A stretch of 64,000 bases of DNA from Streptomyces antibioticus (GCF_001514065.1 NZ_KQ948427.1:526624-590623); one strand, 5' to 3'; positions 1 through 64,000 are shown, counted from the first letter of the stretch. Notes: generated by a model not told the origin, from the sequence alone. Numbers and translations are program-made.

Positions 1-973
1 TCGCCCACCACTTGGCCATGGAGGCGTGGACCGCGTCGAGCTCCCCGTTCGAGTGATCCTCGATGCAGCGGTCGAGAAACGTGCGGGTGACGGCGCATTC
101 GGTGGCCATCTCGGCCACCTCGAACCGGATGTGCTGCTTGGTGGCGAGCGGCCGGCCGAAGGCTTCGCGTTCCTTGACGTACTCCGTGGTGATCTCCAGG
201 AGGTGCTCGGCGGCGGCGATCGCGGAGACGGCGATGCTGAGGCGCTCCTGGGCGAGGTTGGTCATCAGGTGGAGGAACGCGCCGTTGAGCTCGCCGAGGA
301 GGTTCTCCTTGGGCACACGCACGTCGTGGAAGAACAGCTCGGCCGTGTCCTGCGCCTTCTGGCCGATCTTGTCGAGGTTGCGGCCTCGCTCGAAGCCGGC
401 CGTGCCGCGCTCGACGACCAGCAGCGACAGGCCGTGGGCGCCGCCCTCCGGGGTGGTCCTCGCGACGACGATCACCAGGTCGGCGAGGATGCCGTTGGAG
501 ATGAAGGTCTTGGAGCCGTTGAGCACCCAGTGGTCGCCGCGGTCCTCCGCGTGGGTGCGGATGCCCTGGAGGTCGGAGCCCGCGCCGGGTTCGGTCATGG
601 CGATGGCGGTGATCAGCGAACCGTCGCAGAATCCGGGCAGCCAGCGGCGGCGCTGCTCCTCGGTGGCCAGGCCGGTCAGGTACGGGCCGATGATGTCGTT
701 GTGCAGGCCCAGGGCGAGTCCGGGGGCGCCCGCGCGCGTGAACTCCTCGGCGAGCACGGCGGCGTAACGGAAGTCGGGGGTGCCGCCACCGCCGTACTCC
801 TCGGGCACGGCGAGTCCGAGCAGGCCCTGCTTGCCCGCCGCGCGCCAGGCCTCGCGGGAGACGATGCCGTCCTTCTCCCACTGCGCGTAGTGCGGCAGCA
901 CCTCCCGGTCGAGGAAGGCGCGCACGGTGTCGCGGAACGCGTCGTGCTCGGGGGCGAAGATCTGCCGTTTCAT
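1..973 (-). CDS. Acyl-CoA dehydrogenase, C-terminus cut by window edge
   Basis: FAD-dependent acyl-CoA dehydrogenase, which makes the alpha,beta double bond in acyl-CoA (beta-oxidation or a related branched-acid pathway). Reading from the ATG at 973, about 324 codons are visible: a helical N-domain, the family signature TEPGAGSDL in the beta domain, the segment LNGSKTFISNG, and the start of the C-terminal helical domain (EAFGRPLATKQ). The catalytic Glu region lies left of position 1 and cannot be checked. It is downstream of and co-directional with the CaiB-type CoA transferase, separated by about 120 bp of imperfect repeats, so the two probably act in the same acyl-CoA pathway. The chain-length class cannot be told from this. 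Confidence 0.93.
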   Translation of the reverse strand, partial: MKRQIFAPEHDAFRDTVRAFLDREVLPHYAQWEKDGIVSREAWRAAGKQGLLGLAVPEEYGGGGTPDFRYAAVLAEEFTRAGAPGLALGLHNDIIGPYLTGLATEEQRRRWLPGFCDGSLITAIAMTEPGAGSDLQGIRTHAEDRGDHWVLNGSKTFISNGILADLVIVVARTTPEGGAHGLSLLVVERGTAGFERGRNLDKIGQKAQDTAELFFHDVRVPKENLLGELNGAFLHLMTNLAQERLSIAVSAIAAAEHLLEITTEYVKEREAFGRPLATKQHIRFEVAEMATECAVTRTFLDRCIEDHSNGELDAVHASMAKWWA

Positions 974-983
974 TCCGTGTCGG

Positions 984-1110
984 GGCCTTTCATGGATTCC
1001 TGGCCGTTCATGGGCTTCTGCACCTTCATCGGATGCCGGGACCCGATCGGTTCGCGGCCTTTCACCGGATGCCGAGACCGGATCAGTTCGTGGCCGTTCA
1101 CCGGCTCTGG
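984..1110. repeat. Imperfect short repeats at the 3' end of the CoA transferase gene
   Basis: Five imperfect copies of a motif like GGCCkTTCAyssG start near 984, 1002, 1018, 1056 and 1092. They are spaced by roughly 19 or 36 bp. The copy at 1092 contains the CoA-transferase stop codon (complement of 1098-1100), so the array looks like repeated duplication of the stop-codon region into the gap before the acyl-CoA dehydrogenase gene. No function is evident. Confidence 0.55.
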
Positions 1111-2237
1111 TCCTTGGTCAGGTCCGGTACGTCCCAGTCGCGGGCCACGTCCGCCGTGTCGGCGCCGGGCCTCGCCGGGCCGGTCCGTACCGCCGTCGGG
1201 GTCGCGGAGAAGCGCGGTGCGGGGGCGGGCTGGGTGATGCCGCCGTGGTCGGTGAAGGTGGCGCGGGCGGCGAGGTGCGGGTGGTGCGGGGCCTCGGCCA
1301 GCGACAGGACGGGCGCCACGCAGGCGTCGGTGCCGTCGAAGGCGGTCGTCCACTCGTCCCGGGTGCGGGACCTGAAGCGGGCGGCGACGGCCTCGCGCAG
1401 TTCGCCCCAGCGGGTCCAGTCCTTGCGGGCGTCGGCGTGCTCGGGGATGCCGAGGACGCGGACGAACTCGTCGTAGAACTGCGGCTCCAGGGCGCCGACG
1501 GCCATGTACCGGCCGTCGGCGGTCTCGTAGGTGCCGTAGTACGGGCAGCCGCCGTCGAGGAGGTTGGCGCCGCGCCGGTCCTGCCAGCCGCCGGCCGCGA
1601 CCATGCCGTGGATCATCGCGGCGAGGTGGGAGGTGCCGTCCACGATGGCGGCGTCCACGACCTGGCCGACGCCGGTCACGCGCGCGTGATGGAGGGCGGC
1701 GAGGACGCCGACGACGAGGTAGAGGGAGCCGCCCGCGTAGTCGCCGAGGAGGTTGGCGGGGACGGCCGGGGGCGCGCCCGGGTCGCCGATCATGCCGAGG
1801 GTTCCGGTGAGGGCGATGTACGCGATGTCGTGCCCGGCGCGCTGGGAGAGGGGGCCGTCCTGGCCCCAGCCGGTCATCCGGCCGTAGACGAGCCCGGGGT
1901 TGCGGGCGTGACAGGCCTCCGGGCCGACACCGAGGCGCTCGGCGACGCCGGGGCGGTAGCCCTCGACGAGGATGTCGGCGTGCGCGGCGAGGTCGAGGAC
2001 GCGGGCGGCGCCGTCCGGAGCCTTGAGGTCGACGATCACCGAGCGCTTGTTGCGGTTGGTGACGTCGTACGCCGGGTCGATCGCGAGGCCGGGTCCGCCG
2101 GGCCGGTCGACGCGCACGACGTCGGCGCCGAGGTCGGCGAGGAGCATGGCGGCGAACGGGCCCGGCCCGATGCCGGCGAGCTCGAGTACGCGCACGCCGG
2201 TCAGCGGGCCCTGCCCTGGCGTCGTTGCCGTGGTCAT
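1098..2237 (-). CDS. CaiB/BaiF (class III) CoA transferase or alpha-methylacyl-CoA racemase-like
   Basis: Class III CoA transferase fold, 379 residues, a normal length. The family either moves CoA between acids or, in the AMACR/Mcr branch, epimerises 2-methylacyl-CoA. Visible features are the N-terminal GVRVLELAGIGPGP segment, GHDIAYIALTG with His136, GDYAGGS with Asp166, and ALEPQFYDEF with Glu251. The His/Asp/Glu set is the one used by mycobacterial alpha-methylacyl-CoA racemase, so a racemase role is as likely as CoA transfer. Start is the ATG at 2237. It precedes an acyl-CoA dehydrogenase on the same strand and is divergent from the frameshifted dehydrogenase gene at 2437. Substrate unknown. 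Confidence 0.9.
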   Translation of the reverse strand: MTTATTPGQGPLTGVRVLELAGIGPGPFAAMLLADLGADVVRVDRPGGPGLAIDPAYDVTNRNKRSVIVDLKAPDGAARVLDLAAHADILVEGYRPGVAERLGVGPEACHARNPGLVYGRMTGWGQDGPLSQRAGHDIAYIALTGTLGMIGDPGAPPAVPANLLGDYAGGSLYLVVGVLAALHHARVTGVGQVVDAAIVDGTSHLAAMIHGMVAAGGWQDRRGANLLDGGCPYYGTYETADGRYMAVGALEPQFYDEFVRVLGIPEHADARKDWTRWGELREAVAARFRSRTRDEWTTAFDGTDACVAPVLSLAEAPHHPHLAARATFTDHGGITQPAPAPRFSATPTAVRTGPARPGADTADVARDWDVPDLTKDQSR

Positions 2238-2333
2238 CCAGCCCCCATGCGGTCCAGCCCTGCTGGGCGTGACACAACTGATGTAACACCAGTGATGCTA
2301 AGAAGCCGCTCGACAGGACACAAGACCCGAACG

Positions 2334-2347
2334 AGCAAGCGCTTAGC
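2334..2347. promoter_or_regulatory. CAAG-N2-CTT palindrome between divergent genes, possible TetR operator
   Basis: The 14-bp sequence AGCAAGCGCTTAGC lies in the divergent gap between the CoA-transferase gene and the dehydrogenase-like gene. It is close to the AnCAAGnnCTTGnT pattern known for actinobacterial KstR2-type TetR repressors of acyl-CoA degradation, but the right arm has mismatches. No TetR gene is adjacent. Assignment is tentative. Confidence 0.25.
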
Positions 2348-2436
2348 CAATTTACCGATGGGTCACCGTCCGTGCTCTTCTGCTGTCACGCTAGCCTCGG
2401 CCACCGACAACGGCGTGCCGGCGGACGAGAGGTGTC

Positions 2437-3614
2437 ATGAGCAGGCTGAACAGAACGGACCGTCCGTACGACATCGTGCTCTTCGGAGCGACCGGTTTCG
2501 TGGGAACGCTCACCGCGGAGTACCTCGCCGCGCACGCGCCGGAGGGGCTGCGCTGGGCGATCGCGGGCCGCAGCGAGGAGAAGCTCAAGGCGCTGCGGGA
2601 GCGGCTGCCGGGCAGCGCGGAGATCGGGGTGCTGCAAGCCGATGTGGCCGATCCGGCCTCGCTGCGGGCGCTCGCCGAGCACGCGCGCGTGGTGGCCTCG
2701 ACGGTGGGCCCCTACGTGACGTACGGCGAGGAGCTGGTCGCCGCCTGCGCGGAGACGGGTGCGGACTATCTCGACCTCACCGGTGAGCCGGAGTTCGTGG
2801 ACCTGATGTACGTCCGCCATGACGCACGCGCGCGGGAGACCGGGCGCGGCTGGTGCACGCGTGCGGTTTCGACTCGGTGCCGCACGACCTCGGCGCGTAC
2901 TTCACGGTGCGGCAGCTGCCGGAGGGGGTGCCGCTGCGGGTGGACGGGTTCGTGCAGGCCGACGCGATGTTCTCGGGCGGTACGTTCGCCTCGGCGCTGA
3001 ACCAGTTCGCGCGCGGCCGGCAGATGCTGGCCGCCGCGCGGGACCGGGGACGCCACGAGCCGCGCCTGGTGGGGCGCCGGGCCACGACGCCGAACGGCGC
3101 GCCGCGGTTCGCCGGGGAGATCGGCGCCTGGGCGCTGCCGTTGCCGACGATCGACGCGCAGATCGTGGGCCGGTCGGCCAGGGCGCTGGAGCGTTACGGT
3201 CCCGACTTCCGCTACCGCCACTACGCGGCCGTCCGCCGGCTGCCGATGGCGGTGGGCGGGGTCGCCGCGGTCGGCGCGCTGTTCGCGGCGGCCCAGGTGC
3301 CGCCCGCGCGGCGCTGGCTGTCGGGCCGGGTCAGGCCCGGGGACGGGCCGAGCGCGGAGAAGCGGGCGAAGAGCTGGTTCTCGGTGCGTTTCGTGGGCGA
3401 GGGCGGCGGCCGGCAGGTGTTCACGGAGGTCGCGGGCGGCGACCCCGGGTACGACGAGACGGCGAAGATGTTCGCCGAGGCGGCCCTCTGCCTCGCCTTC
3501 GACGACCTTCCGGCGACGGCCGGGCAGGTCACGACGGCCGTCGCGATGGGCGACGCGCTGATCGAGCGGCTGCGGGCGGCGGGGATCGTGTTCCGGGTGG
3601 CGAAGAGCAGATAG
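2437..3614 (+). pseudogene. Saccharopine dehydrogenase-like / trans-acting enoyl reductase-like gene with a frameshift
   Basis: The N-terminal part, from ATG 2437, has a Rossmann start (IVLFGATGFVG) and the segment TVGPYVTYGEEL. This frame leaves homology after RETG near 2842. The frame one base over continues with ARLVHACGFDSVPHDLG and runs to the stop at 3612-3614, ending in KSR. A single missing G in the run at 2842-2844 explains the break; restored, the protein would be about 392 residues, normal for this NAD(P)-binding family (similar to mycobacterial trans-acting enoyl reductases). Either the gene is inactivated or the base call is wrong. An internal GTG at 2853 could still start the C-terminal part. 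It is convergent with the DinB-type gene. Confidence 0.85.
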
Positions 3615-3673
3615 CGGCGGCTCAGCCCGGAATCAAGCGAAGAGCCGGTAGCGGCGGCTCAGCCGAGAATCAG
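3600..3673. repeat. Two tandem 37-bp copies spanning convergent stop codons
   Basis: Copy 1 (3600-3636) and copy 2 (3637-3673) share the core TAGCGGCGGCTCAGCC. The stop codon of the plus-strand gene (3612-3614) lies in copy 1, and that of the minus-strand gene (complement of 3659-3661) lies in copy 2. The junction between these convergent genes is therefore a tandem duplication of gene-terminal DNA. Confidence 0.75.
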
Positions 3674-4315
3674 CGGCAGCTTCTTGTCCAGCTCGCCCAG
3701 CTCGGCCCGTTCCGCGTCCGTCGGCGGGCGGCGTCCGGTGCCGACGAGCAGGGCGTCCGCGTCGCTGAACGAGGCGGGGAACGCGGCGCCGGCGATCTGC
3801 TCCAGCAGCGCGCGGGACCGGGCCAGTCCCGCGCTCGGCGGTGCCGCCGCGTCCGGGAGGTGGGCGATGAGGTCGAGATGGTGCAGCGTCCACTCCAGGA
3901 CGTAGGCGCCGAGATAGTCCCCCGCAGTGAGGACCATGTCCTGGGTGCTCACCAGGGCGGCGGGGTCGGCGAGTTGGGCCGCGCGCCCGGCGGCGGAACC
4001 GACGTCGTCGAGGTGGAACTTGAGCAGGTGGGGTTCCTCGTAGGCGGCCGCGAGCCGGACGATGAGCGCGTCCAGCGGGTCGTCCCCCGTGGGCGCCTCG
4101 TCGGCGACGTGCCAGTAGGTCACGGCGTCGGCGGTGGGCTCGGTGTCGGCGGGGGTGACGAGGGTGATCAGGACGTCCTGCGCGTCGATCACCAGATGGC
4201 ACACGAGGTCCCGCACCAGCCACCCGGCACAGCCGGACGGCTTCTCGAAGTCCTGGTCCGGCAGTTCCGCGACGGCCTTGCGCAGCGCCGCCCACGTCTG
4301 CGAGAAGAGATCCAC
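3659..4315 (-). CDS. Mycothiol-dependent maleylpyruvate isomerase-like (DinB fold) protein
   Basis: A 218-residue protein with the metal-binding MDMPI N-terminal/DinB four-helix fold. The conserved opening FSQTWAALRKAVAEL is followed by the signature GCAGWLVRDLVCHLVIDAQDV, in which the first His is typical of the metal site, and later by LEWTLHHLDLIAHL with further His residues. Members use mycothiol as cofactor in actinobacteria, some as maleylpyruvate isomerases, many with unknown substrate. I chose the GTG at 4313-4315 because homology begins there; an open frame continues upstream without family sequence. It is convergent with the frameshifted dehydrogenase-like gene, with a tandem repeat at the junction. 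Confidence 0.8.
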   Translation of the reverse strand: MDLFSQTWAALRKAVAELPDQDFEKPSGCAGWLVRDLVCHLVIDAQDVLITLVTPADTEPTADAVTYWHVADEAPTGDDPLDALIVRLAAAYEEPHLLKFHLDDVGSAAGRAAQLADPAALVSTQDMVLTAGDYLGAYVLEWTLHHLDLIAHLPDAAAPPSAGLARSRALLEQIAGAAFPASFSDADALLVGTGRRPPTDAERAELGELDKKLPLILG

Positions 4316-4371
4316 CCTCGGCAAGCTAGTGCGCCGCCGAAGCGCCCCACAACCGAATTGCCGGGCGCGCC

Positions 4372-4533
4372 CTACAGCGGCCAGGTGGCGACCGTGTAGA
4401 TCATCCCGCAGATCCAGGCGAGCCCCGCGAGCACGGCCAGGACGAGCGCGGCCATCACGGCCCGCTCGACGGGCCGGTTGGGGTCGGCGAGGGGCTTCGG
4501 GGAGCGCCGGCGGGGCATACGGTGCGTCGTCAT
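4372..4533 (-). CDS. Small single-pass membrane protein, 53 residues
   Basis: Starting at ATG 4533, this short frame encodes a basic N-terminus (THRMPRRRSPKP), a short polar stretch, then one hydrophobic helix at about residues 24-46 (VMAALVLAVLAGLAWICGM) and a short tail ending in ATWPL. No family is recognised. It lies between the DinB-type gene and the endonuclease V gene on the same strand. Coding status rests on the clean basic-TM architecture and third-position GC only. No convincing ribosome binding site precedes the ATG. Confidence 0.5.
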   Translation of the reverse strand: MTTHRMPRRRSPKPLADPNRPVERAVMAALVLAVLAGLAWICGMIYTVATWPL

Positions 4534-4594
4534 GCGGCACAGCCTGCCGATCATGCCGACGCGCCACATCCGTACAGATACTCAGTTCACGTAC

Positions 4595-5707
4595 TCAGGA
4601 GCCGAGTACGGCCTCCACGCGCGCGTGCGTCGCGGGATCGTCGGCGGCGATCAGCCGAGCAAGGGGGCCGATCTGCCAACCCGCGTGGTAGTCGAAGTAC
4701 GGAGACGGTCCGGCCGCGTTGTGGGCGACCTTGGCGACGACTTCGGCGAGGCGGAACACGGCCTGCTCCTTCGGCGTGAGCCCCTCGCACGGGGTGCCGA
4801 CTCGGACCCGCTCGAAGAACTCACGGCCTCGGTGCCACTCTTCGCGATCGCCCGCCATCCGCAGCACCGCCTCGATCTCCGGCGTCCGATGCGCTCCACG
4901 TGCCACCGCCTCCAGCACCCGGCCGGCCCAGCTCACCGGGTCGGCCTGGCGTTCGTAGACGGTACGGCCCCAGCTTCGCTCCGGATCGGCCGCCGCCCGT
5001 TCGGCCTGCGGGTTCCCTACCTGTGTCGCCTCCTTCAGCGCCCTCCGGCACAAGGCGTCCGCGCGCCGTGTCGTCTCCGGGAGGCGGTACTCCGGGGTCA
5101 GGGACAGGGTGTGGGCGCAGGCGTTGTCGAGGGTGACGCGGTGGCCGACGGAGACGAAGACCGGCTTGACGGAGTCGCGGGTGCGGACGGCTCGGCCGAC
5201 CTCCTCGGTGTCCGCCAGGAGGGGGGTGGTGCTGCCGCGCGGGGCGGCGGGGTCGTCGTACGTGAAGGTGAAGGGGTTCTTCGCCACGCCGATCGTGGGG
5301 AGGTCCGTGAGGACGCCCAGGTGGCTGGCGAGGCCGAAGCGGCGGGGGTGGGCGAGGCCGTAGCCGTCGCAGACGATCAGGCCCGGCGGGCAGGGGAGGG
5401 CTTCCAGGGCGGCCAGGACCGTGGGGATCTCGCGGAAGGCGAGCAGGCCGGGGACGTACGGGAAGGAGACGCGGCCGACCGCCGTGGCCTCCGCGACGAC
5501 CTCCAGGGTCGCCGCGTCCAGGACGACCGCCGCGGCCGCCACGACGTCCCGCTCGTCGTCGTAGGCCACGTCGACGCCGGTCACCCGGCCGGTCCCGGGT
5601 GGTGGACCGGGGTCGTCGAGCACCACTTTCGTCCGCAACTCGTCCTGCACGGCGCGGGCTTCGTCCTCGGTGGCGGGCCAGCCCGCGGGAATGCGTACGG
5701 TCGTCAT
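4595..5707 (-). CDS. nfi: Endonuclease V with an extra C-terminal domain
   Basis: Deoxyinosine 3'-endonuclease, which nicks DNA (or RNA) next to deaminated adenine. The N-terminal 225 or so residues carry the family's landmarks: GVDVAYDDE with the catalytic Asp, VPGLLAFREIP, VCDGYGLAHPRRFGLASHLG with the second Asp, GVAKN, and VGHRVTLDNA with a conserved His. Typical family members end near there. This protein continues in frame for about 140 residues with a helix-rich stretch (WAGRVLEAVARGAH, GLTPKEQAVFRLAEVVAKVAHNAAG) that I do not recognise, so it looks like a gene fusion. I chose ATG 5707; a GTG at 5728 is the alternative. It follows the Rho-N-like gene on the same strand. Confidence 0.85.
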   Translation of the reverse strand: MTTVRIPAGWPATEDEARAVQDELRTKVVLDDPGPPPGTGRVTGVDVAYDDERDVVAAAAVVLDAATLEVVAEATAVGRVSFPYVPGLLAFREIPTVLAALEALPCPPGLIVCDGYGLAHPRRFGLASHLGVLTDLPTIGVAKNPFTFTYDDPAAPRGSTTPLLADTEEVGRAVRTRDSVKPVFVSVGHRVTLDNACAHTLSLTPEYRLPETTRRADALCRRALKEATQVGNPQAERAAADPERSWGRTVYERQADPVSWAGRVLEAVARGAHRTPEIEAVLRMAGDREEWHRGREFFERVRVGTPCEGLTPKEQAVFRLAEVVAKVAHNAAGPSPYFDYHAGWQIGPLARLIAADDPATHARVEAVLGS

Positions 5708-5745
5708 GATGCCGACGAGCGTACGCACTCCCCTGCGGGCTCCGG

Positions 5746-6075
5746 TCAGCCTTTTCGGCCCAGCGCCTGCTTCAGCTGGGTCTTGTTCATGTCCGACCGG
5801 CCGCTGATGTTGCGCCGCTTGGCCTCCTCGTAGAGCTGGTCGTAGGTCGGGCCCTGCGCACCCTTGCCGGACCGCTGGCCGCCCCGCTTGCCGGACGACA
5901 TGTCCTGCGTGGAGGTGCGGCTCGCGGTCTTGGACTCGCCGGAGCGGGCGCGTTCCTTGTTGACCGTGCGCGCGGCGATCTCCTCGGCCCGTCCGGTGCT
6001 CTCACCCCGGTCCTGGGCGCTCTTCTTGATGTGCTCGTACTGGCGTTCCCTCTTCGGGCTCGAACCGCGTGGCAT
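5746..6075 (-). CDS. Small basic protein with Rho-N/SAP-like C-terminal motif
   Basis: 109 residues, highly charged. The N-terminal two thirds are Lys/Arg/Ser/Glu-rich and probably disordered. The C-terminus has YDQLYEEAKRRNISGRS followed by MNKTQLKQALGRK, matching the short helix-extended-helix found at the N-terminus of transcription factor Rho and in SAP-like nucleic-acid-binding modules. Such proteins are often labelled plasmid stabilisation protein in Streptomyces without functional proof. Start is ATG 6075, with AAGGAG seven bases upstream. A nucleic-acid-binding role is inferred. Confidence 0.75.
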   Translation of the reverse strand: MPRGSSPKRERQYEHIKKSAQDRGESTGRAEEIAARTVNKERARSGESKTASRTSTQDMSSGKRGGQRSGKGAQGPTYDQLYEEAKRRNISGRSDMNKTQLKQALGRKG

Positions 6076-6121
6076 GGGGGCTCTCCTTTCGCGCTCGGCG
6101 ACCGGGTACCCCCATCCGCGC

Positions 6122-7243
6122 TCAGCTCTCCAGCCGGGCCACCCGCCCCTTCTCGCCGGCCGCCCAGCAGCCCAGGTCGGGGGTGCAGTCCACGGTGTCG
6201 TAGGAGCCCGTGTCGACCGTGCGCCAGGTGCGGCCGCCGTCGGTCGTGAGGTCGGTGCCGGTGGGGCCGACGGCGAGGGCCGCGGTGCGGCTGCGCGGGA
6301 GCCAGGCGACGCCGGAGCGGTAGGCGGGCGGGGGTGTGGCGGCGGGCTGCCAGCTGCGGCCGCCGTCGCCCGTCACCGCGCCCGCCTGTGGCGAGGCCTG
6401 GTCCGCTCGGTAGTCGCCGCCGACCGCGAGACCGTGCGTACGGTCGCGGAAGGCGAGGGCGAAGACGCCCTTGGCGGGGTCTCCGGCCGGGATCGGGGTG
6501 TCGGTGGCCGTCCAGGTCAGGCCGCGGTCGGAGGAGTGGAGCACGCGCGCGCGTGCCGCGCCTCCGGTGGCGAGCCAGACGTCCTTCGGACCGGAGGAGA
6601 CCAGGCACTGGCCGCTCGCCGCGAACCCGGCCTCGCCCTCCAGCGCGGCCGGCATGCCGTCGCTCGGGAGCACGTTCCAGGAGCGGCCCCCGTCGTTCGT
6701 CGACAGGATGCGGAACTTCCCGTCCACTGGGTCGCTCATCGCCAGCCCGTGCTTGCGGTCGAGGAAGGTGAGGCAGTCGTAGAAGGCCCGCGCGTCGGTG
6801 TTGCGGAAGGACTCGGTCCAGGTGGCCCCGCCGTCCTCGGTGCGATACACCCGGGACGCCTCGCCCTCGCCGATCGCCAGGACAACGGCCCGCCGTGCGT
6901 CGAAGGCCTCGATGTCCCGGAACTGCAGTTCCTGCGCCCCGGGCGGCGATACGTTCCGCCAGGTCGCGCCGCCGTCCGTGGTGCGCAGCACGGTCCCCTG
7001 GGTGCCGGACACCCAGGCGGTCGTCCGGCTCACGGCGGACAGGCCCCGGAACCGTACGTCCGGAGTGCCGCTGTCCTTGAGCTCCCAGTGCGGCACCCGG
7101 TGCTCCGGTCCGTGCGCCTGCGCGGGTACGGCGGTCAGCGCGGCCAGCGCCGCCGCACAGGCCACCCCCGCGGCCATCCGGGTACCGGCTCGCATCGTGC
7201 GGCTCGTACGTCTCGTCCGTCGCGTGATTCCCAAGCGCCTCAT
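6122..7243 (-). CDS. Secreted BNR/YCF48-like beta-propeller protein
   Basis: About 373 residues. After an Arg-rich N-terminus comes a hydrophobic signal segment (AAGVACAAALAALTAVPAQA), and the mature part begins near HGPEHRVPHWEL. The body contains at least five Asp-box/BNR motifs (TTDGGATWRN, TEDGGATWTES, TNDGGRSWNV, SSDRGLTWTA, TTDGGRTWRT), which mark a sialidase-like or YCF48-like propeller. Catalytic residues cannot be assigned, and many such proteins are only annotated as oxidoreductase. I chose ATG 7243; the ATG at 7195 would give a shorter signal peptide. It is divergent from the SsgA-like gene. Confidence 0.8.
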   Translation of the reverse strand: MRRLGITRRTRRTSRTMRAGTRMAAGVACAAALAALTAVPAQAHGPEHRVPHWELKDSGTPDVRFRGLSAVSRTTAWVSGTQGTVLRTTDGGATWRNVSPPGAQELQFRDIEAFDARRAVVLAIGEGEASRVYRTEDGGATWTESFRNTDARAFYDCLTFLDRKHGLAMSDPVDGKFRILSTNDGGRSWNVLPSDGMPAALEGEAGFAASGQCLVSSGPKDVWLATGGAARARVLHSSDRGLTWTATDTPIPAGDPAKGVFALAFRDRTHGLAVGGDYRADQASPQAGAVTGDGGRSWQPAATPPPAYRSGVAWLPRSRTAALAVGPTGTDLTTDGGRTWRTVDTGSYDTVDCTPDLGCWAAGEKGRVARLES

Positions 7244-7356
7244 GGCGGGCGAAGCTAGCCCACGCGCGCGTGAGGCGTCCAGATGGGGTCCTGGGCGTCG
7301 CAACTGCCCTTCGCGGCACGGCAGGTCGGCTGCGTCACTCCCGTGCATGAAACGCG

Positions 7357-7370
7357 GTGACCGAGGTCAC
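7357..7370. promoter_or_regulatory. GTGACC-GA-GGTCAC inverted repeat upstream of the SsgA-like gene
   Basis: A perfect 6-bp inverted repeat with a 2-bp centre lies 133 bp before the TTG start of the SsgA-like gene. Its GTGA/TCAC half-sites resemble those bound by the developmental repressor BldD, which is known to control several ssg genes. The link here is only inferred. Confidence 0.3.
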
Positions 7371-7503
7371 TCGATTCCGGTGTGCACGGATGGGCCCGTT
7401 CCGACGTCTCTTCCATTGTCCGGGCCCGAACGCCCGGAGGTCGGTCCAGCCGTCTCAGCCGTCCGTCCAGCCGTCCGTTCAGTCGTCACAAGGGAGCAAG
7501 GCG

Positions 7504-7920
7504 TTGTCCACCGTCATCGAGCAGCCCGTAGAGGCCCGCCTCGTCGCCGCCGCGCCGCGGATGCCGAGCATTCCCGCCACCCTGCACTACGACCGGCGCG
7601 ACCCGTTCGCCGTCCGGATGACCTTCCCGGCCCCGGCCACCCTGGAGGGCGTGGACGTCTGCTGGACGTTCTCGCGCGAACTCCTCACCGCGGGCATGAC
7701 GGCCCCCGAGGGCCATGGCGACGTACGCGTGCGGCCGTACGGGTACGACCGCACCGTGCTGGAGTTCCACGCCCCCGAGGGCACCGCCGTCGTGCACGTC
7801 CGCTCGGGCGAGCTGCGACGTTTCCTGGAGGCCACGGCCGAGCTGGTGCCCGTCGGTCTGGAGCATCTCCAGCTCGACCTGGACCAGCAGCTGGCCGAAC
7901 TGATGCGGGACGCCTGCTGA
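7504..7920 (+). CDS. ssgD: SsgA-like sporulation/cell-wall protein, SsgD-like
   Basis: 138 residues, the normal size for the actinomycete-specific SsgA-like family, which guides septation and cell-wall synthesis or autolysis during sporulation. The core reads MPSIPATLHYDRRDPFAVRM, then VDVCWTFSRELL, VRPYGYDRTVLEF and LEATAELVPVGLE, all family hallmarks. I start at TTG 7504 because AAGGGAG sits nine bases upstream and homology begins shortly after; the open frame extends upstream without family sequence. Assignment to the SsgD branch rests on remembered neighbourhood similarity to S. coelicolor SCO6722. It is convergent with the PEP-mutase-like gene, with stop codons one base apart. Confidence 0.8.
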   Translation: MSTVIEQPVEARLVAAAPRMPSIPATLHYDRRDPFAVRMTFPAPATLEGVDVCWTFSRELLTAGMTAPEGHGDVRVRPYGYDRTVLEFHAPEGTAVVHVRSGELRRFLEATAELVPVGLEHLQLDLDQQLAELMRDAC

Positions 7921-7921
7921 C

Positions 7922-8764
7922 CTACCGCTGACGGCCCCCGCCCAGCAGCGCGTTGAGCTCGCCGTAGTCGAATCCACCGGCCAGCGACTCGTACGTGCCC
8001 GCGTCCAGCAGCTCCCGCGCGGCGCGGTGCACGAGGGCGTGCACGGCCATGGGGATGCTCGCGCCCGCGCTCACGCGCGCGACGCCGAGCGCCGCCAGGT
8101 CCGCGACCGGTGGGGCGCCGGGACCCACCATGATGTTCACAGGGCCGTCGACGCCGTCGACGAGCTCCTTCACGATCCCCGGGTCGACGGCCCCGGGGAC
8201 GAAGATCCCGTCGGCGCCCGCGGCCCGGAAGGCGGCGGCCCGCTCCAGGGTGAGGTCCACTCCCCCGGCCCCGCGCAGGAACGTGTCGATCCGGGCGTTG
8301 ACGAACAGCGGCACGTCCGCCGCGTCGGCGGCGGCGCGGGCGGCGGCGATCCGCTCGGCCTGCTCGGCGACGTCCCGCAGCGCTCCGGCGCCATCCCCGT
8401 ACAGCGCGTCCTCGATGTTCACGCCGACCGCGCCCGCCGCGAGAACCGCGCGGATGGTCTCGGCGACTCCTTCCGGTTCCTCGGCGTAGCCGCTTTCGAC
8501 GTCCGCGCTGACGGGGACGTCCACGGCGGCGGCGATGTCCGCGACGACACCCAGGGCCCGGTCCCGGTCCACCCGGTCGCCGTCCGCCGCACCGAGGCCC
8601 CACGCGAGCCCGGCGCTGGTCGTGGCGACGGCCGCGGCCCCGGCGTGCGCGACGATCCGGGCGCTCGCGGTGTCCCAGGCGTTGGGCAGGATCAGCGGGC
8701 GTCCGGGGACGTGCAGGGCGTGGAAGGCGAGGGCGCGGTCGCGGAGCGAGGTCTGCTTGGTCAT
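7922..8764 (-). CDS. Isocitrate lyase/PEP mutase family protein
   Basis: 280 residues of the PEP mutase/isocitrate lyase superfamily, a TIM barrel that makes or breaks C-C or C-P bonds in oxaloacetate- or PEP-like compounds. Visible pieces are LPNAWDTASARI near the N-terminus, VSADVESGYAEEPE, GVNIEDALYG, VNARIDTFLRG and GADGIFVPG, which form the metal and substrate pocket. The isocitrate-lyase KKCGH motif is absent, so a carboxyvinyl-phosphonate mutase-like or methylisocitrate-lyase-like role is more likely; the substrate is not known. Start is ATG 8764; one upstream in-frame ATG (8776) is less likely. Confidence 0.87.
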   Translation of the reverse strand: MTKQTSLRDRALAFHALHVPGRPLILPNAWDTASARIVAHAGAAAVATTSAGLAWGLGAADGDRVDRDRALGVVADIAAAVDVPVSADVESGYAEEPEGVAETIRAVLAAGAVGVNIEDALYGDGAGALRDVAEQAERIAAARAAADAADVPLFVNARIDTFLRGAGGVDLTLERAAAFRAAGADGIFVPGAVDPGIVKELVDGVDGPVNIMVGPGAPPVADLAALGVARVSAGASIPMAVHALVHRAARELLDAGTYESLAGGFDYGELNALLGGGRQR

Positions 8765-8861
8765 GCGTTCACTCAAGCAGCGGGGGCAGGCCGGGGCTGG
8801 CAGGAAATCGACATCAACGTGACAACTGCCCGCCCCGCCCCGCCTCTGCCTGCCCCACCTC

Positions 8862-9521
8862 TCACGCTCCCGCGGGCGCGGCCGCGCGCGTCAGCGCAGC
8901 CCTCAGCTCCTCCCCCGCCTTCCGCGTCACCGGCCCCGCCGCCCCGCTCCGCTCGGCCAGTTCCGCCAGCCGCTCCTGGTAGCGACCGCGCTCGTCCCGG
9001 CTCACCAGGGTGCGCAGTTCGGCCGCGGCGGCCAGGGTGACGACGGCCGCGTCCCGGTCGGAGACCTCCGCGACCGGCACCGGGCCTTCGAGGATCCGCC
9101 GGGCCTCCGCGCGCAGCGCGTCCACGACGGCGACACGCTCCAGGGCGTACTCGACGGTCGGGAACACCCCGAGGGCCCGCCGCTTCTCCGCGCGGAGGTA
9201 ACCGTCGGCGGCCAGCTGCTCCCGTACCGCGTCGAGCGTCACGCGCGCGTGCAGCGGCACCCAGCTGTGCCAGTGGTGCGGCCGGGACTCCCGTACGAGC
9301 TCCAGGAGCCCGTCGAGGACGGCGTCCCCGGTCTCGGAGTCCAGGTCGGCCGGGGTGGCGATGCCGTCGTCGTCGAGGAGGAGCCCACGCCGGGCCAGTT
9401 CGGTGAGGGCGCCGGCCCGCACGAGGTGATCGACGTGGCCGGTGTCGGTGAGTTCGTTGCGGGTGATGTCCCAGGCCAGCAGGTAGAGCCGGGCGGGCAG
9501 GGACAGCGAGCCGTCGGGCAC
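8862..9521 (-). CDS. GPP34 (Golgi phosphoprotein 3-like) family protein
   Basis: 219 residues. The opening LSLPARLYLLAWD and the following HLVRAGALTELARRG and VPLHARVTLDAVREQLAADG segments match the GPP34/GOLPH3 fold, which in eukaryotes binds phosphatidylinositol-4-phosphate. Streptomycetes have many copies of unknown role, probably membrane-associated. Start is GTG 9521 with GGAGGA eight bases upstream. It is divergent from the ABC-F gene. No transmembrane segment is seen. Confidence 0.82.
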   Translation of the reverse strand: MPDGSLSLPARLYLLAWDITRNELTDTGHVDHLVRAGALTELARRGLLLDDDGIATPADLDSETGDAVLDGLLELVRESRPHHWHSWVPLHARVTLDAVREQLAADGYLRAEKRRALGVFPTVEYALERVAVVDALRAEARRILEGPVPVAEVSDRDAAVVTLAAAAELRTLVSRDERGRYQERLAELAERSGAAGPVTRKAGEELRAALTRAAAPAGA

Positions 9522-9557
9522 GGGGCCTCCTCCAGATCGGGCTTCACATTAATTCGA

Positions 9558-9586
9558 TTGACGGTCTCGACGCCGCTGCCTACCGT
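9558..9586 (+). promoter_or_regulatory. Candidate vegetative promoter for the ABC-F gene
   Basis: TTGACG (9558-9563) and TACCGT (9581-9586) are separated by 17 bp, a good fit to an actinomycete sigma-HrdB promoter. Transcription starting near 9593 would give a leader of about 225 nt before the ABC-F start codon. Confidence 0.5.
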
Positions 9587-9653
9587 GGACAACGCTTCTG
9601 CTGCCGTCGATCGGAGAAGGACGTTGCTCCTCTGAGGTCATGAGACACCGCGT

Positions 9654-9672
9654 CACACACCTGAGGTGTGTG
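9654..9672 (+). promoter_or_regulatory. Leader hairpin upstream of the ABC-F gene
   Basis: CACACACC (9654-9661), loop TGA, GGTGTGTG (9665-9672): a perfect 8-bp stem in the predicted 5' leader of the ABC-F mRNA. Leaders of antibiotic-resistance ABC-F genes are often attenuators, so this could be part of a ribosome-sensing switch. A start codon at 9640 just before the hairpin opens a short frame that would run across the ABC-F start. Confidence 0.4.
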
Positions 9673-9817
9673 CGCCGCGTGCGACCTCGGCGTTCGAGCC
9701 GTCCTTGGGTGCAGGGCTTTTCTCATACCCCTCTTCTGCCCGCGGAGCCTCCCTGTGGTCGCAGGTGTTCTCGATACGCGTTTGCCCCTGACCGCACCGA
9801 GCAACCGCGAGGCCTGT

Positions 9818-11440
9818 ATGTCCGCTGCCCTCACCTGTACCTCCCTTGCCTTCTCCTGGCCCGACGGCACCCCCGTCTTCGAGGACCTCGACATCGCCTT
9901 CGGCCCCGGCCGCACCGGCCTCGTCGGTGTCAACGGGTCCGGTAAATCCACCCTGTTGAAACTGATCGCGGGTGACCTCACCCCGGCCGACGGCACCGTG
10001 CGGGTCGCCGGCGAGATCGGCCATCTGCCGCAGAACGTCACGCTCGACACCACCCTGCGGGTCGACGAGGTGCTCGGCATCGCCGCCCAGCGGGCCGCAC
10101 TGCACGCCATCGAGGCGGGCGACGTGTCCGAGGCCCACTTCGAGACCGTCGGCGACGACTGGGACGCGGAGGAACGCGCCCTGGCCACGCTCGGCGAACT
10201 CGGCCTCGGCCACATCGGGTTGGACCGCACGGTCGGCGAGGTGTCCGGCGGCGAGTCGGTGCTGCTGCGGCTGGCCGCACTGCTGCTGCGCCGCCCCGAC
10301 GTACTGCTCCTGGACGAACCGACCAACAACCTCGACCTGTACGCCCGCAAGCGCCTGTACACGGCCGTCGCGTCCTGGTCCGGGGTCATGGTCATCGTCA
10401 GCCACGACCGTGAACTGCTCGAACTCGTCGACCAGATCGCCGATCTGCACGCCGGCGAGGTCACCTGGTACGGCGGCAACTTCTCCGCCTACGAGGAGTC
10501 CCTCGCCACCGAACAGGAGGCGGCGGAGCGGATGGTGCGGGTCGCCGAGGCCGATCTGAAACGGCAGAAGCGTGAACTCGTCGAGGCCCACTCCAAGTTG
10601 GCCCAGCGCACGCGGTACGCCAACAAGATGTACGAGAACAAACGAGAGCCCAGGGCGGTGATGAAACTGAAGAGGCGCTCGGCGCAGGTCTCCGCGGGCA
10701 AGCACCGCATCATGCACGAGGGGAAGCTCGCCGATGCCAAGGAGCGGCTCGACGAGGCGGTCGAGGCCGTACGGGACGACGACGTGATCCGCGTCGACCT
10801 GCCGTACACGGCCGTGCCGCCGGGCCGTGACGTGCTGACCCTCATGGATCTGGAGCTGGCCTACGGCGCGCGCGTGAAGGGCGGTTTCGACCTGCGCGGC
10901 CCCGAGCGGGTGGCGTTGATCGGCCGCAACGGCGCGGGCAAGACGACGCTGCTGCGGACGATCGCCGGGGAGCTCGCGCCGGTGTCGGGCGAGGCGCACG
11001 CGCAGGTGCCGCTGCGGTTCCTGCCCCAGCGGCTCGACGTCCTCGACGACGAGCTGTCGGTCGCCGAGAACGTGGCCCGGTTCGCGCCGGCCGCCACCAA
11101 CAACCGGGTGCGGGCGCGACTGGCCCGCTTCCTGTTCCGGGGCTCCCGCGCCGACCAGAAGGCGGCGACGCTGTCCGGCGGCGAGCGCTTCCGGGCGGCC
11201 CTGGCGGCGCTCATGCTGGCCGAGCCGGCCCCGCAGCTGCTGATGCTGGACGAGCCGACGAACAACCTCGACATGGCGAGCGTGCGACAGCTGACGTCCG
11301 CGCTGGAGTCGTACGAGGGAGCGCTGATCGTGGCCAGCCACGACCTGCCGTTCCTGGAGTCGATCGGCATCACGCGGTGGCTGCTGCTGGACGGCGAACT
11401 CCGGGAGACGACGGCGGAGGCCGTCGCCGAGCTCGCCTAG
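9818..11440 (+). CDS. ABC-F family ATPase, ribosome-associated
   Basis: 540 residues with two ABC nucleotide-binding domains and no membrane segment, the ABC-F layout. Domain 1 has Walker A GVNGSGKST (about residue 37), signature VSGGE and LLLDEPTNNLD; domain 2 has GRNGAGKTT, LSGGE and LMLDEPTNNLD. Between them is a charged linker (RVAEADLKRQKRELVEAHSKL) of the P-site tRNA interaction motif type. Members act on the ribosome, as translation factors or by dislodging antibiotics. Start is ATG 9818 with GAGG six bases upstream. The long leader with a hairpin would suit drug-induced attenuation. A hairpin follows the stop. Confidence 0.88.
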   Translation: MSAALTCTSLAFSWPDGTPVFEDLDIAFGPGRTGLVGVNGSGKSTLLKLIAGDLTPADGTVRVAGEIGHLPQNVTLDTTLRVDEVLGIAAQRAALHAIEAGDVSEAHFETVGDDWDAEERALATLGELGLGHIGLDRTVGEVSGGESVLLRLAALLLRRPDVLLLDEPTNNLDLYARKRLYTAVASWSGVMVIVSHDRELLELVDQIADLHAGEVTWYGGNFSAYEESLATEQEAAERMVRVAEADLKRQKRELVEAHSKLAQRTRYANKMYENKREPRAVMKLKRRSAQVSAGKHRIMHEGKLADAKERLDEAVEAVRDDDVIRVDLPYTAVPPGRDVLTLMDLELAYGARVKGGFDLRGPERVALIGRNGAGKTTLLRTIAGELAPVSGEAHAQVPLRFLPQRLDVLDDELSVAENVARFAPAATNNRVRARLARFLFRGSRADQKAATLSGGERFRAALAALMLAEPAPQLLMLDEPTNNLDMASVRQLTSALESYEGALIVASHDLPFLESIGITRWLLLDGELRETTAEAVAELA

Positions 11441-11450
11441 GCAGAACCCG

Positions 11451-11488
11451 GCGCCGGCGGCCCCCACGGAGGTGGAGGTCGCCGGCGC
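11451..11488 (+). terminator. Hairpin terminator after the ABC-F gene
   Basis: GCGCCGGCG (11451-11459) pairs with CGCCGGCGC (11480-11488) over a 20-nt loop, starting 10 bases after the stop codon. There is no T tract, as is usual for Streptomyces terminators. Confidence 0.55.
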
Positions 11489-11626
11489 CGTGGTTACTGC
11501 CGCGTATCTCAGGAGGGCCACAGCCTGGCAACGGGGGTTTTGTGTGCGCGGGCCCGCCCTGCATGATGGCGGACCGGCGCCGCTTTTTTCGGGGCGCCGC
11601 CACCTGCCGCCGTTACGGAGTTCCTC

Positions 11627-12403
11627 GTGCCCAGCAAGAAGGCCCTCATCCGCCGCCCCAGCCCGCGCCTCGCCGAAGGCCTGGTGACGCACATCGAGCG
11701 CGAGAAGGTCGACGTCGACCTGGCGGTCGAGCAGTGGGAGGCGTACGCCGAGGCCCTGCGCGCGCACGGCTGGGAGACGGTCGAGGTGGACCCGGCCGAC
11801 GACTGCCCGGACTCCGTGTTCGTCGAGGACACGGTCGTCATGTACAAGAACGTCGCCCTGATCACCCGGCCCGGCGCCGAGTCGCGGCGCGACGAGACCG
11901 CCGGGGTCGAGGAGGCCGTGGCCTCGCTGGGCTGCTCGGTGAACTGGATCTGGGAGCCGGGCACCCTGGACGGCGGTGACGTCCTCAAGGTCGGCGACAC
12001 CATCTACGTCGGCCGTGGCGGCCGTACCAACGCGGCGGGCGTGCAGCAGCTGCGGGCCGCCTTCGAACCGCTCGGCGCGCAGGTGGTCGCCGTACCGGTG
12101 AGCAAGGTGCTGCACCTGAAGTCGGCGGTCACGGCGCTGCCCGACGGCACGGTCATCGGAAACATCCCCAAGGTCGACCGCCCCTCCCTCTTCCCGCGCT
12201 TCCTGTCGGTGCCGGAGGAGGCCGGCGGTCACGTCGTGCTGCTCGGCGGTCACAAGCTGCTGATCTCGGCGAGCGCGCCCAAGACCATCGAGCTGCTGGC
12301 CGACCTCGGCCACGACCCGGTCGTGGTCGACATCAGCGAGTTCGAGAAGCTCGAGGGGTGTGTGACATGCCTCTCGGTCCGCGTGCGGGAGCTGTACGCC
12401 TGA
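11627..12403 (+). CDS. ddaH: N(G),N(G)-dimethylarginine dimethylaminohydrolase
   Basis: 258 residues. It hydrolyses methylated arginines to citrulline and methylamines. Family features are LIRRPSPRL at the N-terminus, DCPDSVFVEDTVV, the substrate loop TLDGGDVL, HLKSAVTAL with the catalytic His (163) and EGCVTCLSVR with the nucleophilic Cys (probably Cys248). Length and sequence fit the well-studied Streptomyces DDAH. Start is GTG 11627 with GGAG six bases upstream. It stands alone between two hairpins, with no arginine-catabolism genes beside it. Confidence 0.92.
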   Translation: MPSKKALIRRPSPRLAEGLVTHIEREKVDVDLAVEQWEAYAEALRAHGWETVEVDPADDCPDSVFVEDTVVMYKNVALITRPGAESRRDETAGVEEAVASLGCSVNWIWEPGTLDGGDVLKVGDTIYVGRGGRTNAAGVQQLRAAFEPLGAQVVAVPVSKVLHLKSAVTALPDGTVIGNIPKVDRPSLFPRFLSVPEEAGGHVVLLGGHKLLISASAPKTIELLADLGHDPVVVDISEFEKLEGCVTCLSVRVRELYA

Positions 12404-12426
12404 CGCGTGACCGGATCATCCGTTCA

Positions 12427-12451
12427 GCCCCGGGACCTGCGGTCCTGGGGC
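12427..12451 (+). terminator. Strong hairpin terminator after ddaH
   Basis: GCCCCGGGACC (12427-12437) pairs with GGTCCTGGGGC (12441-12451) around a TGC loop, 11 bp with one G-T pair, 23 bases after the ddaH stop codon. Confidence 0.65.
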
Positions 12452-12516
12452 TTGCGCATATGCCCCGAAACACATTGGGAACACAGGCTGATCAGGGATC
12501 TTTACGTCACGCTTAA

Positions 12517-12562
12517 CCTACGGCTTCGTAACCTACGGATTCGTAGCCTACGCTCTCGTAGG
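12517..12562. promoter_or_regulatory. Triple tandem operator upstream of the desaturase
   Basis: Three head-to-tail 15-bp units begin at 12517, 12532 and 12547. Each has the form CCTACG-N4-CGTA(G): the arms are TACG/CGTA in the first, CTACG/CGTAG in the second and CCTACG/CGTAGG in the third. Such an array of small palindromes about 70 bp before a lipid desaturase start suggests cooperative binding by a TetR-type regulator encoded elsewhere. Confidence 0.6.
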
Positions 12563-12628
12563 TTCCGGTATCCGCTCGCCGGTTACCCGACTCTCCCCGG
12601 CTCTGTTATGCGTCCCCCTGGAGTTCCC

Positions 12629-13603
12629 GTGACGATCACTTCCCCTCACCTCGGCAGCCCCGCCGTCTGGACCGACGCCAAGCTGCTGTACGCGCTGGAG
12701 GAAGTCGTCGAGACCGAGCTCAACCGGCACCTGAAGGTCGCCAAGGACTGGATGCCGCACGAGTACGTGCCGTGGAGCGACGCCCGCAACTTCCCCGGCT
12801 TCTTCGAGGACGGCCAGGCCTGGGACAAGGAGCAGTCCAAGGTCACCGAGATCGGCCGCATCGCGCTCGTGGTGAACCTCCTCACCGAGGACAACCTCCC
12901 CAGCTACCACCACGAGATCGCCTCCCTGTTCGGCCGCGACGGCGCCTGGGGCACCTGGGTGCACCGCTGGACCGCCGAGGAGGGCCGGCACGGCATCGTG
13001 ATGCGCGACTACCTGCTCGCCTCGCGCGCGGTGGACCCGGACAAGCTGGAAGCGTTCCGCATGCAGCACATGTCGGAGGGCTTCGAGTCCGACAACCGCC
13101 ACTCCATGCTGCACTCGGTCGCCTACGTCGCCTTCCAGGAACTCGCGACCCGCATCTCGCACCGCAACACCGGTCACCAGTCCGGCGACCCCGTCTGCGA
13201 CCGCATGCTGGCGCGCATCGCGACCGACGAGAACCTCCACATGGTCTTCTACCGCAACCTCCTGAAGGCAGCGTTCGAGCTCGCGCCCGACCTGACCATG
13301 CAGGCGGTCCGGGACGTGGTCGTGAACTTCCGGATGCCCGGCCACGGCATGCCCGGCTTCGAGCGCTTCGCCGCGCAGATGGCCATCGGCGAGGTCTACA
13401 ACATGCGCATCCACCACGACGACGTCCTCCAGCCGGTCCTGCGCCACCTGAAGGTCATGGAGATCGACGGCCTCGGCCCCGAGGGCCAGCAGGCCCAGGA
13501 CGAGCTCGGCATGTTCATGGGCGGCCTGGACGCGGAGGCCCTGAAGTTCGACGAGAAGCTGGCGGCCCGCAAGGCGCGCATGGCGGCACGCGCGGCGGGC
13601 TGA
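12629..13603 (+). CDS. Acyl-[acyl-carrier-protein] desaturase (soluble di-iron type)
   Basis: 324 residues. A soluble di-iron desaturase that introduces a double bond into fatty acyl-ACP, changing membrane fluidity. Di-iron ligands sit in TEDNLPSYHHE, EEGRHG (the family's EExxH), FQELATRISHRN and ATDENLH (second D/ExxH). Most Streptomyces and mycobacterial DesA-like proteins share this layout. I prefer GTG 12629, which has CTGGAG ending five bases upstream; ATG 12608 is in frame. The three tandem palindromes upstream imply transcriptional control. Confidence 0.9.
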   Translation: MTITSPHLGSPAVWTDAKLLYALEEVVETELNRHLKVAKDWMPHEYVPWSDARNFPGFFEDGQAWDKEQSKVTEIGRIALVVNLLTEDNLPSYHHEIASLFGRDGAWGTWVHRWTAEEGRHGIVMRDYLLASRAVDPDKLEAFRMQHMSEGFESDNRHSMLHSVAYVAFQELATRISHRNTGHQSGDPVCDRMLARIATDENLHMVFYRNLLKAAFELAPDLTMQAVRDVVVNFRMPGHGMPGFERFAAQMAIGEVYNMRIHHDDVLQPVLRHLKVMEIDGLGPEGQQAQDELGMFMGGLDAEALKFDEKLAARKARMAARAAG

Positions 13604-13618
13604 CCCCCAGCCGGGGTC
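13602..13618 (+). terminator. Short hairpin at the desaturase stop codon
   Basis: GACCCC (13602-13607) pairs with GGGGTC (13613-13618) over a 5-nt loop and overlaps the stop codon. It is a weak terminator candidate. Confidence 0.35.
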
Positions 13619-13668
13619 CTGCCGATTTTCCGGTGCGGTCCGGCCCCGACCAGCGGCATCATGCCGCC

Positions 13669-14508
13669 ATGCGAGAGAACACCAGGACGGAGCGGGCGGT
13701 CGGGTTCCTGCTCGGCCTCGTCGACGAGAAGATCGCCGTACGGGTCCGGGCCCGGACCGGCCTGCCGGAGCCCGAGAGCCCCGCGCAGGCCCGGGGCCGC
13801 CTCACGCGCGCGTGGAGCTGGGCCGGGAACCTGGAGGCCTCCGTCGCGCTGTGGATCATGGAGAACGACGACCCGCGGCTCAACGCCGTGGTGTGGCGGT
13901 ACATCCCGACCGACGCGGGCCTGCGCCGCGCCATCGCGCGCGGGGTGCCGTTCGCACCCGGTCGCGTCGGTCCGATACCGGTCGACGCGACCTTGCCCGG
14001 GCAGGAGCCCGAGGTTCCCGAGGTCTACGTCCGTCTCGGCCTCGTCGGCGCCCTGCGCGAGGTCGGCAATTGGAGCGAGGGGCGCGCCGCCGCGTCCATG
14101 GTGCTCACCCGCGCGGACTGGGAGACGGTCGGTGCGGCGGACCGCGAACGCCCGCTGCCCGGTTACGCCCGCTGGGCGCTCGCCGTCCGCCCGGACTGCC
14201 CGCCCTCGGTGCGGGCCGGCTTCGGCGCGCACGCGAAGTTCACCCACCGGCTGCGCCAGGCGGGCGTGTTCGAGAACCCCGCCGACTACGTCGCCTCCGA
14301 CGGCCCGGCGCTGCGTGTCCTCGAAGTGCTGTCCCTGGGGCAACTCCTGTTCCCGGCACGGCTGAAGGAGGCCGAGGACGCCCTGCGGCCCCTCGTCCAG
14401 GAGCACTTGGGCGACCGCGAGGACGCGTGGGCGGTGCTGGCGCAGCTGACGGAGACGTTCCACGGGAACGCCCCGGAACTGATCGTCACGGCGGGCGCCA
14501 TCGCATAG
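13669..14508 (+). CDS. Conserved-looking hypothetical protein, 279 residues
   Basis: I do not recognise a family. From ATG 13669 the protein is soluble, with an Arg-rich helical first third (TERAVGFLLGLVDEKIAVRV), a middle part mentioning WIMENDDPRLNAVVWRYIP, and a C-terminal helical part ending in ETFHGNAPELIVTAGAIA. The alternation of short helices hints at an alpha-solenoid (HEAT-like) fold. No signal peptide or membrane segment is seen. It ends 12 bases before the tRNA-Trp-like gene, which lies on the opposite strand. Confidence 0.7.
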   Translation: MRENTRTERAVGFLLGLVDEKIAVRVRARTGLPEPESPAQARGRLTRAWSWAGNLEASVALWIMENDDPRLNAVVWRYIPTDAGLRRAIARGVPFAPGRVGPIPVDATLPGQEPEVPEVYVRLGLVGALREVGNWSEGRAAASMVLTRADWETVGAADRERPLPGYARWALAVRPDCPPSVRAGFGAHAKFTHRLRQAGVFENPADYVASDGPALRVLEVLSLGQLLFPARLKEAEDALRPLVQEHLGDREDAWAVLAQLTETFHGNAPELIVTAGAIA

Positions 14509-14520
14509 TGGGGGGAGGGG

Positions 14521-14594
14521 GCGGGGCGGCTGGATTCGAACCAGCGTGCTTCAGTTTTGGAGACCGATGCGCCTGCCTCTGCGCTACGACCCCG
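14521..14594 (-). tRNA. tRNA-Trp (anticodon CCA) with an irregular acceptor stem
   Basis: On the minus strand the sequence folds as a tRNA: D stem GCGC/GCGC with loop AGAGGCAG, anticodon stem TCGGT/ACTGA with loop CTCCAAA (anticodon CCA, complement of 14558-14560), five-base variable loop, T stem GCTGG/CCAGC with loop TTCGAAT. The acceptor arms pair only if one U is bulged (CGGGG-U-CG with CG-CCCCG), and the pairing can extend outward by extra G-C pairs. No 3' CCA is encoded. Body sequence is shared with the tRNAs at 20.4-20.6 kb. It is probably an extra tRNA or tRNA-like RNA rather than the housekeeping tRNA-Trp. Confidence 0.7.
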
Positions 14595-14685
14595 CCCTTG
14601 GCGCCCGATCGTAATGCCTTGGCCCGATGTCAGTGGGTCCTGGTACCAATGAGCCACGGGGGAAACGCATTTCGGGGGGCAGGAC

Positions 14686-16089
14686 ATGGCGTACGGGGAG
14701 CGGGGGCGGCGTCCCCCTGTGGTCGACCTGGCCGACCGGCGGGCGCTGGAGGCGTACCGTCCGGCCGATCCGGAGGTCGTGGCTGAGGCGCGGCGGCTCA
14801 AGGAGGCCGCGCTGCTGGACTTCGGGCTGACGGAGTCCGCCGTGGCGTCCTGGCTGTACGCGAAGTGCCATCACCAGATCCCGACGACCGCGATCGACAC
14901 GGCGGCCGTGGTGGCGTCCGGCGACGGCAGCTGTCTGCTGCTCTACAACCCGGGCTTCTTCACCGGCCTCGGCCTGGACGGCGTCAAGTTCGTCCTGTTC
15001 CACGAGGCACGCCATCTGGTGCACCGCCATCTGTTCGCCGACGAGGAGCTCCGGGACGACCCGGTCTTCGAGCTGGCCGCCGAGGTGTCCATCAACCATG
15101 TGGCGCTGATCCGGCTCGGCAGGACCGAACTCCCGCTGCTGGACGGCCGGCCGACGGGCATCGACCCGCGCAAGGTGTACGAGCACTACTGCGCGGACCT
15201 GACGGCGCACGGCCTGGAGCCCGTCCCGTACGAGACGTTCACCGAGACGGACATGCGGGTGTACGGCGAGCTGAAGCGCATGCACCGCCCACCGGTGCCG
15301 GAGCACCGCCTGTGCGTGCACATGCAGGGCGGCCTCGTCCCCGCCGACCAGGAGACCGTCGACGCGGTGACGTCGTCCGCGCTGCTCAACTCCCTGCTGG
15401 CGGCCCGGCGCGGGCACGCGGGCGCGGAGCGGGAGCTGCTCGACCTGATGGGCCGCACCGAGGACGGGAATGCGCGGGCCGCCCGGATCTGGGGAAACCT
15501 GGGCGCGGGCATGCTGCGCGGCGAGACCACGCGCACGCGTACGGTCGACTGGTGGCAGCGCTGGCTGGTCGACGTGCTCGGCTCCAAGCTGCGTGACGGT
15601 GAGCGGCTGGTCTACCCGAAGAAGCGGGGCGCGCTGCTCGCCGCCCTCGGCCAGGACCCGATGCTGGCGCGCCGCGGCCCGGTCCGGGACAAGGTGCTGG
15701 TCATCGCGTACGACACCTCGGGTTCGATGCCGCAGCACGTGATCGGCTGGCTCACCGAACTGGTGGGCCGCATCGACGGCGTGGAGGCGCACTGGCTGTC
15801 CTTCGACGCCGTGGTGATGCCCTTCCGGCCGGGCGAGCGGGTCTACGGCGGGGGCGGCACCAGCTTCCAGGCGGTCGCGGACTACGTGGAGGGGCGCACG
15901 GAGGTGAACGGACGTCGTTTCGACGTCAGTCCGGACGCTGTCGTGATGCTGACCGATGGATACGCGCCACCGATCACGCCCGCCGAGCCGGAGAAATGGA
16001 TCTGGCTGATCACCGAGGGCGGCAGCGAGTGGCTCGAGACGCACACACCGGCGATGGACTGCCATCGCGTCACCACCGGATCGCGGTAA
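14686..16089 (+). CDS. DUF2201-type putative metallopeptidase with VWA-like domain
   Basis: 467 residues in two parts. The N-terminal half has a zinc-protease-like helix FHEARHLVHRH (HExxH, His106-His110). The C-terminal half is a von Willebrand A-like domain with the MIDAS motif DTSGS at 343-347, preceded by KVLVIAY, and a GGGTSF turn that would provide the MIDAS Thr. This pairing is typical of partners of MoxR-type AAA ATPases, and such an ATPase follows 21 bp downstream on the same strand. Start is ATG 14686 with GGGGGG eight bases upstream. It is first in a two-gene operon, divergent from tRNA-Trp. Target unknown. Confidence 0.85.
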   Translation: MAYGERGRRPPVVDLADRRALEAYRPADPEVVAEARRLKEAALLDFGLTESAVASWLYAKCHHQIPTTAIDTAAVVASGDGSCLLLYNPGFFTGLGLDGVKFVLFHEARHLVHRHLFADEELRDDPVFELAAEVSINHVALIRLGRTELPLLDGRPTGIDPRKVYEHYCADLTAHGLEPVPYETFTETDMRVYGELKRMHRPPVPEHRLCVHMQGGLVPADQETVDAVTSSALLNSLLAARRGHAGAERELLDLMGRTEDGNARAARIWGNLGAGMLRGETTRTRTVDWWQRWLVDVLGSKLRDGERLVYPKKRGALLAALGQDPMLARRGPVRDKVLVIAYDTSGSMPQHVIGWLTELVGRIDGVEAHWLSFDAVVMPFRPGERVYGGGGTSFQAVADYVEGRTEVNGRRFDVSPDAVVMLTDGYAPPITPAEPEKWIWLITEGGSEWLETHTPAMDCHRVTTGSR

Positions 16090-16110
16090 AGGCCCAGGGG
16101 ATCACGGCAC

Positions 16111-17907
16111 ATGACCACGGACACACAGCAGTTGACGGTCTCGCGGCTCGAGTCCTTCATCGACGCGATGATCGACATGGGGCAGACGGGCCAGATCTTC
16201 GGCGAGCACGGCATCGGCAAGACGGCGACGTTCTTCTCGCACCTCGCCCGCGCCCACCCCGGCACGAGCCTGGTGTACGTCCCGGCGGCGAACCTGACGC
16301 CGGACGACCTGCTCGTCAACGCGCCGGTGCGCGATCCGCACACCGGTGAACTGGTGCTGCGCCAGCTGGTGATGAGCCAGTTGAAGCCGGGCACGCCGTT
16401 CGTGCTGCTCATCGACGACTCGTTGCAGGCGGGCGACACCATCCAGTCGCAGCTGATGCAGATCGCCTGCAACTGGACGCTGGGCGAGCACGATCTGCGG
16501 GCGCTCGGCTGCGTCGGCGTCTTCCTCACCGACAACGAGTCCTTGTCGGAGACCTCGTCCCGGCGCGGTGACCTGGCGCTCCTGGACCGTATGGTCACCA
16601 TGCGGATCACGGCCAACGACACGTCGTGGCGCCGGCATCTGGCCGCCAAGTACCGCCCGTGGGACCTGCGTCCGGTGTTCTCGCTGTGGGCGTCCCTCTC
16701 CCCCGCCCTGCGGGAGCTGCTGTCGCCGCGCACGCTCGACCATGTCCTCGCCAACGCGAAGGAGGGCTTCCCGCTGCGCTGGGGCCTGCCGCTGGTCGAC
16801 GGCGACCGGCTGCGCCTCGCCGAGCCGGGCCCGGACGGAAAGCCCGGGCAGAACCGGACACGGGAGATCCTGGACCGGATCGCCGAGGCGGTGGGCGTGG
16901 CCAACCCGTCCACGATTCCCGACCCGGTACGCCAGGTCGTGCGCGCGGCGCTGCGCAACCGCTGGACGGTGCTGCTCCAGGGCCCGCCCGGCTGCGGCAA
17001 GACGGAACTGGTGCGGGAGACGGTGCGGGCGGGCCTGGGCCGGGAGCCGCTGTACTTCTCGCTGCCGGTGACGAACGTCGAGGACCTGTGCGCGCCGATC
17101 CCGTCGGCCGACGGCACCCTCGACAACCTCCTCGCCGCGCACTTCACCGGTCCCGAGCCGAAGGCGATCGTGTGGGACGAGTACAACCGGCCCAAGGACA
17201 AGGCCGCGTTCGCCAAGCTCATGGAGATCACCCAGGAGTGGTCGCTGGCCGGGCGGCGGATCGAGAACCTGCGCGCCCAGATCGCGGTGCAGAACCCGCC
17301 GTACCACCTGGGCCGCAAGCTGCTGGTGTCGCGGAACAACATCGCGCAGGCGACGCGTTTCACGGCCTCCCTGGAGGTGGCGCCGGAGGACATCCCGGCC
17401 AACGAGTGGCTGCTGGCGCGCTACGGCGCGGACGCCGAGACGGTCCTGGAGTGGTGGAAGCACGACATCGACGACGACGGCCGCGCCTGGATCACCAAGC
17501 GCACCCTGGAGCGGCTGATCAAGCTGCACCGGCGCGGGCTGCCGCTGGAGATGGGCACGGTCTATCTCGGTGACGGCGAGTACGCGCCGGTGCCGCTCAC
17601 CGCGCTCCTCGACCGCCTCAAGGGCCGCGAGGTCACCGGGCTGCGTGAGCTCGCCCGGGACGCCGACGCCTGGGAGGCGAGGCTGCGGCGGGCCGCCGAG
17701 CAGTCCGGGGAGGGCGGCAATGACAGTGACGTGGTCCACCAGATCCTCGCCAACGCGGAGCTGTCGCAGTTGAAGAAGCACCGCGCGGTGGTGGCCCGGC
17801 TGGTGGCGCTGCTGCCGGCCAAGCTGCGGGCGACGTATCTCGTGGGGGCGTCGGAGAAGCAGCAGCGGTTCTGGACGGAGGTGTTCATGGGGATGCGGAG
17901 ACGGTAG
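16111..17907 (+). CDS. MoxR-like protein with two AAA+ modules
   Basis: 598 residues with two P-loops: GEHGIGKT at 31-38, followed by FVLLIDDS, and GPPGCGKT at 291-298, followed by AIVWDEYN. The layout is a tandem AAA+ ATPase of the MoxR/dynein-like side, related to chaperones that load or remodel VWA-domain partners. The partner is the upstream metallopeptidase/VWA gene 21 bp away. The C-terminal 120 residues are helical and have no named domain. Start is ATG 16111. It is convergent with the leucine-rich-repeat gene, with three bases between the two stops, so the two operons of the cassette meet tail to tail. Confidence 0.87.
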   Translation: MTTDTQQLTVSRLESFIDAMIDMGQTGQIFGEHGIGKTATFFSHLARAHPGTSLVYVPAANLTPDDLLVNAPVRDPHTGELVLRQLVMSQLKPGTPFVLLIDDSLQAGDTIQSQLMQIACNWTLGEHDLRALGCVGVFLTDNESLSETSSRRGDLALLDRMVTMRITANDTSWRRHLAAKYRPWDLRPVFSLWASLSPALRELLSPRTLDHVLANAKEGFPLRWGLPLVDGDRLRLAEPGPDGKPGQNRTREILDRIAEAVGVANPSTIPDPVRQVVRAALRNRWTVLLQGPPGCGKTELVRETVRAGLGREPLYFSLPVTNVEDLCAPIPSADGTLDNLLAAHFTGPEPKAIVWDEYNRPKDKAAFAKLMEITQEWSLAGRRIENLRAQIAVQNPPYHLGRKLLVSRNNIAQATRFTASLEVAPEDIPANEWLLARYGADAETVLEWWKHDIDDDGRAWITKRTLERLIKLHRRGLPLEMGTVYLGDGEYAPVPLTALLDRLKGREVTGLRELARDADAWEARLRRAAEQSGEGGNDSDVVHQILANAELSQLKKHRAVVARLVALLPAKLRATYLVGASEKQQRFWTEVFMGMRRR

Positions 17908-17910
17908 GCG

Positions 17911-19089
17911 TCAGGCCTCGGGTGGGGCCGTGCGGTGCACGCTGCGCACGGCGGCCACGTCGGCCGGGACCGCCGGGCGCGGCACGTGCGCGCTGTGCGC
18001 CTCCAGGCGCCGTTTGACGCTCGCCGCGATGCCCTGGCCCAGCACGAAGCGGGTGGCCGTGACGGCGTGGGGCGCGGTGTCGAGGAGGCGGTGGGCCTCG
18101 CGGCTGCGCATGCCGGTGTGGGTGAGGACGAGGTGGGTGAGGCGGTGCCGTTCGGCCGACAGGGTGTCGGCGATGGTGCCGGCGGCGGCCAGGTCGATGT
18201 GGTTGTCCGCCGCGCCCAGTACGGCGGCCGCGCGCACCCGGCCGAGGTCCAGCAGGGTGACCCCGGTCGCCTTGGCGGCCGTCACCAGCCGGGCGGTGGC
18301 CCGCGGTCCGATGCCGTTGCTGGCGACGGCGAGCCGGGTGAGCCGCCCGTACGGGGCCCGCTCCAGCGCGTGGGCCAGCCGGTCGGCGCCCGTGTCGCCC
18401 AACCGGGCGGCGGACACGTACAGTTCGTCGACCGCCCCGGCGGCGACCACCGAGCCGAGCGCTTCCGCGCCCGCCTCACCCAGCGGATTGCCTCCGACGA
18501 AGAGCCGCTCGATGCGGCGCCCGTTGTCCGCGGCGGCGAGCAGCGCGTCGGCGAGGACCAGGGCGCCCCTCGCGTCGAGGCCGGTCTGGACGAGGTCGAG
18601 GGTGCGCAACGACCGCGCCGACTCGATGAGTTCGGCCGCGGCACGGCCCCCGCCGGAGCCGAGCGGGTTGCGTTTGAGCCACACCCCGGTGACGACCTGT
18701 GGCGAGGCGCGCAGCTGGTCGGCGATCCGGCAGGCACCGCCCGCGGTGATCCCGTTGCACCCGAGGTAGAGCGTCTCGACCTCGGCACTCGCCCCGGCCA
18801 CCGCCTCGGCCCCGGTGTCACCCAGCCCGTCGGTCCCGAGCAGCAGATGCCGTACCGGAGTCGGGCCGTGGCCCAGCGCCTGGGCGACCAAGGATGCCCC
18901 CTCGGCGCCCAGTTCCTGCTTGCACAGGTCCAGGCGCCCGTCCGGCAGGGCCGTACCGGCCGGGAAGTCCAGCCGTTCGCCGGCAGGTCGCCCGGCCCTC
19001 AACCAGTCCAGCAGCGGGGCGAGTTCGGCGGCCGGGCGCGGTACGACGGACGGCACCCCGACGAAACCGCTCGTCTCCTCCGTCACCAC
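17911..19089 (-). CDS. Leucine-rich-repeat protein (ribonuclease-inhibitor type)
   Basis: 392 residues. After about 60 N-terminal residues come roughly nine repeats of about 28 residues with the pattern LxxLxLxxNxxGxxGAxxLA, for example VETLYLGCNGITAGGACRIA, RTLDLVQTGLDARGALVLA and RLTRLAVASNGIGPRATARL. This is the RI-like LRR seen in NLR-type sensors, here without an NTPase or effector domain of its own. Start is one of two adjacent GTG codons at 19089/19086; the second overlaps the SDR stop as GTGA, so translation is coupled to the SDR gene. A binding or sensor role in the cassette is inferred. Confidence 0.85.
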   Translation of the reverse strand: MVTEETSGFVGVPSVVPRPAAELAPLLDWLRAGRPAGERLDFPAGTALPDGRLDLCKQELGAEGASLVAQALGHGPTPVRHLLLGTDGLGDTGAEAVAGASAEVETLYLGCNGITAGGACRIADQLRASPQVVTGVWLKRNPLGSGGGRAAAELIESARSLRTLDLVQTGLDARGALVLADALLAAADNGRRIERLFVGGNPLGEAGAEALGSVVAAGAVDELYVSAARLGDTGADRLAHALERAPYGRLTRLAVASNGIGPRATARLVTAAKATGVTLLDLGRVRAAAVLGAADNHIDLAAAGTIADTLSAERHRLTHLVLTHTGMRSREAHRLLDTAPHAVTATRFVLGQGIAASVKRRLEAHSAHVPRPAVPADVAAVRSVHRTAPPEA

Positions 19090-20411
19090 TCCGCCTCCTG
19101 GTAGTCCTTGAGGAACACCCCGGCCAGGGGCTCCCCCGCCTCCCCGCGCACGATCGGGTCGTACACCCGGGCCGCCCCGTCCACGATGTCCAGCGGCGTC
19201 CGGAACCCGGCCTCGGCCATGCGGGCCTTCTTCGGTGCCGGGTTCTCATCGGTGATCCAGCCGGTGTCGACGGCACACATGTGCACGCCCTGGTCGGCGA
19301 GTTCGGCGGCGCTGGTACGGGTGAGCATGTTGAGGGCGGCCTTGGCCATGTTGGTGTGGGGATGCCCGGCCATCTTGTTGCGGACGGCGAAGCGTCCCTC
19401 GACTGCGGTCACGTTGACCACGTACCGGCGCGGCCGCGGCGAGGCCAGCAGCAGGGGCAGCAGCCGGTCGCACAGCAGGGCCGGGGCGAGGGCGTTGACG
19501 AGCTGGGTCTCCAGCACCTCGGCCGGATCGAGTGCGCCGAGCCGGGCCGACCAGGAGTTCTCCGGGGACGGATCGGGCAGCAGTCCGGCCTCGTCGGCCT
19601 CGCGCAGGGCGACGGGCAGGGACGCGGCACCGCTCTCCAGCATCCGCATCGGCGTGAACCCGGGTGCCTGCCGGGCCCCTTCGGGCAGGGCCTCGTACTC
19701 CCCGGCGGCGAGCAGCGCGTACGACTCCGGCGGTCTGCGGACCGTCTGGGCGGCGTTGTTGACGAGGATGTCCAACGGCCGCCCCTCCTGCCGCAACTCC
19801 TCGCACAGGCCGAGCACTTGACGGGGGTCGCGGAGGTCGACGGCGAGCACGGTCAGCCGGTCGAGCCACTTCCCGCTGCCGGGCTCGGCCCGGAAACGGC
19901 GCAGGGTGTCGTGCGGGAAGCGGGAGGTGACCAGCAGCTCGGCGCCGTCCCGCAGCATCATCAGGGCGAGTTGGAAGCCGATCTTCACCCGGCCGCCGGT
20001 GAGCAGGGCGCGGCGGCCGGTGAGGTCGGTGCTCAGGGCGCGGCGGGCGGTGTTGTCGGCGGCGCAGGAAGGGCAGAGCCGGTGGTAGAAGGAGTCGACC
20101 TCTCGATAGGGCGACTTGCAGACATAGCAGGTGCGGGGTTTGCGGAAGACTCCCGCGGTGCCCGGCAGGGCCAGCGGGGCGTCCTCGCGCCGCTCCGGGG
20201 CGCCCGTCGCGGTCGCGGCCATCGCCGCCGCGTCGGCGGCCGTCACCTCGGCACCCCGCGTCTTGCGGCGGCGCAGGCGTCCGTCGCGGGCGAAGGAGGC
20301 GGCGACCTGCTCGGCGCGCAGCCGCACCGGGTCGTCGACGGGCAGGGCGCGCAGCTTGCCCACGACCTGGTGGAAGGCGGCCAGTTCCGCCTCGCTGATC
20401 GCCTCGCCCAT
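19083..20411 (-). CDS. SDR-fold protein with N-terminal zinc ribbon and altered active site
   Basis: 442 residues. The first 90 are helical and charged. A four-Cys zinc ribbon follows (CYVC at 95-98, CPSC at 113-116), then a short-chain dehydrogenase fold with TGGRVKIG at 138-145, ILVNNAAQ and NVTAVEGRF. At the place of the catalytic YxxxK the sequence is HPHTNMAKAALN: Lys357 is kept but the Tyr is replaced by Thr353, so ordinary SDR chemistry is doubtful. Start ATG 20411 lies 31 bp downstream of tRNA-Asp on the same strand. It is the first protein gene of a possible tRNA-Cys, tRNA-Asp, SDR, LRR transcript. I know of no assigned function. Confidence 0.85.
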   Translation of the reverse strand: MGEAISEAELAAFHQVVGKLRALPVDDPVRLRAEQVAASFARDGRLRRRKTRGAEVTAADAAAMAATATGAPERREDAPLALPGTAGVFRKPRTCYVCKSPYREVDSFYHRLCPSCAADNTARRALSTDLTGRRALLTGGRVKIGFQLALMMLRDGAELLVTSRFPHDTLRRFRAEPGSGKWLDRLTVLAVDLRDPRQVLGLCEELRQEGRPLDILVNNAAQTVRRPPESYALLAAGEYEALPEGARQAPGFTPMRMLESGAASLPVALREADEAGLLPDPSPENSWSARLGALDPAEVLETQLVNALAPALLCDRLLPLLLASPRPRRYVVNVTAVEGRFAVRNKMAGHPHTNMAKAALNMLTRTSAAELADQGVHMCAVDTGWITDENPAPKKARMAEAGFRTPLDIVDGAARVYDPIVRGEAGEPLAGVFLKDYQEAEW

Positions 20412-20442
20412 GTGCCGTCCCCGCCCCGTGTTCGCCGTACCG

Positions 20443-20514
20443 CGGTCCCGACCGGATTCGAACCGGCGTATCCGCCCTGACAAGGCGGCGAGTCTGCCTC
20501 TGCTCTACGGGACC
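20443..20514 (-). tRNA. tRNA-Asp (anticodon GTC), compact unusual isoacceptor
   Basis: Minus-strand cloverleaf of 72 nt. The acceptor GGTCCCG/CGGGACC is perfect, with discriminator G. D arm GAGC/ACTC has loop AGAGGCAG; anticodon stem CCGCC/GGCGG has loop TTGTCAG (anticodon GTC); there is a four-base variable loop ATAC; T stem GCCGG/CCGGT has loop TTCGAAT. No CCA is encoded. The D loop and T arm match the other two tRNAs of this region rather than the usual Streptomyces tRNA-Asp as I remember it. It lies 11 bp after tRNA-Cys and 31 bp before the SDR start. Confidence 0.85.
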
Positions 20515-20525
20515 CCGCGAACGCA

Positions 20526-20597
20526 CCCGGACGGCCGGATTCGAACCGGCGTGATCGCCTGTGCAGGGCGGTGCGCCTGCCTCTGCGCTACGTCCGG
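20526..20597 (-). tRNA. tRNA-Cys (anticodon GCA), compact unusual isoacceptor
   Basis: Minus-strand cloverleaf of 72 nt. Acceptor CCGGACG/CGTCCGG is perfect; the D stem is GCGC/GCGC with loop AGAGGCAG; anticodon stem CCGCC/GGCGA has one C-A mismatch at its base, with loop CTGCACA (anticodon GCA); variable loop TCAC; T stem GCCGG/CCGGC has loop TTCGAAT. The discriminator is G rather than the U73 that normally identifies tRNA-Cys, so charging by normal CysRS is uncertain. No CCA is encoded. It is first of a tandem pair with tRNA-Asp. Confidence 0.83.
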
Positions 20598-20694
20598 ATG
20601 CGCTCCCGGATCTTAGCCGCACTCCGATCGGCCGGTCGCACGGATTTACGGGACGCCCTGGCGGTGCAACGGTGCCCGCAGGGGGTGACACACC

Positions 20695-23166
20695 ATGGCT
20701 CAGACCCATGAGTGGATGTTCTACGAGGTCATGTGGCGCGGCTGGGCGGGTCGGGACCGGGTCCCGTATCCCGTGCCCTGGTGGGCGCAGCAGGCCTTCC
20801 GGCGCTGGAGCGACGACTTCGACTCCGGCACGTACGACTCGAAGGAGGCGGCCTTCGCCTCCAACGCCCTGTACCGGTACTGGCACATGGTCGGCGTGAA
20901 GGACCATCGCCAGGAGTCACTGATCGGCCAGGCGGGCGAGATCGAGCCCGTCTACGACAAGTACAGCCTCTGCTTCTTCCTGCACGACCCGGCGACGGGC
21001 TCCCTGCGGCTGCCCCAACTCCCGGACGGGGGAAGGGTGGAGCAACGGATGGAGGCACCGCATCTTCCGGTCGTCCTGACGACGTTCCGCACGCCGGACG
21101 ACGTGGAGTTCGTGCAGCGCACCTTCGCGACGACGGTCGGCACGAACCAACGGGACCTGGTGGTCACGCGGGTGACCGTCGGCAGCCCCACGGGGCAGCC
21201 ACGCGAGGGCCTGTTGTGCGCGGCCGTACTGCCGGCCGGGCCGAGCGGCTTCCAGCGGCACGACCGCAACGGCCGCCAGATCACCGACCGGCGGCTGACG
21301 TATCTGCGTCATCTGCCGGACGAACAGCGGGTGGAGACCAACACGGGCTGGGGCCCGGTCTTCGACACCGCGCCCGAGCAGTACGGGTTCTACGGCAACC
21401 CGGACTTCTCCTTCGATCCGGACGGCTACCTCACCCGCAGCCCGTTCCACGACCTGGTCACCGGCGGCAAGCTCAACGGCGCCCTGGAGGCGCAGGACCA
21501 GGTGGCGGGGATGTGCAGCGCGGTGTTCGCCTGGCCGTTCCGGGTGGCGGAGAGCGAGGTCTTCGAGATCGACGTACGGCTGCCCGTCGACCTGTTCAGC
21601 GGCGCGGCCGACCTCGCGGAGCTGCGGGGCACACCGGTCGCCGAACTGGAGGACGCCAACCGGGAGTTCTGGACGTCGAAGATCCTCGGGCAGGGCGTGC
21701 AGCCGGGCCTGCCCCGCCCGGTGGCCCACCTCACGGACCTGTTCCGGCAGGCCCGCACCCAGCTGCTCGTCCTCTCCGACCACGGCGAGATCCACCCGGG
21801 CCCCACGGTCTACGACTCCTTCTGGATCCGGGACTCCTCCGTCGAGTCGACAGCGTGCACGCTGGTCGGCGACTCCACCCTGGCCGAACGGCAGTTGCGC
21901 ACGCACTACCCGCTGAAGTTCAACCTCGGCACAGGCCGGATCGGGCCGTGCGCCGAGTACGGCTTCTACGGCGGCCCGCACGAGAAGGAGGACCGCGAGT
22001 GGGACAGCAACGGCCAAGCCCTGTGGGCGATCGGCCGTTTCGACCGCACGAGCGGGCAACAGGCCGCGTTCGGAGCCAAGTTGTACGTCCCCTATGTGCG
22101 GGACGCGGCGCGCTGGCTGCGCGAAAACCGCGACCAGTACGGCCTGCTGCACAGCGGATGGAGTGCCGAACACCTCGGCGATCGCGACAAGCCGCACTAC
22201 TGGGACGACTTCTGGGCGCTGGCCGGGCTGTACGAGGCCGCGCGCCTCGCCGAGCGGATCGGGGCGCCGGAGACCGGTGAACTCTGGTCCGTCTTCGACG
22301 ACTTGAAGAGGGCGACGGGCGACTCGATCCGCTGGGTGCTGGACGAGCAGCGTCGCCGTGGCGCCTGGGAGACGTACATCCCGACGGGGCCGGGCGATGT
22401 CGGACGACTCGACTCGACGATGATCGGCGCGGCCGCGTACTTCCATCCGCTGCGCCTGCACATGGGGAGCAAGCTGGGCGACGACATCGACCGGGCCGCC
22501 CGCTGCACGCTCGACACCATGTACGCGCACTTCGTCACCGGCGGCTACCGGCACGAGGCCGCCTGGCAGGCGTACGGGCCCTATCTGACGCTCCAGTTGG
22601 CGCACGCGTACCTGCTCGCCGGGGACCCGGAGCGGATGGACGCGCTGCTCGGCTGGACGGTCGCGGCGGGGTTCCCGAGCGTGGCGGAGCGCGCGGTGGC
22701 GTTGGGCGCGTGGAACGAGCAGCACGCGTTCCCGATCGCGTCCGACTTCCGCGAAGTCCCGTACAGCCGCTGGTACATGGGTGACATTCCGCACGGCTGG
22801 GCGGCGGCCGAGTATCTGCTGCTGATCCGCGACATCCTCTTCTTCGAGGCCGACGAGGACCACGACCCGCACCTGTACATCGCTCCAGGGGTACGGCCGC
22901 ACTGGGTGCCCGGCGGTGAACCGGTCACCGTGGACGCGGCACCGACGCTCTTCGGCGCGCCCTTCGGCTACCGGCTCGCGCACGACCCGGTGGAGCGGAG
23001 GGTGACCGTGGACATCACACAGGCGCCGGAGGGGGTGAGGTTCGTCTACCCGTGCCGCTTCGGCGAGGTGCGGTCGGTGGAGGTGGACGGGCACGAGCTC
23101 GGCCGGACGGGCCAGGACGTGGGGGTGCCGGCGGGGACGCGGCGGTTCAGCGTGACGTACGCGTGA
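20695..23166 (+). CDS. Cytoplasmic six-hairpin glycosidase-like protein, 823 residues
   Basis: A large soluble protein with no signal peptide. The N-terminal half is beta-rich (for example VVLTTFRTPDDVEFVQRTF). From about residue 350 it is an alpha/alpha-barrel of the six-hairpin glycosidase type, with motifs such as VYDSFWIRDSSVEST, AEYGFYGGPHEKEDREWDSN, HYWDDFWALAGLYEAA and SRWYMGDIPHGWAAAEYLL. The acid pairs DS/RD and DDFW could be catalytic. I cannot place it in a numbered GH family. Start is ATG 20695 with a G-rich ribosome site. It starts 97 bp from tRNA-Cys, on the opposite strand, so it may or may not belong to the cassette. A tandem repeat spans its stop codon. Confidence 0.75.
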   Translation: MAQTHEWMFYEVMWRGWAGRDRVPYPVPWWAQQAFRRWSDDFDSGTYDSKEAAFASNALYRYWHMVGVKDHRQESLIGQAGEIEPVYDKYSLCFFLHDPATGSLRLPQLPDGGRVEQRMEAPHLPVVLTTFRTPDDVEFVQRTFATTVGTNQRDLVVTRVTVGSPTGQPREGLLCAAVLPAGPSGFQRHDRNGRQITDRRLTYLRHLPDEQRVETNTGWGPVFDTAPEQYGFYGNPDFSFDPDGYLTRSPFHDLVTGGKLNGALEAQDQVAGMCSAVFAWPFRVAESEVFEIDVRLPVDLFSGAADLAELRGTPVAELEDANREFWTSKILGQGVQPGLPRPVAHLTDLFRQARTQLLVLSDHGEIHPGPTVYDSFWIRDSSVESTACTLVGDSTLAERQLRTHYPLKFNLGTGRIGPCAEYGFYGGPHEKEDREWDSNGQALWAIGRFDRTSGQQAAFGAKLYVPYVRDAARWLRENRDQYGLLHSGWSAEHLGDRDKPHYWDDFWALAGLYEAARLAERIGAPETGELWSVFDDLKRATGDSIRWVLDEQRRRGAWETYIPTGPGDVGRLDSTMIGAAAYFHPLRLHMGSKLGDDIDRAARCTLDTMYAHFVTGGYRHEAAWQAYGPYLTLQLAHAYLLAGDPERMDALLGWTVAAGFPSVAERAVALGAWNEQHAFPIASDFREVPYSRWYMGDIPHGWAAAEYLLLIRDILFFEADEDHDPHLYIAPGVRPHWVPGGEPVTVDAAPTLFGAPFGYRLAHDPVERRVTVDITQAPEGVRFVYPCRFGEVRSVEVDGHELGRTGQDVGVPAGTRRFSVTYA

Positions 23167-23237
23167 TCCGGGCCTACGCCCTGCTCGGCGTGACGTACAC
23201 GTGATCCGGGGCGTACGCCCTGCTCAGCGGGACGTAC
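23161..23237. repeat. Two tandem 38/39-bp copies spanning convergent stop codons
   Basis: Copies at 23161-23198 and 23199-23237 share CGTGATCCGGG and TACGCCCTGCTC and end in GACGTAC, which also occurs just before copy 1. The glycosidase-like gene stops in copy 1 (23164-23166) and the WhiB-like gene in copy 2 (complement of 23224-23226). Confidence 0.75.
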
Positions 23238-23469
23238 GACGGATCTCCAGCCTTTCCTTCTCCGACAGGCCGCCCCATACGCCGAAGCGCTCGTCGTTGT
23301 CGAGGGCGAACTCCAGACAGGCGGAGCGGATCGGGCACAGACCGCAGATCCGCTTCGCCTCCCGTACGGAGCTGCCCGGCTCGGGGAAGAAGAAGTCCCC
23401 GCCGGTCTGCGCGCACAGTGCCTCGTCCTGCCAGTCCAGATCGGGTGGCGTGATCGTTTCGATGAGCAT
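23224..23469 (-). CDS. WhiB-like iron-sulfur transcription factor
   Basis: 81 residues. The four cysteines that bind a 4Fe-4S cluster are Cys19, Cys42, Cys45 and Cys51 (the CxxC is CGLC), followed by the G[VI]WGG turn at 63-67 (GVWGG) and a basic tail KERLEIRRTSR that contacts DNA. Wbl proteins are actinobacteria-specific redox- or NO-sensitive regulators that work with sigma factor region 4. Start is ATG 23469; the frame is open upstream but carries no family sequence. It is convergent with the glycosidase-like gene across a tandem repeat, and divergent from the glyoxalase-like gene. Confidence 0.92.
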   Translation of the reverse strand: MLIETITPPDLDWQDEALCAQTGGDFFFPEPGSSVREAKRICGLCPIRSACLEFALDNDERFGVWGGLSEKERLEIRRTSR

Positions 23470-23681
23470 GTGCAGGATCGTGCCGGGCGGCGCAAAACGT
23501 TCGATCAACGTGAGATATACGCCGCGCTCCCAGGCCTCCGGCCGCCCCGATCCTGCTCCGTCGTGGGCCGTGACGCACGGCGGCGCGCGGTATTGCGGGG
23601 CGATTGTCGGTGGGCGGTGCAAGACTCGGCAGTGCAGTGGAACGTGGCAGTGGAACGTGACCCCCTCGGAGGAGGGCAAGG

Positions 23682-24473
23682 ATGCTCACCACCCGTTATG
23701 TCACCGGCGCACCGAACTGGGTCGATCTCGGCACCCCCGACATCGACGGCGCCGCTTCCTTCTACGGAGCGCTCTTCGGCTGGCGCTTCGAGCCCGGGCC
23801 GCCCGAGTCCGGCGGCTACGGCTTCTTCCAGCTGGACGGGAAGACCGTGGCGGGCGGCATGCAGACCAGCGCGGAGGACGGCCCGCCGTCCTGGACGGTG
23901 TACTTCCAGACTCCCGACGCGGACGCCACGGCGAAGGCCGCCGAGCAGGCGCACGGCAAGGTGCTGATGCAGCCCATGGACGTGATGGACCAGGGCCGGA
24001 TGGCGATCCTCGCCGACAAGGCCGGCGTCCCCTTCGGCATCTGGCAGCCCGGCCGCCTCAAGGGCCTGGACGTGACCCAGGAGCCGGGCTCCCTGTGCTG
24101 GGTCGAGCTGTACACGGCGGATCAGCCGATGGCCGCGTGGTTCTACAACGCGGTGCTGGGCCTGGAGACGTACGGCGTCGACTTCCCGGGCGGCACGTAC
24201 ACGACGATCAACCCGGCCGGCGCGTCCGAGGACGCCATGTTCGGCGGCATCGTCCCGCTGGCCGACGACCCGACGGAGGCAGAGGGCGCCCCCTACTGGC
24301 TGCCGTACTTCGAGGTCACGGACGTGGACGCGGTGGCGTCCCAGGCGGAGGCGGGGGGCGGCCGGGTCCGGCTGCCGGCGACGGACATCCCGGGGGTGGG
24401 CCGGGTGGCTCGACTGGCCGATCCGTACGGGGCGCGGTTCGCGGTGATCAAGAGCGAACCTGCACAGGGTTGA
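23682..24473 (+). CDS. Two-domain VOC (glyoxalase/bleomycin-resistance-like) protein
   Basis: 263 residues made of two vicinal-oxygen-chelate modules, about 7-120 and 135-260. Each begins with a similar strand-helix (PNWVDLGTPDIDGAASFYGALFGW and SLCWVELYTADQPMAAWFYNAVLGL, which I shorten here to their positions 11-34 and 140-164). The second module ends in RVARLADPYGARFAVI, a common VOC terminus. Paired modules of this sort in Streptomyces are mostly uncharacterised; one has been called a hydroxylase. Start is ATG 23682 with GGAGGA 12-7 bases upstream. No metal-binding triad can be assigned with confidence. Confidence 0.85.
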   Translation: MLTTRYVTGAPNWVDLGTPDIDGAASFYGALFGWRFEPGPPESGGYGFFQLDGKTVAGGMQTSAEDGPPSWTVYFQTPDADATAKAAEQAHGKVLMQPMDVMDQGRMAILADKAGVPFGIWQPGRLKGLDVTQEPGSLCWVELYTADQPMAAWFYNAVLGLETYGVDFPGGTYTTINPAGASEDAMFGGIVPLADDPTEAEGAPYWLPYFEVTDVDAVASQAEAGGGRVRLPATDIPGVGRVARLADPYGARFAVIKSEPAQG

Positions 24474-24673
24474 CCTGGCGGTACGGGAGCCGACTCGGCC
24501 CGTGCGCTGTGCCGCGAGGGGTTTCCGTCCACGGTGGGCGGCGTCGTGGCGGCCCGCTGCGACGCCCACTGCCGTGACCACTCGGGGCGTGAGCGTAGGG
24601 GGGCCCTGTCCGCCGATCACGCCCACGAGCCCGGCACGCCGATGACCCCAGGGACGGCCCGTCCCGACGAGCC

Positions 24674-25687
24674 CTAGGCGGACGCCCGCCGCACCAACGT
24701 CGTGGGCAGCACCACCCCGGACATCGCGTCCCCGGCCCCCTTCAGCAGCAGGCGGGCCATCAACCGGCCCATCTCCTCGATGTCCTGACGGATCGTCGTG
24801 AGCGGCGGGTCGGTCTGTTCCGCGATCGGCAGCATGTCGTCGAAGCCGATGACGGCGACGTCGTCGGGGGCGCGTCGGCCGTGCTCGCGCAGCACGCGCA
24901 GGGCCCCGGAGGCGGTCAGGTCGTTCGCGGCGAACACGGCGTCGACGTCAGGGCAGCGGTCGAGGAGTTCACGCATCGCCCGCTCGCCGCCGGCCGGCGT
25001 GAAGTCACCCTCGACGACGAGCCGTGCGTCGACGTCACCGATGACGTCCCGGTACCCCTCCAGCCGGTCCACCGCCGACGTCTGGTCGAGGGCGCCGGTG
25101 ATGTGAGCGACCCGGCTGCGGCCGAGGCCGACGAGATGCCGTACGGCGTCCCTGGCGCCGCCGCGGTTGTCGCTGTCGACGTACACCACCTCCTCCCCCG
25201 TGCCGTCGCGCCAGCCGGGCCGGCCGCCGAACACGGTCGGGATGCCGGCCCGTTGGATCAGGCCGGGCAGCGGGTCGTCGAGGTGGAGGGAGAAGACGAG
25301 CGCCCCGTCGACATGGCCGCCGGCGAGATAGCGGCCGACGCGGGCGTGGTCGTCCCGGCCCTCGGTGAGCAGCAGGACGAGTTGGTTGTCGTGAGCCGTC
25401 AACTCCTTGCTGATACCGCGGAGTTGCAGCGCGAAGAAGGGATCGGCGAAGACCCGGGTCTCCGGTTCGGCGACGACCACGGCGATGGCGTCGTGCCGTC
25501 GCGTCACGAGGCTGCGGGCGGCCTGGTTGGGGACGTATCCCAACTCCTCCACGGCCCGCCGTACCCGCTCCACGAGCGGCTCCCTGACCCCGTCACCGCC
25601 GTTCACCACCCGGGACACGGTGGCCCGCGAGACCCCGGCCCGCGCGGCCACGGCCTCCAGCGTGGGACGCGGCGCTGTCTCACTCAC
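24674..25687 (-). CDS. LacI-family transcriptional regulator
   Basis: 337 residues. An N-terminal HTH (TLEAVAARAGVSRATVSRVV) with the hinge helix VPNQAARSLVTRR is followed by a periplasmic-binding-protein-like effector domain (AVVVAEPETRVFADPFF, DGALVFSLH, VAVIGFDD, PPLTTIRQD). Start is GTG 25687, with GGAGGAGG eight bases upstream. A perfect 12-bp palindrome 56 bp upstream is a likely own operator. It follows the laccase gene on the same strand by 128 bp. Its sugar effector cannot be told; the nearest candidate target is itself or the laccase region. Confidence 0.92.
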   Translation of the reverse strand: MSETAPRPTLEAVAARAGVSRATVSRVVNGGDGVREPLVERVRRAVEELGYVPNQAARSLVTRRHDAIAVVVAEPETRVFADPFFALQLRGISKELTAHDNQLVLLLTEGRDDHARVGRYLAGGHVDGALVFSLHLDDPLPGLIQRAGIPTVFGGRPGWRDGTGEEVVYVDSDNRGGARDAVRHLVGLGRSRVAHITGALDQTSAVDRLEGYRDVIGDVDARLVVEGDFTPAGGERAMRELLDRCPDVDAVFAANDLTASGALRVLREHGRRAPDDVAVIGFDDMLPIAEQTDPPLTTIRQDIEEMGRLMARLLLKGAGDAMSGVVLPTTLVRRASA

Positions 25688-25742
25688 TTCGGGGCCCTCC
25701 TCCTGGTTGCGGCCCAGGATAGCCCTGGTCGGGGGCGGGAGT

Positions 25743-25754
25743 GAGAGCGCTCTC
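25743..25754. promoter_or_regulatory. LacI-type operator, GAGAGCGCTCTC
   Basis: A perfect 12-bp palindrome with the central CG step typical of LacI/GalR operators, 56 bp before the GTG start of the LacI-family gene and downstream of the laccase stop. Autoregulation is the simplest reading. Confidence 0.6.
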
Positions 25755-25815
25755 GGGATGACGGTGAGGCGGTTGCGGCGGCGCGCGTGACGGCATCGGC
25801 CGCCCCCGTGCACCC

Positions 25816-26886
<1,071 letters not shown>

Positions 26887-26921
26887 TCAGGACAAAGTTG
26901 ACCCCAACTCGGTCATAGGTA

Positions 26922-26950
26922 TTGGCGAGGTGCGCAAAGACGTCTAGCTT
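26922..26950 (+). promoter_or_regulatory. Candidate promoter for the ThuA/dehydrogenase gene
   Basis: TTGGCG (26922-26927) and TAGCTT (26945-26950) are 17 bp apart; transcription would start about 28 bases before the ATG at 26985. Confidence 0.45.
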
Positions 26951-26984
26951 CCTTGGCGCTGTCGCTGTGACCGAGGAGGTGCCC

Positions 26985-29462
26985 ATGCACTTACGAGGGT
27001 TGAGCACGAGAAGACGGATCGGTGTGGCGGGCGTGACCGCCGGGGTCGTCGTGGCCGGGCTGCTGTCCGGTCCCGCCGCCACCGCGCGCCCGGCGCCCGA
27101 ACCATCGCTGACAACGATGTCCATCAAGTCGCCGCCGGGCGGCGCGAACGTACGGGTGCTGCTCTTCTACGGTTCCGCCGCGGCCGGTGAGGAGTCGCCG
27201 GTCGTGAACGCCGGGATCGAGGCGATCGAGAAGATCGGGCTGTCCGGGCCGACGAACCAGCGGTTCAAGACCGTGGCCACCGACGACGCCTCGGTGTTCA
27301 CCGACGAGACCGAGCTGGGGCGTTACAACGCGATCGTCTTCCTCACCGGGGGCGGCGACATCCTCGATCCCGAGCAGGAGGCGGGACTCGAGGCCTACAT
27401 GGAGGCGGGCGGCGGGTTCGTCGGCATCCACGACGCCGCGCGCGCCGAGCCGTACTCGGACTGGTTCACCGGGCTCGTCGGCGCCCGGCCCGCCGCCGGT
27501 CCAAGCGCCGTACAACGGGCCGTCGTCGAGGTGGGCGACCGGCAGCATCCGGCGACCAAGGATCTGCCCGTGCAGTGGAAACGGCCGGATCAGTGGTTCA
27601 ACTGGGCCAAGAACCCCTCGGGTTCCGTGCACACCGTGGCCCGCGTCCGCGAGTCGACGTATCAGCCCGGCGACGGGAAGAACGGCTGGGACCACCCGGT
27701 CAGTTGGTGCCGTGACTACGACGGCGGGCGTTCCTTCTACACCGGCATGGGCGGCACCGTCTCCTCGTACGACGAGACCGACTTCCGGGCCCATCTGCGC
27801 GGCGCGCTGATGTGGACGACCCGGCTCGTGCAGGCCGACTGCAAGGCCACCATCACCGGCAACTACAAGGCCGAGCGCCTCACCCAGCCCAACCAGCCGG
27901 GCCGGAACGACCAGATCGGCGAGCCGCACGGCCTGGTCACCGCGCCCGACGGACGGGTGCTCTACATCGGGCGGGGCGGCGCCGACTCCTCCCAGCCCGT
28001 CGTCACCGACTGGAACAACCCCGACGTCGGCAAGGGCAAGGGCGAGATCCACGTCTACGACCCGAAGGCCAAGAAGGTGACCCTCGCGGGCGCCCTGACC
28101 GTCTTCGGCAACAAGGGCGGCGGCGACGAGCTGGTGAAGGTCGAGGAGGGACTCCTCGGCATCGAGCTCGACCCGCGGTTCGAGGAGAACGGGTGGGTGT
28201 ATCTGCACTACACCCCGCACTCGCAGATCAACCGCGAGACCAGGATGGCCGAGCGGCGCGTCTCCCGCTTCACGCTCGACCTCGCCACCAACAAGCTGGA
28301 CCTGGGCAGTGAGAAGGTACTGCTCAAGTGGCCGGTGCAGATCCACAGTTGCTGCCACGCGGGCGGCGGGATGACCTGGGACTCCAAGGGCAACCTGTAC
28401 ATCGCGACCGGCGACAACAACTCCAGCCGCTTCAGCGACGGTTACTCGGGCAACAACCCGGAGCCGAACTACAAGGGCGTCTCCTTCGCCGACGCCCGCC
28501 GCACCGCCGGGAACACCCACAACCTCAACGGCAAGATCCTGCGCATCCACCCGGAGCCGGACGGGACGTACACCCTCCCTGCCGGGAACCTCTTCACCGG
28601 GCAGGAGACCGACGAGGGCGGCGGCAAGACGCGCGGCGAGATCTATGTGATGGGGGTCAGGAACCCGGCCCGCATCTTCGTCGACAAGAAGACCGACATT
28701 CTCTACGCGGGGTGGGTCGGGCCCGACGCCTCGGCGCCCTCCACCACCTGGGGCCCGGCGAAGTACGACACGTTCGCCGTCATCACCAAGGCGAGCAACC
28801 GGGGTTGGCCGTACTGCATGGGCAACAAGCAGCCCTACCGCGACCGCAACCTCCCCGACCCGACGAAGCCGCTGGGCTGGTACGACTGCGACCACCCCAA
28901 GAACGAGTCCCCGAACAACGACGGCCTCGTCAACCTCCCGCCGGTCACCGGCAACAACATCTGGTACTCGCCCCAGGGCGGCGCCCCGGACTTCCCGCGC
29001 GACGCGAACGGCATCCCGTCGTACAAGCAGGAGGAGTCCACGTATCTGCTGCCGTGGCTCAAGGGCGGCGGGCAGGCCGCGATGAACGGGCCGGTCTATC
29101 GCTACGACGCCACGAACGCGAGTGACGTGAAGTGGCCCTCGTACTGGGACGGCAAGTGGTTCGTCGGCGACTTCTACGACGCCGACCAGCCGCGGAACGC
29201 CGTCATCACCGACCCGAAGAACCAGGGTGAGGGTGGACTGCCCGTGCACTCCGAGTCGTTGAAGAAGATCGTCCCGATCGGCAACGACGGCATCAAGAAC
29301 CTCATGGACTGGAAGTTCGGTCCGGACGGCTCGCTCTACGTCCTCGACTACGGCCGCGGGTTCTTCACCTCGGACGCCAAGTCGGCCCTGTGGCGGGTCA
29401 CTTACACGGGCGGTGGTCCGACACCGGCCGCCGATCAGCTGGCCAGGGGGGCGGCGCAGTGA
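26985..29462 (+). CDS. Secreted ThuA-domain plus sugar-dehydrogenase-like propeller protein
   Basis: 825 residues. A basic signal region (LSTRRRIGVAGVTAGVVVAG) precedes an N-terminal ThuA/trehalose-utilisation domain (VRVLLFYGSAAAGEESP, AIVFLTGGGDIL, GGGFVGIHDAA), about residues 45-285. The rest, about 300-815, is a glucose/sorbosone dehydrogenase-like beta-propeller (HGLVTAPDGRVLYIGRGG, GLLGIELDPRFEENGWVYL, IHSCCHAGGGMTWDSKGN, LNGKILRIHPEPDGTY, DWKFGPDGSLYVLDYGRG), probably using PQQ or another secreted cofactor. Start is ATG 26985 with GAGGAGG nine bases upstream. The stop overlaps the next gene's GTG, so the two secreted proteins are co-translated. Substrate unknown, probably a carbohydrate. 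Confidence 0.88.
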   Translation: MHLRGLSTRRRIGVAGVTAGVVVAGLLSGPAATARPAPEPSLTTMSIKSPPGGANVRVLLFYGSAAAGEESPVVNAGIEAIEKIGLSGPTNQRFKTVATDDASVFTDETELGRYNAIVFLTGGGDILDPEQEAGLEAYMEAGGGFVGIHDAARAEPYSDWFTGLVGARPAAGPSAVQRAVVEVGDRQHPATKDLPVQWKRPDQWFNWAKNPSGSVHTVARVRESTYQPGDGKNGWDHPVSWCRDYDGGRSFYTGMGGTVSSYDETDFRAHLRGALMWTTRLVQADCKATITGNYKAERLTQPNQPGRNDQIGEPHGLVTAPDGRVLYIGRGGADSSQPVVTDWNNPDVGKGKGEIHVYDPKAKKVTLAGALTVFGNKGGGDELVKVEEGLLGIELDPRFEENGWVYLHYTPHSQINRETRMAERRVSRFTLDLATNKLDLGSEKVLLKWPVQIHSCCHAGGGMTWDSKGNLYIATGDNNSSRFSDGYSGNNPEPNYKGVSFADARRTAGNTHNLNGKILRIHPEPDGTYTLPAGNLFTGQETDEGGGKTRGEIYVMGVRNPARIFVDKKTDILYAGWVGPDASAPSTTWGPAKYDTFAVITKASNRGWPYCMGNKQPYRDRNLPDPTKPLGWYDCDHPKNESPNNDGLVNLPPVTGNNIWYSPQGGAPDFPRDANGIPSYKQEESTYLLPWLKGGGQAAMNGPVYRYDATNASDVKWPSYWDGKWFVGDFYDADQPRNAVITDPKNQGEGGLPVHSESLKKIVPIGNDGIKNLMDWKFGPDGSLYVLDYGRGFFTSDAKSALWRVTYTGGGPTPAADQLARGAAQ

Positions 29463-31651
29463 AACGGCAACGAAGAGTCCTCACCGCCCTGTTGGCGGCC
29501 GTGCTGATGGTGCTCGGTCTCCAAGCCGTACCGAGCACGGCACAGCCTGAGGAGGCGGCCGCCGCCCAGACGCTCACCTGGACCGCCGGCGACGACATCA
29601 CCAAGTACACCTCGGCGCCGACGACCGCGGTGGCCGGTCAGGCGACGATCGTCTTCGAGAACAGTGCGGCAACCGGCAACACCACCGGCATGCCGCACAC
29701 GCTGACCTTCGTGACGAGCGATCCCGAGTTCAACAGCGACGTCGCACTCAACATCCTGGCCAACCCGAACGACGACATGGGCGGCCGGCACACCGCCGAG
29801 GTCACGCTCACCCCGGGCCGCTACTTCTACCACTGCACGATCCCGGGCCACGGCTCGATGCAGGGCATCCTCGTGGTGACGGAGGGCGGCGGTTCGGACA
29901 CCACTGCGCCGCAGACCTCCGCGCAGGTCACCGGGGCGCAGAACGCCCAGGGCGAGTACGTCGGTTCGGCGAGCGTTGCCATCACGGCCACGGACGAGGG
30001 CGGCTCCGGGGTCGACAGCGTCCAGTACGCGGTCGGCGACACGGGCGAGTGGCTGCCGTACACCACGCCGGTCGTCGTCGACCAGGTGGGCAGTCACAAG
30101 ATCCGTTACCGGGCGCTCGACAAGGCGGGGAACGTCTCCGCCGAGAAGAGCGTGGAGTTCAAGGTCGTCCCGCCGGCCTCCGACGACACCACCCCGCCCG
30201 ACACCTCGGCGACGGTGACCGGTGAACAGGGCGCCGACGGGGCGTACTTCGACATGGCGACGGTGACCGTGTCGGCCTCCGACACCGGCTCCGGCGTCAA
30301 CGGCATCGAGTACGCCGTCGACAGCGGGGCCTGGCAGCCGTACACCGCCCCCGTGATGGTGCACCAGCTCGGCACCCACACCGTGCGCTACCGGGCCACC
30401 GACAAGGCGGGCAACACCGCCGCCGAGAAGAGCGTCCAGTTCAAGGTCGTCGCGACGCCCACGCCGGACACCACACCGCCGGTGACGGGCGTGACCGTCG
30501 AGGGCACCAAGAACTCGAACGGCGCCTACATCGGCAACGCCAAGGTGACGGTGAGCGCGACGGACGAGGGCGGTTCCGGAGTCGACCGGGTCGAGTACTC
30601 GATCGACGGCGGGCCGTACCTCGCGTACACCACCCCCGTGGTCGTCGACCGCGCGGGCACCCACACCCTCGCCTACCGGGCCACCGACAAGGCGGGCAAC
30701 ACCGCCGCCGCGCGCACGGTGACCTTCACCGTCGTCTCCAGCCAGGTGCCTGCTCCCAACTGCCCCGAGTTCGACGAGCGGTTGACGGTCATCGTCGGTG
30801 ACGTCGACTCGGGCGTGCCCAACCGGCTGACCAACAACCGCTGCCGGATCAACGAGTTGATCGAGGACGAGAAGGAGTGGACGTCCCACGCGCTGTTCCT
30901 CAAGCACGTGAAGACGGTTCTGGACAAGCTCCTCAAGGAAGGCGTCGTCGACCAGCGCGAGTACAACGCGATCCAGAAGGCCGCCCGCCAGTCCGGGATC
31001 GGCAAGCCCGGGCAGACCGAGGGATACCGGAAGATCCTCGACGGCAGCGCCGAGTCGTTCGCCAAGTGGCAGCAGGTGGGCGGGGGTTCGTTCGGCCTCA
31101 ACACCGACGGGTCCATCACCTCCGGGACCACCAAGAGCGGGCTCGGCATGCTGTGGTTCCCCGAGCGCAAGTACGGCGACTTCTCGCTCCGCCTCCAGTG
31201 GCGCGACGACGCCCCTGGCACCGGGAACGCCAACGCCGGGGTGTTCGTGCGGTTCCCGTGGGTCCACGACCACCCCGAGGAGTCCCGCCCGGAGTGGGTC
31301 GCCATCAAGTACGGGCACGAGGTGCAGGTCCTGGACCGGCCCGACGGCGACATGTACAAGACCGGGTCGATCTACGGGTTCGACCGCGTGGGCCTCGCCG
31401 GCGCGGGCGTGACGCAGAAGGGCACCTGGAACGACTACGAGATCCGGGTGGTCGACCAGCACTACTCGGTCTACCGCAACGGCGTGCTCATCAACGAGTT
31501 CGACAACACCGGCGGCCAGGAGTTCGTCCCGCCCCGCTCGGACGACCCGGGCACGGACGGCAGGCGGTTCGCCTCCGGCTACGTCGGACTCCAGGTGCAC
31601 GGCACGACGGACGTCATCTCCTACCGGGACGTGCGGATCAAGGAGTTGTAG
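29459..31651 (+). CDS. Secreted cupredoxin, Ig-like repeat and DUF1080 protein
   Basis: 730 residues from GTG 29459 (GTGA overlap with the gene before). Order: signal peptide (about 1-32); a plastocyanin-like domain with type-1 copper ligands (GMPHTL and YFYHCTIPGHGSMQG give His, Cys, His, Met); three homologous Ig-like/OmpL47-type repeats, each starting DTTxPxTxxxVxG and ending RYRAxDKAGN; a helical linker with two Cys; and a C-terminal DUF1080/3-keto-disaccharide hydrolase-type jelly roll (about 550-730, YGDFSLRLQWRD, VGLQVHG, ISYRDVRIKEL). Electron transfer from the co-translated dehydrogenase to its copper domain is a reasonable guess. Confidence 0.87.
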   Translation: MKRQRRVLTALLAAVLMVLGLQAVPSTAQPEEAAAAQTLTWTAGDDITKYTSAPTTAVAGQATIVFENSAATGNTTGMPHTLTFVTSDPEFNSDVALNILANPNDDMGGRHTAEVTLTPGRYFYHCTIPGHGSMQGILVVTEGGGSDTTAPQTSAQVTGAQNAQGEYVGSASVAITATDEGGSGVDSVQYAVGDTGEWLPYTTPVVVDQVGSHKIRYRALDKAGNVSAEKSVEFKVVPPASDDTTPPDTSATVTGEQGADGAYFDMATVTVSASDTGSGVNGIEYAVDSGAWQPYTAPVMVHQLGTHTVRYRATDKAGNTAAEKSVQFKVVATPTPDTTPPVTGVTVEGTKNSNGAYIGNAKVTVSATDEGGSGVDRVEYSIDGGPYLAYTTPVVVDRAGTHTLAYRATDKAGNTAAARTVTFTVVSSQVPAPNCPEFDERLTVIVGDVDSGVPNRLTNNRCRINELIEDEKEWTSHALFLKHVKTVLDKLLKEGVVDQREYNAIQKAARQSGIGKPGQTEGYRKILDGSAESFAKWQQVGGGSFGLNTDGSITSGTTKSGLGMLWFPERKYGDFSLRLQWRDDAPGTGNANAGVFVRFPWVHDHPEESRPEWVAIKYGHEVQVLDRPDGDMYKTGSIYGFDRVGLAGAGVTQKGTWNDYEIRVVDQHYSVYRNGVLINEFDNTGGQEFVPPRSDDPGTDGRRFASGYVGLQVHGTTDVISYRDVRIKEL

Positions 31652-31740
31652 TCCCGTCCTGGGATCAGGGAGTTGTAGTCCCGTCTGGGATCAGGGAGTT
31701 GTCGTCCCGTCCTGGGATCAAGGAGTCGTCGTCCCGTCCT
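31635..31740. repeat. Four tandem 26/27-bp copies between convergent genes
   Basis: Copies begin with GGATCA at 31635, 31662, 31688 and 31715 and share the core GGAGTTGTAGTCCCGTC with small changes. The plus-strand gene stops in copy 1 (31649-31651), and the minus-strand polymerase gene stops in copy 4 (complement of 31718-31720). Confidence 0.85.
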
Positions 31741-32743
31741 TTCGGGCTCTGCTCGGCTGTACCCGCTTGGGCTCCCCCGGCATCTTCGGATACTCGGGCG
31801 GGTACGGCAGATCACCGAGGCCGTGGTCGTGCTCGTCCCGGCGGGCCAGTTCCAGCAGGGGCTCCAGCGAGAAGGCGTGATCGTCCATGTCCGCGTGCAC
31901 ATCGCCGAGTTCGGCGAAGCGCGCGGGCATGGTCGCGAGATCGAAGTCCTGTGGATGCGCCACGCCCACCTCGTCCCAGCGCAGGGGGGCGGAGACGGGG
32001 GCGTGCGGTCGGGGTCGTACCGAATAGGCGGAGGCGATCGTGCGGTCCCTGGCGGTCTGGTTGTAGTCGATGAAGATGCGCTCGCCGCGCTCCTCCTTCC
32101 ACCACTTGATCGTCACGTGGTCCGGCATCCGGCGTTCCATCTCCCGCCCGACCGCGATCGCGGCCCGCCGCACCTGGGTGAAGGTCCAGCGGGGTTCGAT
32201 CGGCACGAAGACGTGCAGGCCACGGCCGCCGGACGTCTTGGGCCAGCCGCGCAGTCCCCCGAACTCCTCCAGTACGGACCGGAGTTCGCCGGCGGCGCGG
32301 ACGGCGTCGTCGTAGTCGGTGCCGGGCTGGGGGTCGAGGTCGATGCGGAGTTCGTCGGGGCGGTCGACGTCGTCGCGCCGTACCGGCCACGGGTGGAAGG
32401 TGAGCGTGCCGAACTGGGCGGCCCACAGGACCGCGGCCTCCTCCGTGGGGCACATCTCGTCCGCGCTGCGGCCGCTCGGGAAGGTGATGTGGGCGGTCGG
32501 GATCCAGTCGGGCATGTTCTTCGGCGCCCGCTTCTGGAAGAAGTTCTCACCCGTCACGCCGTCGGGATAGCGCTCCAGGGTGGTGGGGCGGTCGCGCAGG
32601 GCGCGCAGGATGCCGGGGGCGACGGCGATGTAGTACCGGGCCAGGTCCAGCTTGGTGAAACCGCGCTCCGGGAAGAAGATCTTGTCCGGGCTGGACAGCC
32701 GTACGGTCCGCCCGCCCACTTCCAGCTCCACCGCGTCACCCAT
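31718..32743 (-). CDS. LigD-type polymerase/primase domain protein (NHEJ polymerase-like)
   Basis: 341 residues, a stand-alone LigD polymerase domain of the archaeo-eukaryotic primase fold, which fills gaps with ribo- or deoxyribonucleotides in bacterial end joining or repair. Motif I is RIDLDP, with metal-binding Asp135 and Asp137; further conserved parts are LERYPDGVTGENFFQK, TSGGRGLHVFVP and RTIASAYSVRPRP. I start at ATG 32743 (GDAVELEV). It is divergent from an ATP-dependent DNA ligase 74 bp away, so the two functions of LigD are encoded as separate neighbours. No Ku gene is visible in the window. Confidence 0.9.
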   Translation of the reverse strand: MGDAVELEVGGRTVRLSSPDKIFFPERGFTKLDLARYYIAVAPGILRALRDRPTTLERYPDGVTGENFFQKRAPKNMPDWIPTAHITFPSGRSADEMCPTEEAAVLWAAQFGTLTFHPWPVRRDDVDRPDELRIDLDPQPGTDYDDAVRAAGELRSVLEEFGGLRGWPKTSGGRGLHVFVPIEPRWTFTQVRRAAIAVGREMERRMPDHVTIKWWKEERGERIFIDYNQTARDRTIASAYSVRPRPHAPVSAPLRWDEVGVAHPQDFDLATMPARFAELGDVHADMDDHAFSLEPLLELARRDEHDHGLGDLPYPPEYPKMPGEPKRVQPSRARKDGTTTP

Positions 32744-32817
32744 GCGAGCCACGGTAGGTCAGCCGTACAGTACGCGCATACCGGGCGAAATTCACCCGCG
32801 GCCAGCAAAATCGGAGC

Positions 32818-33888
32818 ATGGATCTGCCGGTCATGCCCCCCGTGAAGCCCATGCTCGCCAAGTCGGTCGCGAAGATCCCGCCGGGCATGCAGTACGAGGC
32901 GAAGTGGGACGGGTTCCGCGCGATCGTGTTCCGGGACGGGACCGAGGTCGAGCTCGGCAGCCGCACCGGAAAGCCGCTGACCAGGTACTTCCCGGAACTG
33001 GTGGAGGCGCTCAGGGAGCGGGTGCCCGAGCGCTGTGTGCTGGACGGGGAGATCGTCATCGCCCGCGAGGGGCGGCTCGACTTCGACGCGCTCACCGAGC
33101 GCATCCACCCGGCCGACTCCCGGGTGCGGACCCTGGCCGAGCGCACTCCGGCGTCGTTCGTGGCCTTCGACCTGCTGGCGCTCGCCGACGAGTCGCTCCT
33201 CGACGTCCCGCTGACCGACCGGCGGGCCCTGCTGGCCACGGCCCTGTCCGGCGTGACCCCGCCGGTCCACCTCGCCCCGGCGACGACCGACATCGACGTC
33301 GCCCAGAACTGGTTCGAGCAGTACGAAGGGGCCGGTCTGGACGGTGTCATCGCCAAGCCGCTCGGCCTGCACTACCGCCAGGACGAGCGCGCGATGTTCA
33401 AGATCAAGCACGAACGGACCGCGGACGTGGTCGTCGCCGGCTACCGCCTCCACAAGAGCGGGCCCGTCGTCGGATCCCTGCTCCTGGGGCTGTACGACGA
33501 GCGGGGCGCCCTCCAGCACGTGGGTGTCTCGGCCGCCTTCACCATGAAACGGCGTGCGGAGCTGGTCGAGGAGCTGGAGCCACTGCGCATGGAGGACGCC
33601 ACGGGGCATCCCTGGGCGGCCTGGTCGGACGAGACCGCGCACGAGACGGCACGGCTGCCGGGGGCGCCCAGCCGCTGGTCCGGCAAGAAGGACCTGTCCT
33701 GGGTACCGCTGCGGCCCGAGCGGGTCGCCGAGGTGGCGTACGACCACATGGAGAACGGGGCGCGCTTCCGGCACACGGCCCGCTTCCGGCGCTGGCGCCC
33801 GGACCGCACGCCGGAGAGCTGCACGTACGGGCAGCTGGAGGAGCCGGTGCGCTACGACCTGGACGAGATCCTCGGCACCGGGGACTGA
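32818..33888 (+). CDS. ligC: ATP-dependent DNA ligase (LigC/LigD ligase type)
   Basis: 356 residues. Motif I is KWDGFR with the adenylated lysine at position 29; then ELGSRTGKPLTRYFPEL, LDGEIVI, FVAFDLLAL, GLDGVIAKP and MFKIKHERTADVVVAG cover motifs III-V. An OB-fold C-domain follows. Size and lack of extra domains fit the actinobacterial LigC class, which works in repair. Start is ATG 32818. It is divergent from the LigD-type polymerase, with which it probably cooperates. It is nearly contiguous (one base) with the convergent alcohol dehydrogenase gene. Confidence 0.9.
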   Translation: MDLPVMPPVKPMLAKSVAKIPPGMQYEAKWDGFRAIVFRDGTEVELGSRTGKPLTRYFPELVEALRERVPERCVLDGEIVIAREGRLDFDALTERIHPADSRVRTLAERTPASFVAFDLLALADESLLDVPLTDRRALLATALSGVTPPVHLAPATTDIDVAQNWFEQYEGAGLDGVIAKPLGLHYRQDERAMFKIKHERTADVVVAGYRLHKSGPVVGSLLLGLYDERGALQHVGVSAAFTMKRRAELVEELEPLRMEDATGHPWAAWSDETAHETARLPGAPSRWSGKKDLSWVPLRPERVAEVAYDHMENGARFRHTARFRRWRPDRTPESCTYGQLEEPVRYDLDEILGTGD

Positions 33889-33889
33889 C

Positions 33890-35080
33890 TCAGGGCTTCA
33901 TCAGCACCTTCACCGCGCCGTCCTGCTTGCGCTGGAACATCTCGTACGCGTGCGGCGCCTCGTCGAGCGGCACGCGGTGGGTGGCGAAGTCCTCGACGCC
34001 GAGCACGTCCTCGTCGGTCAGGTGCGGGAGGATCTCGTCGACCCAGCGGCGCACGTTGGCCTGGCCCATGCGGAGCTGGATCTGCTTGTCGAACAGGGTG
34101 AGCAGGGGCAGCGGGTCCGCCATGCCGCCGTAGACGCCGGACAGCGAGATGGTGCCGCCGCGGCGGACCAGGTCGATAGCGGTGTAGAGGGCGGCGAGCC
34201 GGTCGACGCTGAAGCGTTCCGCGAAGGGGCCGCTCAGCTTGCGCGGCAGCAGGGCCGCGGCGTTCTGGGCGAGGCGGGCGGCGGCGCTGCCGTGGGCCTC
34301 GGTGCCGACCGCGTCGATCACGGCGTCCGGGCCGCGGCCGGCGGTGCGGTCACGGATCGCGGTGACGAGTTCCTTCTCGCCGTCGAAGTCCCGCAGGTCG
34401 AAGACCTCTACGCCGCGCTGCCGGGCCCGGCGCAGCCGCTCGGTGACCAGGTCGACCCCGAACACCGTTCCCGCGCCGCGCAGTTGGGCGACGCGGCAGG
34501 CCATGTCGCCGATGGGCCCGAGGCCGAGCACGGCGACGCTGCCGCCCTCCGGGACGTCCGCGTAGGCGACCGCCTGCCAGGCGGTGGGCAGCACGTCGGA
34601 GAGGTAGACGAAGCGGTCGTCGGGCGGCCCCTCGGGCACCTTGATCGGGCCGAACTGGGCCTGCGGGACGCGCAGATACTCGGCCTGGGCGCCCGGCACG
34701 GACCCGTACAGCCGGGTGTAGCCGAAGAGCGCGGCGCCCATGCCCTCGCCGGTGACCTGGGTGGTCTCGCACTGGGTCGGCAGGGAGTTCTCGCACATCC
34801 AGCAGCTGCCGCAGGCGATCTGGAAGGGGACGACGACCCGGTCGCCCGCCTTGAGGTCGGGCACCCCGGCGCCGACCTCCTCGACGATGCCCATGGGCTC
34901 GTGACCGAGGATGTCGCCCGGTGTCATGAACGGGGTGAGCACCTCGTACAGATGCAGATCGGAGCCGCACAGTCCGCTGGAGGTGATGCGGATGACGGCG
35001 TCCGTCGGCTCCTGGATCTTCGGATCGGGCACGCTCTCCACTCGTACGTCCCGCTTGCCCTGCCAGGTCACTGCCTTCAT
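33890..35080 (-). CDS. Zinc-dependent alcohol dehydrogenase (formaldehyde dehydrogenase-like)
   Basis: 396 residues of the medium-chain dehydrogenase family. Catalytic zinc ligands are Cys38 (GLCGSD) and GHE at 59-61; structural zinc uses Cys90, Cys93, Cys96 and Cys104. The NAD site is VLGLGPIGD. The insertion and overall length fit the glutathione-independent formaldehyde dehydrogenase-like branch. Demethylation of vanillate releases formaldehyde, so a detoxifying role is possible but not shown. Start is ATG 35080 with GGGAG about eight bases upstream. It is divergent from the DUF3048 lipoprotein gene. Confidence 0.9.
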   Translation of the reverse strand: MKAVTWQGKRDVRVESVPDPKIQEPTDAVIRITSSGLCGSDLHLYEVLTPFMTPGDILGHEPMGIVEEVGAGVPDLKAGDRVVVPFQIACGSCWMCENSLPTQCETTQVTGEGMGAALFGYTRLYGSVPGAQAEYLRVPQAQFGPIKVPEGPPDDRFVYLSDVLPTAWQAVAYADVPEGGSVAVLGLGPIGDMACRVAQLRGAGTVFGVDLVTERLRRARQRGVEVFDLRDFDGEKELVTAIRDRTAGRGPDAVIDAVGTEAHGSAAARLAQNAAALLPRKLSGPFAERFSVDRLAALYTAIDLVRRGGTISLSGVYGGMADPLPLLTLFDKQIQLRMGQANVRRWVDEILPHLTDEDVLGVEDFATHRVPLDEAPHAYEMFQRKQDGAVKVLMKP

Positions 35081-35276
35081 GCAGATCCACTCCCTCTGCG
35101 CGTGCGGAGGCGCCCCGGGTACCCGGCCGGGCCCTGCCGAACCGCTCCGCAGCGCGTGCTGGGCCGCTCGGCGTAGCGACGGGCTCCCTCAGAGGTATTC
35201 ACCCGGGCCGATCAAATCCGAGCGGGTATGGCCACCAATGAACAAATAAGCGCACAATCAGTGAAACGAGACTTGG

Positions 35277-36302
35277 GTGGCGACGGTGGGCATGGGACGA
35301 CGGGCGCGCACGCGACGCGCCACTACGGCGGTGGCGCTCCTGGCCGCCGCGCTGACGGTTTCCCTGGCGGGGGGCTGCACGGGCACGAACGGGTCCGGCC
35401 CGTCGGACGACGGTCGGGCACCCGAACGGACGCACGGCGAGAGCCGGACCCCGGACCAGAGCCAGGAACCGTCGGAGAGCGGACTGGCCGGTGCGCCCGT
35501 GCTCGCCGTGAAGATCGACAACGCCCGGGCGGCCCGGCCGCACACGGGCACCGACTCCGCGGACATCGTCTACACCGAGCAGGTCGAGGGCGGCCTGAGC
35601 CGACTGATGGCGGTCTACGCGACCAAGCTCCCGAAGGTCGTCGGGCCGGTGCGCAGCGCCCGGGAGTCCGACCTGGAGCTGCTGCGTCAGTTCGACCACC
35701 CGACGCTCGCCTTCTCCGGCGCCCAGGGGAAGCTGATGCCGCTGATCAACAGGGCGCCGCTGAACTCGCAGACGCCCGACAAGACCTCCGGCGCCTTCTT
35801 CCGCGGCACCGACAAGGCCGCCCCGCACAACCTCTATCTCCGCCCGTCCCGGCTGCTGCCCGCCGCTCCCGGCGCGGAGGCCCTGACCACCGGCTTCACC
35901 TACGGCTCCGCCCCGTCCGGCGGCAGGAAGGACACCTCGGAGACCGTGCGCTACCCGGCGGCCACCTACTCCTTCACCTGGTCGTCGAGCCGGGACCGCT
36001 ATCTGGTCTCGATGGACGGCACCGCGGCGGTGACGACCGGGGGCAAGCGGCTCGCCCCGGCGACGGTCGTGGTGCAGTACGTCAAGATCCGCAAGTCCCG
36101 CTTCCACGACTTCCTCGGCAACAACACGCCGTACACGGAGACCGTGGGCTCGGGGAAGGCGAAGGTGCTGCGCGGCGGGAAGGCGTACGCCGCCCGCTGG
36201 GAGCGCGACCGGGCGACGGACGGCACGACGTTCACGACGAGCGACGGCGGCCCGGTGAACTTCGCCAAGGGTCAGGTGTGGGTGTTGTTCGTGAAGGCCT
36301 GA
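35277..36302 (+). CDS. DUF3048 (YerB-like) lipoprotein
   Basis: About 341 residues. A basic start and hydrophobic stretch lead to a lipobox LAGGC near residue 34, so the protein is a membrane-anchored lipoprotein. After a Ser/Pro/Glu-rich linker the DUF3048 fold begins with PVLAVKIDNARAARP and continues with ADIVYTEQVEGGLSRLMAVY, VGPVRSARESDLEL and a C-terminal domain with YVKIRKSRFHD and VWVLFVKA. Function unknown; the Bacillus relative is YerB. Start could be GTG 35277 or ATG 35292. Its 3' end overlaps the end of the convergent pcaV gene by 31 bp. Confidence 0.85.
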   Translation: MATVGMGRRARTRRATTAVALLAAALTVSLAGGCTGTNGSGPSDDGRAPERTHGESRTPDQSQEPSESGLAGAPVLAVKIDNARAARPHTGTDSADIVYTEQVEGGLSRLMAVYATKLPKVVGPVRSARESDLELLRQFDHPTLAFSGAQGKLMPLINRAPLNSQTPDKTSGAFFRGTDKAAPHNLYLRPSRLLPAAPGAEALTTGFTYGSAPSGGRKDTSETVRYPAATYSFTWSSSRDRYLVSMDGTAAVTTGGKRLAPATVVVQYVKIRKSRFHDFLGNNTPYTETVGSGKAKVLRGGKAYAARWERDRATDGTTFTTSDGGPVNFAKGQVWVLFVKA

Positions 36303-36763
36303 CGCTGTTCGGCTGGGGGTTCCGCCGGGTTGCGGAGCCCCTCGGCCGCGTCCGCGACCCGCTGGATCAGCTCGAAGAAGACGGACTGCTCGGCGGCGGA
36401 GAGCGGGGCGAGGAAGACCTGGTTCATGCGGGCCGTACGGACGGTCAGCTTGCGGTGGGTGCGCAGCCCGTCGTCGGTGAGGCGCAGCAGGAAGCGGCGG
36501 CCGTCCTGCGGGTCGCGCACCTTGTCGAGCAGCCCGCGGCGGCCGAGCCGGCTGATCACCTCGGCGATGGTCGACCGGTCGAGCCCTACCCGCTCCCCCA
36601 CCGTGCGCTGGTCCAGGCCGGGCTCGGCGACGAGCGCGTTGAGGACCGCGAACTGCGGTGAGGTGATCTCCTCCGAGACCATCGTGTTCCACAGCAGGTA
36701 GTGCGCCTGTTGGAGGCGGCGGGCCAGGTGCCCGGGGTGGGTGGTGAGGTCCACCGCAGCCAT
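36272..36763 (-). CDS. pcaV: MarR-family repressor of protocatechuate genes, PcaV
   Basis: 163 residues with a MarR winged helix (TSPQFAVLNALV, LDRSTIAEVISRLGRRGLLDKVRD, GRRFLLRLTDDG). Arg15 and His21 in HLARRLQQAHY are at the positions that bind protocatechuate in S. coelicolor PcaV. Start is ATG 36763 with GGGAGC seven bases upstream. It is divergent from pcaH, as expected for the repressor of the pca operon; protocatechuate would release it. In S. coelicolor the first target gene is pcaI, here it is pcaH. The 3' end overlaps the DUF3048 gene. Confidence 0.92.
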   Translation of the reverse strand: MAAVDLTTHPGHLARRLQQAHYLLWNTMVSEEITSPQFAVLNALVAEPGLDQRTVGERVGLDRSTIAEVISRLGRRGLLDKVRDPQDGRRFLLRLTDDGLRTHRKLTVRTARMNQVFLAPLSAAEQSVFFELIQRVADAAEGLRNPAEPPAEQRQAFTNNTHT

Positions 36764-36870
36764 GTGCGCTCCCGAGAGTCGGATTCGTACGTGCACTGAA
36801 CAATACCGGGCGTCATCGTGACTGTCTCCAGGTCGGCCCGGCACGAGCAACCACCACTTTTCCCCAGGTC

Positions 36871-36899
36871 TTGACGCGATCCCCGTCCGATGGCAGCGT
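36871..36899 (+). promoter_or_regulatory. Candidate promoter of the pca operon
   Basis: TTGACG (36871-36876) with CAGCGT (36894-36899) 17 bp downstream, in the pcaV-pcaH divergent gap, pointing to pcaH. The -10 is weak. Confidence 0.35.
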
Positions 36900-36921
36900 G
36901 AAAGAAACTTCACCGAAATAG

Positions 36922-36933
36922 TCAGTGCCCTGA
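36922..36933. promoter_or_regulatory. TCAG-N4-CTGA palindrome, possible PcaV operator
   Basis: TCAG-TGCC-CTGA, flanked by AGT/AG, lies 35 bp before pcaH and just downstream of the putative promoter, where a repressor would block initiation or elongation. PcaV is encoded next door. The exact PcaV site was not verified. Confidence 0.4.
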
Positions 36934-36967
36934 GTAATCGGCGCCGTCAAAGCCCCCGGGATTCCCC

Positions 36968-37741
36968 ATGACTCTCACCCAGCACGACATCGACCAGGAG
37001 ATCGCGGCCGAACACGCCGCCTACGAGAAGCGCCTCGCCGACGGCGCCCCCGTGGAGCACCAGCCGCGCCGCGACTACGCCCCGTACCGCTCCTCGGTCC
37101 TGCGCCACCCGAAGCAGCCGCCGGTCACCATCGACGTGTCCCAGGACCCGGAGCTGGTCGAGCTGCACTCCCCCGCCTTCGGGGAGCGGGACATCACCGA
37201 GATCGACAACGACCTCACCCGGCAGCACAACGGCGAGCCGATCGGCGAGCGCATCACCGTCTCCGGGCGGCTCCTCGACCGTGACGGCCGTCCGATCCGC
37301 GGTCAGCTCGTCGAGATCTGGCAGGCCAACTCGGCGGGCCGGTACGCCCATCAGCGCGAACAGCACGACGCCCCGCTCGACCCGAACTTCACCGGCGTCG
37401 GCCGTACCCTGACCGACGCCGACGGCCAGTACCACTTCACGACCGTCCAGCCGGGCCCGTACCCGTGGCGCCAGCACCTCAACGCCTGGCGCCCCGCCCA
37501 CATCCACTTCTCGCTCTTCGGCACCGCGTTCACCCAGCGGCTCGTGACGCAGATGTACTTCCCGGCCGACCCGCTGTTCCCGTACGACCCGATCATCCAG
37601 TCGGTGACCGACGACGCGGCCCGCCAGCGCCTCGTCGCGACGTACGACCACAACCTGTCGGTGCCGGAGTTCTCGATGGGCTACCACTGGGACATCGTGC
37701 TCGACGGACCGCACGCCACCTGGATCGAAGAGGGACGCTGA
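36968..37741 (+). CDS. pcaH: Protocatechuate 3,4-dioxygenase, beta subunit
   Basis: 257 residues. With PcaG it forms the ring-cleaving dioxygenase that converts protocatechuate to 3-carboxy-cis,cis-muconate. All four non-heme Fe(III) ligands are present at the canonical spacing: Tyr126 (GRYAH), Tyr165 (GPYPW), His178 and His180 (PAHIHFS). The family's VSGRLLDRDGRPI and VEIWQAN strands precede them. Start is ATG 36968. It is first gene of a tightly packed operon pcaH-pcaG-pcaB-pcaL, preceded by a possible PcaV site. Confidence 0.97.
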   Translation: MTLTQHDIDQEIAAEHAAYEKRLADGAPVEHQPRRDYAPYRSSVLRHPKQPPVTIDVSQDPELVELHSPAFGERDITEIDNDLTRQHNGEPIGERITVSGRLLDRDGRPIRGQLVEIWQANSAGRYAHQREQHDAPLDPNFTGVGRTLTDADGQYHFTTVQPGPYPWRQHLNAWRPAHIHFSLFGTAFTQRLVTQMYFPADPLFPYDPIIQSVTDDAARQRLVATYDHNLSVPEFSMGYHWDIVLDGPHATWIEEGR

Positions 37742-37747
37742 CCTGCC

Positions 37748-38353
37748 ATGACGAAGATCGACACCAGCCGTCCGGAGACGGTCCTGCCGACCCCCTCGCA
37801 CACCGTCGGCCCCTTCTACGGCCACGCCCTGCCCTTCCCGGGCGGCGAGGACATCGCCCCGATAGGCCACCCGGACACGATCGCCGTGCACGGCTACGTC
37901 TACGACGGCGCGGGCAACCCGCTGCCGGACGCGTTCGTGGAGCTGTGGGGTCCGGACCCGGACGGCAACATCCCGCGGGTCGACGGCTCGATGCGGCGTG
38001 ACGGGGCCAGCGGCGGATTCATGGGGCGCACCGGTGTGGAGTTCACCGGCTGGGGCCGCAGCCAGACGGACGCCAGCGGTCACTGGTCCGCGCGGACACT
38101 GCGCCCGGGGGCGCGCGGACAGAGCGCGCCGTACCTCAGCGTCTGCGTCTTCGCGCGCGGTCTGCTGGTGCACCTGTTCACCCGCATCTACCTGCCGGGC
38201 GACGACGCGGCGCTCGCCGCCGACCCGCTGCTGTCCCGGGTGGACGAGGCGCGCCGGGGCACGCTGATCGCGACGGACGGCGGCCACGGCACCTACCGTT
38301 TCGACATCCGCCTTCAGGGCGAAGGCGAGACGGTCTTCCTGGAGTTCCAGTGA
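37748..38353 (+). CDS. pcaG: Protocatechuate 3,4-dioxygenase, alpha subunit
   Basis: 201 residues, the non-catalytic partner of PcaH that shapes the active site. It starts with the alpha-subunit motif TPSHTVGPFYGHALPF and contains HGYVYDGAGNPLPDAFVELWG, given here as the region 39-59, with the beta-sandwich shared with PcaH but without the Fe-ligand tyrosines. It starts 6 bp after pcaH, and its stop overlaps the pcaB start (GTGA), so expression is coupled. Confidence 0.96.
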   Translation: MTKIDTSRPETVLPTPSHTVGPFYGHALPFPGGEDIAPIGHPDTIAVHGYVYDGAGNPLPDAFVELWGPDPDGNIPRVDGSMRRDGASGGFMGRTGVEFTGWGRSQTDASGHWSARTLRPGARGQSAPYLSVCVFARGLLVHLFTRIYLPGDDAALAADPLLSRVDEARRGTLIATDGGHGTYRFDIRLQGEGETVFLEFQ

Positions 38354-39675
38354 CATCTGCCCCGGAGTCGGACACCGGCCTGCTCGCCCCCGGGTGGGCC
38401 GGTTCCCCCGCCGCGTCCGCGACGAGCGACACCGCGTATCTGCGGGCGCTGCTCGACGCGGAGGCCGCGCTGACCCGCGCCCAGGCGGTGCTGGGCCTCG
38501 CCCCCGAGGCTGCGGCAACCGCGGTCACCGCGGCCGCCGGGTCGGACGGCTTCGACGTCCGGGACCTCGCGGTGCGGGCGCGGGCCGGCGGCAATCCGGT
38601 GATCCCGCTGGTCGCCGACCTGACGAAGGCGGTGGGGGCGGAGTACGGCCCGTACGTCCACCGGGGCGCGACCAGCCAGGACATCCTGGACACGGCGACG
38701 ATGCTGGTCGCCGTGCGCACCCTCGACCTGGTCCGCGTCGACCTCGCGCGGACGGAGGCGGCACTGGCCCGGCTGGCCGCCGACCACCGGGACACGGCCA
38801 TGCCGGGGCGCACCCTCACCCAGCACGCGGTCCCGACGACCTTCGGCCTGAAGGCCACCGGCTGGCGCTCCCTGGTCCTGGACGCGCGAGACCGGGTGAC
38901 GTCCGTACGGAACACGCTCCCCGTCCAACTCGGCGGCGCGGCCGGGACATTGGCCGCCTTCACCGCCTACGGCGCGCAGGACCCTACCGCGCTCGTGGCG
39001 GCGTACGCGCGCGAACTCGGCCTGCGCGAACCCGACCTGCCCTGGCACACCCTGCGCACCCCGATCGCCGATCTCGCGGGGTGTCTGGCCTTCGCGGCCG
39101 GGGCTCTCGGCAAGATCGCCACGGATGTGCTGACGCTGGCCCGCACCGAGATCGCCGAGCTGGCGGAGGGCAGCGGCGGCGGCTCGTCGGCCATGCCGCA
39201 CAAGGCGAATCCCGTACGGTCCACCCTCATCGCCGCTGCCGCGCGGCGGGCGCCGCAGCTGGCCGCGACGCTGTACGGCTCGCTGGCCGCCGAGGACGAG
39301 CGGCCGGCCGGCGCCTGGCACGCCGAGTGGGAGCCGCTGCGGGACCTGCTGAGGCTGGTCGGCGGTGCGGCCCGCGACGCCGCCGAACTCACCGAGGGGC
39401 TGCGGGTGAACGCGGACGCCATGCGCGCCCACCTGGATCTCACCCACGGGTTGATCGTCTCCGAGCGGCTCTCCGCCGACCTGGCCCCCGTCCTTGGCCG
39501 GGCCCGCGCGAAGGCGCTGCTGACCGAGCTCGCGCAGCGCACCTACGCCGAGGGGCGCTCCCTTGCGGAACTCCTGGCGGAGCAGCCGGAGTTGGAGAAG
39601 GCCGTCGACCTCGACCCCGCCCACTACACCGGCGCCGCCGGAACCCTCACCGACCGTGCTCTGGAGCGACGTTGA
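38350..39675 (+). CDS. pcaB: 3-carboxy-cis,cis-muconate cycloisomerase
   Basis: 441 residues of the fumarase/aspartase superfamily. It closes 3-carboxymuconate to 4-carboxymuconolactone. Family landmarks are HRGATSQDILDTATM, TLTQHAVPTTFGLK and the signature GGSSAMPHKANPV. Start is GTG 38350, overlapping the pcaG stop by 4 bp. The last codons overlap the TTG start of pcaL. Confidence 0.95.
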   Translation: MTSAPESDTGLLAPGWAGSPAASATSDTAYLRALLDAEAALTRAQAVLGLAPEAAATAVTAAAGSDGFDVRDLAVRARAGGNPVIPLVADLTKAVGAEYGPYVHRGATSQDILDTATMLVAVRTLDLVRVDLARTEAALARLAADHRDTAMPGRTLTQHAVPTTFGLKATGWRSLVLDARDRVTSVRNTLPVQLGGAAGTLAAFTAYGAQDPTALVAAYARELGLREPDLPWHTLRTPIADLAGCLAFAAGALGKIATDVLTLARTEIAELAEGSGGGSSAMPHKANPVRSTLIAAAARRAPQLAATLYGSLAAEDERPAGAWHAEWEPLRDLLRLVGGAARDAAELTEGLRVNADAMRAHLDLTHGLIVSERLSADLAPVLGRARAKALLTELAQRTYAEGRSLAELLAEQPELEKAVDLDPAHYTGAAGTLTDRALERR

Positions 39676-40793
39676 CCGGCAAACTCCTCAACTACCACAC
39701 CGAAGGCCCCACTTCGGCGGCCCCGCTGCTGCTGGGCCCCTCGCTCGGCACCTCGTACGCCCTGTGGGACAAGGTCGCGCCCGAGCTGTCGATCACCCAT
39801 CGGGTGGTCCGCTGGGATCTTCCCGGGCACGGCGGGAGCGCGGCCGACCTGATCGGCCCCGGCGCCGGCGTCGCCGACCTCGCCGGCCTGGTGCTCGCGC
39901 TCGCCGACTCGCTCGGCATCGAGCGGTTCGCCTACGCGGGGGTGTCGCTGGGCGGCGCGGTGGGCCTCCATTTGGCCGTCCACCACCCGGAGCGGCTGTC
40001 CTCGCTGGCCGTGATCTGTTCCTCGGCCCACTTCAACGGGGCGAAGCCCTGGGAGGAGCGGGCCGCGCGGGTGCGCGCCGAGGGCCTTGACTGGCTCGTG
40101 GAGAGCGCGGACGCCCGCTGGTTCACGCCCGGTTTCACGGTGCCCCGGCTGGTCCAGGACCAGCGGGACGCCGACCCCGAGGCCTACGCCGCCTGCTGCG
40201 ACGCGCTCGCCGCGTTCGACCTGCGGGAGCGGCTGCCGGAGATCGCCGCGCCGACGCTGCTCGTGGCCGGCCGGGACGATCAGGCGACGCCGCCCCCGCA
40301 TCTGCGGGAGATCGCCGACGCGGTGCCCCGTGCCACGCTCGTGGAGCTCCCGGGTGCCGCGCACCTGGCCCCCGCGCAATGCCCGGAGGCCGTCCTGACG
40401 GCCCTGCGCGCACACCTCGACGGCGGGGCCAAGCGCGGCATGGAGGTACGGCGCGAGGTGCTCGGCGACGCCCACGTGGACCGGGCGCAGGCCCGGCAGA
40501 CCGCGTTCACCGCCCGCTACCAGGACTTCATCTCGCGCTACGCCTGGGGCGAGATCTGGACCGACCCGACGCTCAGCCGCCGCGAACGCAGCATGATCAC
40601 ACTCACCGCGCTGGTCGCGCACGGTCACTACGACGAGCTGGCCATGCATGTGCGGGCGGCCCGGCGCAACGGGCTGACGCCGGACGAGATCGGGGCCGTG
40701 CTGTTGCAGACGGCCGTGTACTGCGGGGTTCCGGCGGCGAACTCGGCGTTCGCGGCGGCCCAGCGGGTGCTGGCGGAGGACGGCGAAGACTGA
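39672..40793 (+). CDS. pcaL: Fused 3-oxoadipate enol-lactonase / 4-carboxymuconolactone decarboxylase
   Basis: 373 residues in two domains. Residues 1-255 are an alpha/beta hydrolase (PcaD part) with nucleophile elbow GVSLGG and the late His in GAAHLAP; residues 258-373 are the CMD domain (PcaC part, TDPTLSRRERSMITLTAL, EIGAVLLQTAVYCGVPAAN). The fusion carries out decarboxylation and lactone opening to give 3-oxoadipate, as in other actinomycetes. Start is TTG 39672 with GGAG six bases upstream, overlapping the pcaB stop. The CoA-transfer and thiolase genes pcaIJF are not next to it in this window. Confidence 0.95.
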   Translation: MTGKLLNYHTEGPTSAAPLLLGPSLGTSYALWDKVAPELSITHRVVRWDLPGHGGSAADLIGPGAGVADLAGLVLALADSLGIERFAYAGVSLGGAVGLHLAVHHPERLSSLAVICSSAHFNGAKPWEERAARVRAEGLDWLVESADARWFTPGFTVPRLVQDQRDADPEAYAACCDALAAFDLRERLPEIAAPTLLVAGRDDQATPPPHLREIADAVPRATLVELPGAAHLAPAQCPEAVLTALRAHLDGGAKRGMEVRREVLGDAHVDRAQARQTAFTARYQDFISRYAWGEIWTDPTLSRRERSMITLTALVAHGHYDELAMHVRAARRNGLTPDEIGAVLLQTAVYCGVPAANSAFAAAQRVLAEDGED

Positions 40794-40826
40794 CCCTGCT
40801 GGTCGTACCCTCGCCGGTATCTGCCA

Positions 40827-40860
40827 CATGCCTCCGCCGTGCGCCTACGGTGGAGGCATG
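40827..40860 (+). promoter_or_regulatory. Hairpin covering the ribosome site and start codon of the SDR gene
   Basis: CATGCCTCCGCCGT (40827-40840) pairs with ACGGTGGAGGCATG (40847-40860) with one G-T pair, a 14-bp stem over a 6-nt loop. The right arm contains GGAGG and the ATG start of the next gene. It could end the pca transcript and would hide the start if transcribed through. Confidence 0.5.
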
Positions 40861-41649
40861 TCGACTGTTCTGATCACCGGCGCCACCTCGGGCCTCGGCC
40901 GCTACGTCGCCTTCGAGCTGGTCCGCTCCGGGCATGTGGTCCTCGCCCACGGCCGCGACCCGGGCCGTACCGAGCGACTGGTCGAGGAGCTCCGCACGGA
41001 GGGCGACGCCGAGGCGTTCGTCGCCGACCTGTCCTCGCTGGCGCAGGTGCGTGAGCTGGGCGCGCATGTCGCCGGGGCGCATCCCGACCTGGACGTGCTG
41101 ATCAACAACGCGGGGGCGGGCGCCGGTGCACGCGGCGCGGCCCGCGAGCTGAGCGCCGACGGTCACGAACTGCGGCTCGCCGTCAACTACTTGGCGCCGG
41201 TGACCCTGACCCGCGCCCTCCTGCCGACGCTGCGCGCCAACACCCCGGCCCGGATCGTCAACGTGGGTTCGGTCGGCCAGGACCCGGTCGACTTCGACGA
41301 CATCGAGTTCCGGCGCGGCTACGAGGGCTTCGCGGCGTACCGCCGCTCCAAGTTCGCCCTGGCGGCCCATACGTTCGCCCTGGCCGAGGAGTTGGCGGAC
41401 ACGGGCGTCGCGGTGAACGTCCTGCACCCGGCCACGTTCATGGACACGGCGATGGTCCGCGAGGGCGGCGTCGAGCCCTGGAGCACGGTGGCGGACGGCG
41501 CCCCGGGCGTACTGGCCCTGGCCACCCAGGAGTTGGGCACGGGTGGCTACTTCGACGGCACGAGCAGGGCGCGGGCGCACGAGGCGACGTACGACCGTGA
41601 GGTGCAGAAGCGGCTGGCGGCGGTGACCGATCAGCTGCTCACCCTGTGA
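40858..41649 (+). CDS. Short-chain dehydrogenase/reductase
   Basis: 263 residues. Classical SDR: TGATSGLG cofactor motif at about 7-14, NNAGAG, the active Ser in VNVGSVG, and YRRSK (YxxxK) around residues 161-165. A C-terminal substrate region follows. The sequence is closest in feel to retinol dehydrogenase/WW-domain oxidoreductase-like SDRs, but the substrate is unknown. Start is ATG 40858 with GGAGG directly upstream, inside a hairpin. It is co-directional with pcaL 64 bp away and convergent with the broken ATPase-type regulator, one base between stops. Confidence 0.88.
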   Translation: MSTVLITGATSGLGRYVAFELVRSGHVVLAHGRDPGRTERLVEELRTEGDAEAFVADLSSLAQVRELGAHVAGAHPDLDVLINNAGAGAGARGAARELSADGHELRLAVNYLAPVTLTRALLPTLRANTPARIVNVGSVGQDPVDFDDIEFRRGYEGFAAYRRSKFALAAHTFALAEELADTGVAVNVLHPATFMDTAMVREGGVEPWSTVADGAPGVLALATQELGTGGYFDGTSRARAHEATYDREVQKRLAAVTDQLLTL

Positions 41650-41650
41650 C

Positions 41651-44336
41651 CTACCGCAGTCCCCGTCCCGTCTCCAGGACCTCCCGCGCCTGCGCCACCA
41701 ACCCGTCCGCCCCGCAGGACCGGGCCAGCGCCAACCCTCGCTGGATCTCCGCCACCGACCGCGCGGCGATCCCGTACTCCACCCGGGCAGCGGCGTGTTC
41801 GTACTGGCAGGGCGAGGCTTCCAGGTAGGTCACCGCCTGCGACAGCAGCCGCACCGCCCGCTGCCCCGTCTCCAGCGCGGCGGCGCACCGCAACGCCTCA
41901 CCGATGGCGGTGTCGGTGCCGAACCGCTCGGCCCGGCGCCGCGCGTCCGTGGCGAGCTGGGCGGCGCGGGCCGGGTCCTGGCCGGCCAGGGCGCGGGCGA
42001 GGTCGAGGGCCCAGGGCACCATCACCGGGTTGTGGTGGCCGCGGGTCGCCGCCGCCTTCTCCGCGGCCTCCAGTTCGTTGATGCCGTCCTGGGTGCGGCC
42101 CACGGCCAGCAGCAGCCGCCCCCGTACCGAGCGCGGGTCGGGCAGCACGATCGTCGACGGGTAGGGCGGTGAGAAGCCGTACTGCTCGGCGATCTCCCAG
42201 GCCTCGTCGACATGCCCACGGGCGAGCAGCGTGTCGACGAGATTGCAGGTCGCCGACCAGTACAGCGGCAGGCCGCGGGCGACGCGGTCGGCGATGCGCA
42301 GCGACTCGCGCAGTGACTCCTCGGCCTCCCTGAGGCGGCCGCGCCTGCGGTGGTTGAAGCCGAGGAAGGCGTGGGCGAGGGCGAGGTGGCCGCCGCTCCA
42401 GCCGGCGGACTCGTAGGTGCGCAGGGCGTCGGTGAACATGCTCTCGGCGCGGTCGAGCCGGTCGGTGTAGGTGTAGGAGCTGGCCAGCATCATCAGGATC
42501 TCCAGGCCCCACTCGGTGTCGGTCCAGCCGAGTCCGGGTGCCAGGCGGCCGTTGACGAGGGCACGGTCGCTGAGTTCGACGACGACCTCGGCGTTCTCAC
42601 CGTGGGTCATGGCGTCGAAGCCGCGCAGGATGAGCAGCGCCCGCTCGGAGTTGTCCCGGCCGGTGCACCTGGAGGCGAGCTCGGCGAGCCGCTCGGAGCG
42701 GCCCGGGGGAGCCGGCCTCGCCCGCGTGGATGCCCTCCCACATGTACTGCACGGCCTGGAGCCGGAGTCGGGACGGTCCGGGTTCGTGCCGGGCGGCCTC
42801 CGCCTCGACCGTGCGGACGGCGTCGTCCAGCTGGTCGTTGTGGATCAGGGCCTGGGAGAGGCGGACGACGGCGTCGACGCGGTCGGCGCCGTCGAGGCCC
42901 GGCATGGCGAGCGCGGACTGGAGGTGGTCGACGGTGGTGGCGGGTGCGGTCAGGAGGGTGGCGCAGCCCAGTTCGTAGAGCACGCGCGCGTGGGCCTCCG
43001 GCCGGGGCGGTTCCAGCAGGGCCCGCTCCAGGCAGCGGCGGGCCGCGTCGGGCGCGCCGACGGCGAGGTGTTCGCGGGCGGCCTCGCGGAGCTGCTCGAC
43101 GAGTTCCTCGTCGTCGTCCGGGTGGACCTGGAGGAGATGCCGGGAGGCCATCGCCGCACCGAGCCCGGAGTCGGTGACGACGCGGGCGGCGATGCCGTGC
43201 ATCGCGGTGCACAGGGCGGGCGGGATGGAGTTGTAGACGGCGCTGGCGATGAGCGGGTGGACGAACTCCAGGTCGCCGTCGCCGGTCGGGGCGGCGGCGG
43301 GGTCGGGTTCGGTCAGGATGCGGGCGCTGCGCAGGAGTTCGGCGCAGCGCACCGCGTCCTCGGTGCTCATGGTGGCGAGCTGGGCGACGAGGCCGACGGA
43401 GATGCCGGTGCCGAGGATGGCGGCGGCCCAGGCGAACCGGGTGGCCTCGATGCCGAGGCCTTCGAGGCGGGCGACGAGGCCGCTGCCGCGGGCGGAGCGG
43501 TTGAGGGCGCGCAGTTCGGGGGCCTGGGCCTCGACCGGTTCGAGTTCGCTGTCCTGGACCTTGGCGAGGAGTTCGACGGTCTCGTAGGGGTTGCCGCCGG
43601 TGACGGCCCACACCTCGCGGCAGAACGGGGCGTCGGCGTGCTCGCCCAGGGTGGCGCGGGTCAGGCGGGCGGTGGCGTCCGGGGTCAGCGCGCTGAGCGT
43701 GGCGACGGGGGCGTCCGCGGCGGTGGCGACGGCGTCCAGGTGGCGGGCGCTCTCGCCGCCGACGTCTCCGGGGCGGCGGGCCACCACGACCAGGACGGAC
43801 AGGTCGTCGAGGCGCTCGACGAACGCGGCGAGCCAGCGCAGCGTCTCCTGGTCGGCCCAGTGGGCGTCGTCGACGAGGAGCACCAGCGGCCAGTCCCGGC
43901 GGGCGAGGCGGCGTACGGCGGCCACGAGGCCGTCGTTGACGCCCTGCGGGTCGGCGTTGCGCTCACCGGGCTCGGTCAGGCCGAGGGCGGGGCCGGCGAT
44001 GTCGTACCAGTCGCCGAGGTACTCGCGCGCCTCCTCCGGCATCAGGGACACCAGGGCGGGCTGGAGCAGCTGCCGCAGCACGTTGAAGGGGACGGACCTG
44101 AGGGTCTCGCCGCCGCGGGCGGACCAGACGGCGCAGCCACGTGCTTCCGCCATCCGTCGTGCCTCGGCGAGCAGCGCGGTCTTGCCGAGTCCGGCCTCGC
44201 CCCGGAACACCAGGACGCTGCCCGAGGACGAGCGGTCCGCGCGCAGGGTGTCGATCGCCCGCTCGACGGCGGCGACCTCCTCGTCGCGCTCCCACAGGGC
44301 GGCCGAGGCGGCCTGTGCGGGCCGTGCCTCCGTCAT
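41651..44336 (-). pseudogene. Large ATPase-type (LAL/STAND-like) regulator with a frameshift and no HTH domain
   Basis: From ATG 44336 (GGGAGG nine bases upstream) the frame encodes an AAA/STAND NTPase: Walker A FRGEAGLGKTALL, Walker B PLVLLVDDAHWAD, then TPR-like helices. Homology leaves this frame near 42705 and continues one frame over from SERLAELASRCTGRDNSE into GENAEVVVELSDRAL, running to the stop at 41651. One extra base in the C3G5 run at 42702-42709 explains it. Restored length would be about 894 residues. LAL regulators normally end in a LuxR HTH; here the protein would stop before one, against the convergent SDR gene. It is therefore probably an inactive gene, or a sequencing error in an HTH-less family member. 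Confidence 0.8.
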
Positions 44337-44524
44337 CCCGTTACCTCCCCAAGTCGCCCGAACGACGTACGGAACTCGAGCGTAGCCGTCCGATCGGCCC
44401 GGTGGAGGGCGGTCCGGGCAGCTGTTCCCTCGACGGGTGACAGCGGGTGCGCGCGGGCGACGCGAAGCGCCCGCGGCCAGCACCTCGGGGACGTCGGAAC
44501 CGTCAACTCACCGCGGATACGGCG

Positions 44525-44557
44525 CCGCAGGAGTCGGAGGCGCGGAAGATCGAGCAG
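44525..44557. repeat. Copy of an internal segment of the downstream DUF2510 gene
   Basis: About 30 bp around GCAGGAGTCGGAGGCGC and GAAGATCGA at 44525-44555 recurs with one mismatch at about 45054-45084, inside the DUF2510 gene. The upstream copy is outside any gene I call. This looks like a remnant of a duplication. Confidence 0.5.
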
Positions 44558-44610
44558 ATCCGCACCCACCCTCTCATCCGACTTTCACCGACGCCTCATA
44601 CGGTGGGGGC

Positions 44611-45609
44611 ATGACGCAGGTGACTCCTCCCGGTTGGTATCCCGATCCCGGGCAGACAAGTGACGGTCCCGCCACCGAGCGCTGGTGGGACGGCAGGGCA
44701 TGGACCGACCAGACGCGCCCCGCGGGGTCGGCCGCCGCGTGGGGTCCTCCGGCGCAGGTCCACGACGCGGGGACGTATCCGGCGTACCCGATGTATCCCG
44801 CCCAGCCGCCGGCCGGCGGGCGGCGCGGGCTGCGGACGGGCATAGCCGTCGCGGTCGCCGTCGCGGTCCTGGCCAGCATCGGCGTGGGCGTGTGGGCGCT
44901 GACCAGTGACGACGGCGGGGGTGGCGGCACCGCCGACTCCCAGCAGGGGCCCGGCGGCACCGGTGGTCCCGGCGGCCAGGGTGGTCCCGGTGGCCAGGAC
45001 GGCGGGCAGGGCGGCAACGGCGGCTCCGGAGGCTCCGGAGGCGCGTCGCCCTCGCCGCAGGAGTCGGAGGCGCCGAAGATCGACAGCGGTTCGGTGTCCG
45101 ACTCGATCAGCGGGATCAGCATCCCGATCCCGGACGGCTGGTACGGCCAGGAGATCCAGGTCGGCGCGTCGGTCACGTCCGACGACTCCTACCAGTGCCC
45201 CGGCGAGACGTCCAAAACGTGCACGAAGGGCGGCGCCTACTCCGCGCCCGCGACCGTGTTCGGCCACCAGGACAAGACCGCGGAGGCGGTCGCCAAGGCC
45301 GACATCAAGGCCAACGCCGACGAGTCCTACGGCGGCAAGACCTACGGCTCGATCACCTCCCACGACGTGCTCGCCTCCCGGGCGGTCACCGTCGCCGGGC
45401 AGAAGGGCTACCTGGTCCGCTGGAAGGCGGTCACCAGCAAGGGCGCCGACGGTTACGTCGAGTCGCTCGCCTTCCCCTCCCCCGTGAACGCGCAGCAGAT
45501 CGTCGTCGTGCGCTTCGGCGTCGACGTCGGCGAGAAGCAGTCGGTCATCGACGAGATCACCAAGGGGATCAAGGTGTCGACGGGCGGCGGCAGCGGCCAG
45601 GACGTCTGA
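44611..45609 (+). CDS. DUF2510 membrane protein with extracellular domain
   Basis: 332 residues. It starts with the DUF2510 motif PPGWYPDPG and RWWDGRAWT, then a Pro/Tyr-rich stretch, one transmembrane helix (about 76-98, TGIAVAVAVAVLASIGVGVW), a long Gly/Gln/Ser-rich linker (about 104-150) and an extracellular domain of about 175 residues (ISIPIPDGWYGQEIQVGAS, GYLVRWKAVTS, VDEITKGIKV-like ending) of unknown function with two Cys. The linker is low-complexity and GC-rich. Start is ATG 44611; no strong ribosome site is seen. A strong terminator follows. Confidence 0.82.
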   Translation: MTQVTPPGWYPDPGQTSDGPATERWWDGRAWTDQTRPAGSAAAWGPPAQVHDAGTYPAYPMYPAQPPAGGRRGLRTGIAVAVAVAVLASIGVGVWALTSDDGGGGGTADSQQGPGGTGGPGGQGGPGGQDGGQGGNGGSGGSGGASPSPQESEAPKIDSGSVSDSISGISIPIPDGWYGQEIQVGASVTSDDSYQCPGETSKTCTKGGAYSAPATVFGHQDKTAEAVAKADIKANADESYGGKTYGSITSHDVLASRAVTVAGQKGYLVRWKAVTSKGADGYVESLAFPSPVNAQQIVVVRFGVDVGEKQSVIDEITKGIKVSTGGGSGQDV

Positions 45610-45629
45610 GACACCCCCCGGACGGCAGT

Positions 45630-45676
45630 CGGCCGGGTGGGGCGCCTCTCCGCTCAAGAGGAACCCCACCCGGCCG
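45630..45676 (+). terminator. Strong 13-bp hairpin terminator
   Basis: CGGCCGGGTGGGG (45630-45642) pairs perfectly with CCCCACCCGGCCG (45664-45676). It lies 20 bp after the DUF2510 gene stop and also downstream of the convergent TetR gene, so it may serve both. Confidence 0.75.
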
Positions 45677-45758
45677 GGGGGTGCGCGCCGCCCCCGTCCC
45701 CACGGTGCGGCGCGAGCAGGTCACCGTCCAGTCATCCCGTGGACGGCGGCCTGGGTCT

Positions 45759-46388
45759 TCAGGTGCCACGTCCCGATGTCAGGCCCAGCGCGGGCAGCAC
45801 GACCGCGTCGACGAAGCGGACCAGATAGTCGGGATCGGCGTACTCCCCGTCCACCACGGGCCGTGCCCGGATCACCCCGAACAGCTGGGCCGGGATGTAC
45901 TCCAGCGCCGGCTGGTCCGCGGCGATCTCGCCGCGTTCGACCCCGCGCTGGAGGATCGCGTTCAGTGAGGCGATCTCCGGGTGGACGAGCGCCTCGCGCA
46001 GCGCCATCGCCAGTTCCTCGTCCTGCGTGACGGCGTGCCCGAGCGCCTGGAGCAGCTTGGTGTCGCCCGTCGACCAACGGCCCGCGGCCCGCGCGACCTC
46101 GCGCAGGTCGTCCGCGAGCGACCCGGTGTCGATGCCCTCGAACTTCGACACCCGCCGGGAGCGCAGCGCGGCCACCACGAACTGGGGCTTGGTCTTCCAC
46201 TGCCGGTAGAGCGTGGACTTGCTGCAGCGCGTGCTGGCGGCCACTCCGTCCATGGTCACGGCCTCGTAGCCGCACTCCCGGATCTGTTCGAGCACGGCGT
46301 CGAAGAACTCCTGCTCACGCTCGCGCGAGATTTTGGAGCGGCGCGAGGCGGCGACCGTCTCCGGTCCGTCCGCGGCCTGCGACGTCAT
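45759..46388 (-). CDS. TetR-family regulator
   Basis: 209 residues. The HTH is clear (FFDAVLEQIRECGYEAVTM, VAASTRCSKSTLYRQWKTK), followed by a helical ligand domain with a C-terminal TetR_C-like region (LREALVHPEIASLNAILQRG, VDGEYADPDYLVRFVDAVV). Start is ATG 46388 with GAGGAG eight bases upstream; the frame is open well upstream through the operator array, but that part is not family sequence. It is divergent from the PAP2-DMT pair, and the gap holds five 16-bp-spaced palindromic repeats, so it likely represses itself and that operon. Confidence 0.9.
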   Translation of the reverse strand: MTSQAADGPETVAASRRSKISREREQEFFDAVLEQIRECGYEAVTMDGVAASTRCSKSTLYRQWKTKPQFVVAALRSRRVSKFEGIDTGSLADDLREVARAAGRWSTGDTKLLQALGHAVTQDEELAMALREALVHPEIASLNAILQRGVERGEIAADQPALEYIPAQLFGVIRARPVVDGEYADPDYLVRFVDAVVLPALGLTSGRGT

Positions 46389-46468
46389 GGGCTCTTCTCC
46401 TCGTTTCGAGTGCGGCTCGAGCGGCCGCGGCCAGAGTGCTGAGGGCTGCTTCCCAGTGTGGCGTATGT

Positions 46469-46542
46469 CTATCGATACTCGAGTGTACCGGTACTCGACC
46501 GTATCGGTACACTGGCGTATCGGTACGCACCCGTATCGATGA
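46469..46542. promoter_or_regulatory. Five-fold 16-bp operator array between TetR and PAP2 genes
   Basis: Palindrome-like 10-mers of the form GTAtCGrTAC begin at exactly 46469, 46485, 46501, 46517 and 46533, a strict 16-bp period. They read CTATCGATAC, GTACCGGTAC, GTATCGGTAC, GTATCGGTAC and GTATCGATGA. The first four are clear palindromes and the last is a half-degenerate copy. A TetR gene lies on one side and its likely target on the other. Confidence 0.75.
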
Positions 46543-46625
46543 GTGGGAACCGAGGAGCGATGAGTTACCGGCGCTCCAGGAGTCACCAGCTCAGCCCGCA
46601 CCACCGTCAGCGAAGGGGCCGGGGG

Positions 46626-47426
46626 ATGAATGCCCGCACCGAGCCTTCAGAAGGAGAGACCGAGCCGGTAGCTCGGCCTCCGCTCGTCCGTGAGCTCCTG
46701 CTCGTCGCAGGGCTCTTCCTCGTCTACAAGTTCGGCCGCCAGCTGGCGACGGGGCACACCGGCGAGGCCTTCGACAACGCGCACCGCGTGTGGGACCTGG
46801 AACGGGCCGTCCATCTGCCCGGCGAGGGCTCGGTGCAGAACCTGCTGCTGCACGGCGACACCCTCGTGCACATCGCGAACACCTACTACGCGACGGTCCA
46901 CTTCCCGGCCACCCTGGCCTTCCTGACCTGGCTCTATCTGCGCCGGCCCGCACACTACGTCTGGGCCCGCCGCGTCCTCGCCGCCGTCACCGCCGCCGCC
47001 CTGGTGGTGCACCTCGCCTTCCCGCTGGCCCCGCCGCGCATGCTCGCCGCGGCGGGCCTGGTCGACACCGCGAAGGTGTACGGGCCGTCGGTGTACGGCC
47101 CGCCGCAGACCGACCACCTCTCGAACCAGTTCGCGGCGATGCCCTCGCTGCACTTCGGCTGGGCCCTGATGGTGGCGATCGGCCTGATCGTGGCGACCAG
47201 GTCGCGGTGGCGCTGGCTGTGGCTGCTGCACCCGCTGCTGACCCTGACGGTGATCGTCGGCACCGCCAACCACTACTGGCTCGACGCGATCGTCGCCGCC
47301 GCCATGCTCGGTATCGCGCTCGCGGTGATCCACGTCCCGCACCGGACGGCCACCACCGCGGGACGGGTCCAGGAGAGCCTGGCGCCCGCCGAGGAGAAGA
47401 ACGTCCTGGTCGGAGCGGGCCGATGA
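46626..47426 (+). CDS. PAP2-family membrane phosphatase / inositolphosphotransferase-like
   Basis: 266 residues with about six membrane helices. The PAP2 active-site motifs are PSLHFGWAL (C2, His) and NHYWLDAIVA (C3, His and Asp); the first motif is weak (FPLAPPRML), as in IPC-synthase-like PAP2 proteins. It would dephosphorylate or transfer lipid headgroups at the membrane. Start is ATG 46626 with a G-rich ribosome site. It is translationally coupled (ATGA) to the following transporter-like gene, and both lie under the five-fold operator array. Confidence 0.85.
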   Translation: MNARTEPSEGETEPVARPPLVRELLLVAGLFLVYKFGRQLATGHTGEAFDNAHRVWDLERAVHLPGEGSVQNLLLHGDTLVHIANTYYATVHFPATLAFLTWLYLRRPAHYVWARRVLAAVTAAALVVHLAFPLAPPRMLAAAGLVDTAKVYGPSVYGPPQTDHLSNQFAAMPSLHFGWALMVAIGLIVATRSRWRWLWLLHPLLTLTVIVGTANHYWLDAIVAAAMLGIALAVIHVPHRTATTAGRVQESLAPAEEKNVLVGAGR

Positions 47427-48454
47427 GCGCCACCGCCCTCGCCGTCGTCCTGTCCCTGTTCTCCGCCGTCGCCTACGCGGCCGCGGCGGTCGCCCAGGAG
47501 CGGCTGGCCTCCCGCGATCCCGGCTCGGGGATGGCACGGATGATCACCTCGGGCGCCTGGTGGGGGTCTGTCGTGCTGAACGCCTCCGCGGCGCTGCTGC
47601 ACGTGGTGGCCCTGAAGTACGGCCCGCTCACCGTCGTCCAGCCGCTCGGCGCGCTCACCCTGGTGGCCGCCGTGCCGATGGGCGCGCGCGTCGCCGGGCG
47701 CAGGGTCAGCGCGACGGAGTGGCGGGGTACGGCGTTCACGCTGCTCGGTCTGGCCGCGATCCTGGTCACGGCCTCCGGGGCGGCCCCCGATGCCGTGCTG
47801 AGCACGCCCGAGGCGCTCGCCGTCGCCGGCGCGACGGCCGCGCTGATCGGTCTGCTGGCCCGCAAGGGCGCGCGTCCCGGACTGCGGCACGCGACCGGTT
47901 CCGGCTTCGCCTCCGGGGTCGCCTCGGCGCTCACCCAGACGGTGACGGTGGCGGCGACCGACCGCTCGGAGTCGCTGCTGAGCGTGCAGGTGATCGGCGT
48001 GGCCCTGCTGGTCGCGGCGTTCGCCGCGGGCGGTCTGCTGCTGTCGCAGGTCGCCTACCGGGGCGGCCTCGGTGCCCCGCTCGCGGTGGTGACCCTGGCG
48101 AACCCGGTGGCCGCCGCGGTGATCGGCCTCTCCCTGCTCGGCGAACGCCTCCAGGGCGGCGCCGCGGGCGTCCTGCTGGCACTGGCCGGGGCGGGCGTGG
48201 CGGGGTGGGGTGTGGTGCTGCTGAGCCGGGTGACACCGCAGCAGGCGGCCGCGCCCAGCAAGGTCGTCGCCTCCGGCGGGCCCTCGGCCGCGGACCGTCC
48301 CGCGGCCGCCGACGCGGTCGCCGCCGACCCGGTGGCCGCCGTCACCGACCACCCCGTGGCCGCCGTACTCGCTCTGGAGTCCGCGAGGGCGGCGACCGAG
48401 CAGGGGCTGCTGCCCCGGCAGCCGAAGCAGCCGGGGCATCTCACGTCCCTCTGA
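47423..48454 (+). CDS. DMT/EamA-like membrane protein
   Basis: 343 residues with about nine to ten hydrophobic helices, starting ALAVVLSLFSAVAYAAAAVAQ and including ALKYGPLTVVQPLGALTL and GLLLSQVAYRGGLGAPLAVV, the repeat pattern of drug/metabolite-type transporters, and a hydrophilic C-tail of about 60 residues. No substrate can be named. Start ATG 47423 overlaps the PAP2 stop (ATGA). It is convergent with the phospholipase C gene, 5 bp between stops. Confidence 0.85.
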   Translation: MSATALAVVLSLFSAVAYAAAAVAQERLASRDPGSGMARMITSGAWWGSVVLNASAALLHVVALKYGPLTVVQPLGALTLVAAVPMGARVAGRRVSATEWRGTAFTLLGLAAILVTASGAAPDAVLSTPEALAVAGATAALIGLLARKGARPGLRHATGSGFASGVASALTQTVTVAATDRSESLLSVQVIGVALLVAAFAAGGLLLSQVAYRGGLGAPLAVVTLANPVAAAVIGLSLLGERLQGGAAGVLLALAGAGVAGWGVVLLSRVTPQQAAAPSKVVASGGPSAADRPAAADAVAADPVAAVTDHPVAAVLALESARAATEQGLLPRQPKQPGHLTSL

Positions 48455-48459
48455 TCCGG

Positions 48460-50514
48460 CTACTCGGCGATGATCGCCGGGTCGCTCACGCCCGGCCGCC
48501 CGTTCTCGACGTGCCCGGCGAAGCCGCGCAGGAACGCGGGGTCGGTGTCGGAGGTGACGGTCAGGTCGTACCAGCGCCGGCTCGCGGCGAGGTCGACCGT
48601 GCGCCTGACGGTGGCGCCGGGCCGCACGGTCACGGACGTGGCGGCACCGCCGTACCCGTTGACGATCTTCAGGCGAACGCTCCCGGTCCCCTTGTTGGTG
48701 AAGGTCAGCTCGACGTCGTCACCGCAGGTCCGCGCGGTGACCTCGGGACCGGCCGTCCTGTTGGCGCCCTTGAAGGAGCGCACGAACCCGTTCGGGCCGT
48801 GCACGGTCAGGTCGTACGAGCCGTTGGAGTACGCCGAGTTCCAGGTGTCGGCGACGGACTTGCCGGCCTCGGTGGTGTAGGTCCACGGCCCGTCGGTGCG
48901 GTTGCCGGACGTGACCAGGAAGCCCGCGCCCGCCTTGGCGCCGGAGGCGAAGGTCAGCGTGAACCTGCCGGCCGCCGCGTCGACGGCACCGTCCACGCGC
49001 GGGGCGTACTTCAGCGGGCGGGCCGGGCGCAGGCCGCGCTCCTGCTTCGGCAGCACCGGGTGGGCCGGCGGGGTCGGCACGTAGTCGGGGTGGCGCAGGC
49101 GGTCCGGCGGTGCGTAGCCGGCGGTGTCCGGGAGGGCGACCGGCTTTACGTCCGTGCGGGAGAAGTCGAAGGCCGCGGTCAGGTCGCCGCAGACGGCCCG
49201 GCGCCAGGGCGAGATGTTCGGCTCGTGCACCCCGAAGCGGCGCTCCATGAACCGGATGATCGAGGTGTGGTCGAGGGTCTCGGAGCAGACGTAACCGCCC
49301 TTGCTCCAGGGCGAGACGACGAGCATCGGCACCCGCTGGCCGAGCCCGTAGGGGCCGGCGACATGGCCGCTGTCGCCCTTGAAGAGGTCGAGGGCCGGGT
49401 CGACGGTCGACTTGCCCTGCGCGGCGGAGGCCGGCGGGAAGGCCGGGACGACGTGGTCGAAGAAGCCGTCGTTCTCGTCGTACGTGATGAACAGCGCGGT
49501 CTTCGCCCACACCTCCGGCACCGAGGTGAGCGCGTCGAGGACCTGGGCGATGTACCAGGCGCCGTAGTTGGCGGGCCAGTTGGGGTGCTCGGTGAAGGCC
49601 TCGGGGGCGACGACCCAGGAGATCTTCGGGAGCTTGCCGCCCTTGACGTCGGCGCGCAGCTGGTCGAAGTAGCCCTGGCCCTTGGTGTAGTCGGTGCCGG
49701 TGCGGGCCTTGTCGTAGAGCGGGTCGCCCGGCTGGGCGTTGCGGTACTGGTTGAAGTACAGCAGGGAGTTGTCGCCGTAGTTGCCGCGGTAGGCGTCGTT
49801 GATCCAGCCCCAGGAACCGGCCGCGTCGAGGCCGTCGCCGACGTCCTGGTAGATCTTCCAGGAGACGCCCGCCTGCTCCAGGCGTTCGGGGTACGTCGTC
49901 CAGCCGTAGCCGACCTCGTCGTTGCCGAGGACCGGGCCGCCGCCCTTGCCGTCGTTGCCGGTGTAACCCGTCCACATGTAGTAGCGGTTGGGGTCGGTCG
50001 AGCCGATGAACGAGCAGTGGTAGGCGTCGCAGACGGTGAAGGAGTCGGCGAGCGCGTAGTGGAACGGGATGTCCTTGCGCTCCAGGTACGCCATCGTCGT
50101 CGAGCCCTTGCTGGGCACCCACTTGTCGTACTTGCCGCCCGCGAAGGCCGCGTGGCCGTCGTTCCAGCCGTGCGGGAGGTCCTGGACGAACGCCAGGCCC
50201 AGGTCGTCGTGGTCGGGGCGGAACGGCAGGATCTCCTTGCCCGCGCTGTCCTTCTGGTGCCAGACCGACTGTCCGTTCGCCTGCTTGACGGGCCGCGGGT
50301 CCCCGAAGCCGCGGACTCCGCGCAGCTTGCCGAAGTAGTGGTCGAAGGAGCGGTTCTCCTGCATCAGGACGACGATGTGCTCGACGTCCTCGATCGATCC
50401 CGTGCGGTGGTTCGCCGGGAGCGCGGCGGCGCGCTGGATGCTGCTGGACAGCGCGGTGAACGCCGTGGTGGCGCCCGCGACTTGGAGGAATCTGCGCCGA
50501 TTGACTTCGGGCAT
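48460..50514 (-). CDS. plcA: Tat-exported phosphocholine-specific phospholipase C
   Basis: 684 residues. A Tat signal (NRRRFLQVAG, residues 5-14) precedes the phosphoesterase domain: HIVVLMQENRSFDHYFGKL with the metal-binding Glu/Asn, PNRYYMWTGYTG, ITYDENDGFFDHVVP and RVPMLVVSPWSKGGY. Two C-terminal domains of about 95 residues each (DUF756 type) follow, ending near AIIAE. This is the family of bacterial phospholipase C acting on phosphatidylcholine; in Streptomyces such genes help get phosphate from lipids. Start is ATG 50514. No PHO box could be pinned down upstream. Confidence 0.93.
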   Translation of the reverse strand: MPEVNRRRFLQVAGATTAFTALSSSIQRAAALPANHRTGSIEDVEHIVVLMQENRSFDHYFGKLRGVRGFGDPRPVKQANGQSVWHQKDSAGKEILPFRPDHDDLGLAFVQDLPHGWNDGHAAFAGGKYDKWVPSKGSTTMAYLERKDIPFHYALADSFTVCDAYHCSFIGSTDPNRYYMWTGYTGNDGKGGGPVLGNDEVGYGWTTYPERLEQAGVSWKIYQDVGDGLDAAGSWGWINDAYRGNYGDNSLLYFNQYRNAQPGDPLYDKARTGTDYTKGQGYFDQLRADVKGGKLPKISWVVAPEAFTEHPNWPANYGAWYIAQVLDALTSVPEVWAKTALFITYDENDGFFDHVVPAFPPASAAQGKSTVDPALDLFKGDSGHVAGPYGLGQRVPMLVVSPWSKGGYVCSETLDHTSIIRFMERRFGVHEPNISPWRRAVCGDLTAAFDFSRTDVKPVALPDTAGYAPPDRLRHPDYVPTPPAHPVLPKQERGLRPARPLKYAPRVDGAVDAAAGRFTLTFASGAKAGAGFLVTSGNRTDGPWTYTTEAGKSVADTWNSAYSNGSYDLTVHGPNGFVRSFKGANRTAGPEVTARTCGDDVELTFTNKGTGSVRLKIVNGYGGAATSVTVRPGATVRRTVDLAASRRWYDLTVTSDTDPAFLRGFAGHVENGRPGVSDPAIIAE

Positions 50515-50615
50515 GGGTGAGTTCTGCCTCTCATCCAGAGGTGCGGATGGCCGGAACGTGACGGAAGGTGCGCGCAGCGAGTGTTCCAAGAGCACCAAAC
50601 GTCAGGGAAGGGTCC

Positions 50616-50639
50616 GGTGACACCGATGTGAAAGTCACC
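50616..50639. promoter_or_regulatory. GGTGAC-N12-GTCACC inverted repeat in the plcA-membrane protein gap
   Basis: Six-base inverted arms separated by 12 bp, 102 bp upstream of the phospholipase C gene. A possible protein-binding site; regulator unknown. Confidence 0.25.
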
Positions 50640-50790
50640 GGTACGCGAGGTGTTCCGGGCGGGCCGGCGCCTCCTGTGACGAGCGCCGTGGCCCCTGGCC
50701 GCTGTCGCCCGAATGGCTTCGCACGGCGTGCCGCCGCGCTCGTGGTCGGCGGAAATGGAGCAAGCACGCACCCCGAGCGTTGGAGACCTC

Positions 50791-52119
50791 ATGAGTGGTC
50801 CGCCCGAGCCCAGCGGCTCCGCGCCCGCCCCGCAGGGCACCACCCCCGCAGAGGGCGCGCCCCGGCGCGGCTCGCGGCCGGGGCGGATCGCACGGAGCAT
50901 CGGATCAGCCGTCCTGATCGTGCTGACCTGCATCCTGGTGCCCGTCGCCCTGCTCACGGTGTGGGTGCACGACATCGCGCTGGACACCGACCGCTACGTC
51001 GCCACGGTCAAGCCCCTGGCCACCGATCCGGCCATCCAGGACGCGGCCGTCCACCGCATCAGCGAGGCCGCCGACGTACGCGTCGACGGCGACCAGGCCG
51101 CCGCGGACATCGCGGCCTGGCTGACCTCGCAGGGTCTGCCGCCCCGCGCCGCCGCGGCCGTACGCAACCTCGGCCCGCAGCTCGACTCCGCCGTCGACAA
51201 CACGGTGACCAAGGTCGCCACCCGGTTCGTCGAGAGCGACCGCTTCGAGAAGGTGTGGACGAACGCCAACCGGGCCGCCCACAACACCGTCGTGCACGCG
51301 CTCACCGGGGAGGGCCGCGGTGCCGTCGGGGTCAGCGGCGGCACGGTGACGCTCGACGTCGGCACGGCCGTCGACCGGGTCAAACAGGAACTGGTGGACG
51401 CGGGGCTGTCCCCGGCCTCGAAGATCCCCGACGTCGACAAGCAGATGGTGCTCTTCCACTCCGACCAGCTCGGGAAGATCCGCAAGGGCGCCCATCTGCT
51501 GGACGTGATCGGCGACTGGTTCCCCGTGCTCGTCGTGGCCATCGGCGCGGCCGGGGTGCTGCTGGCGCACCGCCGGCGCCGCGCCCTCGCGCGCACCGCC
51601 CTCGGCGCGGCCTTCGCCTGCCTGCTCGTGGCCATCGCCCTGGTCGTGGCCCGCCACTACTACCTGGACCACCTCCCGCCGCAGATCCAGTCCCAGTCCG
51701 CCGCGGCGGCGGTCTTCGACACCCTGCTGCACTTCCTGCGGGTCAGCCTGCGGACCGGGATCGTGCTCGGCGTCGTCATCGCGCTCGGCGCCTATCTCAT
51801 CGGCCCCGGCCGGCTGCCGGTGGCGGTGCGCAGGACGTCGGAGCGCACCGCGGACTCCGCGGCGACCTGGGCGTACGGCCACCAGGTGCGCACCGGGCGG
51901 GCCGGGACCTGGACGCAGGACCACCGGCGGTGGATCACGCTGGCCGCCCTGTTGATCGTGGCGCTGGTCTTCGCCCTCTGGAACCATCCGACCGCGCTGA
52001 CGATCCTGCTCCTGGTGCTCATCCTGCTGGCCGTGCTCGCCCTGATCGCCCTGCTCGCGGCCTCGGGCCGGGCCACGCTGGCCGCCGAACAGGGGGCACC
52101 GGCCGGCCGGGACGACTAG
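50791..52119 (+). CDS. Multi-pass membrane protein of unknown function
   Basis: 442 residues. A disordered, Pro-rich start is followed by a helix (about 42-63, AVLIVLTCILVPVALLTVWV), a soluble extracytoplasmic region of about 190 residues (DTDRYVATVKPLATDPAIQD, predicted helical), then helices near 246, 272 and 335, and two C-terminal helices (ITLAALLIVALVFALW; ILLLVLILLAVLALIALL). Conserved in streptomycetes to my knowledge only as an integral membrane protein. Start is ATG 50791 with GGAG about seven bases upstream. The last 4 bp overlap the convergent MocR gene. Confidence 0.8.
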   Translation: MSGPPEPSGSAPAPQGTTPAEGAPRRGSRPGRIARSIGSAVLIVLTCILVPVALLTVWVHDIALDTDRYVATVKPLATDPAIQDAAVHRISEAADVRVDGDQAAADIAAWLTSQGLPPRAAAAVRNLGPQLDSAVDNTVTKVATRFVESDRFEKVWTNANRAAHNTVVHALTGEGRGAVGVSGGTVTLDVGTAVDRVKQELVDAGLSPASKIPDVDKQMVLFHSDQLGKIRKGAHLLDVIGDWFPVLVVAIGAAGVLLAHRRRRALARTALGAAFACLLVAIALVVARHYYLDHLPPQIQSQSAAAAVFDTLLHFLRVSLRTGIVLGVVIALGAYLIGPGRLPVAVRRTSERTADSAATWAYGHQVRTGRAGTWTQDHRRWITLAALLIVALVFALWNHPTALTILLLVLILLAVLALIALLAASGRATLAAEQGAPAGRDD

Positions 52120-53453
52120 CTGTACGCGTCCTCGACGGCGACTCGTCGCACCGTCCGCAACGTCGTCCGGAGACGGTCCAGGTCGGTCGAGCCCAGGGCG
52201 AGGCGGAGCGCCTGCGGTGTGTGGGTCGTGGTGGTGAAGGGCTCCGCCGTGCTCACCGAGATGTGCCGGCGCGCGAGGGTGGCGGTCAGCCGGTCGGCGC
52301 GGGCGTCGTCGGGCAACGGCAGCCAGACGAAGTACGACGAGGGGTGGCCGACCAGGGGCAGCCCCGCCAACTCCTGCCGGGCGATCACCTGGCGGGCCTT
52401 GGCGTCCTCCCGCTTGCGCGCCTCCAGGTGGTCGACCGTGCCGTCGTCGAGCCAGCCGCAGGCGATCGCGGTGGTGAGGGCCGGGGTGTTCCAGATGGTG
52501 GCCCGGATGGCGCGTTCGAGCGACGGCACCCGGTGCGCGGGGGCGACGACGAAGCCGACCCGGAGGCCGGTGGCGATGTTCTTGGACAGTCCCGTGACAT
52601 GGACGGTGATGTCCGGCGCAGTGGCGGCCAGCGGCGGTGGCGGGTCCTCGGCCAGATAGGCGTAGGAGGCGTCCTCGATGAGGAGCGAGCCGTGCTGTCG
52701 GGCGATCTCGATCAGGCGGGTGCGCTCGTCGGCCGGCATGACCCGGCCGAGGGGGTTGTGCAGGGTCGGCATGGTGTAGATCGCGCGCACCGGGCGGCTC
52801 GCGCACACCTTGGCGAGGGCGTCGAGGTCCGGTCCGTCGGGGGTGACGGGGATGGGCTCCAGGTCCAGCCGGAAGGCTTCCGCGAGCACCTTGAAACCCG
52901 GGTAGGTGAGCGCGTCGACCGCGACGACGTCACCGGCGCCGAGCGTGGCCATGACGGTGACGGCCAGGCCGTGCTGCGCGCCGTTGACGACGAGGATCTG
53001 TTCCGGGTCCGGGCTGAGGCCACGCCGCCGCAGGTGCCGGGCGATGGAGACTCTGTCCTGGGGGCGTCCGCGATGGGGCTGGTAGCTCAGCAGCGAGTCG
53101 AGGTCGCCGGAACCGGCAAGGCCGCGCAGGGCGTGGCGCAGGAGGTCGGCCTGGCCGGGCAGCGACGGGTAGTTGAAGTTGAGGTCGACCGCGTCGGTGG
53201 CGACCACCTGAAGATCGATGCCGTGTCCGGCGGGCACCGCGATGTCCCGTACGAAGGTGCCGCGGCCCTGCTCCCGGCTGACCAGGCCCATCGCCTCCAG
53301 TTCGGCGTAGACCCGGGTCGCCGTCACCACGGCGATGCCCTGCTGCGCGGCGAGCGCGCGGTGGGTGGGCAGCCGCGTGCCCGCGGCGAGCCGTCCGGAG
53401 CGGATGTCGGACGCGAACGCGTCGACCAGCGTCTTGTAGCGCGGGGCTGCCAT
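52116..53453 (-). CDS. MocR/PdxR-type GntR regulator with aminotransferase-like domain
   Basis: 445 residues. The N-terminal GntR winged helix (LVDAFASDIRSGRLAAGTRL, TATRVYAELEAMGLVSREQG) is joined to a fold-type I aminotransferase domain carrying the PLP-binding Lys in VTGLSKNIATGLRVG, with NGAQHGLAV and NPLGRVM. Such proteins use PLP as effector or sense amino compounds. Start is ATG 53453. It is divergent from the DJ-1/PfpI gene, with direct repeats in the gap, and likely regulates that gene. Confidence 0.92.
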   Translation of the reverse strand: MAAPRYKTLVDAFASDIRSGRLAAGTRLPTHRALAAQQGIAVVTATRVYAELEAMGLVSREQGRGTFVRDIAVPAGHGIDLQVVATDAVDLNFNYPSLPGQADLLRHALRGLAGSGDLDSLLSYQPHRGRPQDRVSIARHLRRRGLSPDPEQILVVNGAQHGLAVTVMATLGAGDVVAVDALTYPGFKVLAEAFRLDLEPIPVTPDGPDLDALAKVCASRPVRAIYTMPTLHNPLGRVMPADERTRLIEIARQHGSLLIEDASYAYLAEDPPPPLAATAPDITVHVTGLSKNIATGLRVGFVVAPAHRVPSLERAIRATIWNTPALTTAIACGWLDDGTVDHLEARKREDAKARQVIARQELAGLPLVGHPSSYFVWLPLPDDARADRLTATLARRHISVSTAEPFTTTTHTPQALRLALGSTDLDRLRTTLRTVRRVAVEDAYS

Positions 53454-53493
53454 GCGCCGAGTGTATCCATGACAATTCTTTGACTGTCCTGGT

Positions 53494-53531
53494 CGCGGGT
53501 CCCTACGGTCGGGTCCACTCCAGTCGGGTCC
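53494..53531. promoter_or_regulatory. Three GTCGGGTCC-like direct repeats, likely MocR site
   Basis: CGCGGGTCC (53494), GTCGGGTCC (53508) and GTCGGGTCC (53523) are spaced 14-15 bp apart in the gap between the MocR gene and the PfpI gene. MocR regulators typically bind direct repeats, so this is the natural operator candidate. Confidence 0.45.
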
Positions 53532-53555
53532 CACTCCTGCGGAAGGACAGCCGCC

Positions 53556-54179
53556 GTGCACATCGCCATCCTCACCTTCGAGGGCTACAACGAGCTCGAC
53601 TCCCTGATCGCCCTCGGGGTGCTCAACCGCGTGAAGAGCGACGGCTGGCGCGTCACCATCGCCACCCCGAGCCCGAAGGTGACGTCCATGAACGGCGTGA
53701 CCATCGAACAGATGTCGACGCTGGAGGAGGCGTGCGCCGCCGACGCCGTCATCGTCGGCAGCGGCATCGCCACCCGCGAGGTCGTCGAGGACGAGGCGAT
53801 CATGAGCGTGCTGCGCGGCCTGGACCCCGCGCGGCAGCTCATCGCGGCCCAGTGCTCCGGCGCGCTCGTCCTGGCCAGGCTCGGCCTGCTCCACTCCATC
53901 CCGGCCTGCACCGACCTCACCACCAAGCCCTGGGTCGTCGCCGCCGGCGTCGAGGTGCTCAACCAGCCGTTCTTCGCCCAGGGCAACATCGCCACGGCCG
54001 GCGGCTGCCTCGCCTCGCCCTACCTCGCCGCCTGGATCATCGCCCGCCTCGAAGGCCAAGGCGCCGCGGACAGCGCGCTGCACTACGTCGCCCCGGTCGG
54101 CGAGAAGGAGGAGTACGTCGTGCGCGCCCGGCGCAACATCACCCCGTACCTGCCGGCCCCCGCGACGGCGACGGCCTGA
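53556..54179 (+). CDS. DJ-1/PfpI-family protein
   Basis: 207 residues. The glutamine-amidotransferase-like fold shows IAILTFEGYNELD at the start and the nucleophile elbow AAQCSGALVLA with Cys100, then a His-less third position, so it is close to the isonitrile-hydratase/PfpI side of the family. Possible substrates include isonitriles or glyoxal-type compounds; none can be named. Start is GTG 53556 with GGAAGGA ending eight bases upstream. It is divergent from a MocR regulator that probably controls it. Confidence 0.85.
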   Translation: MHIAILTFEGYNELDSLIALGVLNRVKSDGWRVTIATPSPKVTSMNGVTIEQMSTLEEACAADAVIVGSGIATREVVEDEAIMSVLRGLDPARQLIAAQCSGALVLARLGLLHSIPACTDLTTKPWVVAAGVEVLNQPFFAQGNIATAGGCLASPYLAAWIIARLEGQGAADSALHYVAPVGEKEEYVVRARRNITPYLPAPATATA

Positions 54180-54313
54180 GGCATCGGGCTGCCTGGCCCC
54201 TCCCCCTCAACTGGCCTTTTCCACCGCGACTTCCGTGAGGCGGAAGCCGTGTTGCGCCCCCACGACGGCCTTCCCGACGATGACACCGTCACCGACAGAC
54301 GGGAGCCGCAACG

Positions 54314-55387
54314 ATGCCGCACACCACCGCCTTCGCCCGCAACCAGTGGTACGTCGCCGCCTACAGCCATGAGGTGGGGCGCGAGGAACTGCTGGGCCGC
54401 ACGATCCTCGGTGAACCGCTCGTCTTCTACCGCACGGAGGAGGAGGGGACGCCCGTCGCACTCGCCGACCGGTGCGTGCACCGCCGGTACCCGCTGCACG
54501 AGAAGCCCAGCCGGCTCGACGGCGACCGACTCGTGTGCGGGTACCACGGGTTCACGTACGACACGAGCGGCACCTGTGTGTACGTGCCGGGGCAGAAGCG
54601 TGTCCCGCGCACGGCCCGCGTGGCCTCCTACCCGATCGTGGAGCAGGACTCGCTGATCTGGGTGTGGATCGGCGACCCGGCGCTCGCCGACGCCGGCACC
54701 GTCCCGCGGGCCCGGCACCTCGACTCCCCCGGCTGGGTCACCGTGCGCGGCATGGAGCCCATCGACGCCGACTACGGCCTCCTCGTCGACAACCTCCTCG
54801 ACCTCTCCCACGAGACGTATCTGCACGGCGGCTACATCGGCACCCCGGAGGTCGCCGAGACGCCGATCACGACGGAGGTCGACGAGGGCGCGGGCATCGT
54901 GCGGGTGAGCCGGCACATGGACGATGCCGACTGCCCGCCGTTCTACGCCAAGTCCACCGGGATATCGGGGCGGATCACGCGCTGGCAGGACATCGAGTAC
55001 CACGCGCCCTGCCTCTATCTGCTGCACAGCCGGGTCGCGCCGGTCGGTGTGGTGCCCGAGGCGGACGGCAGCGACCCGGGCGGCTTCCACACCGAGATCA
55101 CCTACGCCATCACCCCGTCCGAGGACGGCAAGGTGTACGACTTCTGGGCGGTCTCGCGGGACTGGGCGACGGACGACGCCGAGGTCACCGAGTTCCTGCG
55201 GGGCAACAACCACACCGTCGTCATGCAGGACGTCGACGCCCTCAACCTGCTCCAGAAGACGCTCGGTTCGGAGCGTACGGGGTACCAGGAACTCAGCATC
55301 AACATCGACACCGGCGGCCTCGCCGCCCGCCGTATCCTCGCCCGGCTGGTCGAGGAGGGCGACAAGCCCGTGGAGAAGGTCCTGTGA
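54314..55387 (+). CDS. vanA: Rieske oxygenase, vanillate O-demethylase oxygenase subunit
   Basis: 357 residues. The Rieske 2Fe-2S ligands are Cys54/His56 (CVHRRYPLH) and Cys75/His78 (CGYHGF). The mononuclear iron site is in DNLLDLSHETYLHGG (His, His, plus a later Asp in MQDVDALNLLQK). The layout matches vanillate monooxygenase VanA, which releases formaldehyde and gives protocatechuate. Start is ATG 54314 with a GGGAGCC site. Followed by a small gene and the reductase vanB in an overlapping operon. Product would feed PcaHG, whose genes lie 17 kb away. Confidence 0.92.
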   Translation: MPHTTAFARNQWYVAAYSHEVGREELLGRTILGEPLVFYRTEEEGTPVALADRCVHRRYPLHEKPSRLDGDRLVCGYHGFTYDTSGTCVYVPGQKRVPRTARVASYPIVEQDSLIWVWIGDPALADAGTVPRARHLDSPGWVTVRGMEPIDADYGLLVDNLLDLSHETYLHGGYIGTPEVAETPITTEVDEGAGIVRVSRHMDDADCPPFYAKSTGISGRITRWQDIEYHAPCLYLLHSRVAPVGVVPEADGSDPGGFHTEITYAITPSEDGKVYDFWAVSRDWATDDAEVTEFLRGNNHTVVMQDVDALNLLQKTLGSERTGYQELSINIDTGGLAARRILARLVEEGDKPVEKVL

Positions 55388-55554
55388 GCAGCACCCCGAC
55401 CGGCGAGATCTACCGCATCGACTGGCTGCCGGGCACCGACATCCTGCACGGCACCTGTCACTGCGGCCGCGAGCACACCGCACAGGACCCGATCGAGATG
55501 TGGGAGTGGATGCTGGCCCACCCGCAGGGACACGAGGTGGCAGCCGATGACTGA
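55384..55554 (+). CDS. Small protein between vanA and vanB, 56 residues
   Basis: Starts at GTG 55384 overlapping the vanA stop (GTGA) and ends by overlapping the vanB start by 8 bp. The sequence has a short metal-binding-looking knot, GTCHCGREH (Cys25, His26, Cys27, His31), and an acidic tail with EMWEWMLAHPQGH. It is tightly embedded in the operon, so it is probably real and tied to the demethylase, for instance as an accessory or metal-handling factor. I do not recognise a named family. Confidence 0.7.
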   Translation: MSSTPTGEIYRIDWLPGTDILHGTCHCGREHTAQDPIEMWEWMLAHPQGHEVAADD

Positions 55555-56485
55555 CGTGTACGAGGCTGAACTCGTCGTCGACGGAAGGGAGTTCGCCGCC
55601 GACGGCGTGCTCGCCCTCGCCCTGCGCCACCCGCTCGGCGAACCGCTCCCGGCCTGGGAGCCCGGCGCCCATGTCGACGTCGTGCTCGGTCCCGGCCTGG
55701 AGCGCCAGTACTCCCTGTGCGGTGACCCGTCCGACCGCACCAACTGGCGGATAGCCGTGCTGCGCGAGCCGGACGGGCGCGGTGGATCGGCCCATGTGCA
55801 CGAGCAGTTGGGACAGGGCGACAAGGTCCGCGTACGCGGGCCGCGCAACCACTTCACCCTCAAGGCCGCCCCCCGCTACCGGTTCATCGCGGGCGGCATC
55901 GGCATCACCCCGATCCTGCCGATGCTGGCGGCGGCGGAAGCGGCGGGGGCGGAATGGACGCTGCTCTACGGCGGGCGGACGCGGCAATCCATGGCGTTCA
56001 CAAAGGAGTTGAGCCGTTACGGCGATCGCGTCACCGTCGCTCCCCAGGACGAGTCCGGTCTCCTCGACCTCGCCTCGGTGCTCGACGGAGTCCCCGAGGA
56101 CACGCTCGTCTACTGCTGCGGGCCCGGGCCGCTCCTGGACGCCGTGCAGGCGCGCTGCCCGGCCGGGCTGCTGCACCTGGAGCGGTTCACGCCGAAGGAG
56201 CAGGAGACCGGTGAGAACACCGAGTTCGAGGTCGAGCTGGCGCGCAGCGGTGCGACGGTGACCGTGCCGGCGGACGTCTCCGTGCTCGACGCCGTGCGCG
56301 CCGCCGGTGTGGAGGTGCTGTACTCCTGCACCGAGGGCACCTGCGGGACGTGCGAGACCGACGTTCTGGACGGCACCCCGGACCACCGGGACTCGGTGCT
56401 CACGGACGAGGAGCAGGAGGCCGGGGAGACGATGATGATCTGTGTGTCCCGGTGCAGGGGGCGCAGGCTCGTCCTCGACCTGTGA
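55547..56485 (+). CDS. vanB: Vanillate O-demethylase reductase subunit
   Basis: 312 residues. A phthalate-dioxygenase-reductase-like protein: flavin domain (RQYSLCGDPSD), NAD domain (FIAGGIGITPILPML, VYCCGPGPLLDAV) and a C-terminal plant-type 2Fe-2S ferredoxin (LYSCTEGTCGTCETDVL, with the last Cys in MICVSRCRG). It passes electrons from NAD(P)H to the Rieske oxygenase VanA. Start is ATG 55547. The operon continues 121 bp later with an ABC importer, after two palindromes. Confidence 0.93.
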   Translation: MTDVYEAELVVDGREFAADGVLALALRHPLGEPLPAWEPGAHVDVVLGPGLERQYSLCGDPSDRTNWRIAVLREPDGRGGSAHVHEQLGQGDKVRVRGPRNHFTLKAAPRYRFIAGGIGITPILPMLAAAEAAGAEWTLLYGGRTRQSMAFTKELSRYGDRVTVAPQDESGLLDLASVLDGVPEDTLVYCCGPGPLLDAVQARCPAGLLHLERFTPKEQETGENTEFEVELARSGATVTVPADVSVLDAVRAAGVEVLYSCTEGTCGTCETDVLDGTPDHRDSVLTDEEQEAGETMMICVSRCRGRRLVLDL

Positions 56486-56541
56486 CCGTGCGCAGGTCCG
56501 GGCGCGACCAGGCCCGGACTTGGGTGTGGCTCTCCTTTCGC

Positions 56542-56570
56542 GTAGTGCACTACTGTGCGCCATGCGCACA
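56542..56570. promoter_or_regulatory. Two adjacent palindromes upstream of the ABC importer
   Basis: GTAGTGCACTAC (56542-56553) is a perfect 12-bp palindrome. It is followed directly by TGTGCGC-CAT-GCGCACA (56554-56570), a 7-bp inverted repeat. They lie between vanB and the substrate-binding gene and could bind a dimeric regulator of the importer. No regulator gene is adjacent. Confidence 0.5.
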
Positions 56571-56606
56571 ACCTGTCGGAACAACGACGTCTGCACAGGA
56601 GGAGCC

Positions 56607-57575
56607 ATGCGTCGTCTGCCCGCCGCGGTCGCGGTCGGAGCATTACTGGTCACCGTGACGGCCTGTGGCTCGTCCGACGGGTCGGGATCGTCGGACGGTT
56701 CGTCATCCGGCGGCACCACGAAAGTTAAGGTCGGGGTCATCCCGATCGTCGATGTCGCGCCGCTGTATCTGGGCCAGAAGAAGGGCTTCTTCAAGAAGCA
56801 GGGCCTGGAGCTGGAGATGACCCTCGCGCAGGGCGGCGCGGCGATCGTGCCCGGCGTGGCCAGCGGGCAGTTCTCGTTCGGCTTCTCCAACTCGACCTCG
56901 CTGATGGTCGCCCAGTCCAACAACGTGCCCGTGAAGGTCGTCACCAACGGGATCGCCTCAACGGGCGTGCAGGGCAAGGACTTCGGCGCACTCGTCGTCA
57001 AGGGCGACAGCTCGCTCAAGTCGGCGGACCAGCTGGAGGGCAAGAAGGTCGCGATCAACACCCTCAAGAACATCAACGAGACCGCCGTGCGCGAGTCGGT
57101 GCGCAAGGCGGGCGGCGACCCGGACAAGGTCAGGTTCGTCGAGCTCGCCTTCGACCAGATGCCGGCCGCGCTCGACGGCGGGCAGATCGACGCGGCGATG
57201 GTCGTCGAACCGGCGCTGGCCACGGTGAAGAGCCAGGGCGGCCGGGAGATCGCCTCGCCGCTGGTCGACGTCGCCCCGAACCTGACCGTGGCGATGTACT
57301 TCACCTCCACCTCGTACGCGTCCCAACACCCGGACGTCGTCAAGAAGTTCAAGGCGGCCGCCGCCGAGTCGCTCGCCTACGCCGACGCCCACCCCGACGA
57401 GGCCCGCGCGGTCGTGACGACGTACACGAAGATCCCGGCGGCCGTGCTGGCGAAGGTGACCCTGCCCGCCTGGCCCGCCGAACCGGACCGCGCCTCGCTG
57501 GACGCGCTGGAGAAGCTCGGCCAGGACGACGGTCTCTTCAAGACGGCCCCCGACCTGGACAAGCTGCTGCCGTGA
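56607..57575 (+). CDS. ABC importer substrate-binding lipoprotein (NMT1/SsuA/TauA type)
   Basis: 322 residues. Signal peptide with lipobox TAC (TVTACGSS), a Ser/Gly linker, then a solute-binding fold of the NMT1/THI5-SsuA-NrtA class (VKVGVIPIVDVAPLYLGQKKGFFKKQGLELEM cut here: starts about residue 38; GKKVAINTLKN; FDQMPAALDGGQIDAAMVVEP). Such proteins bind small oxidised or aromatic compounds. Start is ATG 56607 with AGGAGG. It is followed without gaps by two permeases and an ATPase. In this context vanillate or another aromatic acid is a plausible cargo, not proven. Confidence 0.9.
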   Translation: MRRLPAAVAVGALLVTVTACGSSDGSGSSDGSSSGGTTKVKVGVIPIVDVAPLYLGQKKGFFKKQGLELEMTLAQGGAAIVPGVASGQFSFGFSNSTSLMVAQSNNVPVKVVTNGIASTGVQGKDFGALVVKGDSSLKSADQLEGKKVAINTLKNINETAVRESVRKAGGDPDKVRFVELAFDQMPAALDGGQIDAAMVVEPALATVKSQGGREIASPLVDVAPNLTVAMYFTSTSYASQHPDVVKKFKAAAAESLAYADAHPDEARAVVTTYTKIPAAVLAKVTLPAWPAEPDRASLDALEKLGQDDGLFKTAPDLDKLLP

Positions 57576-58345
57576 AGGGGCTGAACCTCGCACTCGGTGC
57601 GGCCGGGCTCGCGGTCTTCCTCGCGCTGGGCGAGGTGGTGCCGCGGCTCGGCCTGGTCGAAGAGGCCTACTTCCCGCCCACCAGCCGGATCGCGGACGCG
57701 CTGGCCGACGAACTCTCCGACGGCACCTTCTGGACGGCCCTCGGCGACACCCTCACCGGCTGGGGGCTGGGCCTGCTGATCGCGTCGACCGCCGGCATCG
57801 TGGCGGGCGTCGTCATCTCGGTGGTCCCGTACCTGCGGGACGCCACCGCCTCCACCATCGAGTTCCTGCGCCCCATCCCGTCGGTCGCGCTGATCCCGCT
57901 CGCGGTCCTGCTGTACGGCACCGAACTGAGGTCGGTGCTCCTCCTCGTCGTGTACGCCTCCTTCTGGCAGGTGCTGATCCAGGTCCTGTACGGCGTCCAG
58001 GACCTCGACCCGGTCGCCGAGGAGACGGCACGGTCGTACGGTCTCGGCACCTGGGCCCGCATCCGCCATGTGCTGTGGCCGACCGCACTGCCGTACGTCA
58101 TGACCGGCGTGCGGCTCGCGGCGGCCGTCGCGCTGATCCTCGCCGTGACCGCCGAACTCGTCATCGGCGCACCGGGGTTGGGGCAGCGGATCGCGGTCGC
58201 GCAGAACTCGCAGGCGGTACCCGAGATGTACGCTCTCGTCGTGGTCACCGGCCTGCTGGGCCTGCTCATCAACGTGGGTGCCCGCACGGTGGAGCGGCGG
58301 GCGCTGGCCTGGCACCAGTCGGTGCGCGGGGAGGTGGCGGTGTGA
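57572..58345 (+). CDS. ABC importer permease (first copy)
   Basis: 257 residues with about six helices and the EAA-type loop (EFLRPIPSVALIPLAVLLYG, ETARSYGLGTWARIRHVLWPTALPYVMTG, given as region 116-180). The family is the SsuC/TauC type. Start GTG 57572 overlaps the binding-protein stop by 4 bp. Its stop overlaps the second permease's GTG by 4 bp. Two distinct permeases mean a heterodimeric channel. Confidence 0.92.
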   Translation: MKGLNLALGAAGLAVFLALGEVVPRLGLVEEAYFPPTSRIADALADELSDGTFWTALGDTLTGWGLGLLIASTAGIVAGVVISVVPYLRDATASTIEFLRPIPSVALIPLAVLLYGTELRSVLLLVVYASFWQVLIQVLYGVQDLDPVAEETARSYGLGTWARIRHVLWPTALPYVMTGVRLAAAVALILAVTAELVIGAPGLGQRIAVAQNSQAVPEMYALVVVTGLLGLLINVGARTVERRALAWHQSVRGEVAV

Positions 58346-59121
58346 GGCGCGTCCTGCTGCGGGTCTTCTTCGTGCTCGCGCTGCCCGTGCTCCTGGTCGG
58401 CGTCTGGTGGCTGGCCTCGGACGACAGCACCAATGTGTTCTGGCCGCCGCTGCGGACCACCCTGAAGACCTTCCCGGACGTCTGGACGGCCGACCGTCTC
58501 CAGGACGACGTCCTGCCCAGTCTGCTGCGCCTGACCGCCGGTTACGCCTGCGCCGCGGTCGCGGGAGTCGCGATCGGCACGGTCATCGGCTCGTACCGGA
58601 AGGTGCGGGCGTTCTGCGAACCGGTGCTGGAGTTTTTGCGGGCGGTGCCGCCTCCCGTACTGGTGCCGGTCATCATGCTGTTCGCCGGCATCGGCGACAC
58701 CATGAAGATCGCCGTGATCGCGAGCGGCTGCGTCTGGCCGATCCTCCTCAACACCGTGGAGGGCGTACGGGCGGTGGACCCGGTGATGGCGGAGACGGCG
58801 AAGTCGTACGGCATCTCCGGCGTCGCCCGTCTCAAGGACGTGGTGCTGCGCTCGGCGAGCCCGCAGATCTTCGCGGGGCTCCGGCAGGCGCTGTCGATCG
58901 GCATCATCCTGATGGTCATCAGCGAGATGTTCGCCGCCAGCAACGGCATCGGCTTCACGGTCGTGCAGTTCCAACGCAGTTTCGCGATCCCCGGCATGTG
59001 GACCGGCATCCTGGTCCTCGGGCTGCTCGGATTCCTCCTCTCCATGGTCTTCCAGGTGGTCGAGCGGCGGGTGCTCGGCTGGTACCACGGTCTGCGGGCC
59101 TCGGCCCGGCGGTCGCCGTGA
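58342..59121 (+). CDS. ABC importer permease (second copy)
   Basis: 259 residues, same family as the preceding gene but clearly diverged (LEFLRAVPPPVLVPVIMLF; ETAKSYGISGVARLKDVVLR cytoplasmic loop). About six helices. Start is GTG 58342, with GTGA overlap, so translation is coupled to the first permease. The stop is at the start region of the ATPase gene. Confidence 0.92.
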   Translation: MRRVLLRVFFVLALPVLLVGVWWLASDDSTNVFWPPLRTTLKTFPDVWTADRLQDDVLPSLLRLTAGYACAAVAGVAIGTVIGSYRKVRAFCEPVLEFLRAVPPPVLVPVIMLFAGIGDTMKIAVIASGCVWPILLNTVEGVRAVDPVMAETAKSYGISGVARLKDVVLRSASPQIFAGLRQALSIGIILMVISEMFAASNGIGFTVVQFQRSFAIPGMWTGILVLGLLGFLLSMVFQVVERRVLGWYHGLRASARRSP

Positions 59122-59141
59122 CCCTCACGAAAGGGCGGTCC

Positions 59142-59954
59142 ATGCACGCACTGGTCGTATCCGGCCTGCGGAAGGTCTACGAGGGGTCAGGGCGCCGGGT
59201 GGAGGCGGTCCGCGACCTCACCTTCACCGTCGAGGCGGGCGAACTCGTCTGTCTCGTCGGCCCGTCGGGCTGCGGCAAGACGACCCTGCTGAAGTGCATG
59301 GGCGGCCTGCTCACCCCGACCGGCGGCGAAGTGCGGCTGGCCGGGGAGAAGGTGAGCGGCCCGCCGCCCGGGATGGCGTTCGTCTTCCAGGAGTACGGCC
59401 GCAGCCTGTTCCCGTGGATGCGGGTCGGCGAGAACGTGGAACTCCCGCTGAAGCAGAAGGGCTTGAGCAAGGCGCGCCGCCGGGAGCTGGTCTCCGACGC
59501 ACTGGAGTCGGTCGGGCTCGCGGACGCCGCCGGGGCGTACCCCTGGCAGCTCTCGGGCGGTATGCAGCAGCGGGTCGCGATCGCCCGGGCGCTGGCGTAC
59601 GAGCCCCAAGTGCTGCTGATGGACGAGCCGTTCGCGGCCGTGGACGCCCAGACCCGGGCGGATCTGGAGGATCTCGTACGGGGGCTGTGGCGGGAGCGCG
59701 GGATCACGATCCTGTTCGTCACCCATGACATCGACGAGGCCGTGTATCTGGGCCAGCGGGTGATCGTGCTCTCCGCCTCCCCCACCGTCGTTCAGGAGCA
59801 GCTCAAGGTCGATCTGCCGGACGAGCGCGATCAGTTGCACACCCGGGTGGCCCCGCGCTTCGCCGAGCTGCGGACCCATGTGTACGAGCAGATCCAGTCG
59901 GCGAAGCGCGGGACACCGTCCCTGACTAAGACAGATACGCCTCCACCTCACTGA
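59142..59954 (+). CDS. ABC importer ATP-binding protein
   Basis: 270 residues. Walker A GPSGCGKTT (about 38-46), Q-loop FQEYGRSLFPW, signature LSGGMQQR, Walker B LLMDEPFAAVD and H-loop THDIDEAV all present. Of the SsuB/TauB type. Start is ATG 59142 with GGGCGG upstream; a GTG at 59118 overlapping the permease stop is an alternative. The 3' end overlaps the convergent GH87-like gene by 29 bp. No sign that the operon continues further. Confidence 0.94.
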   Translation: MHALVVSGLRKVYEGSGRRVEAVRDLTFTVEAGELVCLVGPSGCGKTTLLKCMGGLLTPTGGEVRLAGEKVSGPPPGMAFVFQEYGRSLFPWMRVGENVELPLKQKGLSKARRRELVSDALESVGLADAAGAYPWQLSGGMQQRVAIARALAYEPQVLLMDEPFAAVDAQTRADLEDLVRGLWRERGITILFVTHDIDEAVYLGQRVIVLSASPTVVQEQLKVDLPDERDQLHTRVAPRFAELRTHVYEQIQSAKRGTPSLTKTDTPPPH

Positions 59955-62097
59955 ACTGGCCTGCGGGCCAGCCGGTGTTGGCGCTCACGGACAGGCGCAG
60001 ATAGCGGAGATTCGTCCCGCTGGGCAGGGTGACCGTGGCGGAGTTGCCGGTGGCCGGGTCGAAGCGGTAGCCGGTCGCGCCGACGACCGTGGCGTAAGCA
60101 GAGCCGTCGGTGCTGCCCAGCACGGTGATGGTCTGCGTGCGCGCGCCCCAGGCCGCGGACGGCGGCAGCTTCAGCACGAGGCGCCGGACCGCCTGCGCCG
60201 ATCCGAGGTCGACGGTCCAGGACTGCGGGAAGGCGTTGTTGGTCGACTCCCAGTAGCTGTTCGCGTCGCCGTCGACCGCCTTGCCGGGCGTGTAGACGTC
60301 CTGGGAGCCGGTCGCGGTGGCCGGACGTCCCTTGGCGAGGTTGCGGGCCGGGTCCGGGTCCGGGTTGCCCTGCCCGGGCTGCGGCCAGGTCGAGCAGTCG
60401 GACCAGGTGCTGCTCCAGCCGGAGTTGCCGCCGCCGTCGGTGAGCACGAAGGTGCCGGAGCTCGCCGGGTAGGGGCAGTTGTAGACACCGGCCGAACCGA
60501 CCGAGGTCGCCGTGACGTTGCGGAAGGTGGCGGCGCCCTGGGCCTCCGCCTGGACGACGACCGTACCCGTGTTGCGGACGGTCGCGCCGTCGACGGTGAC
60601 GTTGCGGACCGGGTATCCCTGTCCGCCTCCGGAGACGAACTCGAAGGCGCTGTACGGGCTGTCGGTGATGGTGGTGTTGGTGATGTTGACGGTGGCGTTG
60701 ACGGCGCTGTCGTAGGAGTCGACGCGCAGGGCGCCCATGGGGTGGTTCCAGTTGGGGTTCATCGCGCCGGTGCGGACGAGGGTGTTGCCGTCGACCGTGA
60801 TGGTGCCCGCGAGGGGCGAGAAGGGGTCGAGGAACTTCTGGTTGGAGATCGCGATGCCGCTGCCGAGGGCGTTGGTGTCGGAGATCAGGTTGTTCTTCAC
60901 GGCGATGTCGGTGCCGCCGTAGACCGCGATGCCGTTGGCCAGGTTGGGCTGGCTGATGGTGTTGTTCTCGAAGCTGCTGTTGGTGTCCGGGGCGTACAGG
61001 GACCACATGGCGAGCGCGTCGTCGCCCTGGTTGCGCAGGAAGTTGTTGCGGACGCGGACCCCGCGGGCGTTGCCGTTGAGGTTGAGGCCGTCGGCGGTGG
61101 TGTCGAGGATGCGGTTGTTCTCGACGACGAGGTTGTCGTTGTTGCCCATCAGCCAGAGGCCGACCTTGAGGTGTTGGAGCCACATCCCGGAGACCGAACT
61201 GCCCGGGCCCAGAGCCCCGTTGACGAAGTTGTCCGGGTTGGAGTCGACGCGTTCGGTGACCTCGCCGATGACCGCGAAGTCCTTGATGTGGACGCCGCCG
61301 GACGAGCTGGACTGGTCGATGAAGCGGGAGGTGTGCACGACGGTGTGCCAGCTTCCGGCCCCTTGCAGGGTCACGTTCTGCACCCCGCTCAGCGAGGACG
61401 TCAGCCTGTAGTCGCCGGGCGGAATCCACACCACTCCGCCTTGCGCGGCGGAGATGGCGTCCCGGAAGGCCTGCGTGGAGTCGCCGTTGCCGCTGGGGTC
61501 GGCGCCCTTGGAGGTGACGGAGACGGACCCGGCGGGCTGCGTGGCAGCGGCGGCGACCTGCTCGAAGTCGGCGACGTCCACGGTGACCTGGGTGCCGGTC
61601 GCCTGGAAGGCGACCTTGTCGCCGGCCTGGACGTTCTGGCCGAGGAGCAGACGGGCGTTGTCGAAGAAGTGGTGCTGTTTGGCGCCGGGAATCCAACTCG
61701 TGTCGATGTACGAGTACTTGGAGGTGACGGGCAGCGTCCTGGCGAGCTTGGTGCCGTTGACGTACACGTCGAGCGAGCCGGACTGACCGTCGGGGACGCT
61801 GTAGGCGAGGTTCACGGCGTTGGCCGCGCGCGGCACGGTGAACTCGACGCGCTGGCCGGAGGTCAGTCGTACCGCCTGCCGCCCGGACGCCTCGGAGGCG
61901 AGGGTGCCCTGCGTGTAGTCGGGGCCGATCTTCGCGCCGGTGGTCGTCGCGGACTCCGCCTCGACCGAGGTGAAGGGGAGGGTGGCGCCCGAGGCCGCGT
62001 GGGCGGTGGGGGTGATGGCGGTGAGGAGGCCGGCGGAGAGGGCGACGACCATGGCAGCCGAAGCCTTGGATGACATGCTCCTGACAGATCTCTGCAT
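59926..62097 (-). CDS. Secreted GH87-like alpha-1,3-glucanase/mycodextranase
   Basis: 723 residues. Signal peptide (MVVALSAGLLTAITPTAHA, ends near 35); an N-terminal carbohydrate-binding beta-sandwich of CBM35 type (about 38-180, FTSVEAESATTTGAKIG); a right-handed beta-helix (about 195-560) beginning VTSKGADPSGNGDSTQAF with acidic pairs in TTADGLNLNG and NQGDDALAMWS that fit GH87 catalysis; a C-terminal F5/8 (CBM32-type) domain (about 590-723, ATGSQDVYTPGKAVDGD). It would cut alpha-1,3-glucan outside the cell. Start is ATG 62097. It is 56 bp upstream-adjacent to the GH13 gene on the same strand. Confidence 0.88.
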   Translation of the reverse strand: MQRSVRSMSSKASAAMVVALSAGLLTAITPTAHAASGATLPFTSVEAESATTTGAKIGPDYTQGTLASEASGRQAVRLTSGQRVEFTVPRAANAVNLAYSVPDGQSGSLDVYVNGTKLARTLPVTSKYSYIDTSWIPGAKQHHFFDNARLLLGQNVQAGDKVAFQATGTQVTVDVADFEQVAAAATQPAGSVSVTSKGADPSGNGDSTQAFRDAISAAQGGVVWIPPGDYRLTSSLSGVQNVTLQGAGSWHTVVHTSRFIDQSSSSGGVHIKDFAVIGEVTERVDSNPDNFVNGALGPGSSVSGMWLQHLKVGLWLMGNNDNLVVENNRILDTTADGLNLNGNARGVRVRNNFLRNQGDDALAMWSLYAPDTNSSFENNTISQPNLANGIAVYGGTDIAVKNNLISDTNALGSGIAISNQKFLDPFSPLAGTITVDGNTLVRTGAMNPNWNHPMGALRVDSYDSAVNATVNITNTTITDSPYSAFEFVSGGGQGYPVRNVTVDGATVRNTGTVVVQAEAQGAATFRNVTATSVGSAGVYNCPYPASSGTFVLTDGGGNSGWSSTWSDCSTWPQPGQGNPDPDPARNLAKGRPATATGSQDVYTPGKAVDGDANSYWESTNNAFPQSWTVDLGSAQAVRRLVLKLPPSAAWGARTQTITVLGSTDGSAYATVVGATGYRFDPATGNSATVTLPSGTNLRYLRLSVSANTGWPAGQFSEVEAYLS

Positions 62098-62123
62098 GTG
62101 CTGATCCCTTCTCGGTGGGGGTG

Positions 62124-62163
62124 CGGGTTCAGGCTTGGTCGATGGGGCGGGGTTCAGGCTCGG
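62124..62163. repeat. Short duplication at the GH13 gene end
   Basis: GGGTTCAGGCTTGG (62125-62138) and GGGTTCAGGCTCGG (62150-62163) are near-identical direct repeats about 25 bp apart. The downstream copy contains the stop codon of the GH13 gene (complement of 62154-62156). Confidence 0.55.
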
Positions 62164-63737
62164 AGCCAGACGGCGACGTCCTTCGGAAGGCGTCCGGCGG
62201 AGTCCAACGGGCCGCTGGCGAGGAGAAGCGCGCTGTGCGCGGGCAGTTCGGCCGGGGTGTCGGCGAGGTTCACCACGCACAGCACGCCCTCCGCGCGGGC
62301 GAAGGCGAGCACGCCGTCCGGCGCGGGCAGCCAGGTGAGCGGGCCCTCGCCGAACTCCGGCCGGAGCCGGATCGCCTCGCGGTACAGGGTGAGCATCGAG
62401 CCGGGGTCAGCGGCCTGAAGGTCGGCCGCGTAGCCGGCCCAGCCGTCCGGCTGCGGCAGCCAGGGCTCGCCCCCGAACCCGGCATGGGGCGCCTCGGCCG
62501 CCCACGGCAGCGGCACCCGGCACCCGTCCCGCCCCGGGTCGGAACCGCCGGACCGGAAGTGCATCGGGTCCTCGATCCGGTCACGGGGGATGTCCGCCTC
62601 GGGCAGCCCCAGCTCCTCGCCCTGGTAGACGTAGACGGTGCCGGGCAGGGCCAGCGACAGCAGGGCGGCCGCGCGGGCCCGCCGGGTGCCGAGGGCGACG
62701 TCGGTCGGGGTGCCGAAGGCCTTGGTGGCGAAGTCGAAGCCGGTGTCGGTGCGGCCGTAGCGGGTGACCGTACGGGTCACGTCGTGGTTGCACAGCACCC
62801 AGGTGGCGGGGGCGCCGACCGGGGCGTGCTCGGCGAGGGTCGTGTCGATCGAGGTGCGCAGGCGCTCGGCGTCCCAGGGGCAGGACAGGAAGGAGAAGTT
62901 GAAGGCGGTGTGCAGTTCGTCGGGGCGCAGATAGCGGGCGAAGCGTTCGGTGTCCGGGAGCCAGACCTCGCCGACGAAGACGCCGTCGTACTCGTCGGCG
63001 ACGGCTCGCCAGGAACGGTAGATGTCGTGGAGTTCGTCGCGGTCCACGAACGGGTGCGGATCGGGCCGGTCGGCGAGGGAGGGCAGTGCGGGGTCCTTGG
63101 CGAGCAGGGCCGCCGAGTCGATGCGGACGCCCGCCACCCCCCTCTCGAACCAGAAGCGCAGGATGTCCTCGTGCTCCTGACGGACGGCCGGGTGGCCCCA
63201 GTTGAGGTCCGGCTGCTCCGGGGTGAACAGGTGCAGGTACCAGTCGCCGTCGGGCAGCCGGGTCCAGACGGGCTCGGTGGACCCGACGAACTGCGACGGC
63301 CAGTCGTTGGGCGGGAGTTCACCGTCCGCACCACGTCCGCGCCGGAAGTGGAACAGCTCGCGCTCGGGGCTGCCGGGCCCGGCGGCGAGGGCGGCCCGGA
63401 ACCAGGGGTGCTGGTCGGAGACGTGGTTCGGCACGATGTCGACGAGGGTCCTGATGCCGAGTTCCCGGGCTTCCGCGATCAGCTTCTCGGCCTCGGCGAG
63501 GGTGCCGAAGGCCGGGTCGATCGCGCGGTAGTCGGCGACGTCGTAGCCGCCGTCCTTCAGGGGTGAGAGGTACCAGGGGGTGAACCAGAGCGCGTCCACC
63601 CCGAGTTCGGCGAGGTACGGCAGCCGGGCGCGTACACCGGCGAGGTCGCCGGTGCCGTCCGCGTCGCCGTCGGCGAAGCTGCGGACGTAGACCTGGTAGA
63701 TGACGGCGGAGCGCCACCACTCCGTGGGCTGTCCCAC
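62154..63737 (-). CDS. GH13 alpha-glucosidase
   Basis: 527 residues, intracellular (no signal). The four GH13 motifs are present: DIVPNHVSD (region I), GVRIDSAAL with nucleophile Asp207, FVGEVWLP with acid/base Glu257, and LCNHDV with Asp319. This fits an oligo-alpha-glucosidase that finishes the maltose or isomaltose-like products of secreted enzymes. Start is GTG 63737 with AAGGGAA nine bases upstream. Next to it is an ABC sugar permease on the same strand. A LacI-type regulator usually controls such operons and may lie outside the window. Confidence 0.92.
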   Translation of the reverse strand: MGQPTEWWRSAVIYQVYVRSFADGDADGTGDLAGVRARLPYLAELGVDALWFTPWYLSPLKDGGYDVADYRAIDPAFGTLAEAEKLIAEARELGIRTLVDIVPNHVSDQHPWFRAALAAGPGSPERELFHFRRGRGADGELPPNDWPSQFVGSTEPVWTRLPDGDWYLHLFTPEQPDLNWGHPAVRQEHEDILRFWFERGVAGVRIDSAALLAKDPALPSLADRPDPHPFVDRDELHDIYRSWRAVADEYDGVFVGEVWLPDTERFARYLRPDELHTAFNFSFLSCPWDAERLRTSIDTTLAEHAPVGAPATWVLCNHDVTRTVTRYGRTDTGFDFATKAFGTPTDVALGTRRARAAALLSLALPGTVYVYQGEELGLPEADIPRDRIEDPMHFRSGGSDPGRDGCRVPLPWAAEAPHAGFGGEPWLPQPDGWAGYAADLQAADPGSMLTLYREAIRLRPEFGEGPLTWLPAPDGVLAFARAEGVLCVVNLADTPAELPAHSALLLASGPLDSAGRLPKDVAVWLRA

Positions 63738-63770
63738 TGGGGGTTCCCTTCTGTAGGCGTACGGGCGGTG

Positions 63771-64000
63771 TCAGCCCTTCGTGCTGCCCGCGCTGATCCC
63801 GGCGATGATGTGCCGCTGGAAGACCAGGAACAGGGCGACCATCGGGATGCTGGCGATGACCATCGCGGCGATGAGCACGGTGAGTTGGATGTTCTGCGAC
63901 AGCTGGACGAGGGCCACGCTGATGGGCTGCTTGTCGGTGTCGGAGAAGACCATCAGCGGCCAGAGGAAGTCCTGCCACACGGCGACCAGCGCGAAGATCG
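63771..64000 (-). CDS. Carbohydrate ABC transporter permease (MalG type), 5' end outside window
   Basis: The C-terminal 75 or so residues of a MalG-type permease are visible on the minus strand: IFALVAVWQDFLWPLMVFSD, QLTVLIAAMVIASIPMVALF and the classic terminus FQRHIIAGISAGSTKG. It ends 33 bp before the GH13 start, so the two are in one operon for alpha-glucoside uptake and splitting. Start and N-terminus lie right of position 64000. Confidence 0.93.
   Translation of the reverse strand, partial: IFALVAVWQDFLWPLMVFSDTDKQPISVALVQLSQNIQLTVLIAAMVIASIPMVALFLVFQRHIIAGISAGSTKG

Follow-up and report, generated by a model that had tools for sequence, protein, structure and literature searches.

Our comparison of genomes establishes a dedicated family of tRNA-like RNAs that has promoter-like elements, keeps its cloverleaf and is tied to a cassette of five genes: a pseudo-SDR, a ribonuclease-inhibitor-type (RI-type) LRR protein, a metallopeptidase with a VWA-like domain, a double AAA protein and ORF5, not all of which are present at every locus. 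The body of these RNAs is near constant, and their anticodon arm is variable and partly like the anticodon arms of real tRNAs. We found no description of the tRNA-like RNAs together with the five-gene cassette in the open-access literature, and the cassette resembles a sensing system for stress or viruses that has yet to be described. The reading we prefer, at a probability of about 0.35, is a previously undescribed RNA–protein module of immunity or stress response, whose rapidly evolving set of tRNA mimics would bait anticodon-loop toxins or nucleases; the SDR and LRR proteins would hold and read this set, and the AAA/VWA/metallopeptidase part would execute.

The window, that is, the whole 64-kb stretch of Streptomyces antibioticus DNA analysed here, holds three tRNA genes according to ARAGORN, all on the minus strand, and Rfam agrees. 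They flank two coupled gene pairs that lie tail to tail, 3 bp apart, with a 7-bp overlap between the LRR and SDR genes (Table 1). This is the arrangement given by the sequence-only reading, down to every ORF and to the anticodons Trp-CCA, Asp-GTC and Cys-GCA. Its four genes stand, but the cassette is a larger block that extends left of the Trp-type RNA and takes in the conserved ORF5. Among unique peptidase-side (MP-side) RNAs with at least 500 bp of flank (31 of 36), 29 have ORF5 immediately beyond them in convergent orientation. ORF5 matches TPR families only, below the Pfam threshold. It has relatives in L168 (Kutzneria), L152 (Amycolatopsis), L181 (Kibdelosporangium), L222 (Saccharothrix) and L060, and is kept where the stretch has no peptidase or AAA gene (for example L126, L201, L222 and L313). 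A desaturase gene often adjoins the Streptomyces cassette, with no obvious defence island there.

Table 1. Features of the cassette and its tRNA-like RNAs, positions counted from the first nucleotide of the window
Feature	Position	Strand	Basis or remark
ORF5 (fifth cassette gene, 279 aa)	13669..14508	+	without clear Pfam family
tRNA-like RNA, Trp(CCA) type, MP side	14518..14595	-	ARAGORN; RNA-family model; C73, bulged acceptor (8 nt on the 5' side, 7 nt opposite)
-10-like element TACGAT of the Trp-type RNA	14608..14613	-	TANNNT count in MP-side RNAs
Palindrome TGGTACCA	14641..14648	.	between the divergent Trp-type RNA and peptidase gene
MP_VWA (DUF2201_N putative metallopeptidase, HEARH, and VWA-like domain)	14686..16089	+	Pfam; VWA part sub-threshold
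AAA (double P-loop, AAA_5 ATPase)	16111..17907	+	Pfam; MoxR-like only loosely
LRR (ribonuclease-inhibitor-type leucine-rich repeat protein)	17911..19089	-	Pfam LRR_6, AlphaFold, Foldseek
SDR (N-terminal helices, Cys4 zinc-ribbon-like segment, Rossmann domain; ATG at 20411)	19083..20411	-	Pfam adh_short
tRNA-like RNA, Asp(GTC) type, SDR-proximal	20442..20514	-	ARAGORN; RNA-family model
tRNA-like RNA, Cys(GCA) type, first of array, G73 not U73	20525..20598	-	ARAGORN; RNA-family model
-10-like element TAAGAT of the RNA array/SDR/LRR unit	20610..20615	-	TANNNT count in first-of-array RNAs

The three RNAs form one divergent tRNA-like family with a signature D-arm. With the Rfam tRNA model they score 47.8–52.8 bits and rank 64, 66 and 74 among the genome's 77 tRNA matches; our own RNA model gives them 87.7, 86.6 and 83.9 bits, and the next match in the genome 61.9. 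The tRNA-Pro genes of this genome score 48–53 bits with the family model and are not its nearest housekeeping matches. Housekeeping Trp, Asp and Cys tRNAs are present elsewhere in the genome, so the cassette RNAs are extra copies. The cloverleaf is kept across 41 RNAs from ARAGORN, with both-side changes in 16 of 20 pairs, 93.4% of cells paired, and a covariation score that none of 500 shuffles equalled. The acceptor stem and base 73 differ with the place of the RNA in the locus and do not form one identity set: a bulged acceptor (8-nt 5' strand versus 7 nt) and C73 each characterize 33 of the 34 MP-side RNAs scored, of 36. As placed by a heuristic parser, the anticodon loop has 7 nt in 201 of 213 positioned unique RNAs and other sizes in 12, and loops of 6, 8, 9, 12, 15 or 17 nt occur in the family; U33 is present in 175 of the 201 and absent in 26, and base 37 is a purine in 162 and a pyrimidine in 39. 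Given these odd loops and the much enlarged ones of the Catenulispora-type RNAs, some loops mimic no cellular tRNA. The RNAs with pyrimidine 37 could represent cleavage resistance instead of bait.

U73 and a long variable arm are given as identity elements for tRNA-Cys and tRNA-Ser, respectively, in the relevant part of PMC9976931. In the cassette family U73 is found in 0 of 11 Cys-type rows, the variable region of all 17 unique Ser types is 4–5 nt long, without a long arm, and C73 is present in 55 of 65 Trp-type rows (Cys and Trp rows include duplicates). With isotype identity elements absent, charging according to the anticodon is unlikely; and since the anticodons vary as well, it is very unlikely from these comparisons that the window RNAs are ordinary Trp, Asp and Cys tRNAs.

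The link between RNAs and proteins holds well beyond the window. Searching genomes for the RNA body alone gave at least 117 stretches, some sharing a contig, from Streptomyces, Kitasatospora, Amycolatopsis, Saccharothrix, Kutzneria, Catenulispora and other genera; in 111 of the 117 listed a cassette protein is present. In a genus sample of 295 genomes the exact RNA-body pattern occurs in 31, and in 30 of these it adjoins a cassette-type SDR gene. A joined cassette that recurs in actinobacteria with tRNA genes of its own is supported. SDR is the most constant partner and is the nearest cassette gene in 176 of 229 RNA contexts. It had been set beforehand that the idea would fall if the genes lay apart elsewhere or mostly lacked the tRNAs, and neither is the case. 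A peptidase match was obtained in 20 of 147 genomes of a same-order sample; one is a weak match of 29% identity, and of the remaining 19 loci 17 have tRNA-like genes in the fetched stretch (of the other two, L062 starts at a contig end and L059 has only peptidase and AAA). The four proteins are nonetheless no fixed unit: LRR and the AAA/peptidase pair are optional, being absent at some loci with intact RNAs. All 13 cassette-type SDR loci without the exact RNA pattern in the genus sample also lack LRR, peptidase and AAA within ~9 kb; the converse fails, for L313 and L317 keep the RNAs with SDR and lack the other three. It is hardly credible that three duplicated housekeeping tRNAs came to lie beside unrelated genes by chance or mark phage or island attachment sites. 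tRNA genes are common island borders, and the D-arm recurs in a phage tRNA-Thr, but the linkage and the separateness of the RNA family speak against this.

TANNNT at –25 to –8 precedes all 36 MP-side RNAs, against a mean of 2.7 after shuffling, and 70 of the 79 first-of-array RNAs, against a mean of 3.9. The palindrome TGGTACCA, a possible operator, is present upstream of 23 of the 36 MP-side RNAs (a mean of 0.0 when shuffled) and of none of the 79 first-of-array RNAs. In 166 of 229 unique contexts SDR follows the array directly on the same strand, at a median distance of 110 bp. Such a layout would suit a regulatory pseudo-tRNA that acts without nuclease sensing, as a sponge or regulator of tRNA-binding or tRNA-modifying proteins, or on the SDR/LRR transcript via RNase P/Z; decayed RNA relics at some SDR-only loci are also in keeping with it. 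Its precedent is tRNA-Other of Bacillus cereus, a tRNA-like RNA without translation function, there a single gene inside a larger regulatory RNA, with no anticodon diversification or protein cassette mentioned in the portion of PMC3399842 that describes it. We consider this explanation unlikely: in all 36 contexts the MP-side RNA and the peptidase gene point away from each other, so that the RNA cannot be the leader of the gene, and a sponge leaves the avoidance of repeated anticodons and their rapid turnover, described below, unexplained.

The anticodon is exchanged on a near-frozen body. Among 413 near-identical same-position RNA pairs, anticodon sites differ at 0.211 per site versus 0.037 in the body, and the rest of the loop is as variable as the anticodon itself (0.237). 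Where the window has GCA/GTC, two relatives with SDR proteins 97.5–97.7% identical to that of the window have GCT/CTC and CGC/CTC, the RNA bodies being almost unchanged, so that Cys, Ser and Ala types, and likewise Asp and Glu types, are exchanged between close relatives; Trp/Asp/Cys is thus not a fixed set. On a 72-row SDR tree the proximal anticodon requires at least 35 changes, compared with 44.4 (sd 1.8) for shuffled labels, of which 0 of 200 were as low; the label is therefore partly inherited, and turnover is fast, not unlimited. A repeated anticodon is seen within 1 of 66 arrays versus 7.2 expected (5 of 5000 shuffles as low). Loop bases 32/37/38 match the same-anticodon housekeeping tRNA at 2.04 of 3 positions versus 1.62 when shuffled, and 17 of 195 RNAs have a 17-nt anticodon arm identical to that of a tRNA of this genome.

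A constant body with swapped anticodons is also the pattern of tRNA-ProX/ProRSx of Streptomyces and Kitasatospora, a dedicated tRNA family with its partner gene adjacent (PMC10365949, in the sections concerned), and could point to programmed mistranslation, in which RNAs carrying one amino acid would misread several codons under stress, as the tRNA-ProX/ProRSx pairs do. The frequent U33 and purine 37, and the agreement of bases 32/37/38 with the matching isotype, would fit. We find this distinctly unlikely. The partner of tRNA-ProX, as described there, is a prolyl-tRNA synthetase, whereas the cassette has five other proteins and Pfam recognizes no synthetase among the six window proteins scanned; beyond ORF5, the widest shared neighbour family among the (unnamed) clusters listed reaches 6 of 31 cassettes compared. 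Unlike tRNA-ProX as far as that account goes, the cassette RNAs have varying acceptor stems, the MP-side C73 and bulge, and more anticodons, and those with odd-sized loops or pyrimidine 37 are expected to decode poorly. Concentration of variation in the anticodon arm could instead mean a guide and a scaffold, the loop pairing to a transcript or tRNA as its target, the body binding protein; in the Catenulispora type 6 of 8 variable columns are in the long loop. This seems very doubtful, as nearly all loops have just 7 nt, no nuclease is recognized in the cassette, and the average likeness to the native same-isotype loop would be needless for pairing to arbitrary targets. The anticodons seen favour Trp, Ala, Gly, Asp, Glu, Ser and Cys. 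Several of these amino acids are used by known tRNA-dependent ligases, which would agree with charged RNAs serving as donors for non-ribosomal aminoacyl transfer by a cassette protein; the missing identity elements of Cys, Ser and most Trp types, the enlarged loops, and the lack of Pfam resemblance to an aminoacyl-tRNA-dependent transferase among cassette proteins make this highly improbable.

The protein side was largely as the sequence-only reading had it: Pfam matches DUF2201_N, AAA_5, LRR_6 and adh_short, and Foldseek adds support for an RI-type LRR, the VWA match (PF09967) being below threshold at 16.3 bits with a cut-off of 26.4. In MP_VWA H106, E107, H110, D343, S345, S347, T392 and D424 are invariant over 10 rows; the MIDAS residues are thus kept and the AAA gene adjoins, as in AAA+/VWA pairs. 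The ATPase does have two P-loops (GEHGIGKT and GPPGCGKT, key residues invariant in 11 rows), but it belongs to AAA_5; AAA_3, which we take to be the MoxR family model, is not among the 10 Pfam families listed. Nothing matching the ATPase was found among 72,556 plasmid records (E≤1e–20) or 50,697 phage records (E≤1e–10). Pfam recognizes neither a nuclease nor a ligase nor a known defence family in the cassette, and the PADLOC matches of the four proteins other than ORF5 are confined to the AAA P-loop stretches. In SDR the positions that we take from the motif as catalytic read A336, T353 and Lys357, with Ser and Tyr replaced and Lys kept, invariant in 33 sequences including paralogues; the signature of an active short-chain dehydrogenase (catalytic Ser, YxxxK) thus appears to be lost. 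SDR5C1 has the SDR fold as well. It takes part in human mitochondrial tRNA processing (PMC11996679, in the part concerned); tRNA binding by the cassette SDR is putative. The predicted LRR structure (pLDDT 91) is an RI-like horseshoe that best matches bovine ribonuclease inhibitor (4peq, E 1.9e–13), at 15–22% identity to ribonuclease inhibitors among the Foldseek alignments listed. Angiogenin, considered with this inhibitor, cleaves tRNAs under stress (PMC9655011, in the passage concerned). RNase binding by the bacterial LRR is putative: RI-type LRRs occur in NLRs and other proteins too, the cassette LRR also matches NLR LRRs and a RipG4 LRR well, and the fold is no proof.

Other known systems share single features with the cassette. 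Phage tRNAs with altered anticodon loops have been read as a conflict over anticodon nucleases (PMC10264068); in the portion of that paper concerned they are carried by phages and are proposed to act as functional replacements with resistance, whereas the cassette RNAs are chromosomal, cassette-tied and apparently not chargeable by isotype. Clustered extra tRNAs are known from mycobacterial array units, putatively anti-defence, and from the Anabaena trn operon, activated under translational stress (PMC5966550, PMC12803027, PMC10272220); by their description these differ in comprising dozens of tRNAs, the relevant sections mentioning no SDR, LRR, AAA or VWA partners. MoxR AAA+/VWA pairs (NorQ/NorD, RavA/ViaA) and VMAP ternary conflict systems have AAA+/VWA partners (PMC9976466, PMC10848872, PMC7159879) and, in the parts dealing with them, no mention of tRNA-like RNAs, unlike the DUF2201-type peptidase-VWA, AAA_5, SDR and LRR set found here. 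DUF2201 has no occurrence in PMC7159879, and Pfam, which may not model VMAP, gave no third VMAP component or fused effector for the cassette proteins.

These comparisons are compatible with a stress or immunity switch linked to tRNA, as first proposed. We tentatively put forward that the RNAs are anticodon-loop baits or sensors, that SDR and LRR read them, and that AAA/VWA/peptidase executes. The RNAs would then be non-decoding and would show a panel of anticodon loops, and the zinc-ribbon pseudo-SDR most likely would hold them by their constant D-arm and body as by a handle. An anticodon nuclease or another anticodon-loop-directed toxin, whether of phage or competitor origin or released by activated defences of the cell itself, would attack a bait. 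The RNase-inhibitor-like LRR would help to read the change and may grip the nuclease, and the AAA/VWA/metallopeptidase pair would execute a response of stress, dormancy or abortive type. Both the turnover of anticodons between sister species and the rarity of repeats within an array would follow from an arms race with nucleases that change. Against this reading stand the partly inherited anticodon label, the equal variability of the rest of the loop, the loops unlike those of any cellular tRNA, the loci that have intact RNAs and lack LRR or AAA/peptidase, and the negative results for nuclease, ligase and defence families, for an obvious defence island, and for plasmid and phage matches of the AAA protein. 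If this is true, bacteria would show many anticodon loops on one conserved body, swapped as attackers change.

All four protein genes and the three minus-strand tRNAs lie at the positions that a sequence-only reading had assigned to them. Pfam places the peptidase in DUF2201_N and the ATPase in AAA_5, and also matches LRR_6 and adh_short. Taken as a four-gene block the cassette was incomplete, however, since a fifth gene, ORF5, belongs to it too. ORF5 adjoins the RNA on the peptidase side in 29 of the 31 unique peptidase-side RNAs (36 in all) that have enough flanking sequence to judge. It has relatives at loci of other genera, and is retained at L126 and L313, two RNA loci with the SDR as the only other partner in the stretch. 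Normal Trp, Asp and Cys tRNAs are located elsewhere in the 10.1 Mb host genome, so the RNAs of the window are extra copies.

Features of the cassette and its flank in the window
Feature	Position	Strand	Remark
ASdes sRNA model match (Rfam)	12980-13047		antisense to fatty-acid desaturase gene adjoining the cassette
ORF5	13669-14508	+	3' end toward Trp-type RNA; without clear Pfam family
Trp(CCA) RNA	14518-14595	-	peptidase side
Metallopeptidase-VWA	14686-16089	+	
Double AAA	16111-17907	+	
RI-type LRR	17911-19089	-	
Pseudo-SDR	19083-20411	-	
Asp(GTC) RNA	20442-20514	-	SDR-proximal
Cys(GCA) RNA	20525-20598	-	first of array

Judged by sequence, the tRNA-like RNAs of the cassette are one family, with a common D-arm similar to GTAGNGCAGAGGCAGNCNC and a common T-arm near GGTTCGAATCC that are independent of the anticodon. 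A covariance model trained on 41 cassette RNAs gives those of the window 87.7, 86.6 and 83.9 bits, whereas the runner-up among the genome's 44 matches reaches 61.9; the general Rfam tRNA model places them 64th, 66th and 74th among 77 matches. A further alignment of the family, A6, includes 150 of 151 matches. The cloverleaf is maintained: in a test biased in its favour, because the alignment was picked from cloverleaf predictions (A4 was made from ARAGORN calls and leans to cloverleaf-like members), 93.4% of cells are paired and double changes occur in 16 of 20 pairs, none of 500 shuffles being as high, and shifting the pairing by one column leaves 53.1% or 40.2% paired.

That these genes recur together with tRNAs, the check set by the sequence-only reading, holds from both directions. 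A peptidase search of 147 same-order genomes gave 20 matches, 19 of them convincing; 17 of the 19 loci carry tRNA-like RNAs, one is cut by its contig and one (L059) holds peptidase and AAA only. A scan of the genome collection with an exact body pattern, itself taken from cassette RNAs, found at least 117 stretches, some of which share a contig; among those listed, one or more cassette proteins are present in 111 and absent from 6. Titles of 80 of the listed stretches name Streptomyces, Kitasatospora, Amycolatopsis, Saccharothrix, Lentzea, Kutzneria, Kibdelosporangium, Murinocardiopsis, Streptacidiphilus, Streptosporangium, Actinacidiphila, Actinospica and Catenulispora. Within the genus the exact pattern is present in 31 of 295 genomes, of which 30 have it adjoining a cassette-type SDR by coordinates (counting G1065, locus L313, with an incomplete match to the SDR), whereas in G1055 it lies elsewhere; four of the 46 genus SDR matches (G897, G098, G1094 and G1055; 52-59% identical) form a lower tier and were excluded from the cassette SDRs. 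A reversed control pattern gave zero matches in the genomes listed. Chance linkage of RNAs and proteins is rejected on the counts of the genus sample and the RNA-first scan. Class-wide, the matches in 6 of 13 matching genomes are tRNA-Leu(TAA) with another D-arm register; their stretches contain no cassette protein, and they were rejected. Class genomes represented by L128, L129, L130, L131, L132 and L133 have a tRNA-Leu(TAA) whose variable region is short where a long arm is usual. Outside the cassette, the window's own genome (G000) carries further odd tRNAs, which combine the Leu anticodons CAG, CAA and TAG with short variable regions (C16:2511, C11:293218 and C2:970407; L323, L336 and L344).

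Of all the partners, the SDR stays with the RNAs most constantly, since L126, L153, L313 and L317 keep both while LRR, peptidase and AAA are missing from the stretch. Among 229 unique RNA contexts (8 of 237 unique RNAs, in stretches without a cassette protein, and the viral L267 being left out), 166 are upstream of the SDR in the same direction (median distance 110 bp), 36 diverge from the peptidase, and 22 are codirectional downstream of SDR or LRR; AAA or LRR is the nearest gene in 5. Loss of the RNAs accompanies loss of the other parts: LRR, peptidase and AAA are missing at 13 of 13 genus loci (G001 and 12 more) with a cassette-type SDR and without the exact RNA pattern, three of which (L134, L303 and L307) hold decayed RNA relics of 27-63 bits. 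The converse fails, as the others can go while the RNAs remain. Among first-of-array RNAs, 70 of 79 have a -10-like TANNNT just 5' of them (3.9 expected), as do all 36 on the peptidase side (2.7 expected); between the latter and the peptidase, 23 of 36 loci have the palindrome TGGTACCA. At L069, L197, L260 and L265 the match to the peptidase gene is broken into two or three parts, suggesting frameshifts or errors in sequencing.

Several RNA types apparently cannot be charged according to their isotype. According to PMC9976931, U73 is central to cysteine identity and the long variable arm to serine identity; in the cassette all 17 unique Ser(GCT) types have a variable region of 4-5 nt. Nor does base 73 track the isotype: none of 11 Cys-type rows has U73, and 55 of 65 Trp-type rows have C73. 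Rule-breaking at base 73 is not universal among isotypes, because 15 of 28 Asp-type rows keep G73 (duplicates are included in all these rows; L268-L269 were omitted and 12 RNAs unparsed, ten being relics or low scorers and two, L189 and L214, apparently intact Trp types). Peptidase-side RNAs have an acceptor stem in which 8 nt of the 5' strand are opposite 7 nt in 33 of the 34 scorable (of 36), and C73 in 33 of 34. The anticodon arms resemble those of ordinary tRNAs in part. At bases 32, 37 and 38 an RNA shares 2.04 of 3 positions with the housekeeping tRNA for its anticodon (shuffled 1.62, sd 0.04; 1.86 versus 1.50 without Trp types), and in 17 of 195 RNAs the 17-nt arm recurs unchanged in a tRNA of the window's genome. 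This comparison omits a spurious 95-nt ARAGORN call and, out of 201 RNAs, 6 with a poor stem or an anticodon outside the housekeeping set. A pyrimidine at 37 in 39 of 201 RNAs and the lack of U33 in 26 of 201 count against simple tRNA mimicry.

Anticodons generally belong to the best-conserved parts of genomes. In the cassette they include CTC, GTC, GGC, GCT, CGC and GCC at the SDR-proximal position and GCC, GCT, GGC, GCA and CTC at the distal one; on the peptidase side CCA prevails (29 of 36), with GCA, GGC, GCG or CGC elsewhere, as in L181 (Kibdelosporangium), L168 (Kutzneria) and L173 (Streptacidiphilus). The window locus has two close relatives, with SDRs 97.7% and 97.5% identical, in which GCT/CTC and CGC/CTC replace GCA/GTC on RNA bodies that, like the -10 element, are nearly unchanged. 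Across 413 near-identical same-position pairs the per-site difference is 0.211 in the anticodon, 0.237 in other loop bases, 0.130 in the anticodon stem and 0.037 in the body; the hot spot is therefore the whole anticodon arm and not the anticodon alone. In Catenulispora-type RNAs (8 aligned) the loop is enlarged and holds 6 of the 8 columns that vary along the RNA. On the SDR tree the proximal anticodon changed at least 35 times (72 rows; shuffled labels 44.4, sd 1.8) and the next one at least 31 times (53 rows; 36.0, sd 1.8), and because none of 200 label shuffles gave so few changes, the anticodon is partly inherited. Within arrays an anticodon is repeated in 1 of 66, with 7.2 expected (sd 2.2; labels shuffled within position class, 5 of 5000 shuffles as low), and an isotype in 3 of 66. 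Nearly frozen bodies with anticodon turnover between close relatives, in a chromosomal RNA family, point to selection on the anticodon loop beyond ordinary decoding.

The SDR model (pLDDT 82) has two N-terminal helices, a zinc-ribbon-like segment with four invariant Cys and a Rossmann domain with FabG-like matches. Catalysis of the usual SDR type seems unlikely from the sequence, as the Ser/Tyr positions are Ala336/Thr353, invariant like Lys357 in 33 sequences. An SDR paralogue, 41-51% identical, is widespread; ARAGORN saw no tRNA-like RNAs in its stretches, one locus lies beside an ordinary tRNA-Val, and no neighbour is broadly conserved, the widest family beyond that SDR and its alternative reading frames being another SDR at 4 of 15 loci. 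A second zinc-ribbon pseudo-SDR of the window's own genome (C6:267426-268853, L143), ~47% identical to the cassette one, belongs to this paralogue family. The LRR model (pLDDT 91) has its best matches in ribonuclease inhibitor (4peq, 1a4y), narrowly ahead of NLR LRRs. No aligned row departs from the HExxH and VWA MIDAS residues of the peptidase or from either Walker A motif; no solved-structure relative of the peptidase was found at E<=0.1.

The AAA gene has no match in the plasmid (E<=1e-20) or phage (E<=1e-10) collections, and PADLOC gave nothing in support beyond P-loops. The RNA pattern occurs in three stretches of viral contigs, which we do not count as part of the cassette: two hold one and the same large array of phage tRNAs, and the third is phage-like without cassette proteins. 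In the array, tRNA-Thr(GGT) (L268:852-926, L269:336-410) shares the D-arm GTAGCGCAGAGGCAGGCGC with the cassette RNAs and reaches 78.5 bits under the cassette model, possibly through exchange or convergence. The third (L267:8598-8680) is a lone tRNA-like RNA with the same body and a 12-nt anticodon loop.

We infer every functional step, and the best fit is a panel of RNAs whose displayed anticodon loops would serve as bait or sensor for anticodon-loop-directed attack, with the AAA/VWA/peptidase pair executing the response. This is favoured by the constant body, the variable anticodon arm, the apparent lack of charging by isotype, the distinct anticodons within arrays and the RI-type LRR alongside. 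Programmed mistranslation is a serious rival, because in tRNA-ProX, as described in PMC10365949, anticodons likewise vary on one body, and in genera shared with the cassette RNAs.

Judged by title and abstract opening, searches of the open-access literature (subscription papers and preprints being mostly outside it) gave no description of the cassette, and we rate its arrangement as new to that extent. Even if the RNAs serve mistranslation or regulation, a tRNA-like family this large, with its own protein partners across actinobacteria, appears from these searches to be undescribed. The cassette is compact enough for transfer into laboratory Streptomyces. If the bait reading is true, anticodon nucleases, LRR sensors and AAA/VWA machines would be united in one system, and decoy copies guarding tRNAs would be a new sensing principle.
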